NCBI GenBank assembly: GCA_947259575.1
Contig: CAMYMU010000049.1
Location: forward strand, 1-64,000
From: an uncultured Ectothiorhodospiraceae bacterium
GTDB taxonomy: Bacteria > Pseudomonadota > Gammaproteobacteria > UBA6429 > Thiohalophilaceae
Direction of reading: 5' to 3'
DNA: 64,000 bases
Positions 1-64,000 of this stretch are shown here, piece after piece; within the stretch, counting starts at the first letter, position 1; each line of letters begins with the position of its first letter. Below the pieces are notes generated by a model that did no database searches, was not told the DNA's origin, and saw only the letters and a program-made list of their open reading frames with translations. Both the position numbers and the translations under genes were made by a program.

Positions 1-975
1 ACTGTCCTCGCCCCACATCTTCTTGAACTCGGCAACAAACTTCTTGTTATTTGGATTATCCAATGACTGGAAATATTTCATGGCAGAATAGAATCCTTCG
101 ACGTTCTCACCACCGATACCAAGTACTTCATCTTCGGTTACTGATATGGTTAACAATGTTTGTTTCTTCGAGGTGATCCCAGCTGCTTTAAGTTGCTTAT
201 ACCAGGCTACATTACTACCACCGACAATGATGCTGTAGATAACGTCTGGTTTCTTAAGCTTGATTTTATTGATTAAAGAACGAAAGTTGGTATGACCAAG
301 TGGAAAATACTCTTCCGCAACGACCTTACCCTTAAGCACCTTTTCAATGTGTTTGCGTGCAATCTTATTCGAGGTTCTTGGCCAAATGTAATCAGAACCA
401 ATCAAATAGAACTTCTTGGCACCTTTTTCCTTGGCAACCCAGTCAAGGCCGGCAATGATCTGTTGTGTCGCCTCCTGACCTGTATAGAATACGTTCTTTG
501 ATTGCTCCAGACCTTCATAAAAAGTTGGGTAATAGAGCAAACCATTTTCTTTTTCAAATACTGGTAAAACTGCCTTTCTAGATGCAGATGTCCAGCAACC
601 AAACACAGCGGCAACTTTATCTTTCACTAAAAGTTTTCTGGATTTTTCCGCAAACGTTGGCCAATCACTGGCACCATCTTCTTGAATGATTTCAATCTTA
701 CGACCTAATATACCTCCACTTTCGTTAATTTGTTTAATGGCCAATTTTTCGGCTTCTACAGAACCGGTTTCTGAAATAGCCATCGTGCCCGTAACCGAAT
801 GTAGAATACCTACCTTGACTGTCTTATCTGTTATTGCCAATCCCGTTTTATTGACCGTTGGATAACTGGCAGCTACAGATGCCTGTGACATTACCAAACC
901 GATTACCGCACTCAATGTGCCAAGCATAAGTTTGTTTCGATATTTATTATTCGTAAATATATTTCTGAATAACAT
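1..975 (-). CDS. Urea/short-amide ABC transporter substrate-binding protein (C-terminus off window)
   Basis: Periplasmic binding protein of the UrtA/FmdD type, which delivers urea or short-chain amides to an ABC importer. The frame is open from the ATG at 975 to the window edge (325 codons), so the C-terminus is missing. The start has GGGAGGT about 8 nt upstream. A hydrophobic signal region ends near VMSQASVA, followed by the family-typical VKVGILHSVTGTMA, then GGILGRKIEIIQEDG, FGCWTSASRK, LYYPTFYEG and YPTFYEGLEQS-type segments. It diverges from the formamidase gene, which fits amide uptake linked to amide hydrolysis. A sigma-54 promoter lies at 1051-1066. UrtA versus FmdD cannot be decided without the rest of the operon. 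Confidence 0.88.
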   Translation of the reverse strand, partial: MLFRNIFTNNKYRNKLMLGTLSAVIGLVMSQASVAASYPTVNKTGLAITDKTVKVGILHSVTGTMAISETGSVEAEKLAIKQINESGGILGRKIEIIQEDGASDWPTFAEKSRKLLVKDKVAAVFGCWTSASRKAVLPVFEKENGLLYYPTFYEGLEQSKNVFYTGQEATQQIIAGLDWVAKEKGAKKFYLIGSDYIWPRTSNKIARKHIEKVLKGKVVAEEYFPLGHTNFRSLINKIKLKKPDVIYSIIVGGSNVAWYKQLKAAGITSKKQTLLTISVTEDEVLGIGGENVEGFYSAMKYFQSLDNPNNKKFVAEFKKMWGEDS

Positions 976-1050
976 GCTGGATACCTCCCGCTAAGCGTTA
1001 ATTAACTCTCTTGCATTCTCAACAAAAACAATTTTGTCTGATAAGCCGTT

Positions 1051-1066
1051 TGCAACTGCTATGCCA
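1051..1066 (-). promoter_or_regulatory. Sigma-54 promoter for the binding-protein gene
   Basis: On the minus strand the sequence reads TGGCATAGCAGTTGCA. It keeps the GG (-24) and GC (-12) separated by exactly 10 nt and a full TTGCA at -12, against consensus TGGCACG-N4-TTGCW. It lies about 75 nt upstream of the start codon at 975. Functional assignment is inference; the match itself is visible. Confidence 0.72.
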
Positions 1067-1210
1067 GAAGTTTTTTTATATTTTTCACACTATATAAACC
1101 TGATTCGAATTTTTTTAATTCGCTTTGTTATTCGCTTTAATCGACGCATTGAGTAAAACCAGTTCAATAAATTACAATTTTTATTTATTCCTCCTGTCCT
1201 CTTAAGTACT

Positions 1211-1246
1211 TTGTCATGTGACATTGTCGACAATGTCATGTGACAA
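1211..1246. promoter_or_regulatory. Triple-dyad operator / enhancer in divergent region
   Basis: Three dyads sit one helical turn apart: GTCATGTGAC (1213-1222), GTCGAC (1226-1231) and a second identical GTCATGTGAC (1235-1244), with centres at 11 bp spacing. The core GACATTGTC/GACAATGTC is a perfect 18 bp palindrome. The site lies between two divergent sigma-54 promoters, about 80 bp upstream of the plus-strand one and 145 bp from the minus-strand one, the usual range for an enhancer-binding protein. It does not resemble the NtrC consensus, so a dedicated activator is likely. Confidence 0.65.
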
Positions 1247-1324
1247 TCTGTTCAAATGTCCAATAATTTTCCTTTTCAGCCAGCAAAATTACTTTTAATC
1301 AACAAAATCCTTGATATTCAGAGC

Positions 1325-1340
1325 TGGCACACTTCCTGCT
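1325..1340 (+). promoter_or_regulatory. Sigma-54 promoter for the formamidase operon
   Basis: TGGCACACTTCCTGCT matches TGGCACG-N4-TTGCW at 10 of 12 fixed positions, with GG and GC separated by 10 nt. It lies about 100 nt before the fmdA ATG. It is paired with a divergent sigma-54 promoter at 1051-1066 and the shared operator at 1211-1246. Confidence 0.68.
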
Positions 1341-1438
1341 CTTAGTTTCGAAAGCACTTTGTAAACATATTGTGTTTCAGGGGCGGAAGATTAACTTAAC
1401 CGCTTATTTATTTTTTTGATTAAATTACGGAGATAATC

Positions 1439-2612
1439 ATGGCTGACAAATTAATTAAAATTGATTTCTCAAAAAGCCCGGAGGAACAGGAATGCGTACA
1501 TAATCGCTGGCATCCGGATATACCAATGATTGCCTGGGTTAAACCTGGTGACGACTTTGTTGTGGAATGCATGGACTGGACCGGCGGGCAAATTGACAAT
1601 AACGACTCAGCCGATGATGTTCGTGATGTTGATTTAACAAAAGTTCATTACCTTAGTGGCCCTAGGTACACTAGATGAATACCAATGGGGCTTTAACGGT
1701 ATGTTCGCCAAGGAAAATGGTGGTGGCTTTTTAACTGAACATTTTCCAGAGGCACGCAAATCCATCTGGGATTTTTATGGTGTCTATACCCGTTCAAGAC
1801 ACGTTCCTGGTGTTAACTTCGCCGGAATTATGCACCCGGGACTGATCGGTTGCTTACCTTCACAGGAACTACTTGATGAGTGGAACAAACGTGAATTAGG
1901 TTTGATTGCAACCGATCCGGATCGTGTTCCTCCACTTGCCTGTCCTCCCGATGCCAGTACCGCACATCTAGGCACCTTAAAAGGTGAAGCCGCAACAAAG
2001 GCTGCTGCAGAAGCCGCCCGTACAGTACCTCCACGCGAACATGGTGGTAACTGCGATATCAAAGATCTAACCAAGGGCTCCAAGGTCTATTTCCCTGTTT
2101 ATGTTAAAGGTGGTGGTCTATCAATGGGCGATCTGCATTTTTCACAGGGTGATGGTGAAATTACATTCTGTGGTGCGATTGAGATGGCCGGTTGGATTCA
2201 TATCAAGGTAAGTTTGATTAAAGACGGCGTAAGTAAATACGCGGTTAAAAACCCTATATTTAAACCCAGCCCGATTCAGCCTGAATACAAACAGCATTTA
2301 ATCTTTGAAGGCATATCTGTTGATGAATCAGGTGAACAACACTACCTGGATGCACATGTCTCATACCGACAGGCTTGTTTGAATGCGATCGAATATATGA
2401 AAAAGTTTGGTTACTCCGGCGCGCAGGCCTATGCGATTTTAGGAACAGCACCGGTTCAGGGGCATATCAGTGGTATTGTTGATATCCCAAATGTATGTGC
2501 AACTTTGTTTCTGCCAACAGAAATATTCGAGTTTGATATTAATCCCTGTGCGGAAGGTCCAACACCGTATATTAATGGGGACGATATACCTATATCAGAG
2601 TGGGATAAATAA
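1439..2612 (+). pseudogene. fmdA: Formamidase, broken by an internal out-of-frame deletion
   Basis: FmdA/acetamidase family, which hydrolyses formamide to formate and ammonia. The first frame (1439-1678) starts after a GGAG ribosome site and carries NRWHPDIPMIAWVKPGD and DVDLTKVHYLSGP, then runs into RYTR and a stop. The second frame (about 1656-2612) resumes with LDEYQWGFNGMFAKENGGG and continues to the C-terminus, including ARTVPPREHGGNCD and LHFSQGDGEITFCGAIEMAG. About 16-20 residues that family members carry between SGP and the WGFNG segment (the PGDLLVVD strand) are absent and the frame changes. A simple one-base sequencing error therefore does not explain it. Either a real deletion or a local assembly loss; the protein is not expected to be functional as written. 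Confidence 0.85.
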
Positions 2613-2676
2613 TCTTAAAACCTGGCACAGATCACACCCGTGGTCTGTGCCTTCAAATCAATACAGGAAGAACACC

Positions 2677-2988
2677 ATGCCAGTTTATGAATATGTCTGC
2701 CAGGATTGTGAAATTTATTTTACTGAAATCAAAAAAGTAAACGAATTTAATAGCCCAAGTTTTTGTCCACAGTGTGATGAGCAGGCTCAAAAAGTGATCT
2801 CAGCCCCACACCTAAACACCATGCGTAGTGAGACAAGACAAGCCCATGAAACTAATGAGCGAAGCGCACATGCCCCAAAAGTTAAACATACGCATAAATG
2901 CGGCAGTCATTGCAACCACCAGAAAGATACAGCACAACCGGCCTATAAGCAGCAAGTTAATCGACGCCCATGGATGTTAGGTCATTAA
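2677..2988 (+). CDS. fmdB: FmdB-family zinc-ribbon protein
   Basis: Small FmdB-type regulatory or accessory protein, often next to formamidase. Starting at the ATG at 2677 it reads MPVYEYVCQDCEIYFTEIKK with paired Cys at CQDC and CPQC, the FmdB zinc ribbon. The C-terminal half is rich in His and Cys (HTHKCGSHCNH) and may bind more metal. The longer in-frame extension upstream overlaps fmdA and lacks family similarity, so the ATG at 2677 with GGAAGAA upstream was chosen. It is 64 bp after fmdA and probably in the same transcript. Confidence 0.85.
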   Translation: MPVYEYVCQDCEIYFTEIKKVNEFNSPSFCPQCDEQAQKVISAPHLNTMRSETRQAHETNERSAHAPKVKHTHKCGSHCNHQKDTAQPAYKQQVNRRPWMLGH

Positions 2989-3056
2989 AATAATTATGCG
3001 CAAACTAATTGGGTTAAAAAACCAATTAACCTTCTCTTTTTCTTGGTTTTTAGCCC

Positions 3057-3073
3057 TGCACCAGTTATGTGCA
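3057..3073. promoter_or_regulatory. NtrC-type enhancer site
   Basis: TGCACCAGTTATGTGCA matches the NtrC consensus TGCACC-N5-GGTGCA at all fixed positions but one, with perfect GCAC-N7-GTGC core symmetry. It is about 72 bp upstream of the sigma-54 -24 element at 3145, a normal enhancer distance. This predicts nitrogen-starvation activation of the ATP-grasp/iaaA unit. Confidence 0.7.
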
Positions 3074-3144
3074 CAAGATTAAGTTTCTAACCATATGAGA
3101 GCATCTAGATAACAAAACATCACAGCAAAACAATAAGTTACGTT

Positions 3145-3160
3145 TGGCCTGTTTTTTGCT
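3145..3160 (+). promoter_or_regulatory. Sigma-54 promoter for the ATP-grasp/iaaA operon
   Basis: TGGCCTGTTTTTTGCT has GG and GC separated by 10 nt and an intact TTGCT -12 element, 10 of 12 consensus positions. It is 55 nt upstream of the ATP-grasp start and downstream of the NtrC-like site at 3057-3073. Confidence 0.7.
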
Positions 3161-3214
3161 CTACTTCTTTATCAATTTGATTAACAAACCGTAGACTTGA
3201 TAGAGGAACACACC

Positions 3215-4333
3215 ATGTCAGTTGCAATGTTGCAAACCAGCCCTTTGCCAGTGAGCAAACACATCTTTAATCATGACATTATGAATTGTACTGCTGAAGG
3301 CGTAGTTGGTAATTATCTATATTCCGGCCGTGCACTTGGTATCACTGAACCCTGGGATAAAATCCAAATGCACGGTGATCTAGAGCCACTCTGGCAGGAC
3401 ATAACTGCGCATTACCAACGTATTGGATTAAGCCATACAGAAGATGTCATCTGGTACTTGAACTTGAAACAACTGGGTGCTCACATCGGCTATCAGCCCT
3501 CCGTATTTTACTATGGCCCTGAAGAATGTCAGTACTGGGGTGATTACGAGTGGTTAAATACGGTCGAGTACATCAACTCAAAAAATAACTTTATGCAACT
3601 CGCCGATGAGCTTGGCGTCGATGTACCGAAAACATTATGCTTCGATAGAAAGTCTGATATTGATATTGAAACGATGAGAAATATCAACTATCCCTGCTAC
3701 CTTAAAGCCGCGATATCCGTTTCTGGAGTCGGTATCTTCCGATGTGCAGACAAAACAGAGTTCTTTGAAAATTTAAGACACTTTGACACAAACACACCTA
3801 TTCAAATTCAAGAGGAGGTGAAAACAGATACATTTTTAAATTTACAATACAAAGTCGTCGGTAATGAAGCTGTACGTTTGACAGCTAGTGAACAGATCCT
3901 CGATGGTTTCGTCCATCAGGGGAACCGTGTACCGGCAAGTCATGAACCCTGGGAGATAGTCGACCCGATGGCTGACTGGCTGGTCGAGCATGGCATCAAG
4001 GGTATTTTTGCCTTTGATGTCGCGATAGCACAAACCACATCGGGCCTTCGTTTTCCTGCCATTGAATGTAACCCACGTTTTAATGGTGCTAGCTACCCAA
4101 CACTGATAGCAAACAAACTTAATATTACAGAATGGAGCGCTCTCACATTCTCAACTAAATATCGTAGCCTGGACAAAATTGATCTAAGTGATATCGAATA
4201 TAATCAAAGCGCTGGTGAAGGCGCCATTCTTGTGAACTGGGGAACAGTGCTCGAGGGTAAACTTGTGATTCTTTTGGCGGGTTCACGCGACTATCAAGAG
4301 GCTTTGGCAGTAGAACTTGCAGCACGTCTCTGA
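3215..4333 (+). CDS. ATP-grasp domain ligase of unknown substrate
   Basis: ATP-grasp enzymes join a carboxylate to an amine or thiol via an acylphosphate. In this 372-residue protein a pre-ATP-grasp region (about 1-120) is followed by the ATP-grasp fold: K164 and the loop SVSGVG (168-173) for nucleotide, and ECNPRFNG with E284, N286 and R288 as the metal and phosphate ligands. The ATG at 3215 was chosen because GAGGAAC lies just upstream; a TTG at 3197 is in frame but would include that ribosome site. It precedes an isoaspartyl peptidase gene in the same direction behind an NtrC/sigma-54 promoter. This suggests amide or beta-aspartyl peptide metabolism. It is much shorter than cyanophycin synthetase. 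Family firm, substrate unknown. Confidence 0.82.
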   Translation: MSVAMLQTSPLPVSKHIFNHDIMNCTAEGVVGNYLYSGRALGITEPWDKIQMHGDLEPLWQDITAHYQRIGLSHTEDVIWYLNLKQLGAHIGYQPSVFYYGPEECQYWGDYEWLNTVEYINSKNNFMQLADELGVDVPKTLCFDRKSDIDIETMRNINYPCYLKAAISVSGVGIFRCADKTEFFENLRHFDTNTPIQIQEEVKTDTFLNLQYKVVGNEAVRLTASEQILDGFVHQGNRVPASHEPWEIVDPMADWLVEHGIKGIFAFDVAIAQTTSGLRFPAIECNPRFNGASYPTLIANKLNITEWSALTFSTKYRSLDKIDLSDIEYNQSAGEGAILVNWGTVLEGKLVILLAGSRDYQEALAVELAARL

Positions 4334-4429
4334 TATTGTTAGCAATTAAGGTTATTTACCTTACCAGGTCAATCATGGGCAGCTACTGCAACGAGTATCT
4401 GCCCATGTTTACATTATAAGAAACCCTTT

Positions 4430-5273
4430 ATGAATCAAGCCAATAACTATTCACTTATGGTACATGGCGGTGCCGGAGCACTGGATAACGTTAAAGATGA
4501 TAGAACTGCGGTCCGTTATCTCGAGGCCAGTATTTAACGCGGGTTGCGGCTCAGTCCTAAATGAAAATGGAAAAGTTGAAATGGATGCCGCCATCATGGA
4601 TGGACGAGATCTCACGGCTGGTGCAGTTGCCGCAGTGAACAACATTGCCAACCCCGTACAATTAGCACGCCTGGTCATGACAGAAAGTGAACATGTCATG
4701 CTAATCAGCGATGGTGCTATGCACTTTGCCGAACACTGTGGCATAAAACCTGCCCCGGAAAAATATTTTTATACGCCTGATCGTGTTGCTCAATTAGAAG
4801 AGGCGCGGCGACGGCATAAAATTATGCTGGACCATGATGACGCTGATGAAGATAGTGAAGATCAAAAATACGGGACTATTGGCGCAATAGCCCGTGACCA
4901 ACAAGGAAACCTGGCAGCGGCAACGTCTACAGGCGGTATAGTCAATAAACGCATGGGCCGAATTGGTGACTCGCCTATCGTCGGTGCAGGTTTGTATGCT
5001 GACAATGAAACCTGTGCTGTCTCTGCCACTGGTTATGGTGAGGAATTCATGCGTTCAGTCATATCAAAAACCATCTCTGATTTTATTTATATGAAGGGAA
5101 TGAATGCAGAGGAAGCCACGAAGGCTGGTATTGAATATTTAACTCGTAAGGTCAAAGGCCGTGGCGGAGTTATTGTCATTGATAAAGACGGAAACTGTGC
5201 CAGTGGTCTTACCACTAAAAAAATGATTCACGGTTGGATTGAGCAAGGCGGCAAGGCAGTCGTACGATTTTAA
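4430..5273 (+). pseudogene. iaaA: Isoaspartyl peptidase/L-asparaginase (plant type), broken by deletion
   Basis: Ntn-hydrolase that cleaves beta-aspartyl peptides and asparagine. The first frame from the ATG at 4430 gives MVHGGAGALDN and RYLEASI, then a stop at 4535. The rest continues in another frame from about 4527 as PVFNAGCGSVLNENGKVEMD, DAAIMDG, the catalytic Thr in KYGTIGA (codon 4875-4877) and STGGIVNKRMGRIGDSP. Comparison with E. coli IaaA indicates about 30 residues of the first helical region are missing across the junction GAGGCCAGTATT. The N-terminal strand and the nucleophile can no longer be made as one chain. The gene is 96 bp after the ATP-grasp gene. Confidence 0.83.
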
Positions 5274-5339
5274 ATTAAACCTAAATAATTATTCTCAAAA
5301 ACAGTCGGTGAAGAATCTTCACCCAAATAAGGAGGTAGC

Positions 5340-5624
5340 ATGCCTTTTCCTCTTGTAGCAGTCTTAACTGCGGCACCAGGTCTAATTTCAGCTGCCGCAG
5401 ATGTTATTCGTATTATCAAGGAACGAAAGAAGAATGCGGAATTACCTTCAGAAGGTGATAAAACTCAAGAGCTCGTCGAGCTAATTGAACAACAGGCAAT
5501 AGTCATTGAAGAACTGGCTGTAAATAACCGTAATATGGCTTTGGCTGTTAGAAATAACCGTTTTATATCAGCTGGCTCAACTGTGATTGCTGTAATAGCT
5601 ATCATAGTAGCGATACTTAACTAG
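5340..5624 (+). CDS. Small membrane-anchored protein of unknown function
   Basis: A 94-residue protein with a strong AAGGAGG ribosome site 6-7 nt before the ATG. It has a hydrophobic or amphipathic N-terminus (VAVLTAAPGLISAAADVI), a charged helix-rich middle (ELVELIEQQAIVIEELAVNN, probably coiled coil) and a C-terminal membrane helix (STVIAVIAIIVAIL). I do not recognise the family. It follows iaaA by 66 bp in the same direction. Confidence 0.7.
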   Translation: MPFPLVAVLTAAPGLISAAADVIRIIKERKKNAELPSEGDKTQELVELIEQQAIVIEELAVNNRNMALAVRNNRFISAGSTVIAVIAIIVAILN

Positions 5625-5691
5625 TACGACAAAAATCTGGGTCCAGACATTGAATCGGTTTACAACTCTTACCCCTTTGATCCTATAATCA

Positions 5692-7062
5692 TTACTTAAT
5701 GATCCGATAACACGGTACATATTTGGTACCGGGTAACTTCATGCGATGTTGTTCAACAAAAGAAGCGAGCAATGAATCTACCGGCTCCATAATACTGGCA
5801 TCTCCCCGAATCTCGAATAAGCCATGTTCTTCAACAGCACGAATACCATCATCCTTCACATTGCCTGCAACAATTCCTGAAAAGGCCCGGCGCAAGTTGG
5901 CCGCCAACGTGTGCTTTGGTAAGTCTTTATGCAATTCAAGATTACTCATATTTTCGTGGGTCGGTTCGAACGGCTGTTGAAAGTCAGGCTCAATACTTAG
6001 CAACCAATTAAAATAGTAGGCGTCATTATTAGCTTTGCGATAATCGCGCACCTCGATCATGCCTGCACTCATCTCACGGGCTACATGTGCGGGATCATTG
6101 ATGATCACTTTGTAACGTTGTTGTGCCTCAATACCCAGGGTGTCGCCAATAAACTGATTAATACCAATAAAAAATTCTTCGGCACTTTCAGGGCCGGTCA
6201 GTATCAGTGGGAAAGGAATCTCTTTATTATCGGGGTGCAGCAGAATGCCGAGGATGTAAAGAAGCTCTTCCGCCGTGCCGGCGCCACCGGGAAATACCAC
6301 AATACCATGCCCGGTTCGCACAAAAGCCTCGAGTCGCTTTTCAATATCCGGCATGATCACAAGATCATTCACAATAGGATTGGGCGATTCGGCAGCAATG
6401 ATACCGGGCTCTGAAATACCGAGATACTGGCCATCATTAATACGTTGCTTAGCATGACCAATGGTTGCGCCTTTCATCGGTCCCTTCATCGCGCCTGGAC
6501 CACATCCGGTACAGATATCTAGCCCGCGCAGCCCCATTTCATGGCCGACCTCTTTGGTGTAATCATACTCTTCACGTTTAATAGAATGCCCACCCCAGCA
6601 CACCACCAGATTCGGGTTGGTCATAGGACGTAAGATATTAGTATTTCGTAGTATGTGAAATACAGCATTGGTAATACCATCGGAAGTACCAAGATCAAAC
6701 TTCGGGTTATCGTTTATCTCATCACTGACATAAATCACATCCCGCAGTACAGAGAATAAATGTTCGTTAATACCCTTGATCATTTTACCATCGACAAAGG
6801 CATTGGCAGGCGCATTCTTGACTTCCAGCTTAATCCCGCGGGCCTGTTGCACCACCTGAATATCGAATGATTTATAGAGTTCCAGTAATTGCTTGCCATC
6901 ATCCATACTGTTGCCGCAATTCAACACCGCCAGCGAACAGTTGCGAAAAATATTGTATAACCCGCCCTGGCTGGTATCGAGTAATTTACTGACTTCGACT
7001 TTAGATAATACATCCAAGCGACCTTCAGGGCTAATTCGTGCGTCAATGACTGCTGGTTTCAT
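5692..7062 (-). CDS. ppnN: Pyrimidine/purine nucleotide 5'-monophosphate nucleosidase
   Basis: PpnN (YgdH) hydrolyses the N-glycosidic bond of nucleoside monophosphates, salvaging bases; the E. coli enzyme is a (p)ppGpp target. Length 456 matches the family. The N-terminal domain begins MKPAVIDARISPEGRLDVLS; the central LOG-fold domain holds the diagnostic PGGAGTAEE motif. A GPGAMKGPMKG phosphate-binding segment and the C-terminal family region are present. Single gene, convergent with the small membrane protein gene. An AT-rich palindrome TCTAATATTAGA lies upstream at 7135-7146. Confidence 0.93.
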   Translation of the reverse strand: MKPAVIDARISPEGRLDVLSKVEVSKLLDTSQGGLYNIFRNCSLAVLNCGNSMDDGKQLLELYKSFDIQVVQQARGIKLEVKNAPANAFVDGKMIKGINEHLFSVLRDVIYVSDEINDNPKFDLGTSDGITNAVFHILRNTNILRPMTNPNLVVCWGGHSIKREEYDYTKEVGHEMGLRGLDICTGCGPGAMKGPMKGATIGHAKQRINDGQYLGISEPGIIAAESPNPIVNDLVIMPDIEKRLEAFVRTGHGIVVFPGGAGTAEELLYILGILLHPDNKEIPFPLILTGPESAEEFFIGINQFIGDTLGIEAQQRYKVIINDPAHVAREMSAGMIEVRDYRKANNDAYYFNWLLSIEPDFQQPFEPTHENMSNLELHKDLPKHTLAANLRRAFSGIVAGNVKDDGIRAVEEHGLFEIRGDASIMEPVDSLLASFVEQHRMKLPGTKYVPCYRIIK

Positions 7063-7329
7063 GTATTCCTCTATTAAGGTATAATATTACAAATATTTCT
7101 CTTTTGACTTCTCGCATATTCTAACACTATAGATTCTAATATTAGAGCAAACTGTGCCCAGACCCCAGTTTTTTGATAGCTAAGACCTTTGAAACTGAAA
7201 TGTTATGTCAGAGGTCAAATATAACATTTGGTAGAACGGCTAATAAGCAAAATATTTAGTCGTGAAATAATTGGGATAAAGCAAAAAACCAGATCCATGC
7301 GGAACCAGTTTTTACTTCGACCCAATTAG

Positions 7330-7875
7330 TTAGAACGTATACAAAGCAGATATGCTCCATAAAGCTAATCTATTTGTGATATCACCCCCTGCCTCGATAT
7401 CTTCATACTCCAGCTGCATTGAGATTTTATCCCAGTAATTGAATTTCGCACCCACTGCCCAGGCCACATCAATTCCATCCTCCGATGTTGTTAAAGGTGG
7501 TCCAAAAATTGTTGTCGTTTGTTCCGTCTCCCAGTATGCCAATCCTGCTTTACCAAACACTTCAATATTCTCGCTCACAGGCAAAAGTCCTTTTGCCCAG
7601 GCACCCACTAACCAACCTTCAGCATTAGTCTCGAAAATGAAATTTTGCCTGGGATTGCCATAATCCGTATATGCAGCCTCGATAGAAAGATTCCGATGCA
7701 CACGCACTCCGCCAAAGATTTTGTAACCATTGCCATATTCGCCGAAGAAACTTTGGTTAATTTCGGATTGGCCAAGGCCGCCCCCCAAATAAGCATCGGC
7801 CGCATAAACTGGTGAATAGGCGAAGGCGCTGAATAATAGTCCTACGATATATTTTTTTATTTTGATATTTTTCAT
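7330..7875 (-). CDS. Outer-membrane beta-barrel protein
   Basis: A 181-residue OmpA/OmpW-like eight-stranded barrel. The ATG at 7875 follows AGAGGGAAAA; an open frame extends upstream to 7998 but runs through repeat-like sequence. Signal peptide MKNIKIKKYIVGLLFSAFA, cleaved near VYAADA. Mature part has alternating strands: YLGGGLGQSEI, YKIFGGVRVHRNLSIEAAY and a C-terminal LWSISALYTF ending in Phe, the usual barrel-insertion signal. Function unknown. Confidence 0.82.
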   Translation of the reverse strand: MKNIKIKKYIVGLLFSAFAYSPVYAADAYLGGGLGQSEINQSFFGEYGNGYKIFGGVRVHRNLSIEAAYTDYGNPRQNFIFETNAEGWLVGAWAKGLLPVSENIEVFGKAGLAYWETEQTTTIFGPPLTTSEDGIDVAWAVGAKFNYWDKISMQLEYEDIEAGGDITNRLALWSISALYTF

Positions 7876-8421
7876 CTGTTTTCCCTCTTTTTTCAAATTA
7901 ATATTAGAAACCATTGTGCTCTGACCCGGTTTTACCTCTCCGAACGCGCTCAGCAACCCCGAAAGACCTTTGAAAACTGTAAATCTTGGCTTAACCATGA
8001 CCTATTACCCCTGAATTATGTTTCGTTATTGGTTTAAGCGAGATTTCTGGTCGATTTCCCTCATCTTTTTAAGAAAAACTGTGATTTTCCCGAATTTTGG
8101 GCGTGATGAAGCTATTTCTGCCGCTGCGCCCAAAAGGCCGTGTTAATACGCAAATAAGGGCTTGGCAGTACTGAAGGAGGTCAAGGTTTCCAGAATGATC
8201 TGTGAAGTGCTTCTATGAGAAGGGTATGAGTGCGGTACTTTCTTTAATCTCAAACGGTAAATAAGTGGTTGATGGGGTACAGGACATTTTGCATAAAAGA
8301 GCAAACGCTGCCATGCAGTCTGGTTTATTTTGCACTTAGCCAAACCACACCTCTTTCAAACTCAAAGAATATCGAGGAGCTGGCCTGAGCCAAGATTCTC
8401 AAAAGGCATGGTGAAAATAAG
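7876..8421. other. Gene-free stretch with repeat-like fragments
   Basis: No convincing gene. It begins with a CTCTGACCCGGTTTTACCTC segment resembling the one at 29880 (CTGACCCGGTTTTT). A 66-codon minus-strand open frame (8143-8343) has no start signal or recognisable family and was rejected. Confidence 0.5.
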
Positions 8422-8447
8422 GGTCAGAGAGTTATATCTCTCTGACC
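8422..8447. repeat. REP-like palindrome (GGTCAGAGAG type)
   Basis: Perfect 10 bp inverted repeat GGTCAGAGAG / CTCTCTGACC with a 6 nt loop. It is 20 nt downstream of the small lipoprotein gene (minus strand), where it could also act as a terminator. Same class as 48238-48268. Confidence 0.75.
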
Positions 8448-8467
8448 TATTTTGTATTTAATTCTTA

Positions 8468-8611
8468 TTAAGACCAGTCATCCTGATCCCAAACCATGGT
8501 ATCCCATTCGCTGGAGCCAGTTGGGGCTGGCGTGCTATCACCACCACCTCCACAGGCAGTAAGACTCAACGCCAGGAGTGTTAAACCGACTATTATTTTC
8601 AGTTGTTTCAT
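8468..8611 (-). CDS. Small lipoprotein, 47 residues
   Basis: Reads MKQLKIIVGLTLLALSLTAC then a Gly-rich linker and an acidic, Trp-containing tail (WDTMVWDQDDWS). LTAC is a lipobox, so the mature lipoprotein is only about 28 residues. AAGGGAAG lies just upstream of the ATG. It is 28 bp after the secreted protein gene (same strand), likely one operon. Family unknown. Confidence 0.72.
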   Translation of the reverse strand: MKQLKIIVGLTLLALSLTACGGGGDSTPAPTGSSEWDTMVWDQDDWS

Positions 8612-8639
8612 TTTCACTTCCCTTTAGTTAAGAGTATGC

Positions 8640-9227
8640 TTAGTTAAAACAACGGACATTCACAGTAAATCCTGTATATGACCAATTAACTACGTTACAA
8701 GTGACATCATTCGAGCCGTAAGCATTCACAGTCACTGTACCTCCACCACCAGCACCGCCTACACCATCGAGACCAGTAAATGTCACTGTGTAGAGTCCAG
8801 TAGCAGTACGAGTTATGGAGATAGCACCGCCAGCCTCATTATATGCATACACAGAGCTAGGCGTGTAGGCTGTGTTTATTGTAGGGCTAGGATTGTTGGC
8901 CCACGCATAACCAGTTCTTAATACGGGACCTGCTTGCAGTGATTTAACTGTAATGACAAAGCGACTATCTACCAACGTTCCTGGTGCCGCCGCTTCAAGT
9001 GCTGATGTGCGCGCATCCAGTGAACCAATAGCAGAAGCATTTGCACCTATTTCATTTGCATTATCATCCACTTCAGCCCGGACATCCTCGAAGTTTTGAT
9101 TAACTTCATTTGCAGATGCTGGTGTGTTCGCACTAAATGTATTACTTACACTAGGAAGGTTGCCTGCGAATACTGACGAAGAGGCAACCATACCCAGAAT
9201 TAACGTACATCCATATATAGTTTTCAT
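8640..9227 (-). CDS. Secreted protein with coiled-coil stalk and beta-rich domain
   Basis: 195 residues. Signal peptide with cleavage near SVFAGN. Residues about 30-75 form a predicted coiled coil (ANEVNQNFEDVRAEVDDNAN, IGANASAIGSLDARTSALEA). The C-terminal part is beta-rich with Gly runs (GVGGAGGGGTVTV) and two Cys (DVTCNVV, NVRCFN) that could form a disulphide. Stalk-plus-head organisation resembles surface-exposed or phage-tail-like proteins, but no family is recognised. Confidence 0.7.
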   Translation of the reverse strand: MKTIYGCTLILGMVASSSVFAGNLPSVSNTFSANTPASANEVNQNFEDVRAEVDDNANEIGANASAIGSLDARTSALEAAAPGTLVDSRFVITVKSLQAGPVLRTGYAWANNPSPTINTAYTPSSVYAYNEAGGAISITRTATGLYTVTFTGLDGVGGAGGGGTVTVNAYGSNDVTCNVVNWSYTGFTVNVRCFN

Positions 9228-9464
9228 TTTAAATTACTTCCTTAAATTATTAACAGAAGCGTCACCTTACCCCAGCCATCTTTACAAATACCTTTCACAA
9301 TACTGCTAAGTCTAGATTTAAGATCTATAAAAGCCGCCAGGCTTGAAGCACATGCAGAAGTCTAAGAGATATAAAAGAATTTGCTCAGTAATTCAGCAGT
9401 GTTTTTTACTGCTAGTTACTGGTGTTCGGAAAAAGAACTTATTGGAGCGAACAGAATTTTTTCT

Positions 9465-10115
9465 TTATTTATCCAACAACGGTAAAAAAAATGCTTTTCC
9501 AAAATCAACCGCTTCTGGCAGTGTAAACAATGAAATATTCTCCAGATCGCCGTTTTGCCACGCCTCTGCAGTTTGCCTGTCTTTAAGAAACACCATTTCC
9601 GTACACATACTGTGCGCCGCCACAGCTGAGGGCATTTGCCAGCGAATCCCCACGATGATATCCGCCGTGGGTTGAATCTCAAGCAGTTCGCTCCCTTGCA
9701 TGCGAAGGGTAATAGATGTGTGACTTACATGGCATTGGGATTCAATAATGACGTGCGCATCAAACAAGGGTGCTACAGAAACGGCATCCAGTGCGCACAT
9801 AGCATAGAGCGAGTGATCATTAACCGTAATTTTGTGTGGAGTGTGTTCAGTAGTCACCGGATAGGCGCCGACCGGATATGACCCTTGCTCATCGAGGACG
9901 ACTAAATCATCTGAACCCAGGCGCTGCAAACTCTCTATGAGCTTTTCTTTACCGAACACCTCTTCCAGTTCTTCTCTAGTCGGCGCTCGACCTTTGTTGA
10001 CCAACGTTGTCATCACGCACTGATGTGCGGCTTTTAGATTGGGTGAGAGTCGATCTTGCCTGGTCTTGAGAGGTAATTGACTATTCAGACGCGCTATTGC
10101 GGTTTGTATATCCAT
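9465..10115 (-). CDS. MerB-like organomercurial lyase family protein
   Basis: MerB cleaves carbon-mercury bonds by protonolysis. This 216-residue protein has the family length, an N-terminal winged-helix-like part (NKGRAPTREELEEVFG) and the conserved core PVTTEHTPHKITVNDHSLYA, MCALDA and SMCTEMVFLKD. The catalytic Cys-Asp-Cys set appears as C107, D110 and C171. No merR, merT, merP or merA is nearby. It sits beside a histidine-rich lipoprotein gene. A true demethylating role is therefore uncertain; some MerB homologues may have other thiol or metal roles. Confidence 0.8.
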   Translation of the reverse strand: MDIQTAIARLNSQLPLKTRQDRLSPNLKAAHQCVMTTLVNKGRAPTREELEEVFGKEKLIESLQRLGSDDLVVLDEQGSYPVGAYPVTTEHTPHKITVNDHSLYAMCALDAVSVAPLFDAHVIIESQCHVSHTSITLRMQGSELLEIQPTADIIVGIRWQMPSAVAAHSMCTEMVFLKDRQTAEAWQNGDLENISLFTLPEAVDFGKAFFLPLLDK

Positions 10116-10325
10116 ATATTACTGTATGCTACCAGCAAAAAAGGAAAACAAAAAGGGATTGGTGAAATACAACTCATGCTCATTTGTCACTAGCCCCTTA
10201 TTTTCTTCAGATACGAATTTACCTGCATTATCATCACGCATATATTCGTGAACTCAAATTATGCCGCCCTTGTTGTATCAATCTTGCCAAACTGGCCAGG
10301 GCTAGCGACTCCAAATAGGCCGATC

Positions 10326-10502
10326 TTAGCGCCCGCGTTTAATTTGCCCGTGATGCCCACCATGCTTAGCGTGTCCATGACCATGATGGCCGTGATGACC
10401 ATGAGGATAGTGCCAGCGATGACAACCAGAAAGAGCCACTGCTGCGATTAATACAATCGTCGCCGGCGCCACATAGCGATTAAATAGCTTAATTGATTTC
10501 AT
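10326..10502 (-). CDS. Histidine-rich lipoprotein, probable metal binder
   Basis: 58 residues: MKSIKLFNRYVAPATIVLIA signal region, lipobox LSGC (C27), then a mature part dominated by His and Gly (HPHGHHGHHGHGHAKHGGHH-type run). Fifteen of the last 30 or so residues are His, typical of Ni, Zn or Cu sequestering peptides. Located upstream of the MerB-like gene on the same strand (210 bp gap). Function inferred from composition only. Confidence 0.68.
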   Translation of the reverse strand: MKSIKLFNRYVAPATIVLIAAVALSGCHRWHYPHGHHGHHGHGHAKHGGHHGQIKRGR

Positions 10503-10665
10503 AATTTTTCAGCCCCATGTTGGTTATACCAGCGCATAGCTTTGATCAAGGAGGCTGAATAGAAACTGAATGAAAGGTATTTCTTTATTGTAAAAATGTA
10601 ACGAAATATTACTGAGGTAAACAATCTTTGAGATCGGCCCTCAATAAATTACTGAATAGTTTTAG

Positions 10666-11013
10666 TTAATTTTCTCCAATAACCCTTAGAAAGGCCTTCG
10701 AGAGTTCCCCACGACCGGCTTTGTCTATTAATAGATTCGCCGTTTGTGCAATCTCTATTAGCGGGCCGGTCAGATACACCATACCTAACTCTAGCATCAC
10801 ACGTTTATCGGCAATTGGATTGTTTTCATTCGGATGCGTGGGCTGAACAAACACCATCTGTATCTCATCCACTTCGTCTGGAATATTCTCGCAGCCACCT
10901 CCAGGTGAAATAAATGCAAAAAGTTCCTCCGCGTTATCAAAGGTGACACTTTCCTCTTTAAACTCACGTCCGGCTGCCTTTGCAGTGAATTCAACTGCCA
11001 TCACCTTTCGCAT
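10666..11013 (-). CDS. Conserved hypothetical protein
   Basis: 115 residues, soluble, starting MRKVMAVEFTAKAAGREFKE after GGAGAGG. It holds a Cys-Gly segment SPGGGCENIPDEVDEIQMVF and PTHPNENNP. No family recognised. It lies 44 bp downstream of the bactofilin-like gene on the same strand and may be its operon partner. Confidence 0.6.
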   Translation of the reverse strand: MRKVMAVEFTAKAAGREFKEESVTFDNAEELFAFISPGGGCENIPDEVDEIQMVFVQPTHPNENNPIADKRVMLELGMVYLTGPLIEIAQTANLLIDKAGRGELSKAFLRVIGEN

Positions 11014-11057
11014 AAATCCTCTCCTTATATTAAATCGAGATAAAACTAACGAACGAT

Positions 11058-12188
11058 TTACTTAGCCTGTTGATAAGCCAAATACATCTGGCGCTTTAAG
11101 GCACCCATTCCACCGAGTAATACCAGCCAGAAGATCAGGCTACCGATAAGCGGAATGGCATTGACTATCACTAATACCAGTATCGCCACACACAAACCAA
11201 TGGCGCGCCAGATCTTAGTGGGATCTTTTTTACCGATCAATCGCAGACCTGCCTCACCAATAAACAAGGCACCAGTAAAGTAACCAAGTAACAGCATTAT
11301 TAGATAGGCTGCTAATAATAATAACGCCAACCATGCACCAATCGCGACACTAAATAAAATAATGATAACGATCGGAGTACCGGCAAAGACCGCAAGTCCG
11401 AAACCCAGACACGGCCACGGTTCACTGCGCAGTGACTGGCTGGCACGTTGTGAAAAATTTGGAAACATAAGATAGAGCACCACAGCGGCAAACATCAAAC
11501 CGATCAGTAACACCAGCGCAGCGCCAACCAGGCGTCCCACAATCTTGGCGACGGGTACCTTCACCTCAGTATGTTTTATCTCACCAACAATTTTTGCGCC
11601 TTCAGCAATGTGTGCCTCACGAGGACCGTGGGTATACAGATCACCCTTAATCTCAGCGCTGGGGCCAATCTCTATTTGCTTACCACGCAAATGCACATCA
11701 CCCTGTACTTGTCCGTTCATCACAATGCGCCCACCTGCGGCACGTAACTCCTGTGTAATCTGGCTATCAACCCGGATGTCGCCACCGCTTATCCAGGCAC
11801 GCCCACCAACAGTCGCTTTACGATCCAGACGCACACGACCTCCTGCGGCTATTACATCATCGCCAACCGGCGCCATGACATCGACTTCACCACCAGCCAG
11901 GCGCACATCGTCCGAGACAGAACTACGTAGGATCACTTTGCCCCCAGCAGCCATCAAGTCACCTTTGATCTCACCATCCAGGTCTAATTCACCACCCACA
12001 ACTGATACATCACCATTGACCGTTGCCTGTAGTTCCACCTCGCCGCCGGCCAGATACAGATCATCATCAAACGTACCGCTTTTGATCACCCGCTCACCGA
12101 CATCATTTGCAAACAATATCGAGGCAGGTAAGACGATGATAAACACCGTCAATAACGCAATACGACTTGCTCGTATTAAATGTGACAT
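11058..12188 (-). CDS. Bactofilin-like polymer-forming protein with membrane domain
   Basis: 376 residues. A signal peptide (ALLTVFIIVLPASILFA) precedes about 150 residues of short beta-helix repeats (GDVSVVGGELDLDGEIKGD, LMAAGGKVILRSSVSDD), the pattern of bactofilin/polymer-forming domains. Next comes a linker and four to five membrane helices in the C-terminal half. The beta-helix is predicted outside the cytoplasm, unlike classical cytoplasmic bactofilins. The AGGAGGCTGCT ribosome site is strong. Behind a predicted FNR promoter (12267-12308). The antisense 242-codon frame over it is a shadow of the repeats. Confidence 0.78.
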   Translation of the reverse strand: MSHLIRASRIALLTVFIIVLPASILFANDVGERVIKSGTFDDDLYLAGGEVELQATVNGDVSVVGGELDLDGEIKGDLMAAGGKVILRSSVSDDVRLAGGEVDVMAPVGDDVIAAGGRVRLDRKATVGGRAWISGGDIRVDSQITQELRAAGGRIVMNGQVQGDVHLRGKQIEIGPSAEIKGDLYTHGPREAHIAEGAKIVGEIKHTEVKVPVAKIVGRLVGAALVLLIGLMFAAVVLYLMFPNFSQRASQSLRSEPWPCLGFGLAVFAGTPIVIIILFSVAIGAWLALLLLAAYLIMLLLGYFTGALFIGEAGLRLIGKKDPTKIWRAIGLCVAILVLVIVNAIPLIGSLIFWLVLLGGMGALKRQMYLAYQQAK

Positions 12189-12266
12189 AGCAGCCTCCTT
12201 GGCATTGCTAAACTATATTCGGAAAAGATCGGACAAAAAGACAGTATATAAAATGCTAATAGGCTA

Positions 12267-12308
12267 TTTATAGCACAGCGCCAAAAGAGATTATTTGATT
12301 TAAATCAA
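12267..12308 (-). promoter_or_regulatory. Class II FNR-dependent promoter
   Basis: A perfect FNR box TTGATTTAAATCAA (12295-12308) is followed on the minus strand by a TATAAA -10 element (12267-12272). The centre-to-centre distance is 32 bp, exactly that of an FNR dimer at -41.5 with a -10 hexamer. The start codon of the bactofilin-like gene is about 80 nt further on. Predicts induction at low oxygen. Confidence 0.68.
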
Positions 12309-12401
12309 GAGATCAAAAACAGTGTGCCCACTGTTTTATGCGGATATTCGTTTTTTACAAACAATTTCTATCGACCCTAGCCTATTTTTTTGTGTGACAA
12401 A

Positions 12402-13943
12402 TTAAAGCTGGGCAATGGTATTTTGTGCAAAGCTTGAACCAATACCATCGTAGTAATTAAATACATAGTCAGCACCGGCAGACTTCAGCGGTTCCACCTC
12501 TTCATCAAACACAATCGTTGTTGAAATTGACCCTTTATATCCGTGCTTACGCAACTGACGTGTTGCCAATAATTTTGCCTCTAGTTCCGGCATGGCTAAC
12601 ATGACGGTATGCACACCTTCAAGATTCAGGTTTGCCCAGAAGCCTGGATCTTCCGCATCTGCATATAATGCCCTTCTACCTTGCTTGCGATGCAACTCAA
12701 CCTTGACGGGATCGGAATCAAGCCCGATAACGCGATGTTCTTTCTGGCTTAACAAATCATAGGCACCTGTACCAATTCGCCCCATACCCATCACGATGAT
12801 ATGTGAATTACCGATATTAATTGGCTCATCATCGGGATGTCGCCGACTGGTTTCAAATCGTTGCAAGAACGATTCAAGCCACTCATAGATTTCATGGGCA
12901 TGGCGATTTAAGGGTGCGCTAATGGCAAACGAGATGGCAACGGCAACAGCGAGTAATACCATCCATTCCGTAGAGAACCAGCCTTGCTGCACAGCCATAT
13001 TTGCAACAATCAGTCCAAACTCACTATACGTTGCGAGACTCAAGCTAGCCAGGAACGAGCTACGCGCACGTAATCTAAACAGCAAAAGGATAAAGAAAAA
13101 TAACAGGGCCTTGATAGGTAACAGCACATTGATCAGTAACGCCTGTTGGAGCATTTCAAAATCAGGGTGGCCTAGCAAACCGATCTGCAGGAAGAAGCCC
13201 ACTAACAAGATTTCTTTCAAACTCCAAATCGAATTCGATAACTCTGCTGCCCGCTTGTGACTGGCGAGCATTACGCCCAGTAACAAGGCACCGAGTTCTG
13301 AACTTAATCCAAAGTACTGGAAACTGGAGCCACCAATCACCAAGGCCAGCAACAAACCATAAAGAACAACCAGTTCACCATGCCCTGTCACATCCAATAG
13401 ACGAAATAAAACAGGACGAACAAAGATCAGACCTAGTAAGACAACGGCCCATGGCGAAGGCGCAACACCATTTCCAATACTTAATACCGCAACCGCAACC
13501 AGGTCCTGCACGATCAGGATGCCAATCGCTACCCGGCCATGAAATGCGCGCAATTCACGTTTACTTTCCAAAACCTTTGCCGCCACCACGGTACTGGAAA
13601 AGGCCAACGCAATCGCTGCCATGAAGGCAATCATGCTATCCAGCTGTGTGGTTGTAATAAAGACGAGATAGACCAGGCCTACACTTATTAACATATGGAG
13701 TAAGGAGCCGGCTAATATCTCTCGGCGAAATAAAGTGCTAAGGCGAAGCTTTAAACCAACACTGAATAATAGAAGCAACACACCCGCATGGGCGATTTCC
13801 TTAAGAATATCGTTACTCTCATAACCCAGGATACTTAAGGTAAATCCGGCTGCCAGATAACCGATCAATGGCGGCAACCCTACCTGGCGCACCAGTAGCC
13901 CCAATATAAATGCAAAGCTTAACCATATACCTGCTGTAATCAT
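12402..13943 (-). CDS. CPA2 cation:proton antiporter with TrkA-N domain
   Basis: Kef-like monovalent cation/proton antiporter of 513 residues. The first 380 residues carry about 12 membrane helices (GLLVRQVGLPPLIGYLAAGF at the start). They are followed by a Rossmann TrkA-N domain with nucleotide-binding MGMGRIGTGAYDLL and IGLDSDPVKVELH. No TrkA-C domain follows. Likely potassium efflux or pH homeostasis. Monocistronic. Confidence 0.9.
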   Translation of the reverse strand: MITAGIWLSFAFILGLLVRQVGLPPLIGYLAAGFTLSILGYESNDILKEIAHAGVLLLLFSVGLKLRLSTLFRREILAGSLLHMLISVGLVYLVFITTTQLDSMIAFMAAIALAFSSTVVAAKVLESKRELRAFHGRVAIGILIVQDLVAVAVLSIGNGVAPSPWAVVLLGLIFVRPVLFRLLDVTGHGELVVLYGLLLALVIGGSSFQYFGLSSELGALLLGVMLASHKRAAELSNSIWSLKEILLVGFFLQIGLLGHPDFEMLQQALLINVLLPIKALLFFFILLLFRLRARSSFLASLSLATYSEFGLIVANMAVQQGWFSTEWMVLLAVAVAISFAISAPLNRHAHEIYEWLESFLQRFETSRRHPDDEPINIGNSHIIVMGMGRIGTGAYDLLSQKEHRVIGLDSDPVKVELHRKQGRRALYADAEDPGFWANLNLEGVHTVMLAMPELEAKLLATRQLRKHGYKGSISTTIVFDEEVEPLKSAGADYVFNYYDGIGSSFAQNTIAQL

Positions 13944-14040
13944 TGTTTATTCTTTTATTTAATCAAAATATCGTTTTGGTGCTTTATAGTTTGATGACAC
14001 GTTGTTATTTAGTAAATAACCGAGCCCAGAATAAATAGTA

Positions 14041-14646
14041 CTATATTTGTCCCTTGCTCATTTTAATCAGGGTACGATCTTTTAACACAAAGTGGTGATA
14101 AAGTGCCGCCCCAGCATGACCGACGATGAGTATCCAAACCAGCCAGGCGCCCATAATCTCTTTATGGAAAAAATCAATCGGGGCCTCAAACTCTTCAAAG
14201 GTTAACCCAAGATATTCCCAAACAAAGACATCGAACAACCAGGTATCTTCAAACTTAGGAATTTCGAACAAGAAAAAATAATCCGTTGCTTTACCGGTAC
14301 CCAGGTAACCCGTTAACGGCATCAGGATCATAATCGCATACAAGATATAATGGGCAAAATGCACCAGTGCATGTTGTACCTTTTCAGCCAGGAAGGCCGG
14401 CCCGGCTTCCAGGGTGGGTTGCTTATTCATAAGGCGCCAGATAATACGCAAGATGACGATCACGCCCACGCTGATCCCAGCGGATAAATGCAAATCCAGT
14501 GCAATCAGATTCTCCGGCGTTTTTTTCTCTGTAAACCAGTGCCGGTAATACACTGCGCAATACGCCAGCAAAAATAACAGGGCCGTTCCCCAATGTAGCC
14601 AACGGGCAATACGTCCGTAGTTTTGTGCCGTGTTCCAGTTATTCAT
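14041..14646 (-). CDS. Cytochrome b561 family protein
   Basis: Di-haem b membrane cytochrome (201 residues) that transfers electrons between the quinone pool and a partner. Four helices, with likely haem ligands H18 (ARWLHWG), H53 (LDLHLSAG), and His in helix three (HALVHFAHY) and helix four (VGHAGAALYHH). No cognate soluble partner gene adjoins it. Confidence 0.87.
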   Translation of the reverse strand: MNNWNTAQNYGRIARWLHWGTALLFLLAYCAVYYRHWFTEKKTPENLIALDLHLSAGISVGVIVILRIIWRLMNKQPTLEAGPAFLAEKVQHALVHFAHYILYAIMILMPLTGYLGTGKATDYFFLFEIPKFEDTWLFDVFVWEYLGLTFEEFEAPIDFFHKEIMGAWLVWILIVGHAGAALYHHFVLKDRTLIKMSKGQI

Positions 14647-14732
14647 CCTAATGATATCCTACATTAATATGGGTAATATATAGGACTACTAATTAAGTAT
14701 AGATAAATTTTTCACTAACTCTGTTATCTAAT

Positions 14733-14942
14733 CTAATTCACTCTATCCCCAACTATTGATATTACTGACTGAAATTCGTCCATACTCATATCAATATGCT
14801 CAATCACTCTTCCATAGAGCATGATAGCTGGTACATTACGGCCGCCTCTTTCTTTTTGTAGTTGATCGAGACAGTATAAAATAATCCGCTCTTTGCGGTT
14901 AAGCCCATCTCTTACTTCGGGTAGCTTGTCAATAGAGTCCAT
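14733..14942 (-). CDS. Small hypothetical protein
   Basis: 69 residues, starting MDSIDKLPEVRDGLNRKERI; soluble and helical, with LQKERGGRNVPAIMLYGRVI in the middle. The composition and open frame look real, but the ribosome site is weak and no family is recognised. Confidence 0.5.
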   Translation of the reverse strand: MDSIDKLPEVRDGLNRKERIILYCLDQLQKERGGRNVPAIMLYGRVIEHIDMSMDEFQSVISIVGDRVN

Positions 14943-15138
14943 AATGGTGCACGTTCAAGGTGTTCAGTTTAATCCAGTTCAACGATATCAATAATACTTA
15001 TGGTAATACTCACAAGAATCGAGTTGTTATTTGTATGAAAATAATCGATTCATCTTAACCGCAAACTGTACTGAGGTGGGAGATTATCATTAAAATGTGC
15101 TATTAAATGGTAAGTTATCATGACAACAGGAGAAGCCC

Positions 15139-16047
15139 ATGGCAGCGTTACCGAAATTGCACGTCGATGACTGGGAAGATACCAAAAACACGCTGCATCT
15201 GTTCCTACAAATTATTGGCAAGATCCGGATGGTCCTGTTTCCAAAACAAAATCATTGGTGGCATGTTCCTTTGTACGTATCCTGTCATGGTCTGACCACC
15301 CGCGCCATTCCCTACCAGGATAAATATTTCGAGATTGCGTTTGATTTTCTTCAACACCACCTGGTGATTTCCTGCAGCACCGGTAACAACAAAACTTTTT
15401 CCCTGGAAGGCCAGTCCGTTGCGTCCTTTTATGAAAACGTATTTGCAAATTTAAAGGCACTTGGCATTGATGTCTCTATCAAAGCGGAACCATACGATGT
15501 TCCCTTCAGCAACACGCCGTTTGCACAGGATAAAGAACATGCCAGTTATGATCGCGAATCGATTGAGAAATACTGGCATATCATGATGTTCGTGAATGCG
15601 CTCTTTGAACAGTTTCATGGTGAGTTTGTCGGCAAAAGCACGCCGGTACATTTGTTCTGGCACCATGCAGATCTGGCGCTAACCCGGTTCTCAGGCAAGG
15701 CTGCCCCACCCCTTGAAGGCGGTACCAATGCAGACAAGGAAGCCTATTCGCATGAGGTAATCAGTTTTGGTTTCTGGATGGGAGATGCCATTATGCGTGA
15801 ACCGGCATTTTATGCCTACGCTTATCCGGAACCAGATAACCTCGCCACTACACCAATAAAAACCGATGGTGCCAGCTGGAATACAGACTTTGGTTACGCG
15901 ATGTTGTTCTATCCATTTGAACCTGTTAGAACAGCTTCGGATCCTGCCAACACATTATTAAAACATTTACGTGACTCTTATCATTTACTAGCAACGGCAA
16001 GTGGCTGGGATGTTGCCAATTTACAACGCACTAAAAATGAGGACTGA
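15139..16047 (+). CDS. DUF5996 family protein
   Basis: 302 residues matching the DUF5996 family from its start (LPKLHVDDWEDTKNTLHLFL, QIIGKIRM) to ESIEKYWHIMMFV and the VHLFWHHADLALTRFSGK segment, then EVISFGFWMGD. The family is widespread but has no assigned biochemical function. ATG at 15139 with GGAGAAG upstream. Monocistronic. Confidence 0.85.
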   Translation: MAALPKLHVDDWEDTKNTLHLFLQIIGKIRMVLFPKQNHWWHVPLYVSCHGLTTRAIPYQDKYFEIAFDFLQHHLVISCSTGNNKTFSLEGQSVASFYENVFANLKALGIDVSIKAEPYDVPFSNTPFAQDKEHASYDRESIEKYWHIMMFVNALFEQFHGEFVGKSTPVHLFWHHADLALTRFSGKAAPPLEGGTNADKEAYSHEVISFGFWMGDAIMREPAFYAYAYPEPDNLATTPIKTDGASWNTDFGYAMLFYPFEPVRTASDPANTLLKHLRDSYHLLATASGWDVANLQRTKNED

Positions 16048-16125
16048 GTATACTTGTAGAATGATCGAAGTTAACCAAAACCATATTTTTGGAAAAATGA
16101 ACTTGAGAAAGACTAGAATAAACAT

Positions 16126-16710
16126 ATGACTCGTCACATTATAATTATCCAGGGCCACCCCGATACCGCAAAGTTTCACTATGGACATGCATTGGCTGAG
16201 GCATATACCAAGGGCGCAAAAGAAGGTGGCCATGAAATTAAAACCATTACGGTTGCAGAATTAGAATTCCCTCTGCTGCGAAGTTATGAAGACTTCTATC
16301 AGCAAGAACCCATACTTGTTATCAAGCAATGTCAGGATGATATACGTCATGCTGATCACATCGTGATTATTTATCCACTCTGGTTAGGCAGCATGCCTGC
16401 CATGTTAAAGGCCTTTTTCGAGCAGGTGTTCAGACCTGGCTTCGCTATGCAGCCAGTCGAAGGTGGTAAAGTTTGGAAGAAATTACTTAAAGGAAAATCT
16501 GCTCGTATCATTGTGACCATGGGAATGCCTGCGTTTCTTTACCGCTGGTTGTTTCGCGCACATAGCCTTAAAAGTCTTGAAAAGAATATACTTCGCTTTT
16601 GTGGTATTAAACCGATCAAAGAAAGTCTCATTGGAATGGTCGAAGGCAACCCAAAACATCGTGAGCATTGGTTAGAGAAAATGGTTGGATTAGGAAAACG
16701 AGGCCAGTAA
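16126..16710 (+). CDS. NAD(P)H:quinone oxidoreductase, flavodoxin-like fold
   Basis: 194-residue KefF/MdaB/NQO-type flavoprotein. N-terminal strand and phosphate loop RHIIIIQGHPDTAKFHYGHA, then the active-site segment VIIYPLWLGSMPAMLKAFFE with QVFRPGFAM, typical of the family. Likely two-electron reduction of quinones. It does not adjoin an antiporter gene, so a KefF role is not indicated. Confidence 0.87.
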   Translation: MTRHIIIIQGHPDTAKFHYGHALAEAYTKGAKEGGHEIKTITVAELEFPLLRSYEDFYQQEPILVIKQCQDDIRHADHIVIIYPLWLGSMPAMLKAFFEQVFRPGFAMQPVEGGKVWKKLLKGKSARIIVTMGMPAFLYRWLFRAHSLKSLEKNILRFCGIKPIKESLIGMVEGNPKHREHWLEKMVGLGKRGQ

Positions 16711-16793
16711 AAAAGAGGTAAGTGAAAAATTAAATCACTTTCATTTGTCGCCCCCCCCCCTTATACCCCTCTCTGATCACGTTCTAATAATGA

Positions 16794-18380
16794 TCATGCA
16801 ACGCCTTGTAACTCTAGCGGTTTATGCCGGGATGGCTCGCGTTTGCTAGACTTGAGCAATAACGAACCTGCAGACATCGCCGAGGGAATGGTAATCCCCA
16901 TTAGCTCAAGAATCGTCGGCGCGACATTCGCAAGCCCCCCATCACATGAGAGTTGCCAGTTTTCTTCATCCATAATCATACAAGGCACAGGATAAGTCGT
17001 GTGTTGGGTTTGTGGATTGCCTGTCAGTGGATCAACCATTTCCTCACAGTTACCATGATCAGCAGTCAGTAACACCGAGTAACCTGCGGTTTCAGCAGCA
17101 TCCAGAACTCTACCCACTTCTGCATCTAATGTTTTTACCGCCGTTAGCACGGCATGACGTTTTGCCGTATGCCCCACCATATCACCATTCGCAAAATTCA
17201 CTACAATAAAACCATAACGACCAGAACTAATTGCCTTAATCACTGCATCTGCAACTTCATGAGCACTCATCTGTGGCTTGAGGTCATATGTCGATACATT
17301 AGGAGAAGGTATTAAAAGTTGTGCTTCTCCACTGTAAGGTTCAGCTCGACCACCATTGAAAAAATAAGTCACATGAGCATACTTTTCGGTTTCTGCGCAA
17401 TGAAACTGTGCAAGACCCAAAGTGCTAATAACATGTCCCAATGTCACTACGGGTCTTTCTGGTTCAAACAAATATGCAAACTTATCTGCTCGGTCATAAG
17501 GCAGCATACAAGTTATGTCCGCTAAAGATGCATTGCCACGATCAAAGCCAACGAAATCACGCCGTCCTAGTGCCGCAACGATCTGACGCGGTCTATCTTT
17601 ACGAAAATTAAAACATATTAACTGGTCTTCCTGCTCAATCGGTTGAAAGGCCGGTAATAAAATGGGTCGTATAAACTCATCGGTATCACCTGCTGCATAG
17701 GCGGCACCGATCGCTGTTTCAGCTGAAACGGCAGTCTGTCCCTTTCCCATCACCATTGCACGCCAGGCTAGTTCAGTTCTATCCCAACGGTTATCACGAT
17801 CCATCGCATAATAGCGACCCATTATACTGGCAATGGCACCACCTGCTTCATGGATTATATTCTCTAATGGCTCAAGAAATTTTAACGCTGATTGTGGCGC
17901 AGTATCTCGACCATCGGTAATCATATGCAGCAATGGTTTAACAGAGTATCTTCGACATACTTCACATATGGCATAGAGATGCTCGATGTGACTATGTACA
18001 CCACCATCCGAGACTAATCCTAATAAATGAATCGGGCGATTCAATTCTTTTGCCTTGGTTAGCGCGTACAGCAGGCTAGGATTGTTACTGAATTCACCAC
18101 TGGCAATTGCATCATTGATACGAACAATATCCTGACGGATCACATCACCTGCGCCAAGAGTAAGATGACCAACTTCTGAATTTCCCATTTGCCCATCTGG
18201 CAATCCTACCGACCGACCTGACGCGCTTAATAATGTATGTGGATAGCTATCAAAATACTCATCCAATCTTGGCGTGGGTGCCTCGTAGACAGCATTATTA
18301 CGTTTGCTGGGGTTCACACCAAAACCATCAAGAATGATCATCAAGACTGGGCGACGTGGTACACCTGATATGGTCGACAT
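16794..18380 (-). CDS. gpmI: 2,3-bisphosphoglycerate-independent phosphoglycerate mutase
   Basis: Interconverts 3- and 2-phosphoglycerate in glycolysis; two-manganese alkaline-phosphatase-fold enzyme. Start at 18380 follows AAAGGGATT, giving 528 residues; an upstream in-frame start lacks a ribosome site. Contains ILDGFG (metal Asp), catalytic Ser68 in MGNSEVGHL, GRYYAMDRDNRW and the C-terminal LTADHGNCEEM metal motif. Slightly longer than the usual 510-515 residues through a C-terminal tail (SSKREPSRHKPLELQ). Confidence 0.95.
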   Translation of the reverse strand: MSTISGVPRRPVLMIILDGFGVNPSKRNNAVYEAPTPRLDEYFDSYPHTLLSASGRSVGLPDGQMGNSEVGHLTLGAGDVIRQDIVRINDAIASGEFSNNPSLLYALTKAKELNRPIHLLGLVSDGGVHSHIEHLYAICEVCRRYSVKPLLHMITDGRDTAPQSALKFLEPLENIIHEAGGAIASIMGRYYAMDRDNRWDRTELAWRAMVMGKGQTAVSAETAIGAAYAAGDTDEFIRPILLPAFQPIEQEDQLICFNFRKDRPRQIVAALGRRDFVGFDRGNASLADITCMLPYDRADKFAYLFEPERPVVTLGHVISTLGLAQFHCAETEKYAHVTYFFNGGRAEPYSGEAQLLIPSPNVSTYDLKPQMSAHEVADAVIKAISSGRYGFIVVNFANGDMVGHTAKRHAVLTAVKTLDAEVGRVLDAAETAGYSVLLTADHGNCEEMVDPLTGNPQTQHTTYPVPCMIMDEENWQLSCDGGLANVAPTILELMGITIPSAMSAGSLLLKSSKREPSRHKPLELQGVA

Positions 18381-18628
18381 CGGAATCCCTTTTAGAATGA
18401 GGTGTCTGTTAACACTATGTCGATATACCTTCAAAGACTGTGCCAACTAAGCAAATAATAAGAAGTATGCTAAATGAATGTTTCTATTGTATTTAAGTGG
18501 TTAGTGATTGAAGAGTTATTTATGTGACTGGATCGAGATGCACCATAACAGTGCTCGGAGTGATCAAAAGCGGTACATCAACAAGAAGTCGTTTAGATGG
18601 TCGAATCTAAACCTCATTTAGCAGTAGT

Positions 18629-18696
18629 AAAAAAGAGGACGGGAGGATCGGTATTCACTTCTAATCAAATGAACCGAATGCCTCCACCTCGTCCTC
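18629..18696 (-). terminator. Rho-independent terminator with long imperfect stem
   Basis: A long imperfect inverted repeat: GAGGACGGGAGG and ATCGGT on the left pair with ACCGA, CCTCC and CGTCCTC on the right. On the minus strand it is followed by six T (complement of 18629-18634). It starts about 29 nt after the YbgA-like gene stop. Confidence 0.7.
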
Positions 18697-18724
18697 AGTC
18701 TGGAATGAAATGACGGCTACCCGA

Positions 18725-19693
18725 TCACAAACTATTACGCAACATCAACTCTTTTGGATGCGGATTGAGATAATACTGTTGCAAAATATAAGCATCCGGA
18801 TTTTTACGAAAATGATGTTTTAGTAGTGTGATCGGCACAATTAGCGGGACCAATCCAAGACGATAACTATCAATTACTTCTAATAATTCTTTTTTATCAT
18901 CTGTATCCAGGTATTCTTTCAAATAGCCACTCAGGTGTTGCAAAACATTGGTATGTGTCTTCGGCGTCGCTTTTTTCGTTAGAGCCTGCATCAATAAGCT
19001 AATATAGCGTGTTGCGGTTTTCTGTAAATCACCTTTCCCTGCCTCGGCGACCAACTGGCCAAGCTGGCGATACTTGGGTTCATCATGTGCTAATACGCTA
19101 TATTTATGCCGTGTATGGAAATCGACTAGCTTGCCTGCGGTCAATCCTTCATCCAACAAATTGTGCCAGCGATTGTAAACAAACACACGTTCGATAAAAT
19201 TTTCACGAAGAACAGGGTCCATTAGCCGGCCTTCTTCTTCGGCTGGCAGCTCTGGTAATGCTTGCAGCAAACTGCCCGCATAGATTCCACTGTGAGTGTT
19301 CACAGGCATTCCTGCCTCGGTATAAACTTTAACTCGTTCCATGCCACAGCTAGGCGATGCGCGTTTAAATAGATACCCACTCAAACCTTTTACCTGTGGA
19401 ACAACTTGCATGGCGTAATCTTCGATCTGTTGCGTTACATCGATACTGCTATCTTTCACGCCACGCGCACGTATTCCGTCCGCTGTACTAACTAGTCGGA
19501 TTGGAGCTCTGGGGATGCCCATGCCAATGGCTACCTCTGGACAAAAAGGCATAAACTCAAAATATTGCCCGAGAGTTTCGGTAATATAACGACTGTGTTT
19601 ATGTGCACCATCATAGCGAACTTCCTGCCCTAACAGACAACTGCTAATGCCGATACGAATCGAATTGTCTTTTTTAGCCTGAATTTCACTCAT
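18725..19693 (-). CDS. YbgA-like DUF523-DUF1722 protein
   Basis: Two-domain protein: DUF523 (about 1-150; IGISSCLLGQEVRYDGAHK, KRASPSCGMERVKVY) and DUF1722 (about 170-320; ENFIERVFVYNRWHNLLDE, HTRHKYSVLAHD). Cys residues in SSCLLG and SPSCG are conserved. E. coli YbgA lies beside the photolyase gene phr, and the family recurs in light-response clusters. Start at 19693 chosen; a longer frame to 19732 has no ribosome site. No photolyase gene is in the window. Confidence 0.87.
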   Translation of the reverse strand: MSEIQAKKDNSIRIGISSCLLGQEVRYDGAHKHSRYITETLGQYFEFMPFCPEVAIGMGIPRAPIRLVSTADGIRARGVKDSSIDVTQQIEDYAMQVVPQVKGLSGYLFKRASPSCGMERVKVYTEAGMPVNTHSGIYAGSLLQALPELPAEEEGRLMDPVLRENFIERVFVYNRWHNLLDEGLTAGKLVDFHTRHKYSVLAHDEPKYRQLGQLVAEAGKGDLQKTATRYISLLMQALTKKATPKTHTNVLQHLSGYLKEYLDTDDKKELLEVIDSYRLGLVPLIVPITLLKHHFRKNPDAYILQQYYLNPHPKELMLRNSL

Positions 19694-19795
19694 AACGTTG
19701 GATCTTATTCCTGGCAATTGAGGACAGAGCACAATTCAATTAACTATTGCCTCTATAATGTGTATATGGAAAATATTGCAATGCTGATTTTAACC

Positions 19796-20770
19796 TTATT
19801 GATATATTTTCTTTAACAACAAAGTTAACTCTGCTTTACGCTCAGGCGGAGTGCGTTTGAGTATACTTTTGTCTTGCAGCAGCTTGATCAACTTGTGAGG
19901 TATTACCCGATAGTCACCAACGATTTCTGCATGCCCGGCAGCAACTTCAAGATTTTCAACAACTGCCGCATTATCGACTTTTTCAAACTTCTGCTCATTG
20001 ACGCTAAAGACAAAATCGTCTTCGAGGCAATAACCTTGTTCGTCGTACTTCCTGCAGGTGCCACGTTCATCCGTCACAATCTTTAAGTGGCTGGATACTT
20101 GATCGAGCATATTACCCGGTTGTTGAATAAAGGGTGACGGTGCTGTTATTTCATACCATTTATCACCACTGATGAGTTTGCAAATCGGTACCACCAGGCC
20201 AAGTGACAACCAACGTGCCGTGGTAGAACCGCAATGATTGGCGGCTGCAATACCTGCAAAAGGAGAAGAGATCGTCACCAATGTTAACTTTTTATTCTTT
20301 GCCTGTAAGCGATCGTCACGTTCTTTAATTAGTGCTTTTCGCGAAATCAAACCACCCTGACTATGCCCTATCAAGGTGAAGCTATTATTACTCATTTTTG
20401 TCGAAAGGGTATCCAGCGCTGTGATTAACTCGGCTGAACTTTGTGTCATGCTATCGCGATCATTGTAGTTGAAACAAACGGTTTGTTGTCCATGAAAGGC
20501 AAATACCTGGGCAAGCGAACGGTACAAGGCTGCCGAACCAAAACAACCATGCACGATGACTGTAACCGGTTCATTAGAATTAAGGTGGATTGTGGTGTCC
20601 ACTGAACTCGTGCAAGGACTTAAGCCGGAAATATTAACAGAGAAATCCGGCTGAGGCAGATTAGTCATATCGATAGTGGCATATTCCGGGTCGGTAGGAA
20701 CTGGCGTTGCACATGCATTTAACATGGCGAATAGAACCAGGCACAGCCAAAAAGGAACTCTCCGAACCAT
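19796..20770 (-). CDS. Alpha/beta-hydrolase lipoprotein
   Basis: 324 residues. Signal peptide with lipobox LNAC (MVRRVPFWLCLVLFAMLNAC), so membrane-anchored. An alpha/beta-hydrolase fold follows: VIVHGCFGSAALYRSLAQVF oxyanion region and nucleophile Ser in LIGHSQGG. Likely lipase or esterase with broad substrate range. It lies between the YbgA-like and CIA30 genes in the same orientation. Confidence 0.82.
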   Translation of the reverse strand: MVRRVPFWLCLVLFAMLNACATPVPTDPEYATIDMTNLPQPDFSVNISGLSPCTSSVDTTIHLNSNEPVTVIVHGCFGSAALYRSLAQVFAFHGQQTVCFNYNDRDSMTQSSAELITALDTLSTKMSNNSFTLIGHSQGGLISRKALIKERDDRLQAKNKKLTLVTISSPFAGIAAANHCGSTTARWLSLGLVVPICKLISGDKWYEITAPSPFIQQPGNMLDQVSSHLKIVTDERGTCRKYDEQGYCLEDDFVFSVNEQKFEKVDNAAVVENLEVAAGHAEIVGDYRVIPHKLIKLLQDKSILKRTPPERKAELTLLLKKIYQ

Positions 20771-21043
20771 ACTCTTACCTGTAAAATATGATACCCAGAA
20801 GTATTATGACTGTTTTTGCGGCGGATTTCATCATTTACAAAACTCTAAAGCGAAGAGATCCTCGCAAAAACTACTAAATATAGGGGTTACAGTAGTACAG
20901 GGGCATAAACTATTTCTTACGCCCCCACCAAATTCGCTAACGAGGAGCCGGAAGGATGCTAAAAAGTACATTTATTAAGGCTGCAACATGCGGGCTTTAT
21001 TTTTGATCTGCGAATAAAGGGCTAACAAAAGCGAGGCATGATA

Positions 21044-21565
21044 TTAGCGATACAGGGCAAGTTTACCGATACACAGGTCTGCCTCAAATGCACGTCCAAT
21101 GGCAACAATACCAAGGCGTTTGAGTTTAGCTATATCCAATGGGTAATCGATACTGTGCGGGCGAAACTCGCTAAACGGCAAATAAATGGTTTGCCACTCG
21201 GACGGAGCATAGAACGTACTTCGATAGGATTGCCAGGGCAACGAGACATCACTGGTGCGCAAATGAACGTTGTATTGTTGCTCATTGCCATAGACTTGTA
21301 GCATGATACCGCTGTAATCAGTGATATTGTGCATGACAGTATCGGATATATTAAGTGACACCTGCACAAAGCCGCCGTTGTTATCCAGTTTGACCTCACC
21401 TTGCATGCGCAGACATTGACGCTCCTCTATGGAAGACGTTGTTAAACTGCCCTGCGACACCCCACCCATTACATTATCGGTGACTAAAGACCAATGATTA
21501 CCGTTTAGCGTGCTTAAATCCCCGCTACTACGATCATCAATTATTTGTAAACCAGGTTGTGCCAT
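21044..21565 (-). CDS. CIA30 family protein
   Basis: 173 residues matching the NADH:ubiquinone oxidoreductase intermediate-associated protein 30 fold, a galactose-binding-like jelly roll: VTDNVMGGVSQGSL near the N-terminus, NGGFVQVSLNI and the C-terminal IGRAFEADLCIGKLAL. No catalytic role is known in bacteria. The family co-occurs with SDR, DCC and BLUF genes in light-inducible clusters. Follows the DCC gene by 69 bp. Confidence 0.85.
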   Translation of the reverse strand: MAQPGLQIIDDRSSGDLSTLNGNHWSLVTDNVMGGVSQGSLTTSSIEERQCLRMQGEVKLDNNGGFVQVSLNISDTVMHNITDYSGIMLQVYGNEQQYNVHLRTSDVSLPWQSYRSTFYAPSEWQTIYLPFSEFRPHSIDYPLDIAKLKRLGIVAIGRAFEADLCIGKLALYR

Positions 21566-21634
21566 TAGCAGATGCCAGGGATAAATTAATAATAAAATAA
21601 TAGTTTATGCATCATCCTTGGCTTTAGTCACAAA

Positions 21635-22036
21635 TCAACATTGCTTGCTATCGCCAAGAGCACATTGACCCTGGCAACGGGACTTGCCGGTAAGCAACAA
21701 CGAAATACCATACCGATAGCGGGCAAAGAATAGGTACACCCCATCTGCTAAATAGCGAATAATCGGCCAACGTAGAATGGCTAACCATTTGTGTTTTCCC
21801 ACCAGGGACCAGGCGCGATGGGTGACATCCAGTCCTAACAATACTTCGCCGTTATCCCACTGTGCATGCAAAATACGATTGGCCTTAGCGCGATCGATAT
21901 GGGGATAACGTTCGTTAAAATCATCTGTATTTAGATTTGCGAATTGAAGTCGGCCTTTATCATCGTGGGCCTGTAGTTGTTTCATTTCGGCCAAACACAG
22001 AGGGCATTGACTGTCGTAAAAAATAGTCAGTTTCAT
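21635..22036 (-). CDS. DCC (DUF393) thiol-disulphide oxidoreductase-like protein
   Basis: 133 residues beginning KLTIFYDSQCPLCLAEMKQL. The YDSQCPLC motif (C11, C14) is the thioredoxin-like DCC signature. The central LQFANLNTDDFNERYP and HRAWSLVGK segments are also typical. Eight bp after the BLUF gene stop, so in the same transcript. Confidence 0.9.
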   Translation of the reverse strand: MKLTIFYDSQCPLCLAEMKQLQAHDDKGRLQFANLNTDDFNERYPHIDRAKANRILHAQWDNGEVLLGLDVTHRAWSLVGKHKWLAILRWPIIRYLADGVYLFFARYRYGISLLLTGKSRCQGQCALGDSKQC

Positions 22037-22044
22037 AATGGTTC

Positions 22045-22572
22045 TCAGGCGGCCTTGCTTCGATTAAACAAACGAGACCACAACCCGATAGGCTTAGAGG
22101 TCGACTCGTGACGATCATAATCTTGATCGGCATTACCTGTACCATCTTCGACCGAGGTAAATAGGGCCAACATTTTTTCAATCATGACCTCATCAAATTC
22201 GTACGGATTGAATTCACGCAAGCCATGTTCTAGCAACAATTGAGTTACTTTATCCCGCGAAGCTACATACTTCATTGACCAGTTAGCAAACTGACGCTTA
22301 TCAATACGCTTGACCAAAACGGTCTGCACATTATTGTGCCGTGGGTCATGTAGAATCTTTTTGTATAAATTATTTACCGCTTGCTGCTCACCTTCCAAAC
22401 ACTGGAAGAAGTAGTTATTGCTGAAATACAACACACCACCGACCTTGTCTGTCGGATTGTTCCTGCGCGCCTGCATTAATATACGGCCCACGTCTTTTTG
22501 CACACCACCCACGTAGTCGCTTACCGGGTGGGTGGTAGTACTGATATAAACCATACGAATCAAAGTACTCAT
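22045..22572 (-). CDS. BLUF-domain blue-light photoreceptor
   Basis: BLUF domains bind FAD and switch hydrogen bonding around a Tyr-Gln pair under blue light. This 175-residue protein has Tyr9 (LIRMVYIST), Asn39 (RRNNPTDKVGGVLYF), Gln57 (NYFFQCLEGEQQAV) and Trp in FANWSM. The Tyr-Gln spacing is about six residues longer than in AppA, from an insertion in the first loop. The short C-terminal tail has no output domain, so signalling is likely through a protein partner, plausibly the MerR-type regulator at 23975. Confidence 0.92.
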   Translation of the reverse strand: MSTLIRMVYISTTTHPVSDYVGGVQKDVGRILMQARRNNPTDKVGGVLYFSNNYFFQCLEGEQQAVNNLYKKILHDPRHNNVQTVLVKRIDKRQFANWSMKYVASRDKVTQLLLEHGLREFNPYEFDEVMIEKMLALFTSVEDGTGNADQDYDRHESTSKPIGLWSRLFNRSKAA

Positions 22573-22664
22573 CACAATCCCTCTTTATCTGGAATAATTA
22601 ACTAATTAATAGTGCTTATCTTTAACCATTCTATTCACCAACTCATCCTCACAGCCTTTTAGTT

Positions 22665-22695
22665 AAAAAATGCCGGAGGCGGGAAAACCTCCGGC
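22665..22695 (-). terminator. Rho-independent terminator
   Basis: Perfect 8 bp stem GCCGGAGG / CCTCCGGC with an 8 nt loop. On the minus strand the stem is followed by ATTTTTTAA. It ends the promoter-SDR unit about 80 nt after the 36-residue membrane protein gene and separates it from the BLUF-DCC-CIA30 unit. Confidence 0.8.
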
Positions 22696-22775
22696 TAAGG
22701 CTTAGAGCTATGGGTAGCTCTGTTGGGGGAAGCTAGTTCGTTTCGGTCAACTTATATATAAACTAAAACTCTCCA

Positions 22776-22886
22776 TTACTTGGCAATCGCCAGCGCAACC
22801 ATCAGCAGTGTTGACACAAAAATAATCGGTAAATTAATTACTATTGTGTGTTGTAACGCTCTAGCAAAACTCTTAGTACGTTTCAT
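22776..22886 (-). CDS. 36-residue single-span membrane protein
   Basis: MKRTKSFARALQHTIVINLP followed by a hydrophobic helix (IFVSTLLMVALAIA) and a final Lys. Basic N-terminus suggests a cytoplasmic N-terminus. A GGAGAAG site precedes the ATG. It lies 81 bp after the SDR gene and before a terminator. Unrelated in sequence to the second 36-residue peptide at 23731 but the same length. No family recognised. Confidence 0.62.
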   Translation of the reverse strand: MKRTKSFARALQHTIVINLPIIFVSTLLMVALAIAK

Positions 22887-22967
22887 GCTGTGCTTCTCCT
22901 CTACGTGAAGTGTTAGCTAAAAAGCTCATTCGCACTAACGAAGGTAAAATTTGTGATTGCCACCCTC

Positions 22968-23723
22968 TCAGGCGCTACGCGACAAGGTACGTAAGGCACT
23001 GTAACCACCATCGACAGATATGACCTGCCCCGTCACCCAATTGGCTTCAGTTGATAACAACCAACCGATAGCCTGTGCAACGTCTTCCGTTTTTCCATGC
23101 CGCCCTAATGGGTACTGCATATTGATTTTTCGTACTGCGCTCGGACTGAGGAAAAACTGTTCCGTGGCCGGTGTGCGCATCAAACCCGGTGCTACCGCAT
23201 TAATACGAATCCCATGCTGTGCATAATTTGCAGCGGCGGAACGGGTAAGTCCTTCAATCGCAGCCTTCACCGCAGAAATGGCCTCATGATTGGCCATGCC
23301 AATTTGCGCCGCCACCGAGCTGATAAGCACCGCCGATCCCTGAACCCTCGCCTGGATACAGGCGCTCACAAATTCCTTGAGTGAATTAAATGCTGTATCA
23401 AGGTTGGCGTGTATCGTGTCCTGGTACTGTTGCTCATCCATACGGTGCATAGGAGAAAGAAGCACCGAACCGGCACAATTGACCAGGGCAACAGGAAATC
23501 GCTGAAACTTGGCACGGCACTTTTCAATAGCCTCGCTGGTACCGCCCGGCTTGGAAACATCAGTGACTATACGCAGTGTGCCTTTCGGGGCTTTTATCCG
23601 ATCAAGTTTCTCAGCGTTCCTGCTTAACAGGATTAACGACCAATCTTGTGCCGCCAGGTGTTGGGCCACTGCCTGGCCCAAGCCACCCGTTGCGCCGGTG
23701 ATAATTACATAGCGTGTATTCAT
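22968..23723 (-). CDS. SDR family oxidoreductase lacking the catalytic Tyr
   Basis: 251-residue short-chain dehydrogenase with cofactor motif TGATGGLGQAVA, NCAG (83-85 region), LISSVAAQIG, APGLMRTP and C-terminal VTGQVISVDGGYS. In the catalytic segment ANHEAISAVKAAIEG the Lys (K153) is present but the position four residues earlier is Ile149 instead of Tyr. This substitution with the NHEAI signature suggests a distinct subgroup. Substrate unknown. Seven bp after the 23731 peptide gene. Confidence 0.87.
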   Translation of the reverse strand: MNTRYVIITGATGGLGQAVAQHLAAQDWSLILLSRNAEKLDRIKAPKGTLRIVTDVSKPGGTSEAIEKCRAKFQRFPVALVNCAGSVLLSPMHRMDEQQYQDTIHANLDTAFNSLKEFVSACIQARVQGSAVLISSVAAQIGMANHEAISAVKAAIEGLTRSAAANYAQHGIRINAVAPGLMRTPATEQFFLSPSAVRKINMQYPLGRHGKTEDVAQAIGWLLSTEANWVTGQVISVDGGYSALRTLSRSA

Positions 23724-23730
23724 GGCCGCT

Positions 23731-23841
23731 TTACATCAGGGTAAACCCTGCTCCTGCTAGTAAGACCAGAGGCGAATAGACGATAAAAATAATCCGTTTA
23801 AATACCCGGGAATCTTGTGGATCCTTTAGTAGTCTCTTCAT
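23731..23841 (-). CDS. 36-residue single-span membrane protein
   Basis: MKRLLKDPQDSRVFKRIIFI then a hydrophobic helix (VYSPLVLLAGAGFTLM). Preceded by GGAGGAT, a strong ribosome site, and directly behind the consensus promoter at 23892-23920. First gene of the SDR transcript. Real on grounds of position, ribosome site and composition; function unknown. Confidence 0.65.
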   Translation of the reverse strand: MKRLLKDPQDSRVFKRIIFIVYSPLVLLAGAGFTLM

Positions 23842-23891
23842 GTCCTATCCTCCTTCGAATAGTTGACTAAAATGTTCAGTCATTGTTGATA

Positions 23892-23920
23892 TTTATAGAC
23901 ATTATTATTGATTTTGTCAA
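23892..23920 (-). promoter_or_regulatory. Consensus sigma-70 promoter with regulatory box
   Basis: On the minus strand: TTGACA (23915-23920), a 17 nt spacer, then TATAAA (23892-23897). A TAGACA/TGTCTA box (23896-23901) overlaps the -10 edge. Drives the small peptide-SDR-small peptide unit. Such a strong promoter with an overlapping box is consistent with a repressor. Confidence 0.75.
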
Positions 23921-23925
23921 TGTTT

Positions 23926-23946
23926 TGTCTATATTATATCTAGACA
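23926..23946. promoter_or_regulatory. Inverted-repeat operator TGTCTA-N9-TAGACA
   Basis: Perfect 6 bp inverted repeat in the region between the SDR unit and the divergent MerR-type gene; a third box of the same type overlaps the SDR promoter. Likely binding site of the adjacent regulator, which would then control both directions. Confidence 0.6.
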
Positions 23947-23974
23947 TTTTATCGACATATTAGAGATTACATGC

Positions 23975-24964
23975 ATGGCTAGTGAAATCAATAAGTTAGA
24001 GAAGGCAGAAGATCAAACGGGCTACCGAATTGGTGCGGTATCCAGCCTGACCGGTATCAGTCCAGATACATTACGCATTTGGGAGAAACGCTATTCGGTC
24101 GTGCAGCCCTACCGGACAGATACGGGCAACCGGGTTTATAGCAAACAGGATTTAATCCAACTGAGCCTGATCAAGCATCTAATAGATGCTGGTGACAATA
24201 TCGGTACCCTGGCTGAACTGGATATTCCTACACTCAGGGCAAGAACCGAGACGCTACAGAGCGCTGGACTAAAATCAGAAGCGCTAGCGCAACGTCCTTG
24301 CCGAGTAGTTGTGGTTGGTTCAAACATGGCGATGCGCATTGCAGAGGCTGTTGATGATTTGCAAGGACTCGAAGTAGCGGGCGCCTGTGCGACAACAGAA
24401 GAAATAGACGAGCTCACACTTGAAGAAAATCCTGATGTAGTCATTTTTGAGTTGCCGACGCTTGATGACTCGCACATCGAAAAGCTAACTCAGTGGCAAG
24501 AACGTCTGAATGCGCCTTATGCCCTGGTGGTCTATAGATTTTCCAGTGAGAGAGTACTGCAACGCATCAATACAACACACTGCATCGCTCTGCGGGCTCC
24601 CGTAGAAATGACAACACTCCGTCGTCACTGTGAAGCAATTCTGCACCAGCTACTCAACGAATCAAGAGAGGTGACACTGGAATTTCCTATCATGTCAGAC
24701 ACCATACCGCCCCGTTTATACGACGATAACACACTAGCTCGCATTGCAAACATATCAACTGCACTGAAATGTGAGTGCCCTCATCATCTCGCTGAACTCA
24801 CTATGGGATTAAATGCATTCGAGACTTATAGCGCAAAATGTGAGAATCAAACCCGCGAAGATGCGGCGCTACATGCATATTTACATAGTGCCACTGCACA
24901 GGCCCGCCAGATTATAGAGCAGGCATTGGAACACCTTATTGAGGTTGAGAAAATTAACGTATAA
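23975..24964 (+). CDS. MerR/LitR-like transcriptional regulator without B12 motif
   Basis: 329 residues. N-terminal MerR winged-helix (about 16-85): YRIGAVSSLTGISPDTLRIW, EKRYSVVQPYRT, DTGNRVYSKQDLIQL. The C-terminal 200 residues have the layout of CarH/LitR sensor regions (Rossmann-like CRVVVVGSNMAMRIAEAV and a helical part) but no DxHxxG cobalamin motif. Established: class II LitR proteins lack the B12 site and can work with BLUF proteins. A BLUF gene lies 1.4 kb away. Likely dark repressor of the divergent SDR unit. Confidence 0.83.
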   Translation: MASEINKLEKAEDQTGYRIGAVSSLTGISPDTLRIWEKRYSVVQPYRTDTGNRVYSKQDLIQLSLIKHLIDAGDNIGTLAELDIPTLRARTETLQSAGLKSEALAQRPCRVVVVGSNMAMRIAEAVDDLQGLEVAGACATTEEIDELTLEENPDVVIFELPTLDDSHIEKLTQWQERLNAPYALVVYRFSSERVLQRINTTHCIALRAPVEMTTLRRHCEAILHQLLNESREVTLEFPIMSDTIPPRLYDDNTLARIANISTALKCECPHHLAELTMGLNAFETYSAKCENQTREDAALHAYLHSATAQARQIIEQALEHLIEVEKINV

Positions 24965-24983
24965 ATAGATTTGGGAAACCATA

Positions 24984-25304
24984 ATGGATAACATTGTAGA
25001 AAAAAGTGAGACTGATGCAATTCACCATGTCGCCATTCAAGTGAAGGACATACAACGAGCAATTGATTGGTATCAGGATCATTTTAATACCAAAGTCACT
25101 TATCAAGATGAATCCTGGGCATTATTAAATTTTAATAATCTAAGCCTTGCTTTAGTGATCCCTGAGCAACACCCGGTCCATATTGCAATAGAAAACCCCG
25201 AGGCTGAAAGATTTGGTCAGTTAACTAAACATCGTGATGGCACTGAATCTGTTTATATAAAAGACTCAGAGGGAAATGCAATCGAAATCATGAAAAAGAG
25301 TTAG
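24984..25304 (+). CDS. VOC/glyoxalase-fold protein
   Basis: 106 residues, starting 19 bp after the regulator gene. IHHVAIQVKDIQRAIDWYQD is the first beta-alpha module, ending ESVYIKDSEGNAIEIMKKS. His21-type and Glu metal ligands are at the usual ends. Single-module VOC proteins dimerise to make the metal site. Substrate unknown. Confidence 0.82.
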   Translation: MDNIVEKSETDAIHHVAIQVKDIQRAIDWYQDHFNTKVTYQDESWALLNFNNLSLALVIPEQHPVHIAIENPEAERFGQLTKHRDGTESVYIKDSEGNAIEIMKKS

Positions 25305-25358
25305 TCATGCTTGTAATAAACTTATACAAAAACACCGATTTAAAAGAGGAACTATTGC

Positions 25359-25658
25359 ATGCAGAACAATAACTACTTACAGGACTTAATACTCTGGAAC
25401 AGTAATAGTGATACCACAAACGGTATTAGAAAAGCTGCAATGCAAGGTGAAATGGATGCTCAGTATGCATTAGGTTTATGTTATGCAGAAGGGCGCGGGG
25501 TCACACAGGATTTAGTCAATGCTTACCTTTGGTTAAGCCTGGCAATAGAACAAGGCGATCGAGATGCATTTGATTTGCGCGCGATTATAGTGGAACAAAT
25601 GAGTGATGATCAGTTCCTGATTGCCAGGCAAAAACTATTACAGCATAAGGCAGAATAA
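25359..25658 (+). CDS. Sel1-like repeat protein
   Basis: 99 residues with one clear Sel1 repeat (DAQYALGLCYAEGRGVTQD, LVNAYLWLSLAIEQGD). Two-repeat helical scaffold likely mediating protein contact. No signal peptide. RBS AGAGGAA. Precedes the peroxidase gene by 14 bp. Confidence 0.8.
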   Translation: MQNNNYLQDLILWNSNSDTTNGIRKAAMQGEMDAQYALGLCYAEGRGVTQDLVNAYLWLSLAIEQGDRDAFDLRAIIVEQMSDDQFLIARQKLLQHKAE

Positions 25659-25672
25659 TTAGGAGCAGTACC

Positions 25673-26236
25673 ATGATTAAATATATTTCTATCATTTCAC
25701 TACTATTATGGCTCGGACTTCAATCCTTCTCCGCCAGTGCTGAAGAAATAGATAACTGCCCTACCACACTTAATCATGAGGTCCGTTTTCTTAACAGCAA
25801 CAAGCTTATTAAGCTCTGTGATGAATACAAAGGAAAAGTGATTCTGATAGTCAATACCGCAAGCAAGTGTGCGTATACTAATCAGTATTCGGGACTGGAA
25901 AAATTATATGAAAAGTATAAATCACGTGGCCTGGTAGTCCTTGGATTTCCCTCTAATAATTTTGGCAATCAGGAACCGGGTAGCGAAGCAAAGGTAAAAT
26001 CCTTCTGCCGTTTAACTTATGGTGTGCAGTTTCCGATGTTTGCCAAGAGTAATGTACAAAAGCATAACGCTGATCCCTTGTATAAAGTGCTAGGTGAATT
26101 GAGCGGTGATTTTCCAAGTTGGAATTTCCATAAATACTTACTCGGTCAAAAGGGAAATATTGTGGCTAATTTTTCCAGCTACACCAAGCCATTCGACAAG
26201 AAGGTAATCACCCAAATTGAAAATTTACTCGATTAA
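25673..26236 (+). CDS. Exported glutathione peroxidase family protein
   Basis: 187 residues with an N-terminal signal peptide (SLLLWLGLQSFSASA). The thiol peroxidase triad is present: C66 (NTASKCAYTNQY), Q100 (NNFGNQEPG) and W150 (FPSWNF). The active residue is Cys, not selenocysteine. Probably reduces lipid or organic hydroperoxides in the periplasm with thioredoxin-like donors. Its place next to the light-response cluster fits photo-oxidative stress defence. Confidence 0.9.
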   Translation: MIKYISIISLLLWLGLQSFSASAEEIDNCPTTLNHEVRFLNSNKLIKLCDEYKGKVILIVNTASKCAYTNQYSGLEKLYEKYKSRGLVVLGFPSNNFGNQEPGSEAKVKSFCRLTYGVQFPMFAKSNVQKHNADPLYKVLGELSGDFPSWNFHKYLLGQKGNIVANFSSYTKPFDKKVITQIENLLD

Positions 26237-26345
26237 CTATGAAAGAGACGTAGGAGCCTAAATCATTCTTATCAGTCAAGCACGAAAGAATTATGTAGTG
26301 CTCCCTGATCCTGTTTTTATCTCCATCTATCATGAATTTGGCTTA

Positions 26346-28379
26346 TTAAAACCACTGATTAAGGTACTCTCGCTCAGCTTCATACAAAGCACTGCAGATC
26401 CTAAATGATTTTGCCTTTTCAGATGAAAAATCATGTTTTTCGAGTTCATTAATCAAGAGATTTAAATCATATAGTACATCTCTAAATGGCTCTTCATTTT
26501 CATTTGAATACGCATTAAATACATTCTGTTTCAGCTTATGCAACGATTTTTCATACTGCTCGGTTAACATAATCGCTTTATCAGACTTTTTTATATCTGC
26601 GTATGTAAACAGCTGTTCATAAACCTTTACCAGATGTGTTAGCCGGTTAATTTTATATGCCTCAAGCGATTTTTGCCTAATGTTCAACACAGTAAATGGA
26701 TTGAAGAAATAGTGGATCATAAGCCAGTTATCAGTTTGAGGGATTTTTACACTATCCTGATATTGACGTTGCTCGTCCGGAGTCATTTTCAGGAAAGGGT
26801 CAAAGGGGACATCGCTTTGCAGGAATAACCACTGGTGCTGATGACCACATAATCCTGACCAGGTATCACTTTTAAAATAGGCATAATCCTTATGAAACTC
26901 TTTATCTTTGACAGTACGTTTTTTAATTGATCCTGCTTTCTTGATAATGCGCGTTTCTTTTAATGGAGTAAGAGAAATACGCTTCATAATGGTTTCGTTT
27001 TTACTCTGGCCCAGAACAGCATATTCAATGGGTGCATCAATCGTGGCACCTAAATTTGATTCATTAACCAGGTAATCATTATCTGGCTTGTCTTTGTCTA
27101 GCCACTTGAACGTCACATCGTAACCGTCGTGGGTGTCTCCCGAGACATACTTTTTAACGTTATACTTATCTTTATCGAACATGTCATACAAACGTTCAAA
27201 TGACTCTAAGTCAAAATCACCGACAGGATGGTGGCCAACTATATATGTCTCTCTTGTTGAGTCCAGCCAGGGTAACAAAGCGTTATACTGTTCTAATGAC
27301 AAATGCCCGGCATCTGCTGCCCCTTTAGTACCAAAATCGAACTGACCAGTGTCCTTGATTCCTACACCATTCGTATAACTTGAAGTGTCGATAATAATGA
27401 TATCGATTGTCTTGCTGTGAAGTTTGACCTCCAGTTTTTGGACCACAAAATTTAACCACGGTTTTTTCTCCTCCCACCAGGCGAATTGATCACTATTTTC
27501 ATCATAAGTGAAATTATTAAAGTGATCGCCAGGCGTATTACCGGCTTCATACTCCGTCCAGCAAATATTGCTCATGAAGCCTCGATATAGTTTTTTAGCA
27601 TCAAAACTCAGGCAATATAAAGAATATCCTTCATACTCTTCGCGCCCTGGCTCTTTACCCATTGCCTCGCGGGTCGCGTTATTTTTCAGATCAAGTACAC
27701 CCAAAGACTTCAAGTAAAGACCATTGAAGGCTGTTTTATCGACTACATTTTTCTCGAATATTTCATAGTTGCGGTCATTAAAAATCCCTGAATCACCCAA
27801 TTCCTGTTTTTTCACCACCTCAGTACAAATACGGGCCCAACTGGAACGTTCATCTAGGAATGCAGAAGGCCCACTAATAAATTGAAATACACCTTTACGT
27901 ATCGCCGTCGGTGATGACAGCCCCAGGTAGTAACCATCATGGTTACCCGGTGCCACAAACCAGGGACGATCATTTTCGTTTAGTAACTGCTCTACGTCTT
28001 TATACTCTTCTAAACAACTATTATTTAACATGTCACCCGCATGAATAATCAGGTCATGGTTCTCTGTTTCAAAAATATGCTCCAGAATATCCAATGAGAA
28101 TGCATCTAGCGCTGCGCGTCGATGCGCAGTATTTAATGACTTCTCTGAATAATACCCCTGCTCGAGAATGGGTTCTGTTTTGATCATGGCCTTTTGATTG
28201 TCGGCAACAAACAAAATCTTGTTGCCTTTAATCTTTTTTTTGTAGATATCTGCAGGTAAAGGCAGATTTTTGGAAAAGTTGGATCGTGCCTCCAGTGCTG
28301 GCTTCGGAGTCGACGAGCAGCCCGCTGCCAGCAAAGCCATTCCAATACACATAATCGTTATTTTTATTAGTTGATTCAT
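26346..28379 (-). CDS. Calcineurin-like metallophosphoesterase lipoprotein
   Basis: 677 residues. Start at 28379 follows AAAGGGGACAAT. Lipobox LLAAGC with C21. Metal-binding motifs in order: IIHAGDML, APGNHDGYY, VGHHPVGD and SGDTHDGYD, all of the calcineurin-like fold. The C-terminal 200 residues are helical and lack motifs. Substrate unknown; the size and insert pattern differ from 5'-nucleotidases. Monocistronic. Confidence 0.84.
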   Translation of the reverse strand: MNQLIKITIMCIGMALLAAGCSSTPKPALEARSNFSKNLPLPADIYKKKIKGNKILFVADNQKAMIKTEPILEQGYYSEKSLNTAHRRAALDAFSLDILEHIFETENHDLIIHAGDMLNNSCLEEYKDVEQLLNENDRPWFVAPGNHDGYYLGLSSPTAIRKGVFQFISGPSAFLDERSSWARICTEVVKKQELGDSGIFNDRNYEIFEKNVVDKTAFNGLYLKSLGVLDLKNNATREAMGKEPGREEYEGYSLYCLSFDAKKLYRGFMSNICWTEYEAGNTPGDHFNNFTYDENSDQFAWWEEKKPWLNFVVQKLEVKLHSKTIDIIIIDTSSYTNGVGIKDTGQFDFGTKGAADAGHLSLEQYNALLPWLDSTRETYIVGHHPVGDFDLESFERLYDMFDKDKYNVKKYVSGDTHDGYDVTFKWLDKDKPDNDYLVNESNLGATIDAPIEYAVLGQSKNETIMKRISLTPLKETRIIKKAGSIKKRTVKDKEFHKDYAYFKSDTWSGLCGHQHQWLFLQSDVPFDPFLKMTPDEQRQYQDSVKIPQTDNWLMIHYFFNPFTVLNIRQKSLEAYKINRLTHLVKVYEQLFTYADIKKSDKAIMLTEQYEKSLHKLKQNVFNAYSNENEEPFRDVLYDLNLLINELEKHDFSSEKAKSFRICSALYEAEREYLNQWF

Positions 28380-28488
28380 ATTGTCCCCTTTGAACCATAA
28401 TAGGAGACAGACCATATTTAATCTACAAATTCCTTAATGAAGACTGATAGAAATACAACATTTCCTCCTCAGCAAGCCACTAAAACAA

Positions 28489-29292
28489 CTACAGAGCTTT
28501 GTTGGAATTCTTTTTAAACGGATAACACATCTGACCCCATAATGTAGTGGGGCAATCTTTGTCTAAAATACCAAATTTTTCAGGTTGTTTATCATGAGGC
28601 ATGTAGAACGTTCCAAAGATCAAATCATAAATAGGGAATAGTCCCGCAAAGTTTTTATCTAATCCCTGTTCTTCAGAAGTATGATGCCAACGATGAAATC
28701 GTGGGCTAGCGATTACATATCGAAGAGGTCCAAAACTCCATGAAACATTTGCATGAAGAAGGATGCTATAAAATAAGATAAAGGGTAAGTATGCGGCCAA
28801 CACCAAAAGTGGAAATCCAAGCGCCAGCATTATGGCAACGTTGATTGAGTTGCTAATAGCCTGGTTTAAAGGATGGACCCTAACGGATGATAACCAATCT
28901 AGTTCTTCCGAACTATGATGAATCGCATGAAACTTCCAAAGCCTTTGGCGATGAAACCAACGGTGTGTCCAATATCCTATAAAGTCACCAAGCAATAACA
29001 TCTCTACGATGACAAGTCCTGCGGGTTGCTGGCTAATCGGTCCAAACCCTTGCACGATATCATCATCCAGTTTTAAACCTAAAATCGTGGCGATCAGTAC
29101 GATCACCACAATCGCACTTCCATTTTTTATCGCTGCATTTATCGTTGGTGCAACTACCCAGTACAGAAGATCTAATTTGAATCCATCGCGGAATACCCGT
29201 TTGGAGCGAATGGCAGGAAACAGCTTTTCTAGTATTGTAAAAATAATAAACAATATTAAAAAACTAATCATTATTTTGGAGATTACTTGCAT
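28489..29292 (-). CDS. Sterol desaturase/fatty acid hydroxylase family protein
   Basis: 267-residue membrane di-iron enzyme with the His clusters HRWFHRQ, HAIHHSSEE and HRWHHTSEEQG plus several hydrophobic helices. Likely hydroxylates or desaturates a lipid. The substrate cannot be assigned. Separate gene between the metallophosphoesterase and a glycine-zipper lipoprotein. Confidence 0.87.
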   Translation of the reverse strand: MQVISKIMISFLILFIIFTILEKLFPAIRSKRVFRDGFKLDLLYWVVAPTINAAIKNGSAIVVIVLIATILGLKLDDDIVQGFGPISQQPAGLVIVEMLLLGDFIGYWTHRWFHRQRLWKFHAIHHSSEELDWLSSVRVHPLNQAISNSINVAIMLALGFPLLVLAAYLPFILFYSILLHANVSWSFGPLRYVIASPRFHRWHHTSEEQGLDKNFAGLFPIYDLIFGTFYMPHDKQPEKFGILDKDCPTTLWGQMCYPFKKNSNKAL

Positions 29293-29333
29293 CTTTCACT
29301 ACCGTTAAAATTCTTCATCTCTAAAATTAAACA

Positions 29334-29696
29334 TTAATTCAGCACAGCATAACCTCGTCTGCGTAAACAATTTTTAACAACGCGAGTGCGTTCTCTTTTG
29401 GTCGCCGCAGCACCTCTTAAACCACCACCTAGAGCACCCAATTTAGCGCCATTTTTAGTGCTATTTTTATTACCAATAATTTCACCTGCTACCCCACCAA
29501 TAATCGCACCTCCAACGGCTCTTTTTCCAACTTTAGAATCTACTTGTCGTGATATTTGTTTACATTCGGCCAGATCTTGGCTGTAATTTCCCATATCGAC
29601 ACCCTTCGGGTCGATCACGATATCGTGCTTTCGAGTAGCACATCCACCAAGCGTCACTAAGCTTAATAAAACAGTGCATAGAATTATTTTTCTCAT
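29334..29696 (-). CDS. Glycine-zipper outer-membrane lipoprotein
   Basis: 120 residues from the ATG at 29696 (GGAGAG upstream). Lipobox LGGC (C19 region). The middle shows glycine-zipper repeats (VGGAIIGGVAGEIIG, LGALGGGLRGAAA), as in SlyB/PcP-like proteins. C-terminal basic tail VVKNCLRRRGYAVLN. Envelope role likely. Confidence 0.83.
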   Translation of the reverse strand: MRKIILCTVLLSLVTLGGCATRKHDIVIDPKGVDMGNYSQDLAECKQISRQVDSKVGKRAVGGAIIGGVAGEIIGNKNSTKNGAKLGALGGGLRGAAATKRERTRVVKNCLRRRGYAVLN

Positions 29697-30087
29697 TGGT
29701 CTCTCCAGATCTAAGTCTTTGAACTGGAGAAAGTATAGGTACCCTACACAGACTAAGTGTTTCAAGGGTTCGGGAGATTTGTGACAAATTATTGCTAAAT
29801 TTTATACAATTACATTTTGTTACAACATATTCAAAGGCCACTATTTAACTGAAATTTAAGATAAGGGCGATAAACTGTCTTCTGACCCGGTTTTTCTGGA
29901 CTTCATCTGGACTTGAAAAACCCGATAACGGCCTTATATTAACTAATATTGGCCCCCATGAGCGGCTCTCGTATCGATCCAAACCTGAATTATCCTGAAT
30001 GAATTTACACATTTTTCCTTTATCAAACAGAACGTCAGAAACCACTGACGCTCTGTTTTTGATCTTATTACACAAAAGGCACAACTT

Positions 30088-31272
30088 ATGAGCATTTTAT
30101 TAGATGGTTTTTTGAACCTGTCAGCATGGGGTTACGTTGGTATCACCCTGCTACTCACCCATATTACCATTGCTGCAGTAACCATTTATCTACACCGCCA
30201 CCAATCCCATAACGCATTAACCTTGCATCCAGTGATTAGTCATTTTTTCCGCTTCTGGTTATGGATGACCACCGGCATGGTAACTAAACAATGGGTTGCT
30301 ATACATCGAAAACATCATGTTAAGTGTGAAACAGAAGACGACCCTCATAGCCCACAGATTAAAGGTATAAAGAAAGTACTACTGCAAGGTGCCGAGTTAT
30401 ATCGCGCTGAAGCAAACAATACGGAAACTTTAGAGAAATATGGTCATGGTACACCTGATGACTGGATAGAACGAAACCTTTACAGTCGATTTCCTTTCCT
30501 GGGTATCAGTTTGTTATTACCACTTAACATTGCCCTGTTTGGACTAATTGGTATTACCATCTTTGCGATTCAAATGATCTGGATTCCCTTTTGGGCCGCT
30601 GGCGTAATTAATGGTGTAGGCCATTACTGGGGCTATCGTAATTTTGAACCTGAGGACGCCTCACGTAACATCGTCCCGTGGGGTATATTGATTGGCGGCG
30701 AAGAACTGCATAATAACCACCATAGTTATTCGGCTTCAGCACGACTATCCAATAAATGGTGGGAGTTTGACATCGGCTGGTTATACATCCGCGTCCTGCA
30801 AGCACTCAAACTTGCCAAAGTGAAAAAAGTTGCCGTTAAGGCAGTAAGTGACAGTAATAAACACAATATTGATATAGAAACCGTTCGTGCGGTGATCCGT
30901 GATCGCTTTCACGTGCTAAAACTATATGCACGTAATGTCACCAAACCCATGATAAAACAGCAGCAACGCAATAGTGAACTGACTTACAAGAGACTGTTAC
31001 GACGTGTCAGCAAACTTTTAACCCGTGAAGATATTGTCCTGGACAGAGATAAACGTAGCCGCCTCGATTTTGCGTTAAGTAAAAGCCAAACACTGCAAAC
31101 CGTATATGATTTCAAACAGCAACTAAAAGAGATCTGGATGAAATCATCTAATGATCAGTCACGTCGGATTCAGCGTTTACAGGCATGGTGTGTCGAAGCT
31201 GAAAAAAGTGGTATTGAAGTATTACAGGAATTTTCGTATTACCTGCGTGGTTATACCCTGAAACTTCACTAG
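30088..31272 (+). CDS. Acyl-CoA/acyl-lipid delta-9 type fatty acid desaturase
   Basis: 394 residues. Three His boxes: HRHQSH (36-41), HRKHH (73-77) and ELHNNHHSY (about 210). Hydrophobic helix pairs lie between them. The C-terminal 120 residues are hydrophilic and helical, as in the DesA-type proteins of Gammaproteobacteria. Makes unsaturated membrane lipids. Monocistronic. Confidence 0.9.
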   Translation: MSILLDGFLNLSAWGYVGITLLLTHITIAAVTIYLHRHQSHNALTLHPVISHFFRFWLWMTTGMVTKQWVAIHRKHHVKCETEDDPHSPQIKGIKKVLLQGAELYRAEANNTETLEKYGHGTPDDWIERNLYSRFPFLGISLLLPLNIALFGLIGITIFAIQMIWIPFWAAGVINGVGHYWGYRNFEPEDASRNIVPWGILIGGEELHNNHHSYSASARLSNKWWEFDIGWLYIRVLQALKLAKVKKVAVKAVSDSNKHNIDIETVRAVIRDRFHVLKLYARNVTKPMIKQQQRNSELTYKRLLRRVSKLLTREDIVLDRDKRSRLDFALSKSQTLQTVYDFKQQLKEIWMKSSNDQSRRIQRLQAWCVEAEKSGIEVLQEFSYYLRGYTLKLH

Positions 31273-31282
31273 ACTTTTTAAA

Positions 31283-31310
31283 CCCCCATTCTTACAAGTT
31301 AAGATGGGGG
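31283..31310. terminator. Stem-loop between convergent genes
   Basis: CCCCCAT and ATGGGGG form a 7 bp stem 10 nt after the desaturase stop. On the minus strand it is followed by TTTAAAAAG. Poorly U-rich on the plus side, so termination is plausible but not certain. Confidence 0.45.
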
Positions 31311-31357
31311 GTAGGAGAGCGAACACAGCAAAGCGGGAAATTATTGGTTAATGAGTT

Positions 31358-32212
31358 TTACTCTGATCCTTTTCTTGTTTCCGAAACAAAGTCTCTTGTA
31401 ATAAATTCTCCGTTTTCATAGGCGATTTTTCTGGCGACATCTTCAGGTAAAGCAGCAAGTAAGTTTCGCTGCCACTTCATAACATTATTAATTTTCAGCC
31501 AGCGTTGAGGTTCATAGGTGTCAAGACCAAGCAGGAACCGATCTGCATGCTCTATCAACAACTTTTTCCAGTCCGGTAGAAAGCGATGGTTGTGAAATAT
31601 CTCACGGCGAAATGACAGATCTGCCCATAAAGTACTGTGTTTATCCATAAGCTTACGCACCGTATACGCATATTCAAAACCAGCATGCGCCCAAACGATA
31701 CGTGCCTCGGGGTACTTCTCGAAGATAAAGCTGATGGCCTTGGCATCACCATGTACATGCAGCATTAAATTATATTGTCTGGCCAGGCGAATAATTTCCA
31801 GCATCACCGGTTGATGTGCCTGCTCACCATCAATATGCAATTCACCAATGGCGGCGTAGCGATACTTCTTCAACCTTTGTTTTAGATACGGTATTACGCT
31901 TTCATCGTACATCCAGGTTTCCAGCGTGCCGCGTTTACGATAAGGACGAAGTGAAGGAACAACTAAATCAGGAGCGGTCTCGTAAAGTCGTTGCGTCCCT
32001 TCATCACTGGTACTCGACACCAAAGCCCTTCTGACTCCCACCTCACGCAAGCGCCTGATCGCATCCTCTGGTGGAATAGCATCCCAGACATCATGACTGT
32101 AGTGGATATGCGCATCGAAAATGGGTAACTGATTTTTTTGCGGTTCATCTGCCGCAAGGCATGATCCCCAAGGTAACAGCAATACCACCAGCAAGTTAAA
32201 ATAGCTTTTCAA
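31358..32212 (-). CDS. Exported amidohydrolase (PF04909-like)
   Basis: 284 residues. Signal peptide ends near GSCLAADEP. TIM-barrel metal hydrolase features: FDAHIHYSHD (first metal His pair), MLHVHGDAK, WAHAGFEYA and LLGLDTYEP (Asp). The family includes decarboxylases and lactonases; substrate not evident. 45 bp downstream of the monooxygenase gene on the same strand. Confidence 0.83.
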   Translation of the reverse strand: MKSYFNLLVVLLLPWGSCLAADEPQKNQLPIFDAHIHYSHDVWDAIPPEDAIRRLREVGVRRALVSSTSDEGTQRLYETAPDLVVPSLRPYRKRGTLETWMYDESVIPYLKQRLKKYRYAAIGELHIDGEQAHQPVMLEIIRLARQYNLMLHVHGDAKAISFIFEKYPEARIVWAHAGFEYAYTVRKLMDKHSTLWADLSFRREIFHNHRFLPDWKKLLIEHADRFLLGLDTYEPQRWLKINNVMKWQRNLLAALPEDVARKIAYENGEFITRDFVSETRKGSE

Positions 32213-32257
32213 GATAACTTCACCTTCACTCCCACGCCATTAAAAGAGCTGTAAACG

Positions 32258-32566
32258 CTAACTCGACTCAGCGTCGATAACCACCTCATGCATTTCTAGC
32301 TTACCCTCTCCGTCAAACGCGTCTTTTGGCATAGGGTTACTGTGCGCGAGTTTGAAATCTTCACTGCCTACCCAGGATTCAAATGATGCCTTATCCTGCC
32401 AGGTGGTTAAGACGATATAGGGTGTATTCTCGCTATCTGGCTTGAGGATTTGCATACGTACAAAGCCAGGCTGCTTATCGATCTGACCTGCACGCTGCGC
32501 AAAGCGTTGCTCAAACTTTTCTTCCCAGCCCGATGCTACGGGAACCCTATTTGCGACAATAAACAT
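32258..32566 (-). CDS. Antibiotic biosynthesis monooxygenase domain protein
   Basis: 102 residues, ABM dimeric alpha-beta barrel: FIVANRVPVASGWEEKFEQR, PGFVRMQILKPDSENTPYIV, TTWQDKASFESWVGSEDFK. Similar to HmoA/IsdG-like haem-degrading proteins and to quinone-forming monooxygenases. Function undecided. Precedes the amidohydrolase gene in a likely operon. Confidence 0.82.
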   Translation of the reverse strand: MFIVANRVPVASGWEEKFEQRFAQRAGQIDKQPGFVRMQILKPDSENTPYIVLTTWQDKASFESWVGSEDFKLAHSNPMPKDAFDGEGKLEMHEVVIDAESS

Positions 32567-32653
32567 TGTAATATCTCCACAGATAAATTAACGGTTAGTT
32601 TGATGATTTCAAATTGGCATGTAAAATAATTTTCACTCTGATCCCATTAGCTA

Positions 32654-33088
32654 TCAAAACTCAAACATAGTGTCTTTCATAAAACTCTCAGGGTTTGACT
32701 CCCATTCTTTGCGCGGACAGTCGGTGGTTAACTCGATGACATAGCCATCGGGATCACGTGCGTAGAAAGATTGAGATATCGTGTGATCAACACCTGCACT
32801 AACCGGGTTATCCAACTCGCTAAACTTTTTATATAGCACTTCCAGTACCGACTTGTTTTCGATATTAAATCCAATATGAACTAAGCCACCCCGCTTTATA
32901 TCTACCGCTGTCATATCAGGATCTTCTAGTAATGCTAACTCGTGATTGTAATGACCACTACTATAGAAATGCATACCAGGTCGCTCACCAACACGCGTCA
33001 AGCCTAACAACCCGCTATAAAACTCCTCTGAACGTAGTAGGTCTTTAACACGTAGCGTGACATGATTTACACCACCTTTGATCGCCAT
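32654..33088 (-). CDS. VOC family protein (extradiol dioxygenase-like)
   Basis: 144 residues. GGVNHVTLRVKDLLRSEEFY with a metal His, HYNHELALLEDPD, GLVHIGFNI (second His) and YARDPDGYVIELTTD (Glu). These positions match one-domain glyoxalase/dioxygenase folds. 87 bp upstream of the monooxygenase gene, same strand. Confidence 0.85.
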   Translation of the reverse strand: MAIKGGVNHVTLRVKDLLRSEEFYSGLLGLTRVGERPGMHFYSSGHYNHELALLEDPDMTAVDIKRGGLVHIGFNIENKSVLEVLYKKFSELDNPVSAGVDHTISQSFYARDPDGYVIELTTDCPRKEWESNPESFMKDTMFEF

Positions 33089-33166
33089 ATACTTGTCCTC
33101 ACCTGGTTACGAGATACCCATATATCTTTTGATAACAATAACTTTACGCTATTTCCTCCACACTCA

Positions 33167-33205
33167 CCAGTTCGTTAAAAGTGATCATGAGATGTTGAAT
33201 CATAA
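33167..33205. repeat. Degenerate repeat, copy C
   Basis: CCAGTTCGTTAAAAGTGATC followed by ATGAGATGTTG resembles copies at 39959 and 61625 (CCAACTCGCTAACAGTGATC then ..GAGATG). Short and decayed. Confidence 0.4.
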
Positions 33206-33246
33206 AAGTTGAATCATAAAAGTCGATAGTAGATCCAGCCAGATCC

Positions 33247-33279
33247 AAATTATTCTCAGTAATCACCGACCCCTTATTC
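33247..33279. repeat. REP-like half element (CACCGACCCC type)
   Basis: AAATTATTCTCAGTAAT then CACCGACCCCTTATTC closely matches the right half of the element at 41291-41335. Only one arm is preserved here. Confidence 0.6.
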
Positions 33280-33317
33280 CTTCTGATTTATACCCATCCC
33301 ATGCGATAATAGACTAT

Positions 33318-34070
33318 ATGTCATCAACCAAACCCATTCTGATTCTGCAATTGCGGCCTGAAACTGAGACCTCAGATAGTGAATACACCTGCTTTCTTAA
33401 ATATGGAGGCTTGCGCGCCGAAGACACGCACAGAATTCGTATCGAGCAACAAGGTATTCCTGAGAATCTGAAGATTAGTGATTATGCTGCGATCATAGTC
33501 GGCGGAAGCCCTTTCGATATCAGTACCCCGGAAGACATGAAATCCGACATTCAGAAAAAGATAGAGGCCGATTTCGACAGGCTACTGAAACAGGTCGTTA
33601 CCCGGGACTTCCCGTTTCTTGGCGCTTGTTCCGGTAACGGTCTTTTGGGCCATGTCCTCGGCACCCGTATCTCCACAAAGTATTCAGAGCCCGTGAGCTG
33701 TGTCAGATTAGAGATTACAGAGCAAGGCAAACAAGATAAATTACTCGAGGGTTTCCCGGCACAAATCGATGTACTACTCGGGCACAAGGAAGCCGTTGAT
33801 ACCACACCCGAGGCTGCCACCTTACTAATGACAGGACGTGATTGCCCTGTACAAATGTTCCGCGTTGGTGAAAACGTCTATGCCACGCAGTTCCACCCGG
33901 AAGGTGATGCCGAGGAGTTTTCATTGCGGATCGACATCTACAGAAATCACGGCTACTTCAAACCGCACGAAGCAGATGAATTAAAAAATCAAGTTAGCCA
34001 GAAACCCACCCCGTATGCCCAGGAGATACTCAAAAGGTTTGTAGAAATATATTATGGCCGACGAGAATAA
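33318..34070 (+). CDS. Class I glutamine amidotransferase domain protein
   Basis: 250 residues, GMP-synthase-like GATase fold. Nucleophile C104 in LGACSGNGLLGHVLG and the His192-Glu194 pair in TQFHPEGD form the triad. The usual GxCxGxQ is GACSGNG here. Stand-alone members hydrolyse glutamine or gamma-glutamyl compounds. Not linked to a synthase gene. Confidence 0.86.
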   Translation: MSSTKPILILQLRPETETSDSEYTCFLKYGGLRAEDTHRIRIEQQGIPENLKISDYAAIIVGGSPFDISTPEDMKSDIQKKIEADFDRLLKQVVTRDFPFLGACSGNGLLGHVLGTRISTKYSEPVSCVRLEITEQGKQDKLLEGFPAQIDVLLGHKEAVDTTPEAATLLMTGRDCPVQMFRVGENVYATQFHPEGDAEEFSLRIDIYRNHGYFKPHEADELKNQVSQKPTPYAQEILKRFVEIYYGRRE

Positions 34071-34396
34071 TATTCTCCAAGCCAGTTTTTCTTAATTATA
34101 CTAGTTGAATAATTTTTTGTTCGAAACGATTTTTAGAATATATAGATATGCGCATATTCACCCGATATTAAAAAGATATCTATCAGGTAATTATCGGCAG
34201 ACTGGCTGTATTCTATATAACTAAGTGCTAGTTCTAGCGTTCTAAGGGATTTCAGTGATTAAGCGCAGATAAGCTCAATATCCAGTAATAATGCTTTATT
34301 TTTCATCGGCTTAATGTCCCTGCGTAGATTCTTATTTGCGTATCGAAGCTAATTTTTCGATAAACCAGCACTTCTCCTTAATGTGGATCTTGTTGG
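34071..34396. other. Convergent intergenic region, no gene seen
   Basis: AT-rich spacer between the converging amidotransferase and pyruvate kinase genes. I see no open frame with a start signal, no strong terminator hairpin and no RNA gene. Confidence 0.5.
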
Positions 34397-35815
34397 CTAG
34401 ACGGTCACGACTCGGATAAGATTCGTTCCCCCTGCCTTAGCATCATGTCCGTGGGTAATGATGACATTATCACCCTCCTTGACCAGCCCAATTTTCCTAA
34501 GCTTCCAAATTGCAAAATTTATCCTGGCGTCGTCTCTCGGCTCGCCATCATATAAAACTGGTCTTACCCCCCAATCCATCGGCAGAGTACGAGCTACTTT
34601 TAACGAGGAAGTAATGGCAATAATCGGACATTCCGGACGGTAGCGTGAAATCATACGCGAGGTAAATCCTGTTTCTGTCAGAGTAACAATAACCGCAGCA
34701 TTCAAATGCGTCGCCATGGTGTTCGCCGCCTGACTCACGGCCTCGGTCACAACATTCGAGGCGAGAGGAATGATTCTCTCCAAATTGCCATATTCGCGTA
34801 GAGAGGCTTCGGTATGCATTGCCAGTAATGCCATCGTCTTGACCGCCTGCACCGGATATTTTCCCGTTGCCGTTTCGCCCGACAACATCACTGCAGAGCT
34901 ACCATCCAGTATTGCATTGGCCACATCAGTGGTTTCAGCCCGAGTTGGACGTAGGTTTCTTTCCATGGAATCCAGCATCTGGGTTGCCGTAATCACTGGC
35001 TTACCATTCATCACAGTTTGGCGAATGATTTTTTTCTGCACCATCGGCACAGTTTCAGTGGCAATTTCTACCCCCAGATCACCGCGTGCGACCATGGTGC
35101 CATTTGCTGCCTCGATAATCTCCTGAAGATTATCGACACCTTTTTGGTTTTCAATCTTGGCAATAATTGGAATATCGACACCGTATTCATTTAACACAGC
35201 GCGTATTTCATTGACATCTTTTGCATTACGCACAAACGAGGCGGCTACATACTCAACATCATTTTCAGCCGCAAAGGCCAGTTCCTGACGGGCTGACTCA
35301 CTAATCACTTCGATTGGCAGTTCTGTTTGTGGCAGATTGACGCCCTTTGCGTTATATAAGGTGCCACCTCTTATCACATTACAAACAATATCGGCGCCAT
35401 CCACAGCCTGCACGGCAAGCTCAATCACGCCGTCATCCAGCAGCACGGGCACACCCACCGACACCTGTTGGTAAAGTTCCTGGTAAGTAATTGAGACACC
35501 TTGTTGATCGCCCATTCTGTTATCGGCATACAGTCTAAATTCTGAGCCAGGTTCAAGTACGACTGAGCCATCCTCTAATTTGCCGGTGCGGACTTCGATG
35601 CCTTTAGTATCGATCATGATCGCGACATTGGTATCGACATCGCTGGCTGCTTTTCTGATCAACTTGATTCGCTGTGTGTGCTCGCTAATACTGCCATGCG
35701 ATAAATTCACTCTCGCAACACACATGCCATCCAGCATCATTTGCTTCAGGATTTCTAGCGAATCACTAGCAGGACCGATAGTGGCAACAATCTTGGTTTT
35801 GGGGCGATTAATCAT
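34397..35815 (-). CDS. pyk: Pyruvate kinase
   Basis: 472 residues, final ATP-forming glycolytic step. N-terminal KIVATIGPAS, VARVNLSHGS, the active-site signature IAKIENQKGVDNL with ARGDLGVEI (catalytic Lys and metal Glu/Asp), and KPVITATQMLDSM. The C-terminal domain (ITHGHDAKAGGTNLI) is complete. Type I/II choice cannot be made here. Separate transcript. Confidence 0.95.
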   Translation of the reverse strand: MINRPKTKIVATIGPASDSLEILKQMMLDGMCVARVNLSHGSISEHTQRIKLIRKAASDVDTNVAIMIDTKGIEVRTGKLEDGSVVLEPGSEFRLYADNRMGDQQGVSITYQELYQQVSVGVPVLLDDGVIELAVQAVDGADIVCNVIRGGTLYNAKGVNLPQTELPIEVISESARQELAFAAENDVEYVAASFVRNAKDVNEIRAVLNEYGVDIPIIAKIENQKGVDNLQEIIEAANGTMVARGDLGVEIATETVPMVQKKIIRQTVMNGKPVITATQMLDSMERNLRPTRAETTDVANAILDGSSAVMLSGETATGKYPVQAVKTMALLAMHTEASLREYGNLERIIPLASNVVTEAVSQAANTMATHLNAAVIVTLTETGFTSRMISRYRPECPIIAITSSLKVARTLPMDWGVRPVLYDGEPRDDARINFAIWKLRKIGLVKEGDNVIITHGHDAKAGGTNLIRVVTV

Positions 35816-36344
35816 ACCGACATATAATAACTGATTGACGAACGATTTTGGGAATAGCTCGATTGAGCTGAAGACTGGTTGATGTTTCTGTAAATACTTA
35901 ATGAGCGTAAAGGCTTCTAAGTTCTATCCCATTGATCTTCTCAAGGCTTTAGATGATTAGCGTGATGTCGCACTAAATTGAATCAGGTTTTGCTATAGTC
36001 ATTGATTCAGCAACATAGAAGTTTCTTGTTTGAACTACTCATTACCTGATGGATAGTTACCTTTCCTCGACAAACGTATCACTATTAATATACGTCGCAT
36101 CGCAAAGACGTGCTCTTCCAGGTAGTACAGCCCCTTTGCCTTGCCATGTTTAAAATACAAATATATTGGAAAAGCGGGCATGAAACAGATGACAAGCAGA
36201 TTACAGGAAAATGTAAAAGCGAAATGTTAAAACGCACTCTTTTCCACACTGATCGTTAGAATTGCGCCAAGCCATTGATAAATAATGTAATTTACTCGAA
36301 ATTAATACGTATAAAAATTCTGGAAATAGCGCGGAGTATTGTGT
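35816..36344. other. Divergent intergenic region, no gene seen
   Basis: About 530 bp between the divergent pyk and YeeE/YedE genes. It presumably holds both promoters. I find no coding sequence or structured RNA; the BigR-like palindrome at 36345-36364 is listed separately. Confidence 0.5.
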
Positions 36345-36364
36345 ATATTAGCAAATTCTAATAT
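36345..36364. promoter_or_regulatory. BigR/SqrR-like palindromic operator
   Basis: ATATTAG-CAAATT-CTAATAT is a perfect 7 bp inverted repeat, 25 bp before the YeeE/YedE start. ArsR-family sulfide/persulfide sensors of the BigR/SqrR type bind AT-rich palindromes with ATTAG/CTAAT arms upstream of PmpAB genes. No such regulator gene is in the window. Confidence 0.5.
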
Positions 36365-36389
36365 TTGACAAAATCAGTTGGGAATTGCT

Positions 36390-36959
36390 ATGGAGACACT
36401 TTTGGAGCTACTTCACTCGCCCTGGCCCTGGTATGTCAGCGGGCCTATTATCGGCTTTATGGTGCCGTTGTTACTCCTGGTGGGGAATCGCTCGTTTGGT
36501 ATTTCACAAAACCTGGAACACCTCTGTGCTATTTCTCAACCACGCATTGTTCACATTCGCTTCTTCAAATATGACTGGCGTCCTTCACTTTGGAGCCTGA
36601 TCTTTGCAACGGGGGTTCCCATTGGAGGTTGGCTGGCAGGCGTCGTATTCACAAACCCTCAGCCTATTGAATTGAGTTCAGCGGCTATACAACAGTTTAG
36701 CGCGTGGGGACTTAAGGATATGACTCTACTTAACCCTCCTGAACTCTTCTCTTTTTCATGGGGCTCCATCCCATTATTGATTATTAGTGGAATATTGATT
36801 GGCTTTGGTACTCGCTATGCATCCGGTTGCACATCGGGACATGCAATTACCGGAATTTCCACATTTCAAATTCAGTCCGTTTATGCCGTGATCGGTATCT
36901 TTGCCGGTGGCATGCTCGCTTCGCACTGGATTGTACCGCTGTTGTTAAGCTGGCAATAA
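36390..36959 (+). CDS. YeeE/YedE family sulfur-compound transporter (PmpA-like)
   Basis: 189 residues, membrane protein with helices around PWYVSGPIIGFMVPLLLLVG and GFGTRYASGCTSGHAITG. The SGCTSGH Cys-containing motif is the YeeE/YedE signature and carries the thiosulfate- or persulfide-conducting Cys. The ATG at 36390 is used; an in-frame TTG lies four codons upstream. Works with the next gene as a two-part channel. 10 bp gap. Confidence 0.87.
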   Translation: METLLELLHSPWPWYVSGPIIGFMVPLLLLVGNRSFGISQNLEHLCAISQPRIVHIRFFKYDWRPSLWSLIFATGVPIGGWLAGVVFTNPQPIELSSAAIQQFSAWGLKDMTLLNPPELFSFSWGSIPLLIISGILIGFGTRYASGCTSGHAITGISTFQIQSVYAVIGIFAGGMLASHWIVPLLLSWQ

Positions 36960-36969
36960 GGAGTGCATC

Positions 36970-37410
36970 ATGGCTGAAAAATTTTTACCGTTGATTCGAT
37001 TTTCTCCCTACCTGTTGCTGGGGATCCTGTTTGGTTTTGCCTTGATCAAATCCGAGGCAGCATCCTGGTACCGTATCCAGGAAATGTTTTATTTTCAAAG
37101 TTTTCACATGTACGGCATTATCATCAGCGCCATTAGTACGGCGACCCTAAGTTTGTTTGTTGTACGTCGTATGGTGGGCCGCCCTTCGCTTGAAGGTGAA
37201 GTGATTAATATACCGGTGAAAAAACCTGGGCGCGTGAACTATCCACTAGGAGGTTTCATATTTGGTCTAGGTTGGGGGACAATTGGTTTGTGTCCTGGAC
37301 CCATCTTTGCGCTCATCGGCACAGGTTCCATACCCGCATTGATTTTATTAGTGAGTGCCCTGCATGGGACCTGGTTATTTGGGGTTTTAAGAGATCGTTT
37401 ACCCCAGTAA
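36970..37410 (+). CDS. YeeE/YedE-like partner subunit (PmpB/DUF6691)
   Basis: 146 residues, four helices, with the half-motif GLGWGTIGLCPGPIFALIG carrying the conserved Cys. Strong AAGGAG ribosome site. Pairs with the upstream gene to form a complete YeeE-type sulfur transporter. Confidence 0.87.
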   Translation: MAEKFLPLIRFSPYLLLGILFGFALIKSEAASWYRIQEMFYFQSFHMYGIIISAISTATLSLFVVRRMVGRPSLEGEVINIPVKKPGRVNYPLGGFIFGLGWGTIGLCPGPIFALIGTGSIPALILLVSALHGTWLFGVLRDRLPQ

Positions 37411-37474
37411 AGATAATTAGTAAAGGTCAAAGTATTACTCCGAACTCTTTAATCCAGCTCGCTTCAATCCAGGA

Positions 37475-38515
37475 TCAATCGAGTTTGTGATTTGACCATT
37501 GCGTGGCATGACCGACTTTACGACCAGGCCGTGCTTTTTTATTGTAGTCGTGTAGATGCAAACCTGGTATAGCAAGTAATTCTTTTTTCTCTGGAATCTC
37601 ACCAATATAGTTTGTCATTTTCACATAGCCATTTGCGGCAGTACTACCTAGCGGTAACCTCGCAATTGCGCGAAGATGATTTTCGAACTGACTGGTCACG
37701 GCCCCTTCGATGGTCCAGTGCGCAGAGTTGTGAACACGCGGTGCCATTTCATTCACTAATAATTCATCGCCTGTGTCGAATAACTCCAGCGCCATAACAC
37801 CTACGTATTTAAATTTATCAAGGATAAGTCTAACATATTCCTCTGCTTTACTTTGCATCGCATCGCCCGGACGACTATAGGCTGTTTTTAAAATACCGTC
37901 TTGATGGATGTTTTCTGATAATGGATAAAACCGTGTTTCACCGTCGTAACCACGAACCGCAATGATCGACACTTCGCGTTTGAAATTTGCAAAGCCTTCT
38001 AAAATCAACGGCACCCCACCGAGTTCCTGCCAGGCTTTTTTTATATCGTCCTGTTGTTTTACTTTGAACTGGCCCTTGCCGTCGTATCCCAGGGTACGGG
38101 TTTTTAGAATGGCAGGCAGGCCGATATTGTTCACAGCCTTGTTTAAATCATTTTCTGATTGGATATCAGCAATCGGTACGGTTGGAATTTTGAGTTCATT
38201 GAACATCGCTTTTTCCAGCAGCCGATCGTTTGTCGTTGCTAACGCATGCTCTGAGGGAAAAACTTCAATCGATTGAGATAAAAACGCAATGGATGTTGCT
38301 GGTACGTTTTCAAATTCGTAAGTCACGACATCGCATTTATCGGCCATGACCTTTAATAATTCAGTATCATCGTATTCACCGCAAAGATGCTCACCTAGTG
38401 GTGCAGCGCAGGCGTCTTCAGCAGGATCGAGGATGATAAATTTCATCCCTAATGGAATACCTGACAGGGCCAGCATTCTTGCAAGCTGACCACCGCCGAC
38501 GATACCAATGATCAT
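37475..38515 (-). CDS. purK: N5-carboxyaminoimidazole ribonucleotide synthase
   Basis: 346-residue ATP-grasp enzyme that carboxylates AIR in purine synthesis. [17 protein letters not shown] start, then the ATP-binding [15 protein letters not shown] and [16 protein letters not shown] metal-binding segment. Its ATGA overlaps the purE stop, so it is cotranslated. Confidence 0.95.
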
Positions 38516-39024
38516 GTGGCGTTCCTGGGATCCGGATTGGCTAGAACCTTGTCGGTCTGGTTTTTACGAAATTCATTTAATGCCGCGCGAATCTTCTCAT
38601 CGTGATTTGCGACAATGCTCGCAGCGAGTAAAGCCGCGTTCACGGCTCCGGCACGACCAATCGCCAATGTGCCGACCGGAACACCGGCCGGCATTTGCGC
38701 GATGGATAATAACGAGTCCATGCCATTTAGGGCCTTAGATTGAACGGGTACACCAAGGACCGGAACAACGGTCTTGGCGGCGACCATACCAGGTAAGTGC
38801 GCTGCGCCACCTGCGCCAGCAATAATCACTTCTAGTCCGCGTTCAGCGGCCGATTCAGCATAGCTGAATAACTTGTCCGGTGTGCGATGCGCAGAGACTA
38901 CTTCGACCTCGTGCGCCACGCCGAGGCTTTCGAGGGTTTCGGCGGCGTTTTTCATCGTTTCCCAATCGGAAACGGAACCCATGATGACTCCCACTTTTGG
39001 TGAGTCGACTGATTGTTTTGTCAT
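38512..39024 (-). CDS. purE: N5-carboxyaminoimidazole ribonucleotide mutase
   Basis: 170 residues, PurE class [37 protein letters not shown] (catalytic His) and [15 protein letters not shown] are all present. First gene of purEK. No PurR palindrome is obvious upstream. Confidence 0.95.
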
Positions 39025-39617
39025 GCGTTGATTGCCTTATAGATAGAATGCAGGTGGTGTGGATTTCAATCGATTATTATACGCCATCCTGTGATAATTT
39101 TAAGCATATCAAGGGATTAATACCACTTGGGTACCCTCAATTCAGCCCGCTCAGTCTAATCCTTTTACCCTTTGCAGGGCTTCCAGGCGATTATCCGTGA
39201 TATTTTCAGGTGGAAGGAATAAGGCTCAGAGCACAAACGCTACTATTCAAGAACCCGAGTTTTGTCTGTAGACTTCGATCAGGAGGGGGTATCTATATAT
39301 AGTAAGAAACAACTGCTAATTGACCCAATTTTTCGTTTTTGGCCCTACCTGTGCTTATCCCAGATTAATTTCACCGCTTTCAAACACGATTATTATATAT
39401 ATTACAGTAAGTTATAAAAAACGGGATCGTTGTCACAGAAATGAGTCTTGCCTATATTAGTATTTTCTTATATTCTAAATACCAGTTAATTTTAGTACAG
39501 CCAGATATATCGTGATTAATAATATTTTAGCACTGTAAGGGTCATTGTCAGGCGAACCTGCTTTTGTTTTACCGACCCTTTATTAGTGCGCTACCCAACA
39601 AAAGGTATTTTGAAATT
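39025..39617. other. Intergenic region with a REP half element
   Basis: No gene seen. AAAAAACGGGATCGTTGTCA (39416 onward) resembles the left arm of the element at 41291. The rest is AT-rich, including a run of TATATATATTA around 39395. Confidence 0.45.
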
Positions 39618-39896
39618 ATGGCGATTCAATCGAAAATATTTACAGCTTTAATGCTATTAACTTTGAGTTTTTCTACAGCCAATATCAGCATCGCAGAAGA
39701 TAACTCTTCTTTTGATATTGCTGAATTTAATCAGATCGTTGATTCAATCAAACAGTCGAATATCTCTGATGACAGGAAGAACCAACTCATAAGGGATATG
39801 CAGACGACGATGATTGAGAATGTGCAACTGGCAAACATCCCTGATGACACCAAACGTGCTCTTATTAAAGATCTCGAGAGTGTAACTGCACAATAA
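39618..39896 (+). CDS. Small exported protein of unknown function
   Basis: 92 residues from the ATG at 39618. Signal peptide cleaved near NISIAED. The mature part is helical and built of two similar segments: IVDSIKQSNISDDRKNQLIR and NVQLANIPDDTKRALIKDLE. This internal duplication suggests a helical hairpin. Followed by a strong terminator. Family unknown. Confidence 0.68.
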   Translation: MAIQSKIFTALMLLTLSFSTANISIAEDNSSFDIAEFNQIVDSIKQSNISDDRKNQLIRDMQTTMIENVQLANIPDDTKRALIKDLESVTAQ

Positions 39897-39900
39897 CAGC

Positions 39901-39933
39901 AAAGGGGCAGAGCGATTCTTCTCTGCCCCTTTT
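39901..39933 (+). terminator. Rho-independent terminator
   Basis: AAAGGGGCAGAG / CTCTGCCCCTTT stem of 12 bp with an 8 nt loop, followed by T-rich sequence; starts 5 nt after the stop of the small exported protein gene. Confidence 0.9.
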
Positions 39934-39958
39934 ATAAATTATTTCTTTTTTTTATCCT

Positions 39959-40080
39959 CCAACTCGCTAACAGTGATCCAGAGATGGTGTGGCAAATATT
40001 AAATACTGAGGCGAATAGAGCGAAGTCTTAAATCGCCAGAACATAATTCACTGGTGCGATGCTTAAACCGAAGTTTTGCA
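39959..40080. repeat. Degenerate repeat, copy A
   Basis: CCAACTCGCTAACAGTGATC and GAGATG.TGTG align with copy B at 61625. Differences between the copies fall mainly at third codon positions in one frame. Further similarity (AGTCTTAAATCGC, GCTTAAACCGAAG) continues downstream. Confidence 0.5.
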
Positions 40081-40155
40081 TGTCGACCTCGATGGTGACG
40101 GTGCTGCTAGTTTATGAGTTTGTACTCTGACGCAAAATATTGCGTTGATTGTATA

Positions 40156-41121
40156 TCAGCTTTTATTTTTTATTCCAATTTTATCTTCAGTAGATTGCTT
40201 CAATATCGATTCCGCTTTTGCTCCAAGGTATACATAGATTCCCAGGCCCACAAGTAAACCAACCGCGGCAGCCATCATCGCAACTGCATTTGTTAAGTAT
40301 TCGGGAGTACCTAACACCGATTTAAACATTAACAAGAGTGCTTCAATGGAGACGGCAATCAGGATAGCTGCCATAAACCGTGTAATGGTTCGACGAGTTG
40401 AACTATGGCGAAAGATATCTTTATGCATCAGGACTTCTTCTTCTAATGTCGTTTTACCGAGGTCAAATATCGCCAAAGCTAACGTCAAATAGATAATAAT
40501 ACTAAATGGTTTTAAATGGATATCTCCACTCGGCGGGGCACTAAATAGAGCAAAAACCTCACTAGCAACAAAATATAAAAGTATCCCTACAACAACAAAT
40601 AAACCAAGCACAATGACCGCATATATTGATATAAAGAATGGCTGAAACTTTCTTCTTCGCCTGTCCCCCATTATAAATTCAATAGCATCTGCAAGATCAA
40701 CATCTACAACAAGAATACCTTTTATACCACCTTCGTCATTTACGCAGCGTATAGCAGAGGATATGCACAAATCGTGGCTCGAAACGGATAGATAAGGCTC
40801 GGTTACAATAACCCCTTCTGTCTCAAAGGCTTGTTTGTAATAAGGTCGGTGCCGGCGATTAACGCCTAACCCATTCTGCCCTTTTTTTTCTTTTATCATT
40901 TTTATAGAAATATTTTTACTGGTTTGCACACCATTTCCATCTAAAGTAAAAATTAAATCTACAAACGGATAATTTTTAAATAACCACTTAATCGCTTGAT
41001 TAAGATTATCTTCATCTTTGAAGAGTTTTGCGTCAAAAATTCCAGTAACAATAGAAGCCATTAACTCGTTAATGGCATATTTATATTCATGATAGCGTTC
41101 AATCGCACTAAGGTAATTCAT
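40156..41121 (-). CDS. PDC-type extracytoplasmic sensor membrane protein without output domain
   Basis: 321 residues. N-terminal about 155 residues resemble a PDC/Cache ligand domain (FVDLIFTLDGNGVQTSKNIS, NRRHRPYYKQAFETEG, GGIKGILVVDVDLADAIEF). Five hydrophobic segments follow. No kinase, GGDEF or methyl-accepting domain is present, so the partner must be elsewhere. The ATG at 41121 with GAGGGTGG upstream was chosen. Confidence 0.7.
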   Translation of the reverse strand: MNYLSAIERYHEYKYAINELMASIVTGIFDAKLFKDEDNLNQAIKWLFKNYPFVDLIFTLDGNGVQTSKNISIKMIKEKKGQNGLGVNRRHRPYYKQAFETEGVIVTEPYLSVSSHDLCISSAIRCVNDEGGIKGILVVDVDLADAIEFIMGDRRRRKFQPFFISIYAVIVLGLFVVVGILLYFVASEVFALFSAPPSGDIHLKPFSIIIYLTLALAIFDLGKTTLEEEVLMHKDIFRHSSTRRTITRFMAAILIAVSIEALLLMFKSVLGTPEYLTNAVAMMAAAVGLLVGLGIYVYLGAKAESILKQSTEDKIGIKNKS

Positions 41122-41290
41122 TTTGCCACCCTCTATCATTTACTAAGAATAAATAGAGCAAGTATCACGCCAAAAATATCCCAAGATTGTTACGTAAAAA
41201 ATTATAGAAGATGAAAATAATTAGTGCGGTTTGTTAATTTATGCCCTGCTTTAGTGCGAAGTGATCGAATCTGTGTGGTTACGGAAAAAA

Positions 41291-41335
41291 GGGATCGGTG
41301 ACAAACCAAAATTATTCCCAATTGTCACCGACCCC
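41291..41335. repeat. REP-like palindrome (GGTCGGTGACA type)
   Basis: GGGATCGGTGACAA and TTGTCACCGACCCC pair with one bulged A. Preceded by AAAAAA and followed by TTATTCTTTT, so it could terminate transcription both ways. Near-identical arms occur at 50836-50880 and a half at 33247. Confidence 0.8.
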
Positions 41336-41351
41336 TTATTCTTTTGTTATT

Positions 41352-43106
41352 TTAACGTTGTCCTATTCGGTAGACTTCTCCATCGAATGTGGGCACCGAT
41401 AGTACGAATGGGTCGGTTGGATAACACAGAGCCTGCTCTTCTAGTATACCCAGTGCAATCTCTTCACCCATGCGCAGGCTGTCATAATAGTCAGCAAAAT
41501 AATGGACTCCTGCCATATTTCTGCCAATGGAAATATTAGCCGCTAGCTTATTGAGCTCTCCTTCCAGGGTCAGGAATGCATTCCCGGTGTCATCAACCAG
41601 GTTTGCACCTGTAGCATCAGGCGTATATTCCACAGCAATATCACCTGACTGATATCGAGCAAAAATATCTTTATCAACACCGCCATCATCTCTACGAACA
41701 AAGATACAACTGGTATCAAAGAAAGCCTTGAGAATCGTAATACACGCACCTGCCACAGTCGCATGGCCTGCACCATACGATGGATGCATCGGTGAACCTT
41801 CCTGAAATGCCATGGGTAACAATGCGCTTGCACCACCATTAGCAGTCATGATTTCTGTCACGGTAGGGTTGATGGCGCTAGCAAGATCACTGAAGCCATT
41901 ACCCACGCTTGGGAAGGTTGTTTCAATATCGCTTGCCTGGTGGATACGAGCAGCTAAGGCTTCCGGGCGAAGTCTCAAGTGATTATTAAATTTCTGATAA
42001 CGCACGGCCTTGAGCGCACGTGTAGCGACTTCTGTGACCAATTTAAGAATATGCGGCCCGCCATACAAGGCAAATCCAGCTGCCTGACGAGGATGTCTTT
42101 CGAGAGAGAGGTTAGCATTAACATCCAGACTGTTAAGGAATAGCTCACCTTGCCCTGATAGTTTGGCAAATCCTGGATCAAAGGGTGTACCCATCGATAA
42201 CAGGATTAAACATGCGTTTAAATAAGCCTCGTAGAGTGCATCATCGTGCACATAGGTAGCAAGATCACGAGGGAAGGTAATGAAGCGTCTGTCACCCGAT
42301 GGATCAAAAAGTGTATTGTTATCACGCAGGTCTACACCATTTTGTGCTTGCAACCAGGTGTTCCAGTCGGTTAGATAATCCTGACTAGCGGCAACAGGTA
42401 CGCGTTGATCAATTTGTAATGCACCATATTGAATCTTGCCGTGAGCAACACCGGGGTCCGAAGGTTGATCGTTGCCAATTAACATAAACTGTGAAAGGTA
42501 GGGACCCACTTCCACACCAGGTGATGAACCACGAAACAATGTTTGTGGTGTAAGATCGCCATTAACGTTTATACGTGGGCGACCCTCATCTCCGGTGATG
42601 GCGTAATCAATGTTATTCAAGCGAGTGACTGCATCCTGTACAGAGGCATTTGCTGTTGCATCGTTGAATTCAGTTAGCGGGACATCGCGTAAAAGCGCTA
42701 GTTCGTATACCTCTGCCATTTCATATGCCAGTTCCATTGAACCTAGCGCGGGTGCTGGTGCCATTGTAACGGCCTGTGGATCAGGGCCTTGTAGTTCATA
42801 TACAAGCCCTGCCGTCGGTGCCTCCCATGCACGTTGCTTGTTACGCGATGGGCTTACTGAGGTCGTAAAAGAATCGATATACCCTTCATCGATTGCAGTG
42901 CGGAATGATTCAAAGTCCTGCGGATTTGTAATTAGCCCCGTGTCATGATCATGTTCGAGACCCTTGGTAAAATTCATTGCGTAATTAGCACTAGCATAGC
43001 GTTGTTCATCACCATTTGCCTGATGAGTTATATTTGGCCGATCAGCGGCTAACTTTGCAGCCGATGCTCTAACATTCGATGATTCTTCTCGACGGTAGTC
43101 ACTCAT
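41352..43106 (-). CDS. Vanadium-dependent haloperoxidase
   Basis: 584 residues. Vanadate-binding residues of the PAP2/haloperoxidase superfamily in order: K372 and R380 (KFNNHLRLRPEALA), S443 and H448 (MHPSYGAGHATVAG), R529 and H535 (SIGRNMAGVHYFADYYDS). H448 is the catalytic acid-base; H535 coordinates vanadium. Resembles algal-type bromoperoxidases. Oxidises halides with hydrogen peroxide. There is no obvious signal peptide. Monocistronic. Confidence 0.92.
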   Translation of the reverse strand: MSDYRREESSNVRASAAKLAADRPNITHQANGDEQRYASANYAMNFTKGLEHDHDTGLITNPQDFESFRTAIDEGYIDSFTTSVSPSRNKQRAWEAPTAGLVYELQGPDPQAVTMAPAPALGSMELAYEMAEVYELALLRDVPLTEFNDATANASVQDAVTRLNNIDYAITGDEGRPRINVNGDLTPQTLFRGSSPGVEVGPYLSQFMLIGNDQPSDPGVAHGKIQYGALQIDQRVPVAASQDYLTDWNTWLQAQNGVDLRDNNTLFDPSGDRRFITFPRDLATYVHDDALYEAYLNACLILLSMGTPFDPGFAKLSGQGELFLNSLDVNANLSLERHPRQAAGFALYGGPHILKLVTEVATRALKAVRYQKFNNHLRLRPEALAARIHQASDIETTFPSVGNGFSDLASAINPTVTEIMTANGGASALLPMAFQEGSPMHPSYGAGHATVAGACITILKAFFDTSCIFVRRDDGGVDKDIFARYQSGDIAVEYTPDATGANLVDDTGNAFLTLEGELNKLAANISIGRNMAGVHYFADYYDSLRMGEEIALGILEEQALCYPTDPFVLSVPTFDGEVYRIGQR

Positions 43107-43269
43107 AACTATCTCCTTCTAAAAACCAAAAAAACTAAAAACTATAGATCCTGATAAATCAGTAATCGAATTGGCGCTTAAGTAAGAGTATTTTATGAAT
43201 GAGTGGCTTACAGATAACTCACATTAATCATAAGAAAACGCGGCGGAGCGAGGCGATCACAGCTAATGA

Positions 43270-43377
43270 ATCCCCATCGCGATATTAAATATTTTAGGTG
43301 CCTGGTCTGGTATTTTATGGTTTGCTGCTCTTATTTGGGCGGTATACAATTTTGAAAAAGAACCCAAGTCACAATAA
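43270..43377 (+). pseudogene. Remnant of a small membrane protein (low confidence)
   Basis: A 35-codon open frame without ATG reads ILNILGAWSGILWFAALIWA then VYNFEKEPKSQ. It has the pattern of one hydrophobic helix with a charged tail. The start may be lost through a frameshift after the nearby ATG at 43266. Confidence 0.35.
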
Positions 43378-43553
43378 GAAAAGAGCGTAAATAACTATTT
43401 TTCAAATAGAATCAGACTCGAATATGCAAGATAACTGCTCACTGCCCCCTTTGAAGTCAATTATTAAGTAATCGGGTAAATTCATCTAAGTATAATTCTC
43501 TATCTGCTGTTCATATCTTAAATTAATCAGGTAGTTATAGAGGAGCTGTTTTT

Positions 43554-43678
43554 ATGCCATATCATAATAATTGGGAAGAAAATGGCTTATTGAGAATTTT
43601 TAGTACAATTCCAGCTGCGAAGAAGTTTTAGACTCAAATTTGTCAATCCAAAGTGATTCGTGTTTCGATGATATTTAA
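43554..43678 (+). pseudogene. Frameshifted N-terminal fragment of a small protein
   Basis: GAGGAG precedes ATG 43554, giving MPYHNNWEENGLLRIFSTIP then a stop. A second frame continues EEVLDSNLSIQSDSCFDDI before a stop at 43676. Together they look like the start of a STAS-like small protein that lost both frame and C-terminus. Confidence 0.45.
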
Positions 43679-43789
43679 TTAAATTCTGCTGAATAGAGCT
43701 GTGCATATAGTCGTACCACCACTATCATATGTTGTAGTGATGAGCACTATTAAAGTATTAGCAAAAGACTATACATAGGAGGCTTGATC

Positions 43790-44410
43790 ATGGTCACTCA
43801 ACCCGAGCTTGCCGATACCATTCTCGACACTGCCCTTCAGTTGGCTGAGGCACAGTCTTGGGAACAACTACACTTGCAGGAAATCGCCAAAGAGTTGGAA
43901 ATCAGCCTGGATCAGATTCGACGGCATTATGCGCAAAAAGATGATCTGGTCGAGGCCTGGTTCGATCGAGCCGATAGCATAATGTTACAAGCTGCGGCTT
44001 CACCTGACATCATAAATTTGAGCATGCGCGAGCGCCTGCATCATATTATCATCAGCTGGCTAGATGCATTAGCCACGCATCATAGGGTAACCCGCGATAT
44101 GTTGCTGTATAAATTGGAACCGGCTCATATTCATTTGCAATTACAAGGCATTCTGCGCGTTAGCCGCACAGTACAGTGGATCCGTGAAGCCGCACAGCAA
44201 GACTCGACACACCTACGCCGCATAATCGAAGAGATTGGACTCACGTCGATTTATCTCGCCACCTTCACGTTTTGGATGAATGATCGCTCTGAACAACAAC
44301 AACGTACTCGCACGTTTCTGGAACATCGACTACAAGAAGCAGAAACCCTGGCCAATAAACTTCCAGGTTTTAATCCAATGCCAAAGACAAAATCTAACGT
44401 GACTACCTAA
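43790..44410 (+). CDS. TetR/COQ9-like regulator
   Basis: 206 residues. N-terminal helix-turn-helix (SWEQLHLQEIAKELEISLDQ, IRRHYAQKDDLVEAWFDRAD) of the TetR type, then a helical ligand domain. AGGAGG ribosome site; ATG 43790 was chosen over an in-frame TTG. Some COQ9-like proteins share this fold, but here the first helices look competent for DNA. Eight bp before the next gene. Confidence 0.75.
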   Translation: MVTQPELADTILDTALQLAEAQSWEQLHLQEIAKELEISLDQIRRHYAQKDDLVEAWFDRADSIMLQAAASPDIINLSMRERLHHIIISWLDALATHHRVTRDMLLYKLEPAHIHLQLQGILRVSRTVQWIREAAQQDSTHLRRIIEEIGLTSIYLATFTFWMNDRSEQQQRTRTFLEHRLQEAETLANKLPGFNPMPKTKSNVTT

Positions 44411-44418
44411 TCACTAAG

Positions 44419-45477
44419 ATGGATACCATTACCCATGCCTTGATTGGCGCCGTAACTGCCCGAGCCACAACACCGAAACACATTAACCACGAACACATAA
44501 CAATCCGAGCACGTATGACCGTCGGGGGGATCGCCGCGGCCTTTCCTGACACCGATTACGTCACTATGTTGATCAATCCGCTATCATTCATCGCGGACTG
44601 GCATCGCGCGGAGACACACTCTTTGGTCATATTACCGATATGGGCCTTGCTGTTAGGTGTCGTCTTTGCGTATTTAACCCGTCACAAAACACAATGGCGT
44701 GAATGTGTTTTAATCTGCGCCCTGAGTATCTGCACCCATATCCTGACGGATCTAATCACCAGTTGGGGTACTCAGATTTTTGCACCAATTTCTGATTTTG
44801 CACCCGCATTAGGTATTACTTTTGTCATTGACCCAATCTTTACCCTGATTATTGCTACAGCCTTGTTATTCGCTATATTCAAACACTCGCGTCTCATCGC
44901 TCGGACAGGATTAGTAGTGCTGGTAAGTTATATTGCTCTACAAGCTGTATTGAAACAACAGGCGGAGAATATCGCTGAGGCATACATAAAAAAAGAAAAG
45001 TTGACGTCAGCGCATGTGTTTGCAATGCCACAACCGGTTTCGCCATTTAATTGGAAGTTAATCGTCGCCACCAACAATCAATACCGTCTAGCCTATGTCA
45101 ATTTAGTTGCAAAAAAAGACTCACCTTTACCTGACGAAAAAACTGCCGGGTTTTGGGATTTGCCTGATTTCTATCAACATGCAAATAATTTAACTTGGTA
45201 TCGCTATCGACTTTATAACGATGACCTCAACAGTAAAATTGCCTGGATACATCCTCGCTTCGAGCGTTATCGACGTTTTGCCCGATATCCAGCATTGTAT
45301 CGCATTGATAAATTAGAAAACGATCACTGTTTTTGGTTTATGGATCTGCGCTTTACTTTACCTACATCCACTCCCCCTTTCCGCTATGGGATGTGTAAAT
45401 TTGGTAAGCAGGATTGGCAACCCTATCGACTGAAACGATTCACACAGGATGAACGTGAAGCAGTGGACTATCCATAA
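44419..45477 (+). CDS. YdjM-family membrane-bound metal-dependent hydrolase
   Basis: 352 residues. MDTITHALIGAVTARA with the conserved His, FPDTDYVTM, WHRAETHSLVI and HILTDLITSWGTQIF are the YdjM/PF04307 motifs, with five hydrophobic helices. The C-terminal 150 residues are extra-membrane. Activity unproven in the family. Likely operon with the regulator. Confidence 0.86.
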   Translation: MDTITHALIGAVTARATTPKHINHEHITIRARMTVGGIAAAFPDTDYVTMLINPLSFIADWHRAETHSLVILPIWALLLGVVFAYLTRHKTQWRECVLICALSICTHILTDLITSWGTQIFAPISDFAPALGITFVIDPIFTLIIATALLFAIFKHSRLIARTGLVVLVSYIALQAVLKQQAENIAEAYIKKEKLTSAHVFAMPQPVSPFNWKLIVATNNQYRLAYVNLVAKKDSPLPDEKTAGFWDLPDFYQHANNLTWYRYRLYNDDLNSKIAWIHPRFERYRRFARYPALYRIDKLENDHCFWFMDLRFTLPTSTPPFRYGMCKFGKQDWQPYRLKRFTQDEREAVDYP

Positions 45478-45825
45478 GAAAGCTTTGTTCGTTCAACTTA
45501 TTATGCACTTTTCCCTACAATCAAAGGTGGCAAAGTGAAAATAAACAATAATTTTTCTTATATCAATTCATTCGTATTTTTTATTATTAACTGAATCTAT
45601 ACCCAGACTCCGAAAGCACATAATCAAAAGGATATCAGCAAGCGCGCAGAATAATTAGTATCACTTTTTAAGTGGTGATTTTTACCGAGTATCACATATT
45701 ATTTTTTTCTATTTCTGTAAGCCATCAAACACGACTACAATTATATAGTAGTATTGCGATATCTCTCTCGTCACATCAGCCGCAGTTAAATGGATGCACT
45801 AAAAATCTGTACTAATGGAATAATC
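45478..45825. other. Intergenic region, no gene seen
   Basis: Highly AT-rich 348 bp. No structured element or open frame with a start signal is apparent; the promoter for the DUF4426 gene probably lies here. Confidence 0.45.
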
Positions 45826-46290
45826 ATGAAGCTAACCATCCAATATCTTGTTCTTACAGTTTTATGTTTTTACAGCTCGCAAGTGATACTTGCGATAAAC
45901 TACTCTGCTAAAAATGAAATTCATTTCGATAATTACATAATTTACTACAATACCTTCCCCAGCATATCGCTTGAACCACGTATAGCCAGCGCTGTGGGAA
46001 TCAAACGCTCATCATCACGTAATGTTCTGACTATTGTGGTTAAAAGGCGGCTACCTGGTAGACATTCAGAGCAATCAGTCAAGGCCAATATTTCAGGTCG
46101 CGTCTACACGCTAATGGGGCATGTACGAGAAATAACGCTGCAAGAAGTCAAGGATGGCGATGCGATCTACTATGTTGGTGACTTTACTGCGCTGGATAGA
46201 GAAAATTTCACATTCAAACTTTCAGTACAACCTGAAGGTGTTAATTACTCAAAAGATTTTGAGTTTAAACGCGGGTTGTATTCTCACTAG
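45826..46290 (+). CDS. DUF4426 family exported protein
   Basis: 154 residues from the ATG at 45826. Signal peptide to about QVILAIN. Family features: FDNYIIYYNTFPSISLEPRI, ASAVGIKRSSSRNVLTIVVK and KLSVQPEGV. DUF4426 proteins are beta-sandwich periplasmic proteins of gammaproteobacteria without known role. Confidence 0.82.
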   Translation: MKLTIQYLVLTVLCFYSSQVILAINYSAKNEIHFDNYIIYYNTFPSISLEPRIASAVGIKRSSSRNVLTIVVKRRLPGRHSEQSVKANISGRVYTLMGHVREITLQEVKDGDAIYYVGDFTALDRENFTFKLSVQPEGVNYSKDFEFKRGLYSH

Positions 46291-46536
46291 GAAATAAATC
46301 ATCATTGTAGACAAAAACCAGACATTTTTTCCGATAGCGACAAATGGAGCGCTGGTAAATGAGTAGCATGTAGCTATACCACCGCTGCCTTTACTTAATA
46401 ACCCTTCAATTTCAATTTTATTCCGCGATTTTTCCTATTTTACATTAAAAATAGTTGAATAAATTTGTCTATAATAACGGTATCTCTTGGTGAATTTTCT
46501 TTTACCAATACACCACCAGCACGATAGGAGGTCACC

Positions 46537-46758
46537 ATGTTATTAAAAAACAAAGCGAATGATCATATGGTCGACGTCGTAAATTTCGATGACCTAATTA
46601 ATCTTAATCTTGATGAAATTTACGTACGTTATCAAGAAGGTGAAGAACAGCAAGATCCAGAAAGAATTAATAAGGCCAACCTGGTTTTTCTATCTGGTGA
46701 AGCGTTACCGCGCTGCTGGACTGATTCCCATTACCGCGACAATGAGATAAGACGATAA
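46537..46758 (+). CDS. Small conserved hypothetical protein
   Basis: 73 residues: MLLKNKANDHMVDVVNFDDL, GEEQQDPERINKANLVFLSG, ALPRCWTDSHYR. TAGGAGG precedes the ATG. First of four small genes with near-identical ribosome sites ending in a broken DsrC-like gene. Acidic, soluble; no function known. Confidence 0.72.
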   Translation: MLLKNKANDHMVDVVNFDDLINLNLDEIYVRYQEGEEQQDPERINKANLVFLSGEALPRCWTDSHYRDNEIRR

Positions 46759-46900
46759 GTATATTTGATATTAAAATAATTTATTCTACGTAGATAGATA
46801 AAACGTTGATTAATATTTTTTATCGTTTTTTCTCCTATGTTTAAAATGCAGCTGTATTTATGAAAATCACCCTATTCAAGCTTAGTATTTAGGAGGCAGC

Positions 46901-47236
46901 ATGCAAGTAAAAGAACTAATTAACGAATGGGCCAGTACCGTACAAATTGAGGAACCCGTGATGAGCATGAAGCTTCATTTGCCACTGGAACTCAGCGCCC
47001 ACCTTATGGCACTCAAAGATCTGTATCCTGGTCGTACCCTAAAGCAGATTCTAGTTGATCTATTGACTGCGGCTGTTGATGAGTTAGAAGAGACAATGCC
47101 CTATCTGCAAGGTGAAAATATTATTGCTGAGGATGAATACGGTGATCCAATATATCAGGATATGGGCTTGACTCCACGTTTTCTGGAACTTACGCAACGT
47201 TACCGTGATAAGTTCAAGCACAATCAAAGGGGATGA
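46901..47236 (+). CDS. Small protein of the type annotated 'type 1 pili tip component'
   Basis: 111 residues. MSMKLHLPLELSAHLMALKD, LYPGRTLKQILVDLLTAAVD and GDPIYQDMGLTPRFLELTQR segments match a gammaproteobacterial family carrying that label. There is no signal peptide and no pilin feature, so the label is probably wrong. The first helix region resembles a ribbon-helix-helix fold. AGGAGG ribosome site. Confidence 0.72.
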   Translation: MQVKELINEWASTVQIEEPVMSMKLHLPLELSAHLMALKDLYPGRTLKQILVDLLTAAVDELEETMPYLQGENIIAEDEYGDPIYQDMGLTPRFLELTQRYRDKFKHNQRG

Positions 47237-47294
47237 TGGACTCACGTTAATGCATTCTTACCTATTTCAATTACAGTGGTAGGAGGATATACCC

Positions 47295-47595
47295 ATGGAA
47301 GCTGTGTTTGAACAACTAGACTTACCGCCGCTGGATGAAGATGGCCTAATACTAAACCCGAAAGATTGGAATGAGTCGATCGCAGAAGAAATGGCCCAGG
47401 TGGTTGGTATAAAAACATTGAGCCAGGATCATTGGCTCGTCATTAATGCCTTGCGTGACTATTAATATATGTCGCTCATATGATAAGGATGGACTATGGG
47501 TACACAATTTGTTTGCTACGTGTCTTAACGCATGGCGTGTTGCTGGTTTGCCTAATCCAGGTGAAGAAGCGAAGTCTTACTTGAGCGATATGTAA
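47295..47595 (+). pseudogene. DsrC/TusE-family protein, broken by a small deletion
   Basis: The first frame (56 codons, AGGAGG site) gives PPLDEDGLILNPKDWNESIA and HWLVINALRDY then a stop. The remainder continues in another frame: INICRSYDKDGLW, LFATCLNAWRVAGLPNPGEE and AKSYLSDM. About ten residues between RDY and INICRSYDKD are missing. The C-terminus lacks the penultimate Cys of true DsrC, as in the RspA/other DsrC-like groups. Sulfur-relay family; inactive as written. Confidence 0.78.
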
Positions 47596-47697
47596 GATGG
47601 TAGCGCGTTAATTCCACACGCGATTGTGGGACCAATGCCGCGATTCTTGCAATGAAATCGTGGGGTTCAAAGTTGACGTGGGTCTTACCATAACGAT

Positions 47698-48221
47698 ATG
47701 GCGTACATGACAAGAGAATTGGCCTCACTTAAAGTAGCGCATAAATGTATTGCTGCTTATACAGGTGTGTTAGATAAGGCTGAGGTAGTCAGGCAACTGA
47801 TCTGTCTCTGGATGAGGCGTTAGATTTTGTCTCTGGTTTCACTCATACTCTTTGTGATGACTTGGAGGCTGCAGCTATGTCGCTAGCCAGTCGCTGTCAG
47901 TCAACCGTCTGGATTCTAGAACCTTTCATTCCAATCAATCCTGACTTTTTCAGTGAGTTTCGCTTTGAAGAACGTATATCTAAAAAGTCGATAATGGACG
48001 CGGCAATGAGCCAGCAGGCCTTTGATGCTATGACCATGGCAGCCTATGGTGGCGCAGTGCGTTCTTTATGGATGGCACTCAAAGAAAAGAAAAAACAGGA
48101 TCCAAGTGATTTACTCGATGAAATGGATGAAATCATGATGTCCGGCGCTAAAGAAGGACTAGAGCTTGCGCAAAAAGAGCTGCGCAAGGCATCCAAGCAA
48201 GTAGAGAAAATACTTAAGTAA
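47698..48221 (+). pseudogene. Hypothetical helical protein with a frameshift
   Basis: The first frame MTRELASLKVAHKCIAAYTG...DKAEVV ends at 47821. One missing base near 47788-47795 would join it to TDLSLDEALDFVSGFTHTL and on to the intact 119-codon end (SLASRCQSTVWILEPFIPIN, then a charged helix to QKELRKASKQVEKIL). The region is all-helical. No family recognised. Lies directly after the DsrC-like remnant. Confidence 0.5.
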
Positions 48222-48237
48222 GACTGTTATTAGCATC

Positions 48238-48268
48238 GGGATCAGAGTAAATATTTTACTCTGATCCC
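48238..48268. repeat. REP-like palindrome, perfect 31 bp
   Basis: GGGATCAGAGTAAA-TAT-TTTACTCTGATCCC, a perfect 14 bp inverted repeat between convergent genes. Half copies (ACTCTGATCC) occur at about 31351 and 32634. Confidence 0.85.
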
Positions 48269-48351
48269 ATTTATTCGATACCTGATAGCAACAATGCCCA
48301 AACAGGTAACAAGAGGGGGTTGTATGGTGTTATGAGTGTTTACTCTGTCTG

Positions 48352-48717
48352 CTACCGATCCCTCAACGATCTGGCGTGTACTGAAAGAGATTGATGATTA
48401 GGACAGAAACTCATATCCTTTTCCGGCACTCCTTTTTCCAGACAACCATCGCAAACATCTAACTCTGTACATCCACGACAGGTCGACACATGTCTGTTTA
48501 TATCATTCACCGGAACAGTCTGGATGTATTTCCACAGTGGAATTTTTAACACGTTCAGCATGTCACTCAAACGCAGATTTTTCACTATGTGAAGTAATTT
48601 CTGCCGTTTTTCGGTTTCATCAAAGACCCGGGGAGCCTCTTCATAACTCAGCATGAAGGCAACGGTGGCGATCAGAACAAGCACGCAGAAAACCACAATC
48701 AATGCATCGACAAACAT
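48352..48717 (-). CDS. Membrane-anchored Cys-rich protein (DUF6455-like)
   Basis: 121 residues. One N-terminal helix (ALIVVFCVLVLIATVAFML), then a soluble domain with CRGCTELDVCDGCLEKG and SFCPNHQ. The Cys-x2-Cys-x5-Cys-x2-Cys pattern plus FCPN resembles DUF6455 and suggests a zinc or Fe-S site. Confidence 0.68.
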   Translation of the reverse strand: MFVDALIVVFCVLVLIATVAFMLSYEEAPRVFDETEKRQKLLHIVKNLRLSDMLNVLKIPLWKYIQTVPVNDINRHVSTCRGCTELDVCDGCLEKGVPEKDMSFCPNHQSLSVHARSLRDR

Positions 48718-48779
48718 ATCGAAACCCTCATGAAAAATAGATATGCCTAAGAAACTACTCTATTGTAAGGGTCAAAGTT

Positions 48780-48793
48780 ATGATACAGATCAA
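48780..48793. promoter_or_regulatory. FNR-like box (9 of 10)
   Basis: ATGAT-ACAG-ATCAA differs from TTGAT-N4-ATCAA at one position. It lies between the divergent Cys-rich protein gene and the ferric-reductase-like gene. No matching -10 was identified, so this is weak. Confidence 0.35.
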
Positions 48794-48933
48794 AAAAAGC
48801 CTTGAAAACAGGAACCCAGAGAACGACAACACCCAAACAGGAAACACGTGGGTGATGAATTTCAGTGGGGTTTGCATGGGAGGATAAAAGTTTTTACTCT
48901 AGCCTATATATTTAATTACCAGGAGATAACACT

Positions 48934-49491
48934 ATGTTAAGTCGTGGTTTAAAACGAATCCTAAGTTTTACCGCCATTGTTTTCGTCATCTCACTGGTCT
49001 ACTTCATCTACGTCTACCTTGCCTACCCCAAAGTTCCAGAACGTGAGACTTTCCTGACCGAGATGGGAGAAGGTTTTGGTGAAATCGGGTTATGGCTGCT
49101 GCTTTTTATCTATGGCCGGACACTACTGAAAATACTGATTGGAAAAGGTAAGATAGCTCACCGCTTATTGCCAGACTATCACCCAACGTTGGATCTACCA
49201 TTGTTAGAAAAGCTATTGGTTTTTCTAAATCGTACCCATGTCTATGTCGGTATCACTGCCGTGGCGGTCATTTTATTGCACATCGCCATGATGGGCGTCC
49301 CCATGCGGATTATGTTCTTTCCCGCTGTATTGGCGTTGGTGATCTGGCAAGGATTGTTTGGGCTGTTTCTTTCATGGCGCTATAGCCCAACAGAGCTAAA
49401 GAAATTTTCCTATCTGGTGCATGCCCAATTTGTCACAGGGATTATGATTGGTATCTTCGCCTTATTTGGTCACTTGCTAATTGACGACTAG
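48934..49491 (+). CDS. Ferric-reductase-like membrane cytochrome protein
   Basis: 185 residues, five hydrophobic helices. His residues in RTHVYVGITAVAVILLHIAM and LVHAQFVTG could bind two haems as in ferric reductase-like domains. CysJ/FAD domains are absent. AGGAG site. Monocistronic. Confidence 0.62.
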   Translation: MLSRGLKRILSFTAIVFVISLVYFIYVYLAYPKVPERETFLTEMGEGFGEIGLWLLLFIYGRTLLKILIGKGKIAHRLLPDYHPTLDLPLLEKLLVFLNRTHVYVGITAVAVILLHIAMMGVPMRIMFFPAVLALVIWQGLFGLFLSWRYSPTELKKFSYLVHAQFVTGIMIGIFALFGHLLIDD

Positions 49492-49807
49492 CAACATCAT
49501 AATTTTTTACTGTTCATTCATGTAATAAAAATGATACTGGCTACCAGTATTCAACATAACAAAGTCGAACGTGTCGCTGTCAGCTGTTTTCCCATTATCG
49601 GGAAACCAGCTGGAAGTACACATACCCCTATTAGTATCTCTGAGATATCAAAAAGCATGGCCTGTCCCCTATTATCGACCACCTTTTGTAACTTCTTGTA
49701 ATTAATAGCTTAAATGCTTCTTCGTTTTTCCGTAGTGCTTCCGTCGGGACTTCCCCATGCAGTCTGGCTAATACTTCCTGAAACGAATCACTACAGAGGA
49801 ACAAACC
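49492..49807. other. Intergenic region with a hairpin
   Basis: No gene. It contains an imperfect stem GCTGTTTTCCC / GGGAAACCAGC near 49584-49612 that could end the preceding transcript, and a CCTGTCCCCTATT segment like the REP half elements. Confidence 0.45.
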
Positions 49808-50830
49808 ATGAACAACCTAACTACCCCAGAGAAAACAGGACATCTATTGCCCGTTTTATTTATTCTGATCCTGACATCCATCTTACTAATGACTTCGTCG
49901 CCTCACCAGGCGCGAGCGGATGACGAAGTCAATCGAATCGAAATCCACACCTTTGAGTCCATGACACTCACCGACCAGCAATTTCTACAGGGCATCAAAT
50001 CGGGTCCCAAGGTCACCCTGGCGGGTGAACTACGTTTCCCCCAAAAGAAAATGAAACGCTATCCCGTTGTTGTATTAGTTCACGGCTCGGGTGGCGTATC
50101 TGGCTATTTTGATGACTGGGCAAAAGAACTCAATAAAATAGGAACCGCCGTTTTCATCCTTGATTGCTTTATTGGGAGGGGGCTCTACAAAGTCAATAAC
50201 GACCAAAGCCAGCTCGGTCGCCTGGCCCAGATCATCGATGCTTATCGTGCCCTAGATGTCTTAGCACAACATAAGCATGTTGATAAAGCGCGTATCGCAC
50301 TGATGGGCTTTTCGCGCGGAGGGCAAGTTACCTTGTATTCCAGTTTAAAGCGTTTCCAGAAGTTGCATGGCTCAAACTCAGGCAACGAGTTTTCAGCCTA
50401 TCTTGCTTTCTACCCTGCTTGCGGAACACGCTATAAACATGATGACGCTGTCACAGATAAACCCATACACATCTTTCATGGAAGTGCCGACAACTACAAC
50501 CCCATTGCACCCTGTCGCCAATACGTCAAACGTCTGCAAAAGCACAACAAAGATATAGAGCTACATGAATTTTCTGGCACACACCACGTCTTCGACTATA
50601 AAAAGATTCGGAAACCGTTTGTGATGAAAAAAGCACAGACCACCCGAAACTGTGTACTCACAGAAACCACCAATGGAAAGATTATTAATGCTAAAACAGG
50701 AAAGCGATTTAGTTATTCAGATCCTTGTGTCAAGCATGGGCCTACACTGGCGTTTAACCAGGCTGCTTACAGTAAAACAAAAGAGGAATTGAATAGCTTT
50801 ATGCTTTTTCATTTCGAACTAAATCAATAA
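49808..50830 (+). CDS. Exported dienelactone hydrolase family protein
   Basis: 340 residues. N-terminal hydrophobic signal (FILILTSILLMTSSPHQARA). Alpha/beta-hydrolase motifs: VVLVHGSGGVSGYFDDWAKE, nucleophile in ALMGFSRGGQ, and the Asp/His pair in HIFHGSADNYNP and SGTHHVFDY. Substrate unknown. Bounded downstream by a REP-like palindrome. Confidence 0.84.
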   Translation: MNNLTTPEKTGHLLPVLFILILTSILLMTSSPHQARADDEVNRIEIHTFESMTLTDQQFLQGIKSGPKVTLAGELRFPQKKMKRYPVVVLVHGSGGVSGYFDDWAKELNKIGTAVFILDCFIGRGLYKVNNDQSQLGRLAQIIDAYRALDVLAQHKHVDKARIALMGFSRGGQVTLYSSLKRFQKLHGSNSGNEFSAYLAFYPACGTRYKHDDAVTDKPIHIFHGSADNYNPIAPCRQYVKRLQKHNKDIELHEFSGTHHVFDYKKIRKPFVMKKAQTTRNCVLTETTNGKIINAKTGKRFSYSDPCVKHGPTLAFNQAAYSKTKEELNSFMLFHFELNQ

Positions 50831-50831
50831 C

Positions 50832-50883
50832 AAAAGGGGTCAGTGACATATTCTGATCATTCTAATTTGTCACCGACCCCTTT
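50832..50883. repeat. REP-like palindrome (GGTCGGTGACA type)
   Basis: GGGGTCAGTGACA / TGTCACCGACCCC with one mismatch, flanked by AAAA and TTT. It starts 2 nt after the hydrolase stop and lies between convergent genes, so it is placed as a bidirectional terminator. Arms match 41291-41335. Confidence 0.82.
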
Positions 50884-50896
50884 ATGTTCAGGTAAA

Positions 50897-51133
50897 TTAA
50901 CAGTTACCTGGATCAACGTTGTTCAAGTAGAAAAAAACAGCGTCTCGATCTGAATCACTCCAGCCTGATGCATACCCAGACATATTACCGCCGTTTATTC
51001 TCGCATAAAAAGTTAATGAATCGATACACTGTATAGGCACAGCGCTACCAGCGTTACCACCTGACGAGCCACCACCACATGCGGTCATTAAAAATGCGAC
51101 AACAACAGCTGCAAATAGCGATTTGATGTTCAT
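50897..51133 (-). CDS. Small lipoprotein
   Basis: 78 residues: signal and lipobox AFLMTAC, Gly-Ser linker, then about 50 residues with three Cys (IQCIDSL, PGNC). Short and unrecognised. Signal-like N-terminus is convincing. Confidence 0.68.
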   Translation of the reverse strand: MNIKSLFAAVVVAFLMTACGGGSSGGNAGSAVPIQCIDSLTFYARINGGNMSGYASGWSDSDRDAVFFYLNNVDPGNC

Positions 51134-51306
51134 AATCTATTCCCCATACCGTTTTGAAGAGAAGGAGGTTTCTCTTACAGCTAAGACCTTATTTTTAATA
51201 ATCTACAGGAGTAAAGGAGCAAAAAGGAACTATCAGGCACTTTTCACTAAAAACCACTATTTGCCCCATAGCCGAGCCGCATATCTCGGCAAAATGGCCA
51301 CCGGTT

Positions 51307-52524
51307 TTACTTTTCAGCCTTGTCAAACAGGTGTCCAAATCGTCGGTAATAAGCCTTAATCCAGAACGGTGAGAACAGCGTTGTGTAGGCAATCACAATA
51401 ACCATGCCCGCGTAGACTGCATTGGTAAATATTCCTGAAACACGGCCCAGTTCGGCAAATATCAACCCGATTTCACCACGCGGTACCATGGCCATGCCGA
51501 TGGCAATGCGTGAGTGGGTCGGTTCGCGAACAAAGAATGCACCTGCCAGCTTGCCAGCAATAGCAATCACCGCGAGGGAAAGAGAAAACATCCATATAAA
51601 CCCAGAACTCCAGTCAATCGCACTCAGGTCCAGTGACAAGCCAACCATGACAAAAAATATCGGCGTAAACAGCTGGATGATGGGACGAATTTCCCTATGT
51701 AACTTTTCGGTAAAATCCGGGTCGGTTTTCATAACGACACCGAAGGGTAAAAAGAAGCGTCGTGACAGAGCTATACCGGCTGCAAAACCACCCAGCAGTT
51801 CCGGTGCACCCATCAGGTGTGCAAGCGCGGCAAATGACAGTACCAAGGATATCAGGGTGATTGGAATGATGCCGGGAATGTCACTGACATGTTGATAACG
51901 TTTGAGCAGGCGGGAGATAAGTTTTGCAGCAATCGGCGCCAGTATAAAAAACAATGAAACCAAAAAGATAATTTTTCCTGCATTATACAAACTGACCGAT
52001 CCGCTAACGGAGAATTCATACAACACAGCAAGTAAAAAGACCCCCAGCACATCGTCCACGACTGCCGCACCCAGCACAACCTGCCCTTCATGGCTACTTT
52101 GTCGTCCCAGGTCTGAAAGAATGCGGACGGTCACACCGATACTGGTAGCCGTTAGTGTCCCACCAACAAACAACGAAACCAGGACCGACAGATCAAACAC
52201 GTAGTAACACATGCCAAAACCGAGTATAAAGGGAATCACAAAACTAAATATAGCGACTGTCGTTGCGCGTCGACCGGCACGCACCAGACGCTCTAAATCG
52301 GTTTCAAGCCCGACTTCAAACAACAACAGGATAATACCAATTTCCGCCAGCAGCTTGATCGCAACGGATGGCTCGATCAGTCCAAAAACGGTTGGTCCCA
52401 ATATAATGCCGGCACATAACTCGCCAATAATCGATGGAAAATTTAAACGCGTGGCAATCTCAGCGAAGACTCGAGCACTGATAAGGATCAGTGCAATTTG
52501 TAGTAGTAAAACGTGTGTCTCCAT
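51307..52524 (-). CDS. CPA2 cation:proton antiporter
   Basis: 405 residues, about 12 helices: FPSIIGELCAGIILGPTVFG, IGIILLLFEVGLETDLERL, LGAAVVDDVLGVFLLAVLY (the VVDD pair is the ion-binding Asp motif) and MVPRGEIGLIFAELG. No TrkA domain, unlike the antiporter at 12402. Na+ or K+ exchange. Monocistronic. Confidence 0.9.
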   Translation of the reverse strand: METHVLLLQIALILISARVFAEIATRLNFPSIIGELCAGIILGPTVFGLIEPSVAIKLLAEIGIILLLFEVGLETDLERLVRAGRRATTVAIFSFVIPFILGFGMCYYVFDLSVLVSLFVGGTLTATSIGVTVRILSDLGRQSSHEGQVVLGAAVVDDVLGVFLLAVLYEFSVSGSVSLYNAGKIIFLVSLFFILAPIAAKLISRLLKRYQHVSDIPGIIPITLISLVLSFAALAHLMGAPELLGGFAAGIALSRRFFLPFGVVMKTDPDFTEKLHREIRPIIQLFTPIFFVMVGLSLDLSAIDWSSGFIWMFSLSLAVIAIAGKLAGAFFVREPTHSRIAIGMAMVPRGEIGLIFAELGRVSGIFTNAVYAGMVIVIAYTTLFSPFWIKAYYRRFGHLFDKAEK

Positions 52525-52674
52525 AAGAGGCCTACTCGGGTCAGACCTATATAAGGTACTGGATTAGATTTATTTGATTGATTAAAACGACCTGCTTTTT
52601 TTCTTAGAAGTCTCTTATTGCTATCAAGACTATACTTCTAAGATACCAAATATGCTATCAGGTTTTCTTAAACA

Positions 52675-53898
52675 TCATTGCTTAATGGCCTTGCCAAACA
52701 GATAACGCACTCGGGTAGGTCCATCAATAGTTGTTCGTTCAATCCAGGCTAGATATAGATTACCTTCCTGATCAAGACTGATTGTGGGATGGTTCTGTTC
52801 CCCTGCACTATCCGCACCCGGCACGGCAAAGTCATCACTCCAGCCGTTATCATCGCGCCAACTCAGCATGATGTTGGCATCACCATCACGTTTATCATCC
52901 CAACCGACGACTAGCCTGCCAGAAGGATCGCCCGCTACCGTCGCATGCCACTGCTGTGCAACGCCGCCAAAACCGTCTTGCACTCGAATGTTCGGGCCGA
53001 ACAATTGCTTGTTGCCAGGTTGGTAATTAGCAGAATAGATATCATAACCCTCGCGAAAATCACGCTTATCGGCCCAGACGGCGACCAGCTGTCCGGTACC
53101 GTACTGAGCGAGTGCAACCCGGGCCACACCATGCCCCTTACCGTAAGCGGCACTGCGGCCAGGCGATGCTGCGCTGATCCGTTGTGGTGATCGAAAGTGA
53201 CAAGACTTCTGATTATCAGTTTGGGCCGCCATGATGATGGTATGTCCCGGACGGCGGTCCTCCCAGGCGACGATGATACGATCCGCAAGACTGATAACAG
53301 TGGGGTAAAGTTGTTCGTCTCGCACTGGCTCGGCATCCACTGCACAGACTTGTTTCGGACGTAATGTCTGTCCATCAATCTCGATGTGTTGCATCCAGAT
53401 ACGACCATAACGGCCATCACGTCGGGAATAGACAAGCAACAATTGTTGATCATGATTGGCGAGACTGGCTTGCATTGCCTCGCTTTCACCCAGGGTGAAA
53501 ATCGGACCCAGCTTGGTCGGGGTAACGAGGCGCATATGAATTCGGGCATCCTCTTCCCAGGCCAACGCAAACCGGTTAGTGCTTAGTGCCACCAACGATG
53601 GCTCGAAAGCTTCCCCACCGCCACTGATTTTAACTGCAGCCGAAAAGCTTTGGCTGTTACGGCCCTTACGGGCCAGGTAAATCCGCGGCGTACCATCGCG
53701 ATTGTCCTCCCACGCCACTGCAACCGTATCAGTGGAGATAGCGATGTTATGTCGGCCAGCCGATTCAAGGTGGTGAAAGATCTTCTCACCCTGGGTCTTA
53801 GTAACCGCGATCGGTTTATCAAACTCCCAGGGTTGGGCTTGCACACTCAGTGGCGCCACAGTGAGCAGCAACCAAAACCATGCTATTTGCAGTCTCAT
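52675..53898 (-). CDS. Exported beta-propeller (BNR/sialidase-like) protein
   Basis: 407 residues with a signal peptide (LLLTVAPLSVQAQPW). Repeated motifs such as TVAVAWEDNRDGTPRIYLAR, IIVAWEDRRPG, VAVWADKRD and VVGWDDKRDGDAN occur every 50-60 residues, giving a six- or seven-blade propeller. No sialidase catalytic residues were checked. ATG overlaps the thioredoxin stop by 4 bp (ATGA-type), so cotranslated. Confidence 0.82.
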   Translation of the reverse strand: MRLQIAWFWLLLTVAPLSVQAQPWEFDKPIAVTKTQGEKIFHHLESAGRHNIAISTDTVAVAWEDNRDGTPRIYLARKGRNSQSFSAAVKISGGGEAFEPSLVALSTNRFALAWEEDARIHMRLVTPTKLGPIFTLGESEAMQASLANHDQQLLLVYSRRDGRYGRIWMQHIEIDGQTLRPKQVCAVDAEPVRDEQLYPTVISLADRIIVAWEDRRPGHTIIMAAQTDNQKSCHFRSPQRISAASPGRSAAYGKGHGVARVALAQYGTGQLVAVWADKRDFREGYDIYSANYQPGNKQLFGPNIRVQDGFGGVAQQWHATVAGDPSGRLVVGWDDKRDGDANIMLSWRDDNGWSDDFAVPGADSAGEQNHPTISLDQEGNLYLAWIERTTIDGPTRVRYLFGKAIKQ

Positions 53899-54356
53899 GG
53901 TTTACCCGACTTGGCCAATAACTGTTGCACTTTACTATCTGCCTCACGTAAATCCTCGATGCGTTGCACACCCACCAGTCGCAACAGCGGCTTGCCATCG
54001 GCAGTCATAAATGTAAAGACAGGAGTGACAAACGCATTGTAACGAGTACCAACCTCACGCTCGGTAACTCGCTCACCACTGGGCAAGCGTAAGCGCTTAC
54101 CGCTTTCCGAATCGACATAGGCCAACACATAGTGCTTGGTATAAGCTTCACGCACCTGTTTATCAGAAAAGGCTTCCTTGTTCGTTTTTTCGCAATAGCC
54201 ACATCCATAACGCCCGAAGTATACAAATAGTGGTTTGTTCTCAGTCTTTGCCTGTTGCATTGCTTTATCAAACGACTGAAAAGGGTAACCATGCGGCGTC
54301 TCAGCCATGGCCGAAAAAGCGAGGAGGGTTGTGACTAGCAATAAAACAATGCGCAT
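53895..54356 (-). CDS. Exported thioredoxin-fold protein
   Basis: 153 residues. Signal peptide to about FSAMAETP. YFGRYGCGYCEKTNKEAF holds the CGYC active site (C52, C55). TPVFTFMTADGKPLLRLVG contains the cis-Pro loop (VTPVF). Resembles DsbD-gamma/SoxW-like reductants. Upstream partner of the propeller gene; probably supports its folding or cofactor site. Confidence 0.84.
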   Translation of the reverse strand: MRIVLLLVTTLLAFSAMAETPHGYPFQSFDKAMQQAKTENKPLFVYFGRYGCGYCEKTNKEAFSDKQVREAYTKHYVLAYVDSESGKRLRLPSGERVTEREVGTRYNAFVTPVFTFMTADGKPLLRLVGVQRIEDLREADSKVQQLLAKSGKP

Positions 54357-54499
54357 AGTGTTTACTCGCAGAAAGTGGAGGTACTAAATAATAGTTATTA
54401 ACTGTCTAGATTCATTTGTACATTAAATTGTCTGGCGATAATAAAATTACCATGTTCAAATTAATTGTAACATCTCAATAAAATAACAACGCATAGTAC

Positions 54500-54740
54500 A
54501 GGAAGTATACCCCCTCTCTTCGCTTAAAAACCACCTTCTCGTGCGGTAACCTACCGTCCATCTTTACCCTTGATGCCCATGATTTGCCTCATCGGTCGCG
54601 TTAATTTCGCGAATATTGGTCTGTTAATGGTCAATTTCTCGCCCCACCAGTTGATTGCTGAATGTGGTGGAAAAATGGGGACAAACCACGATTAAATTCT
54701 CACGTCTAATCATAAACGTGACCAGTCCCTACTCGTCTTA
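54500..54740. repeat. Degenerate dispersed repeat region
   Basis: AGGAAGTATACCCCC, AAAAACCA, TTAATTTCGCG and CCCCACCA occur in the same order in the region at 61517-61640. A decayed GGGGACAAACCACG / CGTGACCAGTCCC palindrome follows. No open frame with a start signal in this 597 bp gap. Confidence 0.5.
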
Positions 54741-54953
54741 GTTTCGTGATGGTGAGACACCCTCAAGTGCTATGATCGAGTTCAAGGCGTGATTGGGCAT
54801 GCGATTTTTATGTGCCACCTCTCTGATCCATTTATTTTACATTTATTCTTTAGGGAGGGTGCTTGAGCAAAGACAAAGAGATCGATCAAAAGATGTAAAG
54901 AATCTGGTTAATCTAAAATCACTCCAAATTCTATTATTTATTGATTATATTTA

Positions 54954-57900
54954 TTACATACACATCCGTTTGTGCATATTATCCAAATCATCTAGATATG
55001 TAGCTGCTGCTGTTTCGTTCTTTTTGCATACTTCAAATTCAAGCAGCTTAGCAGTTTCGCTAACTTCTCTAAAACCAAAATTACCTCCGGTACCTTTCAA
55101 ATCATGCGCATACTTCTTTAAAGATTCCCAGTCTCTTTTTTCAAATGCCTCGCGTAATTTTTTTACCATTTCAGGATACTTCTGAACGTAGATATCTATC
55201 AGTTCGGTTATCTCGTTATCCTCACCTACCAACGAAGAGCGAAGAGGTTCTAATTGTTGTGGTTGTGATTCTTCAGGTTGAAGATATTCTGATATAACAG
55301 TATAAAACTTATTTTTATCTATCGGTTTGCTCAGATAGCTATTACACCCTGCTGCGATATATCTTTCCTGATCAGCTTTTAAACTGTTTGCAGTCAGGGC
55401 AATAATCGGTCTGTTATAATCTTGGGCGCGTAATTTTATTGTTGCTTCAAGCCCGTCCATCACTGGCATTTGCATATCCATCAGAACAACATCGTAATCG
55501 CCTGCCAAGGCCTCATCCATACCTTCCTTGCCATTATTGGCAATAGCAAATGTTACCCCCATTTTCTTCAAATAGAATGATATGAGTCTTTGATTATTTT
55601 CATTATCTTCAACCAGCAGAATGTTACCGGTAAATCTTTTCACTAGCACATCTTGTTCATCAAGATTATCTTGAGCGCCGATCATCTCGCTAGTGCTATC
55701 AACAAACTCAACATGCTTCAGATTACCGGTGGCGATGCTGACAGTAAAACGACTCCCGACATTCATGACGCTATCCACAGCTATGGTTCCATCAAGTCGT
55801 TCCACCAATTGTTTTGACAAATACAGCCCCAGGCCAGTTCCACCAAATTTACGGGTAGTCGAATTGTCCGCCTGAGTGAATGGGTTGAATAACTTGCTTG
55901 ACTGTTCAGGAGTAAGTCCTATGCCGGTATCGATGATATCAAATTCAATCGTCTGTTTTTCTTTAAAACACTGAACACGGACGGTGACGCTACCCTTGTC
56001 GGTAAATTTGATGGCGTTACTGACTAGATTGAGCAGTATTTGTTTTAACCGCACGGGGTCAGTGTTAATCGTTAACGGTAAAGGAAATTTATAATCAAGT
56101 GAGAACTCTACCCCTTTACTCTCAGCATCATTCTGTACAAGCAGTTTTATATCATTCAACAATTTGAAAACCGGAACAGGCAATACCTCTATCGACAACT
56201 TGCTTGCCTCTATTTTTGACAAATCAAGGATGTCATTTATCAGGCTTAGCAAATGCTTGCCACTGTGAATAATTGTATTGATTGAATCCACTCGTTCTGA
56301 CATCGTTTGCCCGCTATCGAGCAGGGATTCGGAAAAGCCAATGATGGCTGTTAATGGTGTTCGGATTTCGTGGCTCATATTTGCCAGGAAGTTTGACATT
56401 GTCTTTTCTGCCGCCAATGCCTCGTCCCGCGCTTCGCGTAAGGCTACCTCAACCTTCTTTCTCTCGTTCGATTGAATGGCCATCGCCACCATATCCGCCA
56501 TTGCGGCAGAAAAATTCTGCTCTTCCGCAATCCATTCACGTTGCGGACCAGTATGCTCAAAGCAAATAACGCCTTTCACCTTACCTTCGATACGAAATGG
56601 CGCAGCGAGAATCGAACTGATGCTCAAATTTTGCAGATAAGCTTCACTGAATTCGCGTATTCCCGGATGAGTAAATGCATCTGTTGCGGCAATAACACGT
56701 CCCTGCTCTAGCGCATTAAAATACTCAGGATGATCAACATCACATAATTTTTTTCCCTCTGAATGTGTCCTGTAATCGAGCTCATAGAGATCAACACAAT
56801 TGAGACAAGTTTGACTATCGCAAAATAGCCAGACACTGCTGCGCGCAACATTGAGATTCTCCGCCGCAGTCTCCACGATCTCTCGTATCCCCATTTCCAG
56901 TTCACCCGTTGCAATCACCTTGCTTTTTGCCAATTTGGTAATGGCATCATTCCATTTTCGCAAACGCACCTCGTTTTCGCGCAACTGTTTTTCCTTGGAA
57001 ATAGCCCGTCCCCTTGCAGCAATGACCATAAAAAGGATACTCAGCATCACACCAGAGAGTAAGGCATACAAAATATTCCTCTGCTTGATCAGCCCCCAAT
57101 GGACATCCTGCAGAAATTCCAGGTTAAACGTTTGCCCAGGAAGCTTAATAGCAAGGTTTTCCTGTAATGATGTGATTGTCAACGGGTAGGTATTTGCCCT
57201 GTTAAATTTTATCAGGTTGTATGCTGCTTTTTTCTCAGGTAAGGAGGCTGGTATAAATTCCAGGTTCACACCATTTATATTATTTGTATTTCCGGCGAAA
57301 ACATCCTGCATGTTGATATGAATGGCTAGCAGACCATTAACATTTTGCCTGCGCTCACTCACGTCTGTTGGAACCGATTTGCCCGAATAAAGTGCCTTGA
57401 TAAGAACATAACTGCTAGCATTGCTTTTACGTTCAAACGGTAAGGCGGCTACCGCAGTGTTATTGTCGATCGCGAGGGAAATTGCATTGGCCATTTTCGG
57501 ATTAGAATAAATGTCATAACCAAGCTGGATTGAGCTGGTCGGGCTAAGGGGCTCATGATATTGCACAGGGAAATAAACCTGTCTGTCGCGCGCCTTTTCG
57601 TAGTTATTTTTATCGCCCTTTTCTGTAATCGCAAATGAAATAAAACCATAATCTTGTAACGATTCTTCGAATGCCGGTCTATCATCGTGGATAACTTGCG
57701 GCAGATACATTACTGAAGAAACGTAATGATGACGGTCAAGAACGTACTCTACAAAGATACGAAATTGATCTGCATCGACATTGGTCGATGCACCATACAA
57801 GGTAGCAAGGCTGTGTGTAATTTCATCCGCAGCATTGATTCGGCGATGAACGATGTCTCGTATATCAGTTGTCTGTATACGAAAATTGTTTTTTATTCTA

Positions 57901-58010
57901 CTCAGGTCATCATATACGACAAAACTCAAGAAGCCTGCTGTAACAACAGCACCCAAGAAAATTGCCGCCAACCAAAATTTCAACTGGGGCTGGAACAGAT
58001 TGCTCCGCAA
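54954..58010 (-). CDS. Hybrid sensor histidine kinase: CHASE-TM-GAF-HisKA-HATPase-REC-Hpt
   Basis: 1018 residues. Order: membrane helix (10-32), CHASE domain (about 45-300), second helix (about 313-332), GAF (about 370-510), HisKA with His about 546 (NMSHEIRTPLTA), HATPase (NAIKFTD, DTGIG, GGTGLGL), receiver with Asp about 844 (DVVLMDMQMPVMDG), Hpt with His about 968 (KKYAHDLKGTGGNF). All phosphorelay residues are visible. A terminal response regulator must be elsewhere. It begins 2 bp after the periplasmic binding protein gene. Confidence 0.93.
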   Translation of the reverse strand: MRSNLFQPQLKFWLAAIFLGAVVTAGFLSFVVYDDLSRIKNNFRIQTTDIRDIVHRRINAADEITHSLATLYGASTNVDADQFRIFVEYVLDRHHYVSSVMYLPQVIHDDRPAFEESLQDYGFISFAITEKGDKNNYEKARDRQVYFPVQYHEPLSPTSSIQLGYDIYSNPKMANAISLAIDNNTAVAALPFERKSNASSYVLIKALYSGKSVPTDVSERRQNVNGLLAIHINMQDVFAGNTNNINGVNLEFIPASLPEKKAAYNLIKFNRANTYPLTITSLQENLAIKLPGQTFNLEFLQDVHWGLIKQRNILYALLSGVMLSILFMVIAARGRAISKEKQLRENEVRLRKWNDAITKLAKSKVIATGELEMGIREIVETAAENLNVARSSVWLFCDSQTCLNCVDLYELDYRTHSEGKKLCDVDHPEYFNALEQGRVIAATDAFTHPGIREFSEAYLQNLSISSILAAPFRIEGKVKGVICFEHTGPQREWIAEEQNFSAAMADMVAMAIQSNERKKVEVALREARDEALAAEKTMSNFLANMSHEIRTPLTAIIGFSESLLDSGQTMSERVDSINTIIHSGKHLLSLINDILDLSKIEASKLSIEVLPVPVFKLLNDIKLLVQNDAESKGVEFSLDYKFPLPLTINTDPVRLKQILLNLVSNAIKFTDKGSVTVRVQCFKEKQTIEFDIIDTGIGLTPEQSSKLFNPFTQADNSTTRKFGGTGLGLYLSKQLVERLDGTIAVDSVMNVGSRFTVSIATGNLKHVEFVDSTSEMIGAQDNLDEQDVLVKRFTGNILLVEDNENNQRLISFYLKKMGVTFAIANNGKEGMDEALAGDYDVVLMDMQMPVMDGLEATIKLRAQDYNRPIIALTANSLKADQERYIAAGCNSYLSKPIDKNKFYTVISEYLQPEESQPQQLEPLRSSLVGEDNEITELIDIYVQKYPEMVKKLREAFEKRDWESLKKYAHDLKGTGGNFGFREVSETAKLLEFEVCKKNETAAATYLDDLDNMHKRMCM

Positions 58011-58012
58011 AA

Positions 58013-59023
58013 CTAACCCCCGACTTTCACACTCTTGTTTATCAAATTTGCTGGCAGGGTAATACCTGCTTTTGCCAACAGGTCAAGATTTACATACAAA
58101 TTCCAGCGTCTGTTTGAAACGACCGGCAGATTCGCAGGTTTTTCGCCATCAAGAATACTGAGAGCAAGTTGTGCGGCCCATTCACCCTGTTCCTCCGGAA
58201 TTTTTGTCATGGCGAACATGCTGTAGGGCATCATCCATTGATGATTGGTCACACTAAACACTTTGGCATGCTGTTTAACATATTGAACCACGCTGGACTC
58301 ATCCCAGTCGGCAAGACCCGCATAGTTTCCGATCACGACAAAGTCGGCCTGTTGCGCCTCTTTATAAGCCAGTTTCCATTCCTGCAGCGTTTTAACAAAT
58401 ACACCGCGTATGACAATGCCGTTTTTAGCGTAGTCTTTTTTATAACGCTCATAATCCTTGCGTTGTGACAGGACATCGGCCGAGATAAAGACACCATCTT
58501 TAGCTGGCTTCACAACTTCACGCACCACTTTTTGCAGAGGACGAATGGGTGAGATTTCTACCATACCCGTGACATTACTGTAAGGAAAACCATACTCCTT
58601 TGTCGTCCAGTTGATACCACAAAACACAAACGGCAGCCCCGCATCTTTATAATAAGGTTTGATCAGGTATTTGGATGCATTATCGTCGCAAGCGATAACC
58701 ACGTCAGGCTTGGTGGCTTCAATATGTTTTTTTGCCTCCAGCGCCATTTTAAGTGCAAAATCCTTATCCTTATTTCGCTTGGTATCCATATAAAACTTGT
58801 CGACCGCACACTTGCCAGCCAGGACCTTATCAAGACCGCGTTCGATTCCATCATTCCATTTATTACCCGCATGATAGGATGAGACATACAGACAATTTGC
58901 CGCGAAGACGATTTGGCTCTGCCCCAGATACACCACAGCCAGGACAAACATCCATGCCATCGTCCTTTCACACTTATATAATACGGACCTGTTATCCGTA
59001 ATTAGATCGTCGCATTTCAGCAT
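58013..59023 (-). CDS. Periplasmic ABC-type binding protein, likely sensor partner
   Basis: 336 residues from the ATG at 59023 with AGGGGGT upstream. Signal anchor VLAVVYLGQSQIVFAAN, then a PF04392-like fold (LYVSSYHAGNKWNDGIERGL, VVIACDDNASKYLIK, FVFCGINWTTKEYGFPYSN). No permease or ATPase gene adjoins. It ends 2 bp before the CHASE histidine kinase, so it is likely a ligand receptor for that kinase. Internal ATG at 58960 is a possible alternative start. Confidence 0.83.
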   Translation of the reverse strand: MLKCDDLITDNRSVLYKCERTMAWMFVLAVVYLGQSQIVFAANCLYVSSYHAGNKWNDGIERGLDKVLAGKCAVDKFYMDTKRNKDKDFALKMALEAKKHIEATKPDVVIACDDNASKYLIKPYYKDAGLPFVFCGINWTTKEYGFPYSNVTGMVEISPIRPLQKVVREVVKPAKDGVFISADVLSQRKDYERYKKDYAKNGIVIRGVFVKTLQEWKLAYKEAQQADFVVIGNYAGLADWDESSVVQYVKQHAKVFSVTNHQWMMPYSMFAMTKIPEEQGEWAAQLALSILDGEKPANLPVVSNRRWNLYVNLDLLAKAGITLPANLINKSVKVGG

Positions 59024-59122
59024 GACTGATACCCCCTGCTTCCAAAAATGGCAGCTTCTGTGATTTCCCCACAAATTACCTAAGTAATCGGCCATTCCGC
59101 TCCATTCTTTAAAGCCGGCATG

Positions 59123-59164
59123 ATTAAAGTGTGATTACAGATTTGTCCCGTTGATAATGATCAT
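59123..59164 (-). promoter_or_regulatory. Possible class II FNR-type promoter
   Basis: TTGAT-AATG-ATCAT (59151-59164, nine of ten FNR positions). A TTTAAT -10-like hexamer (59123-59128) is 32 bp away centre to centre, the same geometry as at 12267-12308. It lies about 100 bp upstream of the binding-protein/kinase operon. Confidence 0.42.
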
Positions 59165-59311
59165 ATTTAGCACGCAAAATAATTGAGACAGATGAGTAGG
59201 TGTCTCCCTTGTGATCTGCCCTTATCAGCACAGATTTAAAGCCTGGGCTGGTTTGCAGCTTGCTGCTTGGCTCAGTAACGGGCCCGATTGGAGATATTTA
59301 CCCTTGGAATT

Positions 59312-59668
59312 TCAATCAGTTAGCGTAGTTCCATCCTTATTTGAGGGACGACGCCATTTGATTCCCAGAAGATGCAAAACAAATAATGGCGCAATAAGCA
59401 GACAAATAGCACCAATCAGGTGCAGAGCATCTATCGCCAGCAGATTGGTATCATGTGGATAAATTCCACGCAGGTACACCACATACCAGATTAGAGGCAT
59501 GAACACCGCAATGATGGCCAGGCTCTGGGTAATAAGATAAGTAATGCGACTCACCGGTTTCTGGTTAGCTTTGTCCCGAACAAGGTTGATTGGTATATCA
59601 GGGGACTCAACGTTTTTCTTCATCATAGGTAGGATTGCTGCTTTTTTACACACATATACTATCGGCAT
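59312..59668 (-). CDS. Small membrane protein
   Basis: 118 residues with two clear helices (LITQSLAIIAVFMPLIWYVV and IDALHLIGAICLLIAPLFVL) and His residues near the second. The start is uncertain; ATGs at 59626/59623 are alternatives without a good ribosome site. No family recognised. Confidence 0.55.
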   Translation of the reverse strand: MPIVYVCKKAAILPMMKKNVESPDIPINLVRDKANQKPVSRITYLITQSLAIIAVFMPLIWYVVYLRGIYPHDTNLLAIDALHLIGAICLLIAPLFVLHLLGIKWRRPSNKDGTTLTD

Positions 59669-59791
59669 TAAGATCGATCTCTTTAAATTTCACCTAGATT
59701 TTTTACGGGAAATGTCAGAGTAGATTGGCATAATATGCTTAGGAGTTAATTCCCTTTCAGTGTCAGCAATTTTCAACGTGGGAGAAAAACG

Positions 59792-60565
59792 ATGACAACA
59801 TGGGTACGTTATTCACACTTGGGTAAAAACAGTTTTGGTATTCTGGCGGGAGAGAAAATAAAGGTACATGAAGGTGAACTTTTCGAACAACCAACGGCGA
59901 CGGGGGAGACTCTGTCATGCCATGATGTCACATTGCTCCCCCCCTGTGAGCCAACCAAGATGCTAGCGCTATGGAACAACTTTCATCAACGGGCTGAAGT
60001 TGAGGGTTTGACCAAACCGGCCCATCCCCTCTATTTCGTCAAGGTAAACAGTTGCTTTGCTACTAACGGGCAACCCATTCGGCAGCCGGCCAGTTATTCA
60101 GGTCCTGTGGTGTTTGAAGGCGAGCTGGGTGTCGTCATTGGAAAGTGTTGTCATCAGGTTGCGGTAAACGAGGTTGATGAATATATCTTTGGCTATACCT
60201 GTGTCAACGATGTGACCGCTAAAGATATTATGAAGGCCGACCCTTCTTTCGTGCAGTGGTCCCGTGCCAAGGGTTTCGATACTTTCGGTGTGTTTGGCCC
60301 CGGCATCGTCACCGGCATCGAACCCGATGTGCTGGAGGTCAAAACGCTGGTTAATGGTCAAAAGAAACAACATTATCCAATTAATGATATGTTTTATCGG
60401 CCGAGGGAAATTGTCAGTATGCTGTCGCAAGATATGACCCTTAATCCCGGCGACGTGATAGCCTGTGGTACCTCAATCGGTACGGAACCTATGCCTGCCG
60501 GCTGTACTGTGGAGATTGTTATCGACGGCGTCGGTATCTTGAAGAATACCTTCCAGTCGCCCTGA
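59792..60565 (+). CDS. Fumarylacetoacetate hydrolase family protein
   Basis: 257 residues. PTKMLALWNNFHQRAEVEGL, VVFEGELGVVIGKCC (metal Glu residues), YTCVNDVTAKDIMKADPSFV, RAKGFDTFGVFGPGIVT and DVIACGTSIGTEPMPAGCTV are the FAH/HpaG metal-site motifs. Acts on 2-oxo acids or acylpyruvates; substrate not evident. GGGAG site. Convergent with the TauE gene, 3 bp apart. Confidence 0.88.
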   Translation: MTTWVRYSHLGKNSFGILAGEKIKVHEGELFEQPTATGETLSCHDVTLLPPCEPTKMLALWNNFHQRAEVEGLTKPAHPLYFVKVNSCFATNGQPIRQPASYSGPVVFEGELGVVIGKCCHQVAVNEVDEYIFGYTCVNDVTAKDIMKADPSFVQWSRAKGFDTFGVFGPGIVTGIEPDVLEVKTLVNGQKKQHYPINDMFYRPREIVSMLSQDMTLNPGDVIACGTSIGTEPMPAGCTVEIVIDGVGILKNTFQSP

Positions 60566-60568
60566 GCC

Positions 60569-61303
60569 CTATTTAAGTAGCAGGGCTACCCCACTACCGA
60601 TAAGTAACAGACTAATGGCACGCTGGAATACCTGCTGCGAGATATTGGCATGGATATGACCACCGATGTACATGCCGATAATCATCACTGGCACGCTGAC
60701 CGCCACTAACAATAAACTGTCCAGGTTATAAAAACCGGTAAACAGATAACCTGCCAGACGGACGGCACCATCCAACAAAAAGATCATGGCAAAGGTTGCA
60801 CGAAAGTGAGATTTATCCATGCCACGCAGTTTCAGATAGATCACATAAAAAGGTCCCCCTGTCCCAAACAGGGTACCAATTAATCCTCCGAGACTGCCAG
60901 CCGGGATGGCCCAGAGCCGGGCACCGACATGGTGTGGGGCAAGATTAGACAGGGTGTAAATAGCGAACAGAATAATGAACACACCCAGTCCCTTGCTAAG
61001 GAGCACCGCATCGACATGCTTAAATATATAGAGTGCCAGCAAAACCCCTATCAGGGAAAAAGGCAACAGGGGTAACAGGTCATGCCACTTGATATGTTCG
61101 CTATGTTTGATGCCATGACTGGCCGATGCCAGATAATCCAGCAGAACGATCATCGGTACTGCAACTGACAGTGGGAGCATAAACGCTAGCAGTGGTATAG
61201 CAATCAGACCAGAGCCAAACCCCGCCAGCCCACGAACAAAATAGGCAATGACAATGACCGCGGCAGCCAGACTCAGTTGAGTTAGAGTTAAGGTTTCAAG
61301 CAC
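60569..61303 (-). CDS. TauE/SafE (TSUP) family transporter
   Basis: 244 residues, about eight helices: VRGLAGFGSGLIAIPLLAFM, GSLGGLIGTLFGTGGPFYVI and MIIGMYIGGHIHANISQQVF motifs, typical of TSUP. The family exports sulfite, sulfoacetate or related anions. Monocistronic. Confidence 0.88.
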   Translation of the reverse strand: MLETLTLTQLSLAAAVIVIAYFVRGLAGFGSGLIAIPLLAFMLPLSVAVPMIVLLDYLASASHGIKHSEHIKWHDLLPLLPFSLIGVLLALYIFKHVDAVLLSKGLGVFIILFAIYTLSNLAPHHVGARLWAIPAGSLGGLIGTLFGTGGPFYVIYLKLRGMDKSHFRATFAMIFLLDGAVRLAGYLFTGFYNLDSLLLVAVSVPVMIIGMYIGGHIHANISQQVFQRAISLLLIGSGVALLLK

Positions 61304-61516
61304 GTATTCACCCGCTGTGTAGTATGTAGCAGCGGTAAGGCATGGATATTTGAGGTCCGTATAAAAATGAATTTTTAGTCACGATTAATTATCCAAAACC
61401 TTGATATGAATCACTCGTTAAATATCTTTTAATTTAGTATGGATCACTAGAATTGCATAAGTGTCTAGCAGTGTATCAATTGAAATACTTAACTTACTTA
61501 ATCGTAATTCGTATAT

Positions 61517-61640
61517 AGGAAGTATACCCACCCTTTTTACCCAAAAACCAGTCTACTAGACTGAATCCAACCCGGAATTTCCTTGTAAAACTGAATTAAT
61601 TTCGCGCTATTTACTCCCCCCCCACCAACTCGCTAACAGG
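61517..61640. repeat. Degenerate dispersed repeat region
   Basis: AGGAAGTATACCC, AAAAACCA, TTAATTTCGCG and a C-rich run followed by CCACCAACTCGC in the order also seen at 54500-54650. Confidence 0.5.
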
Positions 61641-61760
61641 GATCGCGAGATGTTGTGCCAGATGCTGAACACCGCGCCGGGTAAGACTGTAAATGGTGAA
61701 AAGTATTTAATCGCTACTGCAACACTTAAGCCAGAGTATGGGTTGATTTTAGTTTTTACT
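61625..61760. repeat. Degenerate repeat, copy B
   Basis: CCAACTCGCTAACAGGGATC onward aligns with copy A (39959). One frame is open for about 45 codons (LANRDREMLCQMLNTAPGKT, LIATATLKPEYGLILVF) without a start codon. Differences from copy A include CAG/CAA, ATG/ATA, AAC/AAT, ACC/ACT, pointing to a decayed coding sequence. Confidence 0.55.
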
Positions 61761-61770
61761 CGTGCCTCAA

Positions 61771-62502
61771 TTATTGCAGCGCTGTCTCAATCACACCTTG
61801 CAGTGCGCGAACTTGTTTAATCGCTTCTACTCGCTGTGCTTGGTGAAACGAGATAGCTTCACGTAGTTGCTTCAATGTCATGTCAGACTGCACATAGGCT
61901 GGAGGTACTTTATTCACCATGCCTTGATGAATATATCGAGTAATGGCTATCTCAGCCTTTTGGCGATCAGTTGCCGTCATATCATAAAGCGTTCCCTGAT
62001 TAATTTTACATTGGATATATTGATTGGGATTCATGGCTTTTTCGTTAACCGCTACTTTCACCACCTGTTTTTTTCCAGTTGGATCAGTTGCATTCACAAT
62101 CAAAAAATCAGGTGAGGCAATTGACTCACTATCATCAGACTTGGCAGCGACAATTCTAAAAGTAATCTTTAACTGTTGCTTATTTTTACTGGCAATCAAA
62201 TCCATGATCTTCTGATAGTTTTCAACCTGGTTAGTCCACCACCCCAGCACATCATTAACAAAACGATCAGCACTCATACTATGCTTTGGTAGCTTGGTCT
62301 CAAGCTCTGCCTGTTCCTCTTTTTCTTGCTTTTTGGTCTCTTCTTCTCGCTTTTGTTCGATCTGGTAAGTTTGATAAGTAATAATCGGAGCTACTTTGGA
62401 TATACCGATTATTGCCACGATAAACATACCCACTGTTGCTGAAGCTTGAACAATTGCCGCAATCAAAGCTAACCTTGCTCTGAATCCTTTTTTAACTTCC
62501 AT
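61771..62502 (-). CDS. Membrane-anchored coiled-coil protein
   Basis: 243 residues. N-terminal helix (LALIAAIVQASATVGMFIVA), then a Glu/Lys coiled coil (EQKREEETKKQEKEEQAELE), then a soluble domain with KLPKHSMSADRFVNDVLGWW and SPDFLIVNATDPTGKKQVVK. Type II orientation would place the domain in the periplasm. Family unknown. GAGGAAGAG site. Confidence 0.68.
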   Translation of the reverse strand: MEVKKGFRARLALIAAIVQASATVGMFIVAIIGISKVAPIITYQTYQIEQKREEETKKQEKEEQAELETKLPKHSMSADRFVNDVLGWWTNQVENYQKIMDLIASKNKQQLKITFRIVAAKSDDSESIASPDFLIVNATDPTGKKQVVKVAVNEKAMNPNQYIQCKINQGTLYDMTATDRQKAEIAITRYIHQGMVNKVPPAYVQSDMTLKQLREAISFHQAQRVEAIKQVRALQGVIETALQ

Positions 62503-62672
62503 AATCTCTTCCTCCTACACGTCCACTATAGCATTTTGGCTCAAAACAGAGATGGATAGCACCATAATATCTTCACAGAATATAACCTGATAATGAGCAA
62601 CAAATGATCTATGTCAATTGATGACCGATTCAAACCCACCGCGATCACACAGGTGGCAAGTGTGTGGGGAAT

Positions 62673-62699
62673 ACAGATTATTCAGGAGTAATAATCTGT
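62673..62699. repeat. REP-like palindrome (ACAGATTATT type)
   Basis: Perfect 10 bp inverted repeat ACAGATTATT / AATAATCTGT with a 7 nt loop, bordered by GGGGAAT and CCC. About 30 nt downstream of the TlpA gene, so possibly its terminator. Confidence 0.7.
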
Positions 62700-62728
62700 C
62701 CCAGCAGTCGTGACCCGATTTATTTCTA

Positions 62729-63259
62729 TTATAATTTTAAATCAAGAATCGATTTGAGTAGCTTTTTGTCTGTCCAGTCACGGGTACCAATGACGCGATA
62801 AACAATATGTCCCTGTGGGTCGATAATGTAACTGGTGGGCAGGCCCACTACCGGATACTGTTTAATAACTTTGGCATCCTTATCCAGCAATAACGGAAAG
62901 GTAACCGGATAATCTGCAGTAAAATTAAATACTGTATCGGCGTCCTCACCCACATTAATCGCCAGCATCACAACACCTTTCTGTTTCAGCATCTGATAGG
63001 CCTGATCCATGGACGGTAACTCAAATCGACAAGGTGGGCACCATGTCGCCCAGAAGTTAACAATCACCACACGACCACGGTATTCCGAGAGCTTATGTAG
63101 CTTCTCATCAAGATCATATAGCGTAAAATCCGCGGCAAGCGGTTTATCTTTGACGATATGCAGCGGTTCCGAATTCGTATTATCCGTCTCGGCATAACCC
63201 AACTGGGTAAGACCGATCAGGATAGTAATATATAGAATGTGTTTGAATCGCTTCATCAT
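62729..63259 (-). CDS. TlpA-family periplasmic thiol-disulphide oxidoreductase
   Basis: 176 residues. Signal peptide ends near LGYAETD. The redoxin fold has FWATWCPPCRFELPSMD (C74, C77), ANVGEDADTV-type segment and VVGLPTSYIIDPQGHIVYRV with the cis-Pro loop. Reduces cytochrome or cupredoxin partners. Starts 3 bp after the upstream gene's stop (same operon). Confidence 0.9.
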   Translation of the reverse strand: MMKRFKHILYITILIGLTQLGYAETDNTNSEPLHIVKDKPLAADFTLYDLDEKLHKLSEYRGRVVIVNFWATWCPPCRFELPSMDQAYQMLKQKGVVMLAINVGEDADTVFNFTADYPVTFPLLLDKDAKVIKQYPVVGLPTSYIIDPQGHIVYRVIGTRDWTDKKLLKSILDLKL

Positions 63260-63262
63260 GCG

Positions 63263-63862
63263 CTATTGCTCCGTCGCTGGCGCGATATATACATCTTTCG
63301 CACATTGCATATTCTTTATCGTTGTCTGCTGAACTTTACCATTAACTTTCCACTTTAGGCGCAAATCAAATAGCGAGCCGTGCTTTAGTGGGAACACGCT
63401 CATGCCCCAATTGTAATCGGCGGGCTGATAACGCTGCCGTGTAGGTAACAGAGACCATTCAAATGCAATCTTCTGCGCCGGTTTTACTTTTCGTGTTTCC
63501 CAGATGGCCTGCCAGTCTTCACGTGTTTTAAGTGAAACCTGTTGGCCTTTATATAAAATGGCCCATTCATCCAGGTCGTACTCAATCACCTGTTTCGTAT
63601 CGGCGGGTGCGACATTTTTAAAAACGCTCTGAAAGATACAATGTTCAGCAATTAACTTAACCTCATCCGGTTCAAAACCCCGACCGGCAAAATACGCTCG
63701 AGATTGATCGGGAAGTCGCTGTACAAAGCGGACAGAAAGCACGGGAGTATGCCATTCCCAGAAAGGTAATTGCGCCTGCTGATCGGTACCCGTGACCAAT
63801 TCTGCCCTGGCGGCTGGTAAGGTGAACATCAACAAGAGTAAAATGCCTATTAATTTCTTCAT
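63263..63862 (-). CDS. Exported hypothetical protein in operon with TlpA-like gene
   Basis: 199 residues from the ATG at 63862. Signal peptide LIGILLLLMFTLPAARAELV. Mature protein has RFVQRLPDQSRAYFAGRGFE, CIFQSVFKNVAP and KNMQCAKDV; the two Cys could be the TlpA substrate. Three bp before the TlpA gene, so translation is coupled. An upstream in-frame ATG at 63907 would bury the signal. No family recognised. Confidence 0.75.
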   Translation of the reverse strand: MKKLIGILLLLMFTLPAARAELVTGTDQQAQLPFWEWHTPVLSVRFVQRLPDQSRAYFAGRGFEPDEVKLIAEHCIFQSVFKNVAPADTKQVIEYDLDEWAILYKGQQVSLKTREDWQAIWETRKVKPAQKIAFEWSLLPTRQRYQPADYNWGMSVFPLKHGSLFDLRLKWKVNGKVQQTTIKNMQCAKDVYIAPATEQ

Positions 63863-64000
63863 ATCAAAATTTGACTCGTCTCTTGAATATCGACCAGAAG
63901 TTTCCATTTGATAGCTTAAACCATATCAGGTTTCTCACAAATAACCAGACTATGTGATACTCGCCAGTAATCCGGGACTGCTTATAAGACAGTAGGGTCA

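Follow-up and report, generated by a model that had tools for sequence, protein, structure and literature searches.

The region between fmdA and urtA raises the question of which regulator reads a compact block of repeats placed between two opposed sigma-54 promoters, and whether this regulator serves the operons on both sides. The window considered here is the whole stretch of 64,000 nucleotides, and its features that bear on this question are listed below with their coordinates in the window.

1..975, minus strand: 5' part of a urtA-type amide/urea-binding protein gene that runs off the contig start (reading frame; 87% identity with the protein of the congener G031).
1051..1066, minus strand: sigma-54 -24/-12 site of the urtA operon, TGGCATAGCAGTTGCA (GG-N10-GC; ortholog in 8/8 divergent loci).
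1212..1245, no strand assigned: predicted upstream activating sequence, an array of TGTCA/TGACA half-sites (repeat counts, shuffles and conservation).
1219..1229, plus strand: predicted activator site 1, TGACATTGTCG, with its core GACATTGTC at 1220-1228 (GACAWTGTC unit).
1228..1238, plus strand: predicted activator site 2, CGACAATGTCA, with its core GACAATGTC at 1229-1237, abutting site 1 (GACAWTGTC unit).
1325..1340, plus strand: sigma-54 -24/-12 site of the fmdA operon, TGGCACACTTCCTGCT (GG-N10-GC; ortholog in 8/8 divergent loci).
1440..2612, plus strand: fmdA (formamidase family), with a frame break at about 1662, where 56 nt present in the congener G032 are missing.
2677..2988, plus strand: fmdB (putative regulatory protein gene), downstream of fmdA (reading frame; homologue in locus L104).

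Divergent promoters and the repeat block

Sites were accepted as sigma-54 promoters when they presented GG and GC with N10 between them, near TGGCACG-N4-TTGCW. Both window sites pass, as originally predicted (minus strand 1066-1051 and plus strand 1325-1340, each with GG-N10-GC), and TGGCATAGCAGTTGCA and TGGCACACTTCCTGCT each match the consensus at 10 of 12 scored positions. The rpoN gene is present in the same genome (Sigma54_DBD, 236 bits, contig C34). The repeat block was also found at its predicted place, but it measures 34 bp (TGTCATGTGACATTGTCGACAATGTCATGTGACA, 1212-1245) and not 36 bp. It contains two copies of TGTCATGTGACA (1212-1223 and 1234-1245) flanking TGTCGACA (1225-1232), with the three centres 11 bp apart. 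This exact spacing and the identity of the two outer copies had been foreseen, but the dyad GTCATGTGAC is only imperfectly palindromic (its reverse complement is GTCACATGAC).

None of 5000 dinucleotide-preserving shuffles of the 427-bp region yielded two sigma-54 sites of equal score, and the same shuffles gave 0/5000 both for four half-sites within the span of the block and for two GACAWTGTC units. Across the 3.45-Mb genome, a pair of GACAWTGTC within 25 bp occurs a single time, in the fmdA/urtA region, which also holds two of the four genome copies of TGTCANNTGACA, 22 bp apart, and two of the seven sigma-54-like sites of such score in the 64-kb window. Half-sites as simple as TGTCA/TGACA could serve regulators of other families, and the repeats might in principle be fortuitous or belong to an unrelated element such as a repressor operator or a functionless repeat. 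We hold this to be extremely improbable: chance is excluded by the shuffles and genome counts, and a position held at 76-106 bp ahead of sigma-54 sites, together with the link to a single activator family described below, is as expected of an enhancer.

On the fmdA side, the bases that precede the gap at 1662-1663 are identical to those of G032, the bases that follow differ slightly, and an in-frame TAG comes after them. In G032, too, the contig starts within fmdA. The join may result from faulty assembly; alternatively, fmdA is perhaps broken in the window's genome. Further downstream, an NtrC-type site, TGCACCAGTTATGTGCA, lies about 70 bp upstream of a sigma-54-like TGGCCTGTTTTTTGCT (window 3057-3160). 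This pair precedes an ATP-grasp-like gene starting near 3214, and both sites are kept in G032 (locus L105). The operon that follows fmdA may be NtrC-controlled while fmdA is not.

Conservation across loci and the probable recognition unit

FmdA relatives, drawn from GTDB genomes and from the family to which the window's genome belongs, provided eight independent divergent loci: those of the window, the congener G031, the Gammaproteobacteria MAG N1D-Bin_12, Pseudomonas profundi, a Pseudomonas MAG, P. neustonica and two SJ MAGs. In each of these loci a sigma-54 site faces each gene, with scores of 10 or 11 of 12, and repeated TGTCA/TGACA half-sites lie between these sites; the promoter pair occurs in 0/64 loci with urtA and fmdA in one direction. 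At the level of sequence, these are divergent sigma-54 operons with a shared enhancer, that is, two opposed promoters with one conserved site cluster between them in 8/8 loci, in agreement with the original prediction. In the same family, loci L020-L022 have sigma-54 sites without TGTCA/TGACA half-sites, and L022 presents two NtrC-type sites in their place. One-mismatch matches to the IHF site are found in every divergent region, with no conserved place.

The array centre lies at about -122 from the fmdA promoter and about -189 from the urtA promoter in the window, and the array is nearer fmdA than urtA in 8/8 divergent loci. This asymmetry would suit an enhancer serving one promoter, the other sigma-54-like site being unused or separately driven, as would the genome G288, where a single unit faces urtA and the activator gene lies between fmdA and urtA. 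We regard such one-sided use as unlikely, given that the urtA-side sigma-54 site is kept in 8/8 loci at 10-11 of 12 positions and has no further array of units at its side.

Guyparkeria locus L025 carries identical sigma-54 sites, TGGCACACAAGCTGCT, at 3376-3391 and 7601-7616, with similar upstream stretches, one of them ahead of fmdA; with no GACAWTGTC or activator nearby, these sites probably depend on another activator.

When the inverted repeats of the eight regions were counted in an unbiased way, GACA-N1-TGTC came top with 14 copies spread over 8/8 loci; GTCA-N2-TGAC, the dyad of the original prediction, has 6 copies in 4/8 loci. With five-base arms, TGACA-N1-TGTCA was the commonest dyad (10 copies), and no dyad exceeded two copies in 200 shuffles. 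GACA-N1-TGTC is also present in the loci of related activators, and TGACAWTGTCA is its extended form in most loci of the amide/urea activator clade. Searching the predicted patterns at fmdA/urtA homologues recovered the sigma-54 pair in all eight divergent loci but the GTCATGTGAC dyad in only four. The central GTCGAC of the window, taken until now for a third dyad, arises because the cores GACATTGTC and GACAATGTC abut, and is the seam of two GACAWTGTC units; the outer TGTCA and TGACA of the block are additional half-sites. The seam GACATTGTCGACA recurs in four genomes with related activators. Half-site positions 0, 7, 22 and 29 are common to the window and L029, and positions 0, 7 and 22 to L027, with no GTCGAC centre there, and in the Pseudomonas loci the units fall at 0, 11 and 34. 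Unit number and spacing differ from locus to locus and, as the array layout varies, the binding register is uncertain.

According to the model first put forward, three separate dyads (GTCATGTGAC, GTCGAC, GTCATGTGAC) on one DNA face would each receive one dimer and together give a platform for a hexamer, as the three NorR sites do at norVW. It would account for the exact 11-bp centre spacing in the window and for the outer TGTCA-N2-TGACA pair, 22 bp apart, that also occurs in L029 (with one imperfect copy in L027), and three enhancer sites are indeed required by NorR (PMC2941729). As a general rule, this triple-dyad reading was rejected (GTCA-N2-TGAC in 4/8 loci versus GACA-N1-TGTC in 8/8) and, for the window itself, it appears rather improbable, since a dyad at the GTCGAC centre is not conserved and the isolated sites of other loci are GACAWTGTC. 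We therefore keep GACAWTGTC as the predicted recognition unit.

A candidate activator and its association with the motif

A dedicated enhancer-binding protein gene had been predicted beside complete loci. Such a gene, encoding a NifA-like GAF-AAA+-HTH_8 protein with a GSFTGA or GAFTGA loop, lies on the same contig in six divergent loci (L024 and L135, of 31,216 bases each, being counted as one contig). It stands between fmdA/fmdB and amiE in the Pseudomonas loci, is convergent with urtE in the SJ MAGs and lies beyond amiE in N1D-Bin_12. In the window's own genome, the best activator match is on contig C31 (756-2375, minus strand), convergent with urtE, and has 52-53% identity with the SJ proteins. 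The opening bases of C31 are the end of urtD, followed by urtE and then by the activator gene. To judge from these sequences, C31 very probably continues the window's contig (C49) across a gap of about 3 kb, because C49 begins inside urtA and because urtB/urtC of the window type are absent elsewhere in the assembly, where the urtC search gave only a 43% paralogue. The activator being on another contig, its linkage in this genome rests on gene order. It was not found in the congener assemblies G030-G032.

The GAF, Sigma54_activat (PF00158, 234 bits) and HTH_8 domains, together with the GSFTGA/GAFTGA loop, identify the protein as a bacterial enhancer-binding protein, and its predicted fold class is settled by domain and profile matches. 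The best NCBIfam match is NifA (TIGR01817, 402-445 bits, under the cut-off of 529), and the match to the NorR equivalog PRK05022 (311-336 bits) is far below the cut-off of 476. In a tree of 27 activators, the nine amide/urea-linked ones formed a 100/100 clade.

Three known regulators were rejected as owners of the site. NifA was set aside for its score under the cut-off and for the NifA-type TGT-N10-ACA, found in 2/8 divergent loci only. NorR was set aside likewise for its score and for the kept unit, which is GACA-N1-TGTC and not tandem GT-N7-AC (the window's other dyad is GT-N6-AC, versus GT-N7-AC for NorR). As for NtrC, which the dyads had been said not to resemble, the only TGCAC-N5-GTGCA match with at most two mismatches in the first 6 kb is at 3057, and none lies in 976-1439.

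The genome contains 12 clear Sigma54_activat genes, and the block could be used by NtrC or by one of roughly eleven other enhancer-binding proteins; the same-family L022, without the element, has NtrC-type sites, so that amide genes can be under NtrC. Use by any of these proteins nevertheless seems very improbable, as the NtrC-type site is absent from the region, the activator gene belongs to the locus, and element and activator family co-occur across genomes. In 20 other loci of the activator subfamily, 21 GACAWTGTC sites were counted; 18 of them are followed at 60-260 bp by a sigma-54-like site, against a random mean of 0.8, and in the background loci L031-L102 GACAWTGTC accompanies 0/117 sigma-54-like sites. 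When 369 gammaproteobacterial genomes were sampled, 13 presented a strict sigma-54 site preceded at 76-106 bp by GACAWTGTC, and the reversed control pattern gave no matches. Ten of these 13 genomes are among the 20 with a strong activator-family match (P ~4e-12, a somewhat flattering value because the distance window and the score cut-off were chosen with the amide loci and some related ones already in view). In the window's own genome, this composite site occurs at the fmdA/urtA region only, and the activator therefore looks single-target.

Some observations concern relatives of the activator. Loci L149 (5219-6050) and L143 (1290-1480) have one GACAWTGTC between opposed sigma-54-like sites and, in L149, the opposed genes are a cyanase-like gene on one side and, on the other, an ABC transporter operon containing the activator gene. 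A plasmid search for the activator returned three records, none shown as an amide locus. On the Marinobacter shengliensis plasmid pMAD49a (L170, 5690-13909), a related activator lies among ABC transporter, OsmC, acyl-CoA dehydrogenase-like, FAD oxidoreductase and cyanase genes, and three GACAWTGTC units stand about 100 bp upstream of a sigma-54 site. In the clade member G094 (L136, 1-3000), the activator is beside a ureF-like gene and a sigma-54-like site, and GACANTGTC and GACAWTGTC are absent in the stretch read; the amide/urea activator clade may also reach urease, with a different site.

Proposed mechanism and relation to known systems

From the sequences compared, we consider it highly likely that the 34-bp block serves as upstream activating sequence for a single dedicated NifA-like activator (GAF-AAA+-Fis-type HTH), whose gene lies at the distal end of urtABCDE and which drives both sigma-54 operons. 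Briefly, activator dimers would sit on the GACAWTGTC units, and the GAF domain would keep the AAA+ ring inactive until a signal arrives; the inducer may be urea or a short-chain amide, with nitrogen status possibly acting as a gate. The ring, which would assemble on the array as described for NorR (PMC2941729), would loop to sigma-54 polymerase on the fmdA side (about -122) and on the urtA side (about -189). Such two-way firing would switch on uptake (urtABCDE) and hydrolysis (fmdA-fmdB) together.

The divergent arrangement itself is not new, because hyc/hyp, orp1/orp2 and a predicted Desulfovibrio vulgaris case are known. At hyc/hyp, the enhancer is shared between both promoters. These divergent sigma-54 promoters are activated by FhlA, and the likeness lies in two opposed sigma-54 operons under one dedicated activator (PMC3844500), but the genes are hydrogenase genes and FhlA is another activator. 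The divergent sigma-54 operons orp1 and orp2 of D. vulgaris are fired together by DVU2106 at palindromic sites (PMC3897727). There, each promoter has its own site, IHF is needed and the activator gene lies between the operons, whereas a conserved IHF site was not found at fmdA/urtA. A further case of divergent sigma-54 promoters under one activator is predicted in the same species (PMC4641369). NorR at norVW is also a GAF-AAA+-HTH one-component activator with several short inverted repeats as ring platform (PMC2941729, PMC1274295), but its site is GT-N7-AC, versus GACA-W-TGTC here, and norVW has one sigma-54 promoter only. NifA, the best NCBIfam match, has the same domain order and differs by the score and site given above.

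The clusters fmdCABDEF of Methylophilus methylotrophus and amiE-fmdAB-urtABCDE of Pseudomonas veronii have the same enzymes and transporter type, and the accessible parts of their descriptions name no sigma-54 activator or enhancer for either; the P. veronii cluster is described there without amiC and amiR (PMC13209695). The present activator and its DNA recognition code appear to be undescribed: searches confined to the open literature gave no description of a sigma-54 activator of fmdA or amide genes, or of a GACAWTGTC site, which is weak evidence of absence.

A wider reading, to which we give about even chances, is that a subfamily of NifA-like one-component activators across Gammaproteobacteria reads GACAWTGTC, with clade-specific outer bases, each member running one small-nitrogen-compound locus (amides/urea; an ABC transporter with cyanase) and sometimes firing two sigma-54 operons per ring. 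If this is true, such loci would be predictable from DNA alone. The GACAWTGTC code predicts targets across genomes, and a likely regulator is supplied for formamidase/urea-type transporter clusters, some of which were reported without amiC and amiR. Finally, the block would offer a compact natural case of how one activator ring serves two promoters.
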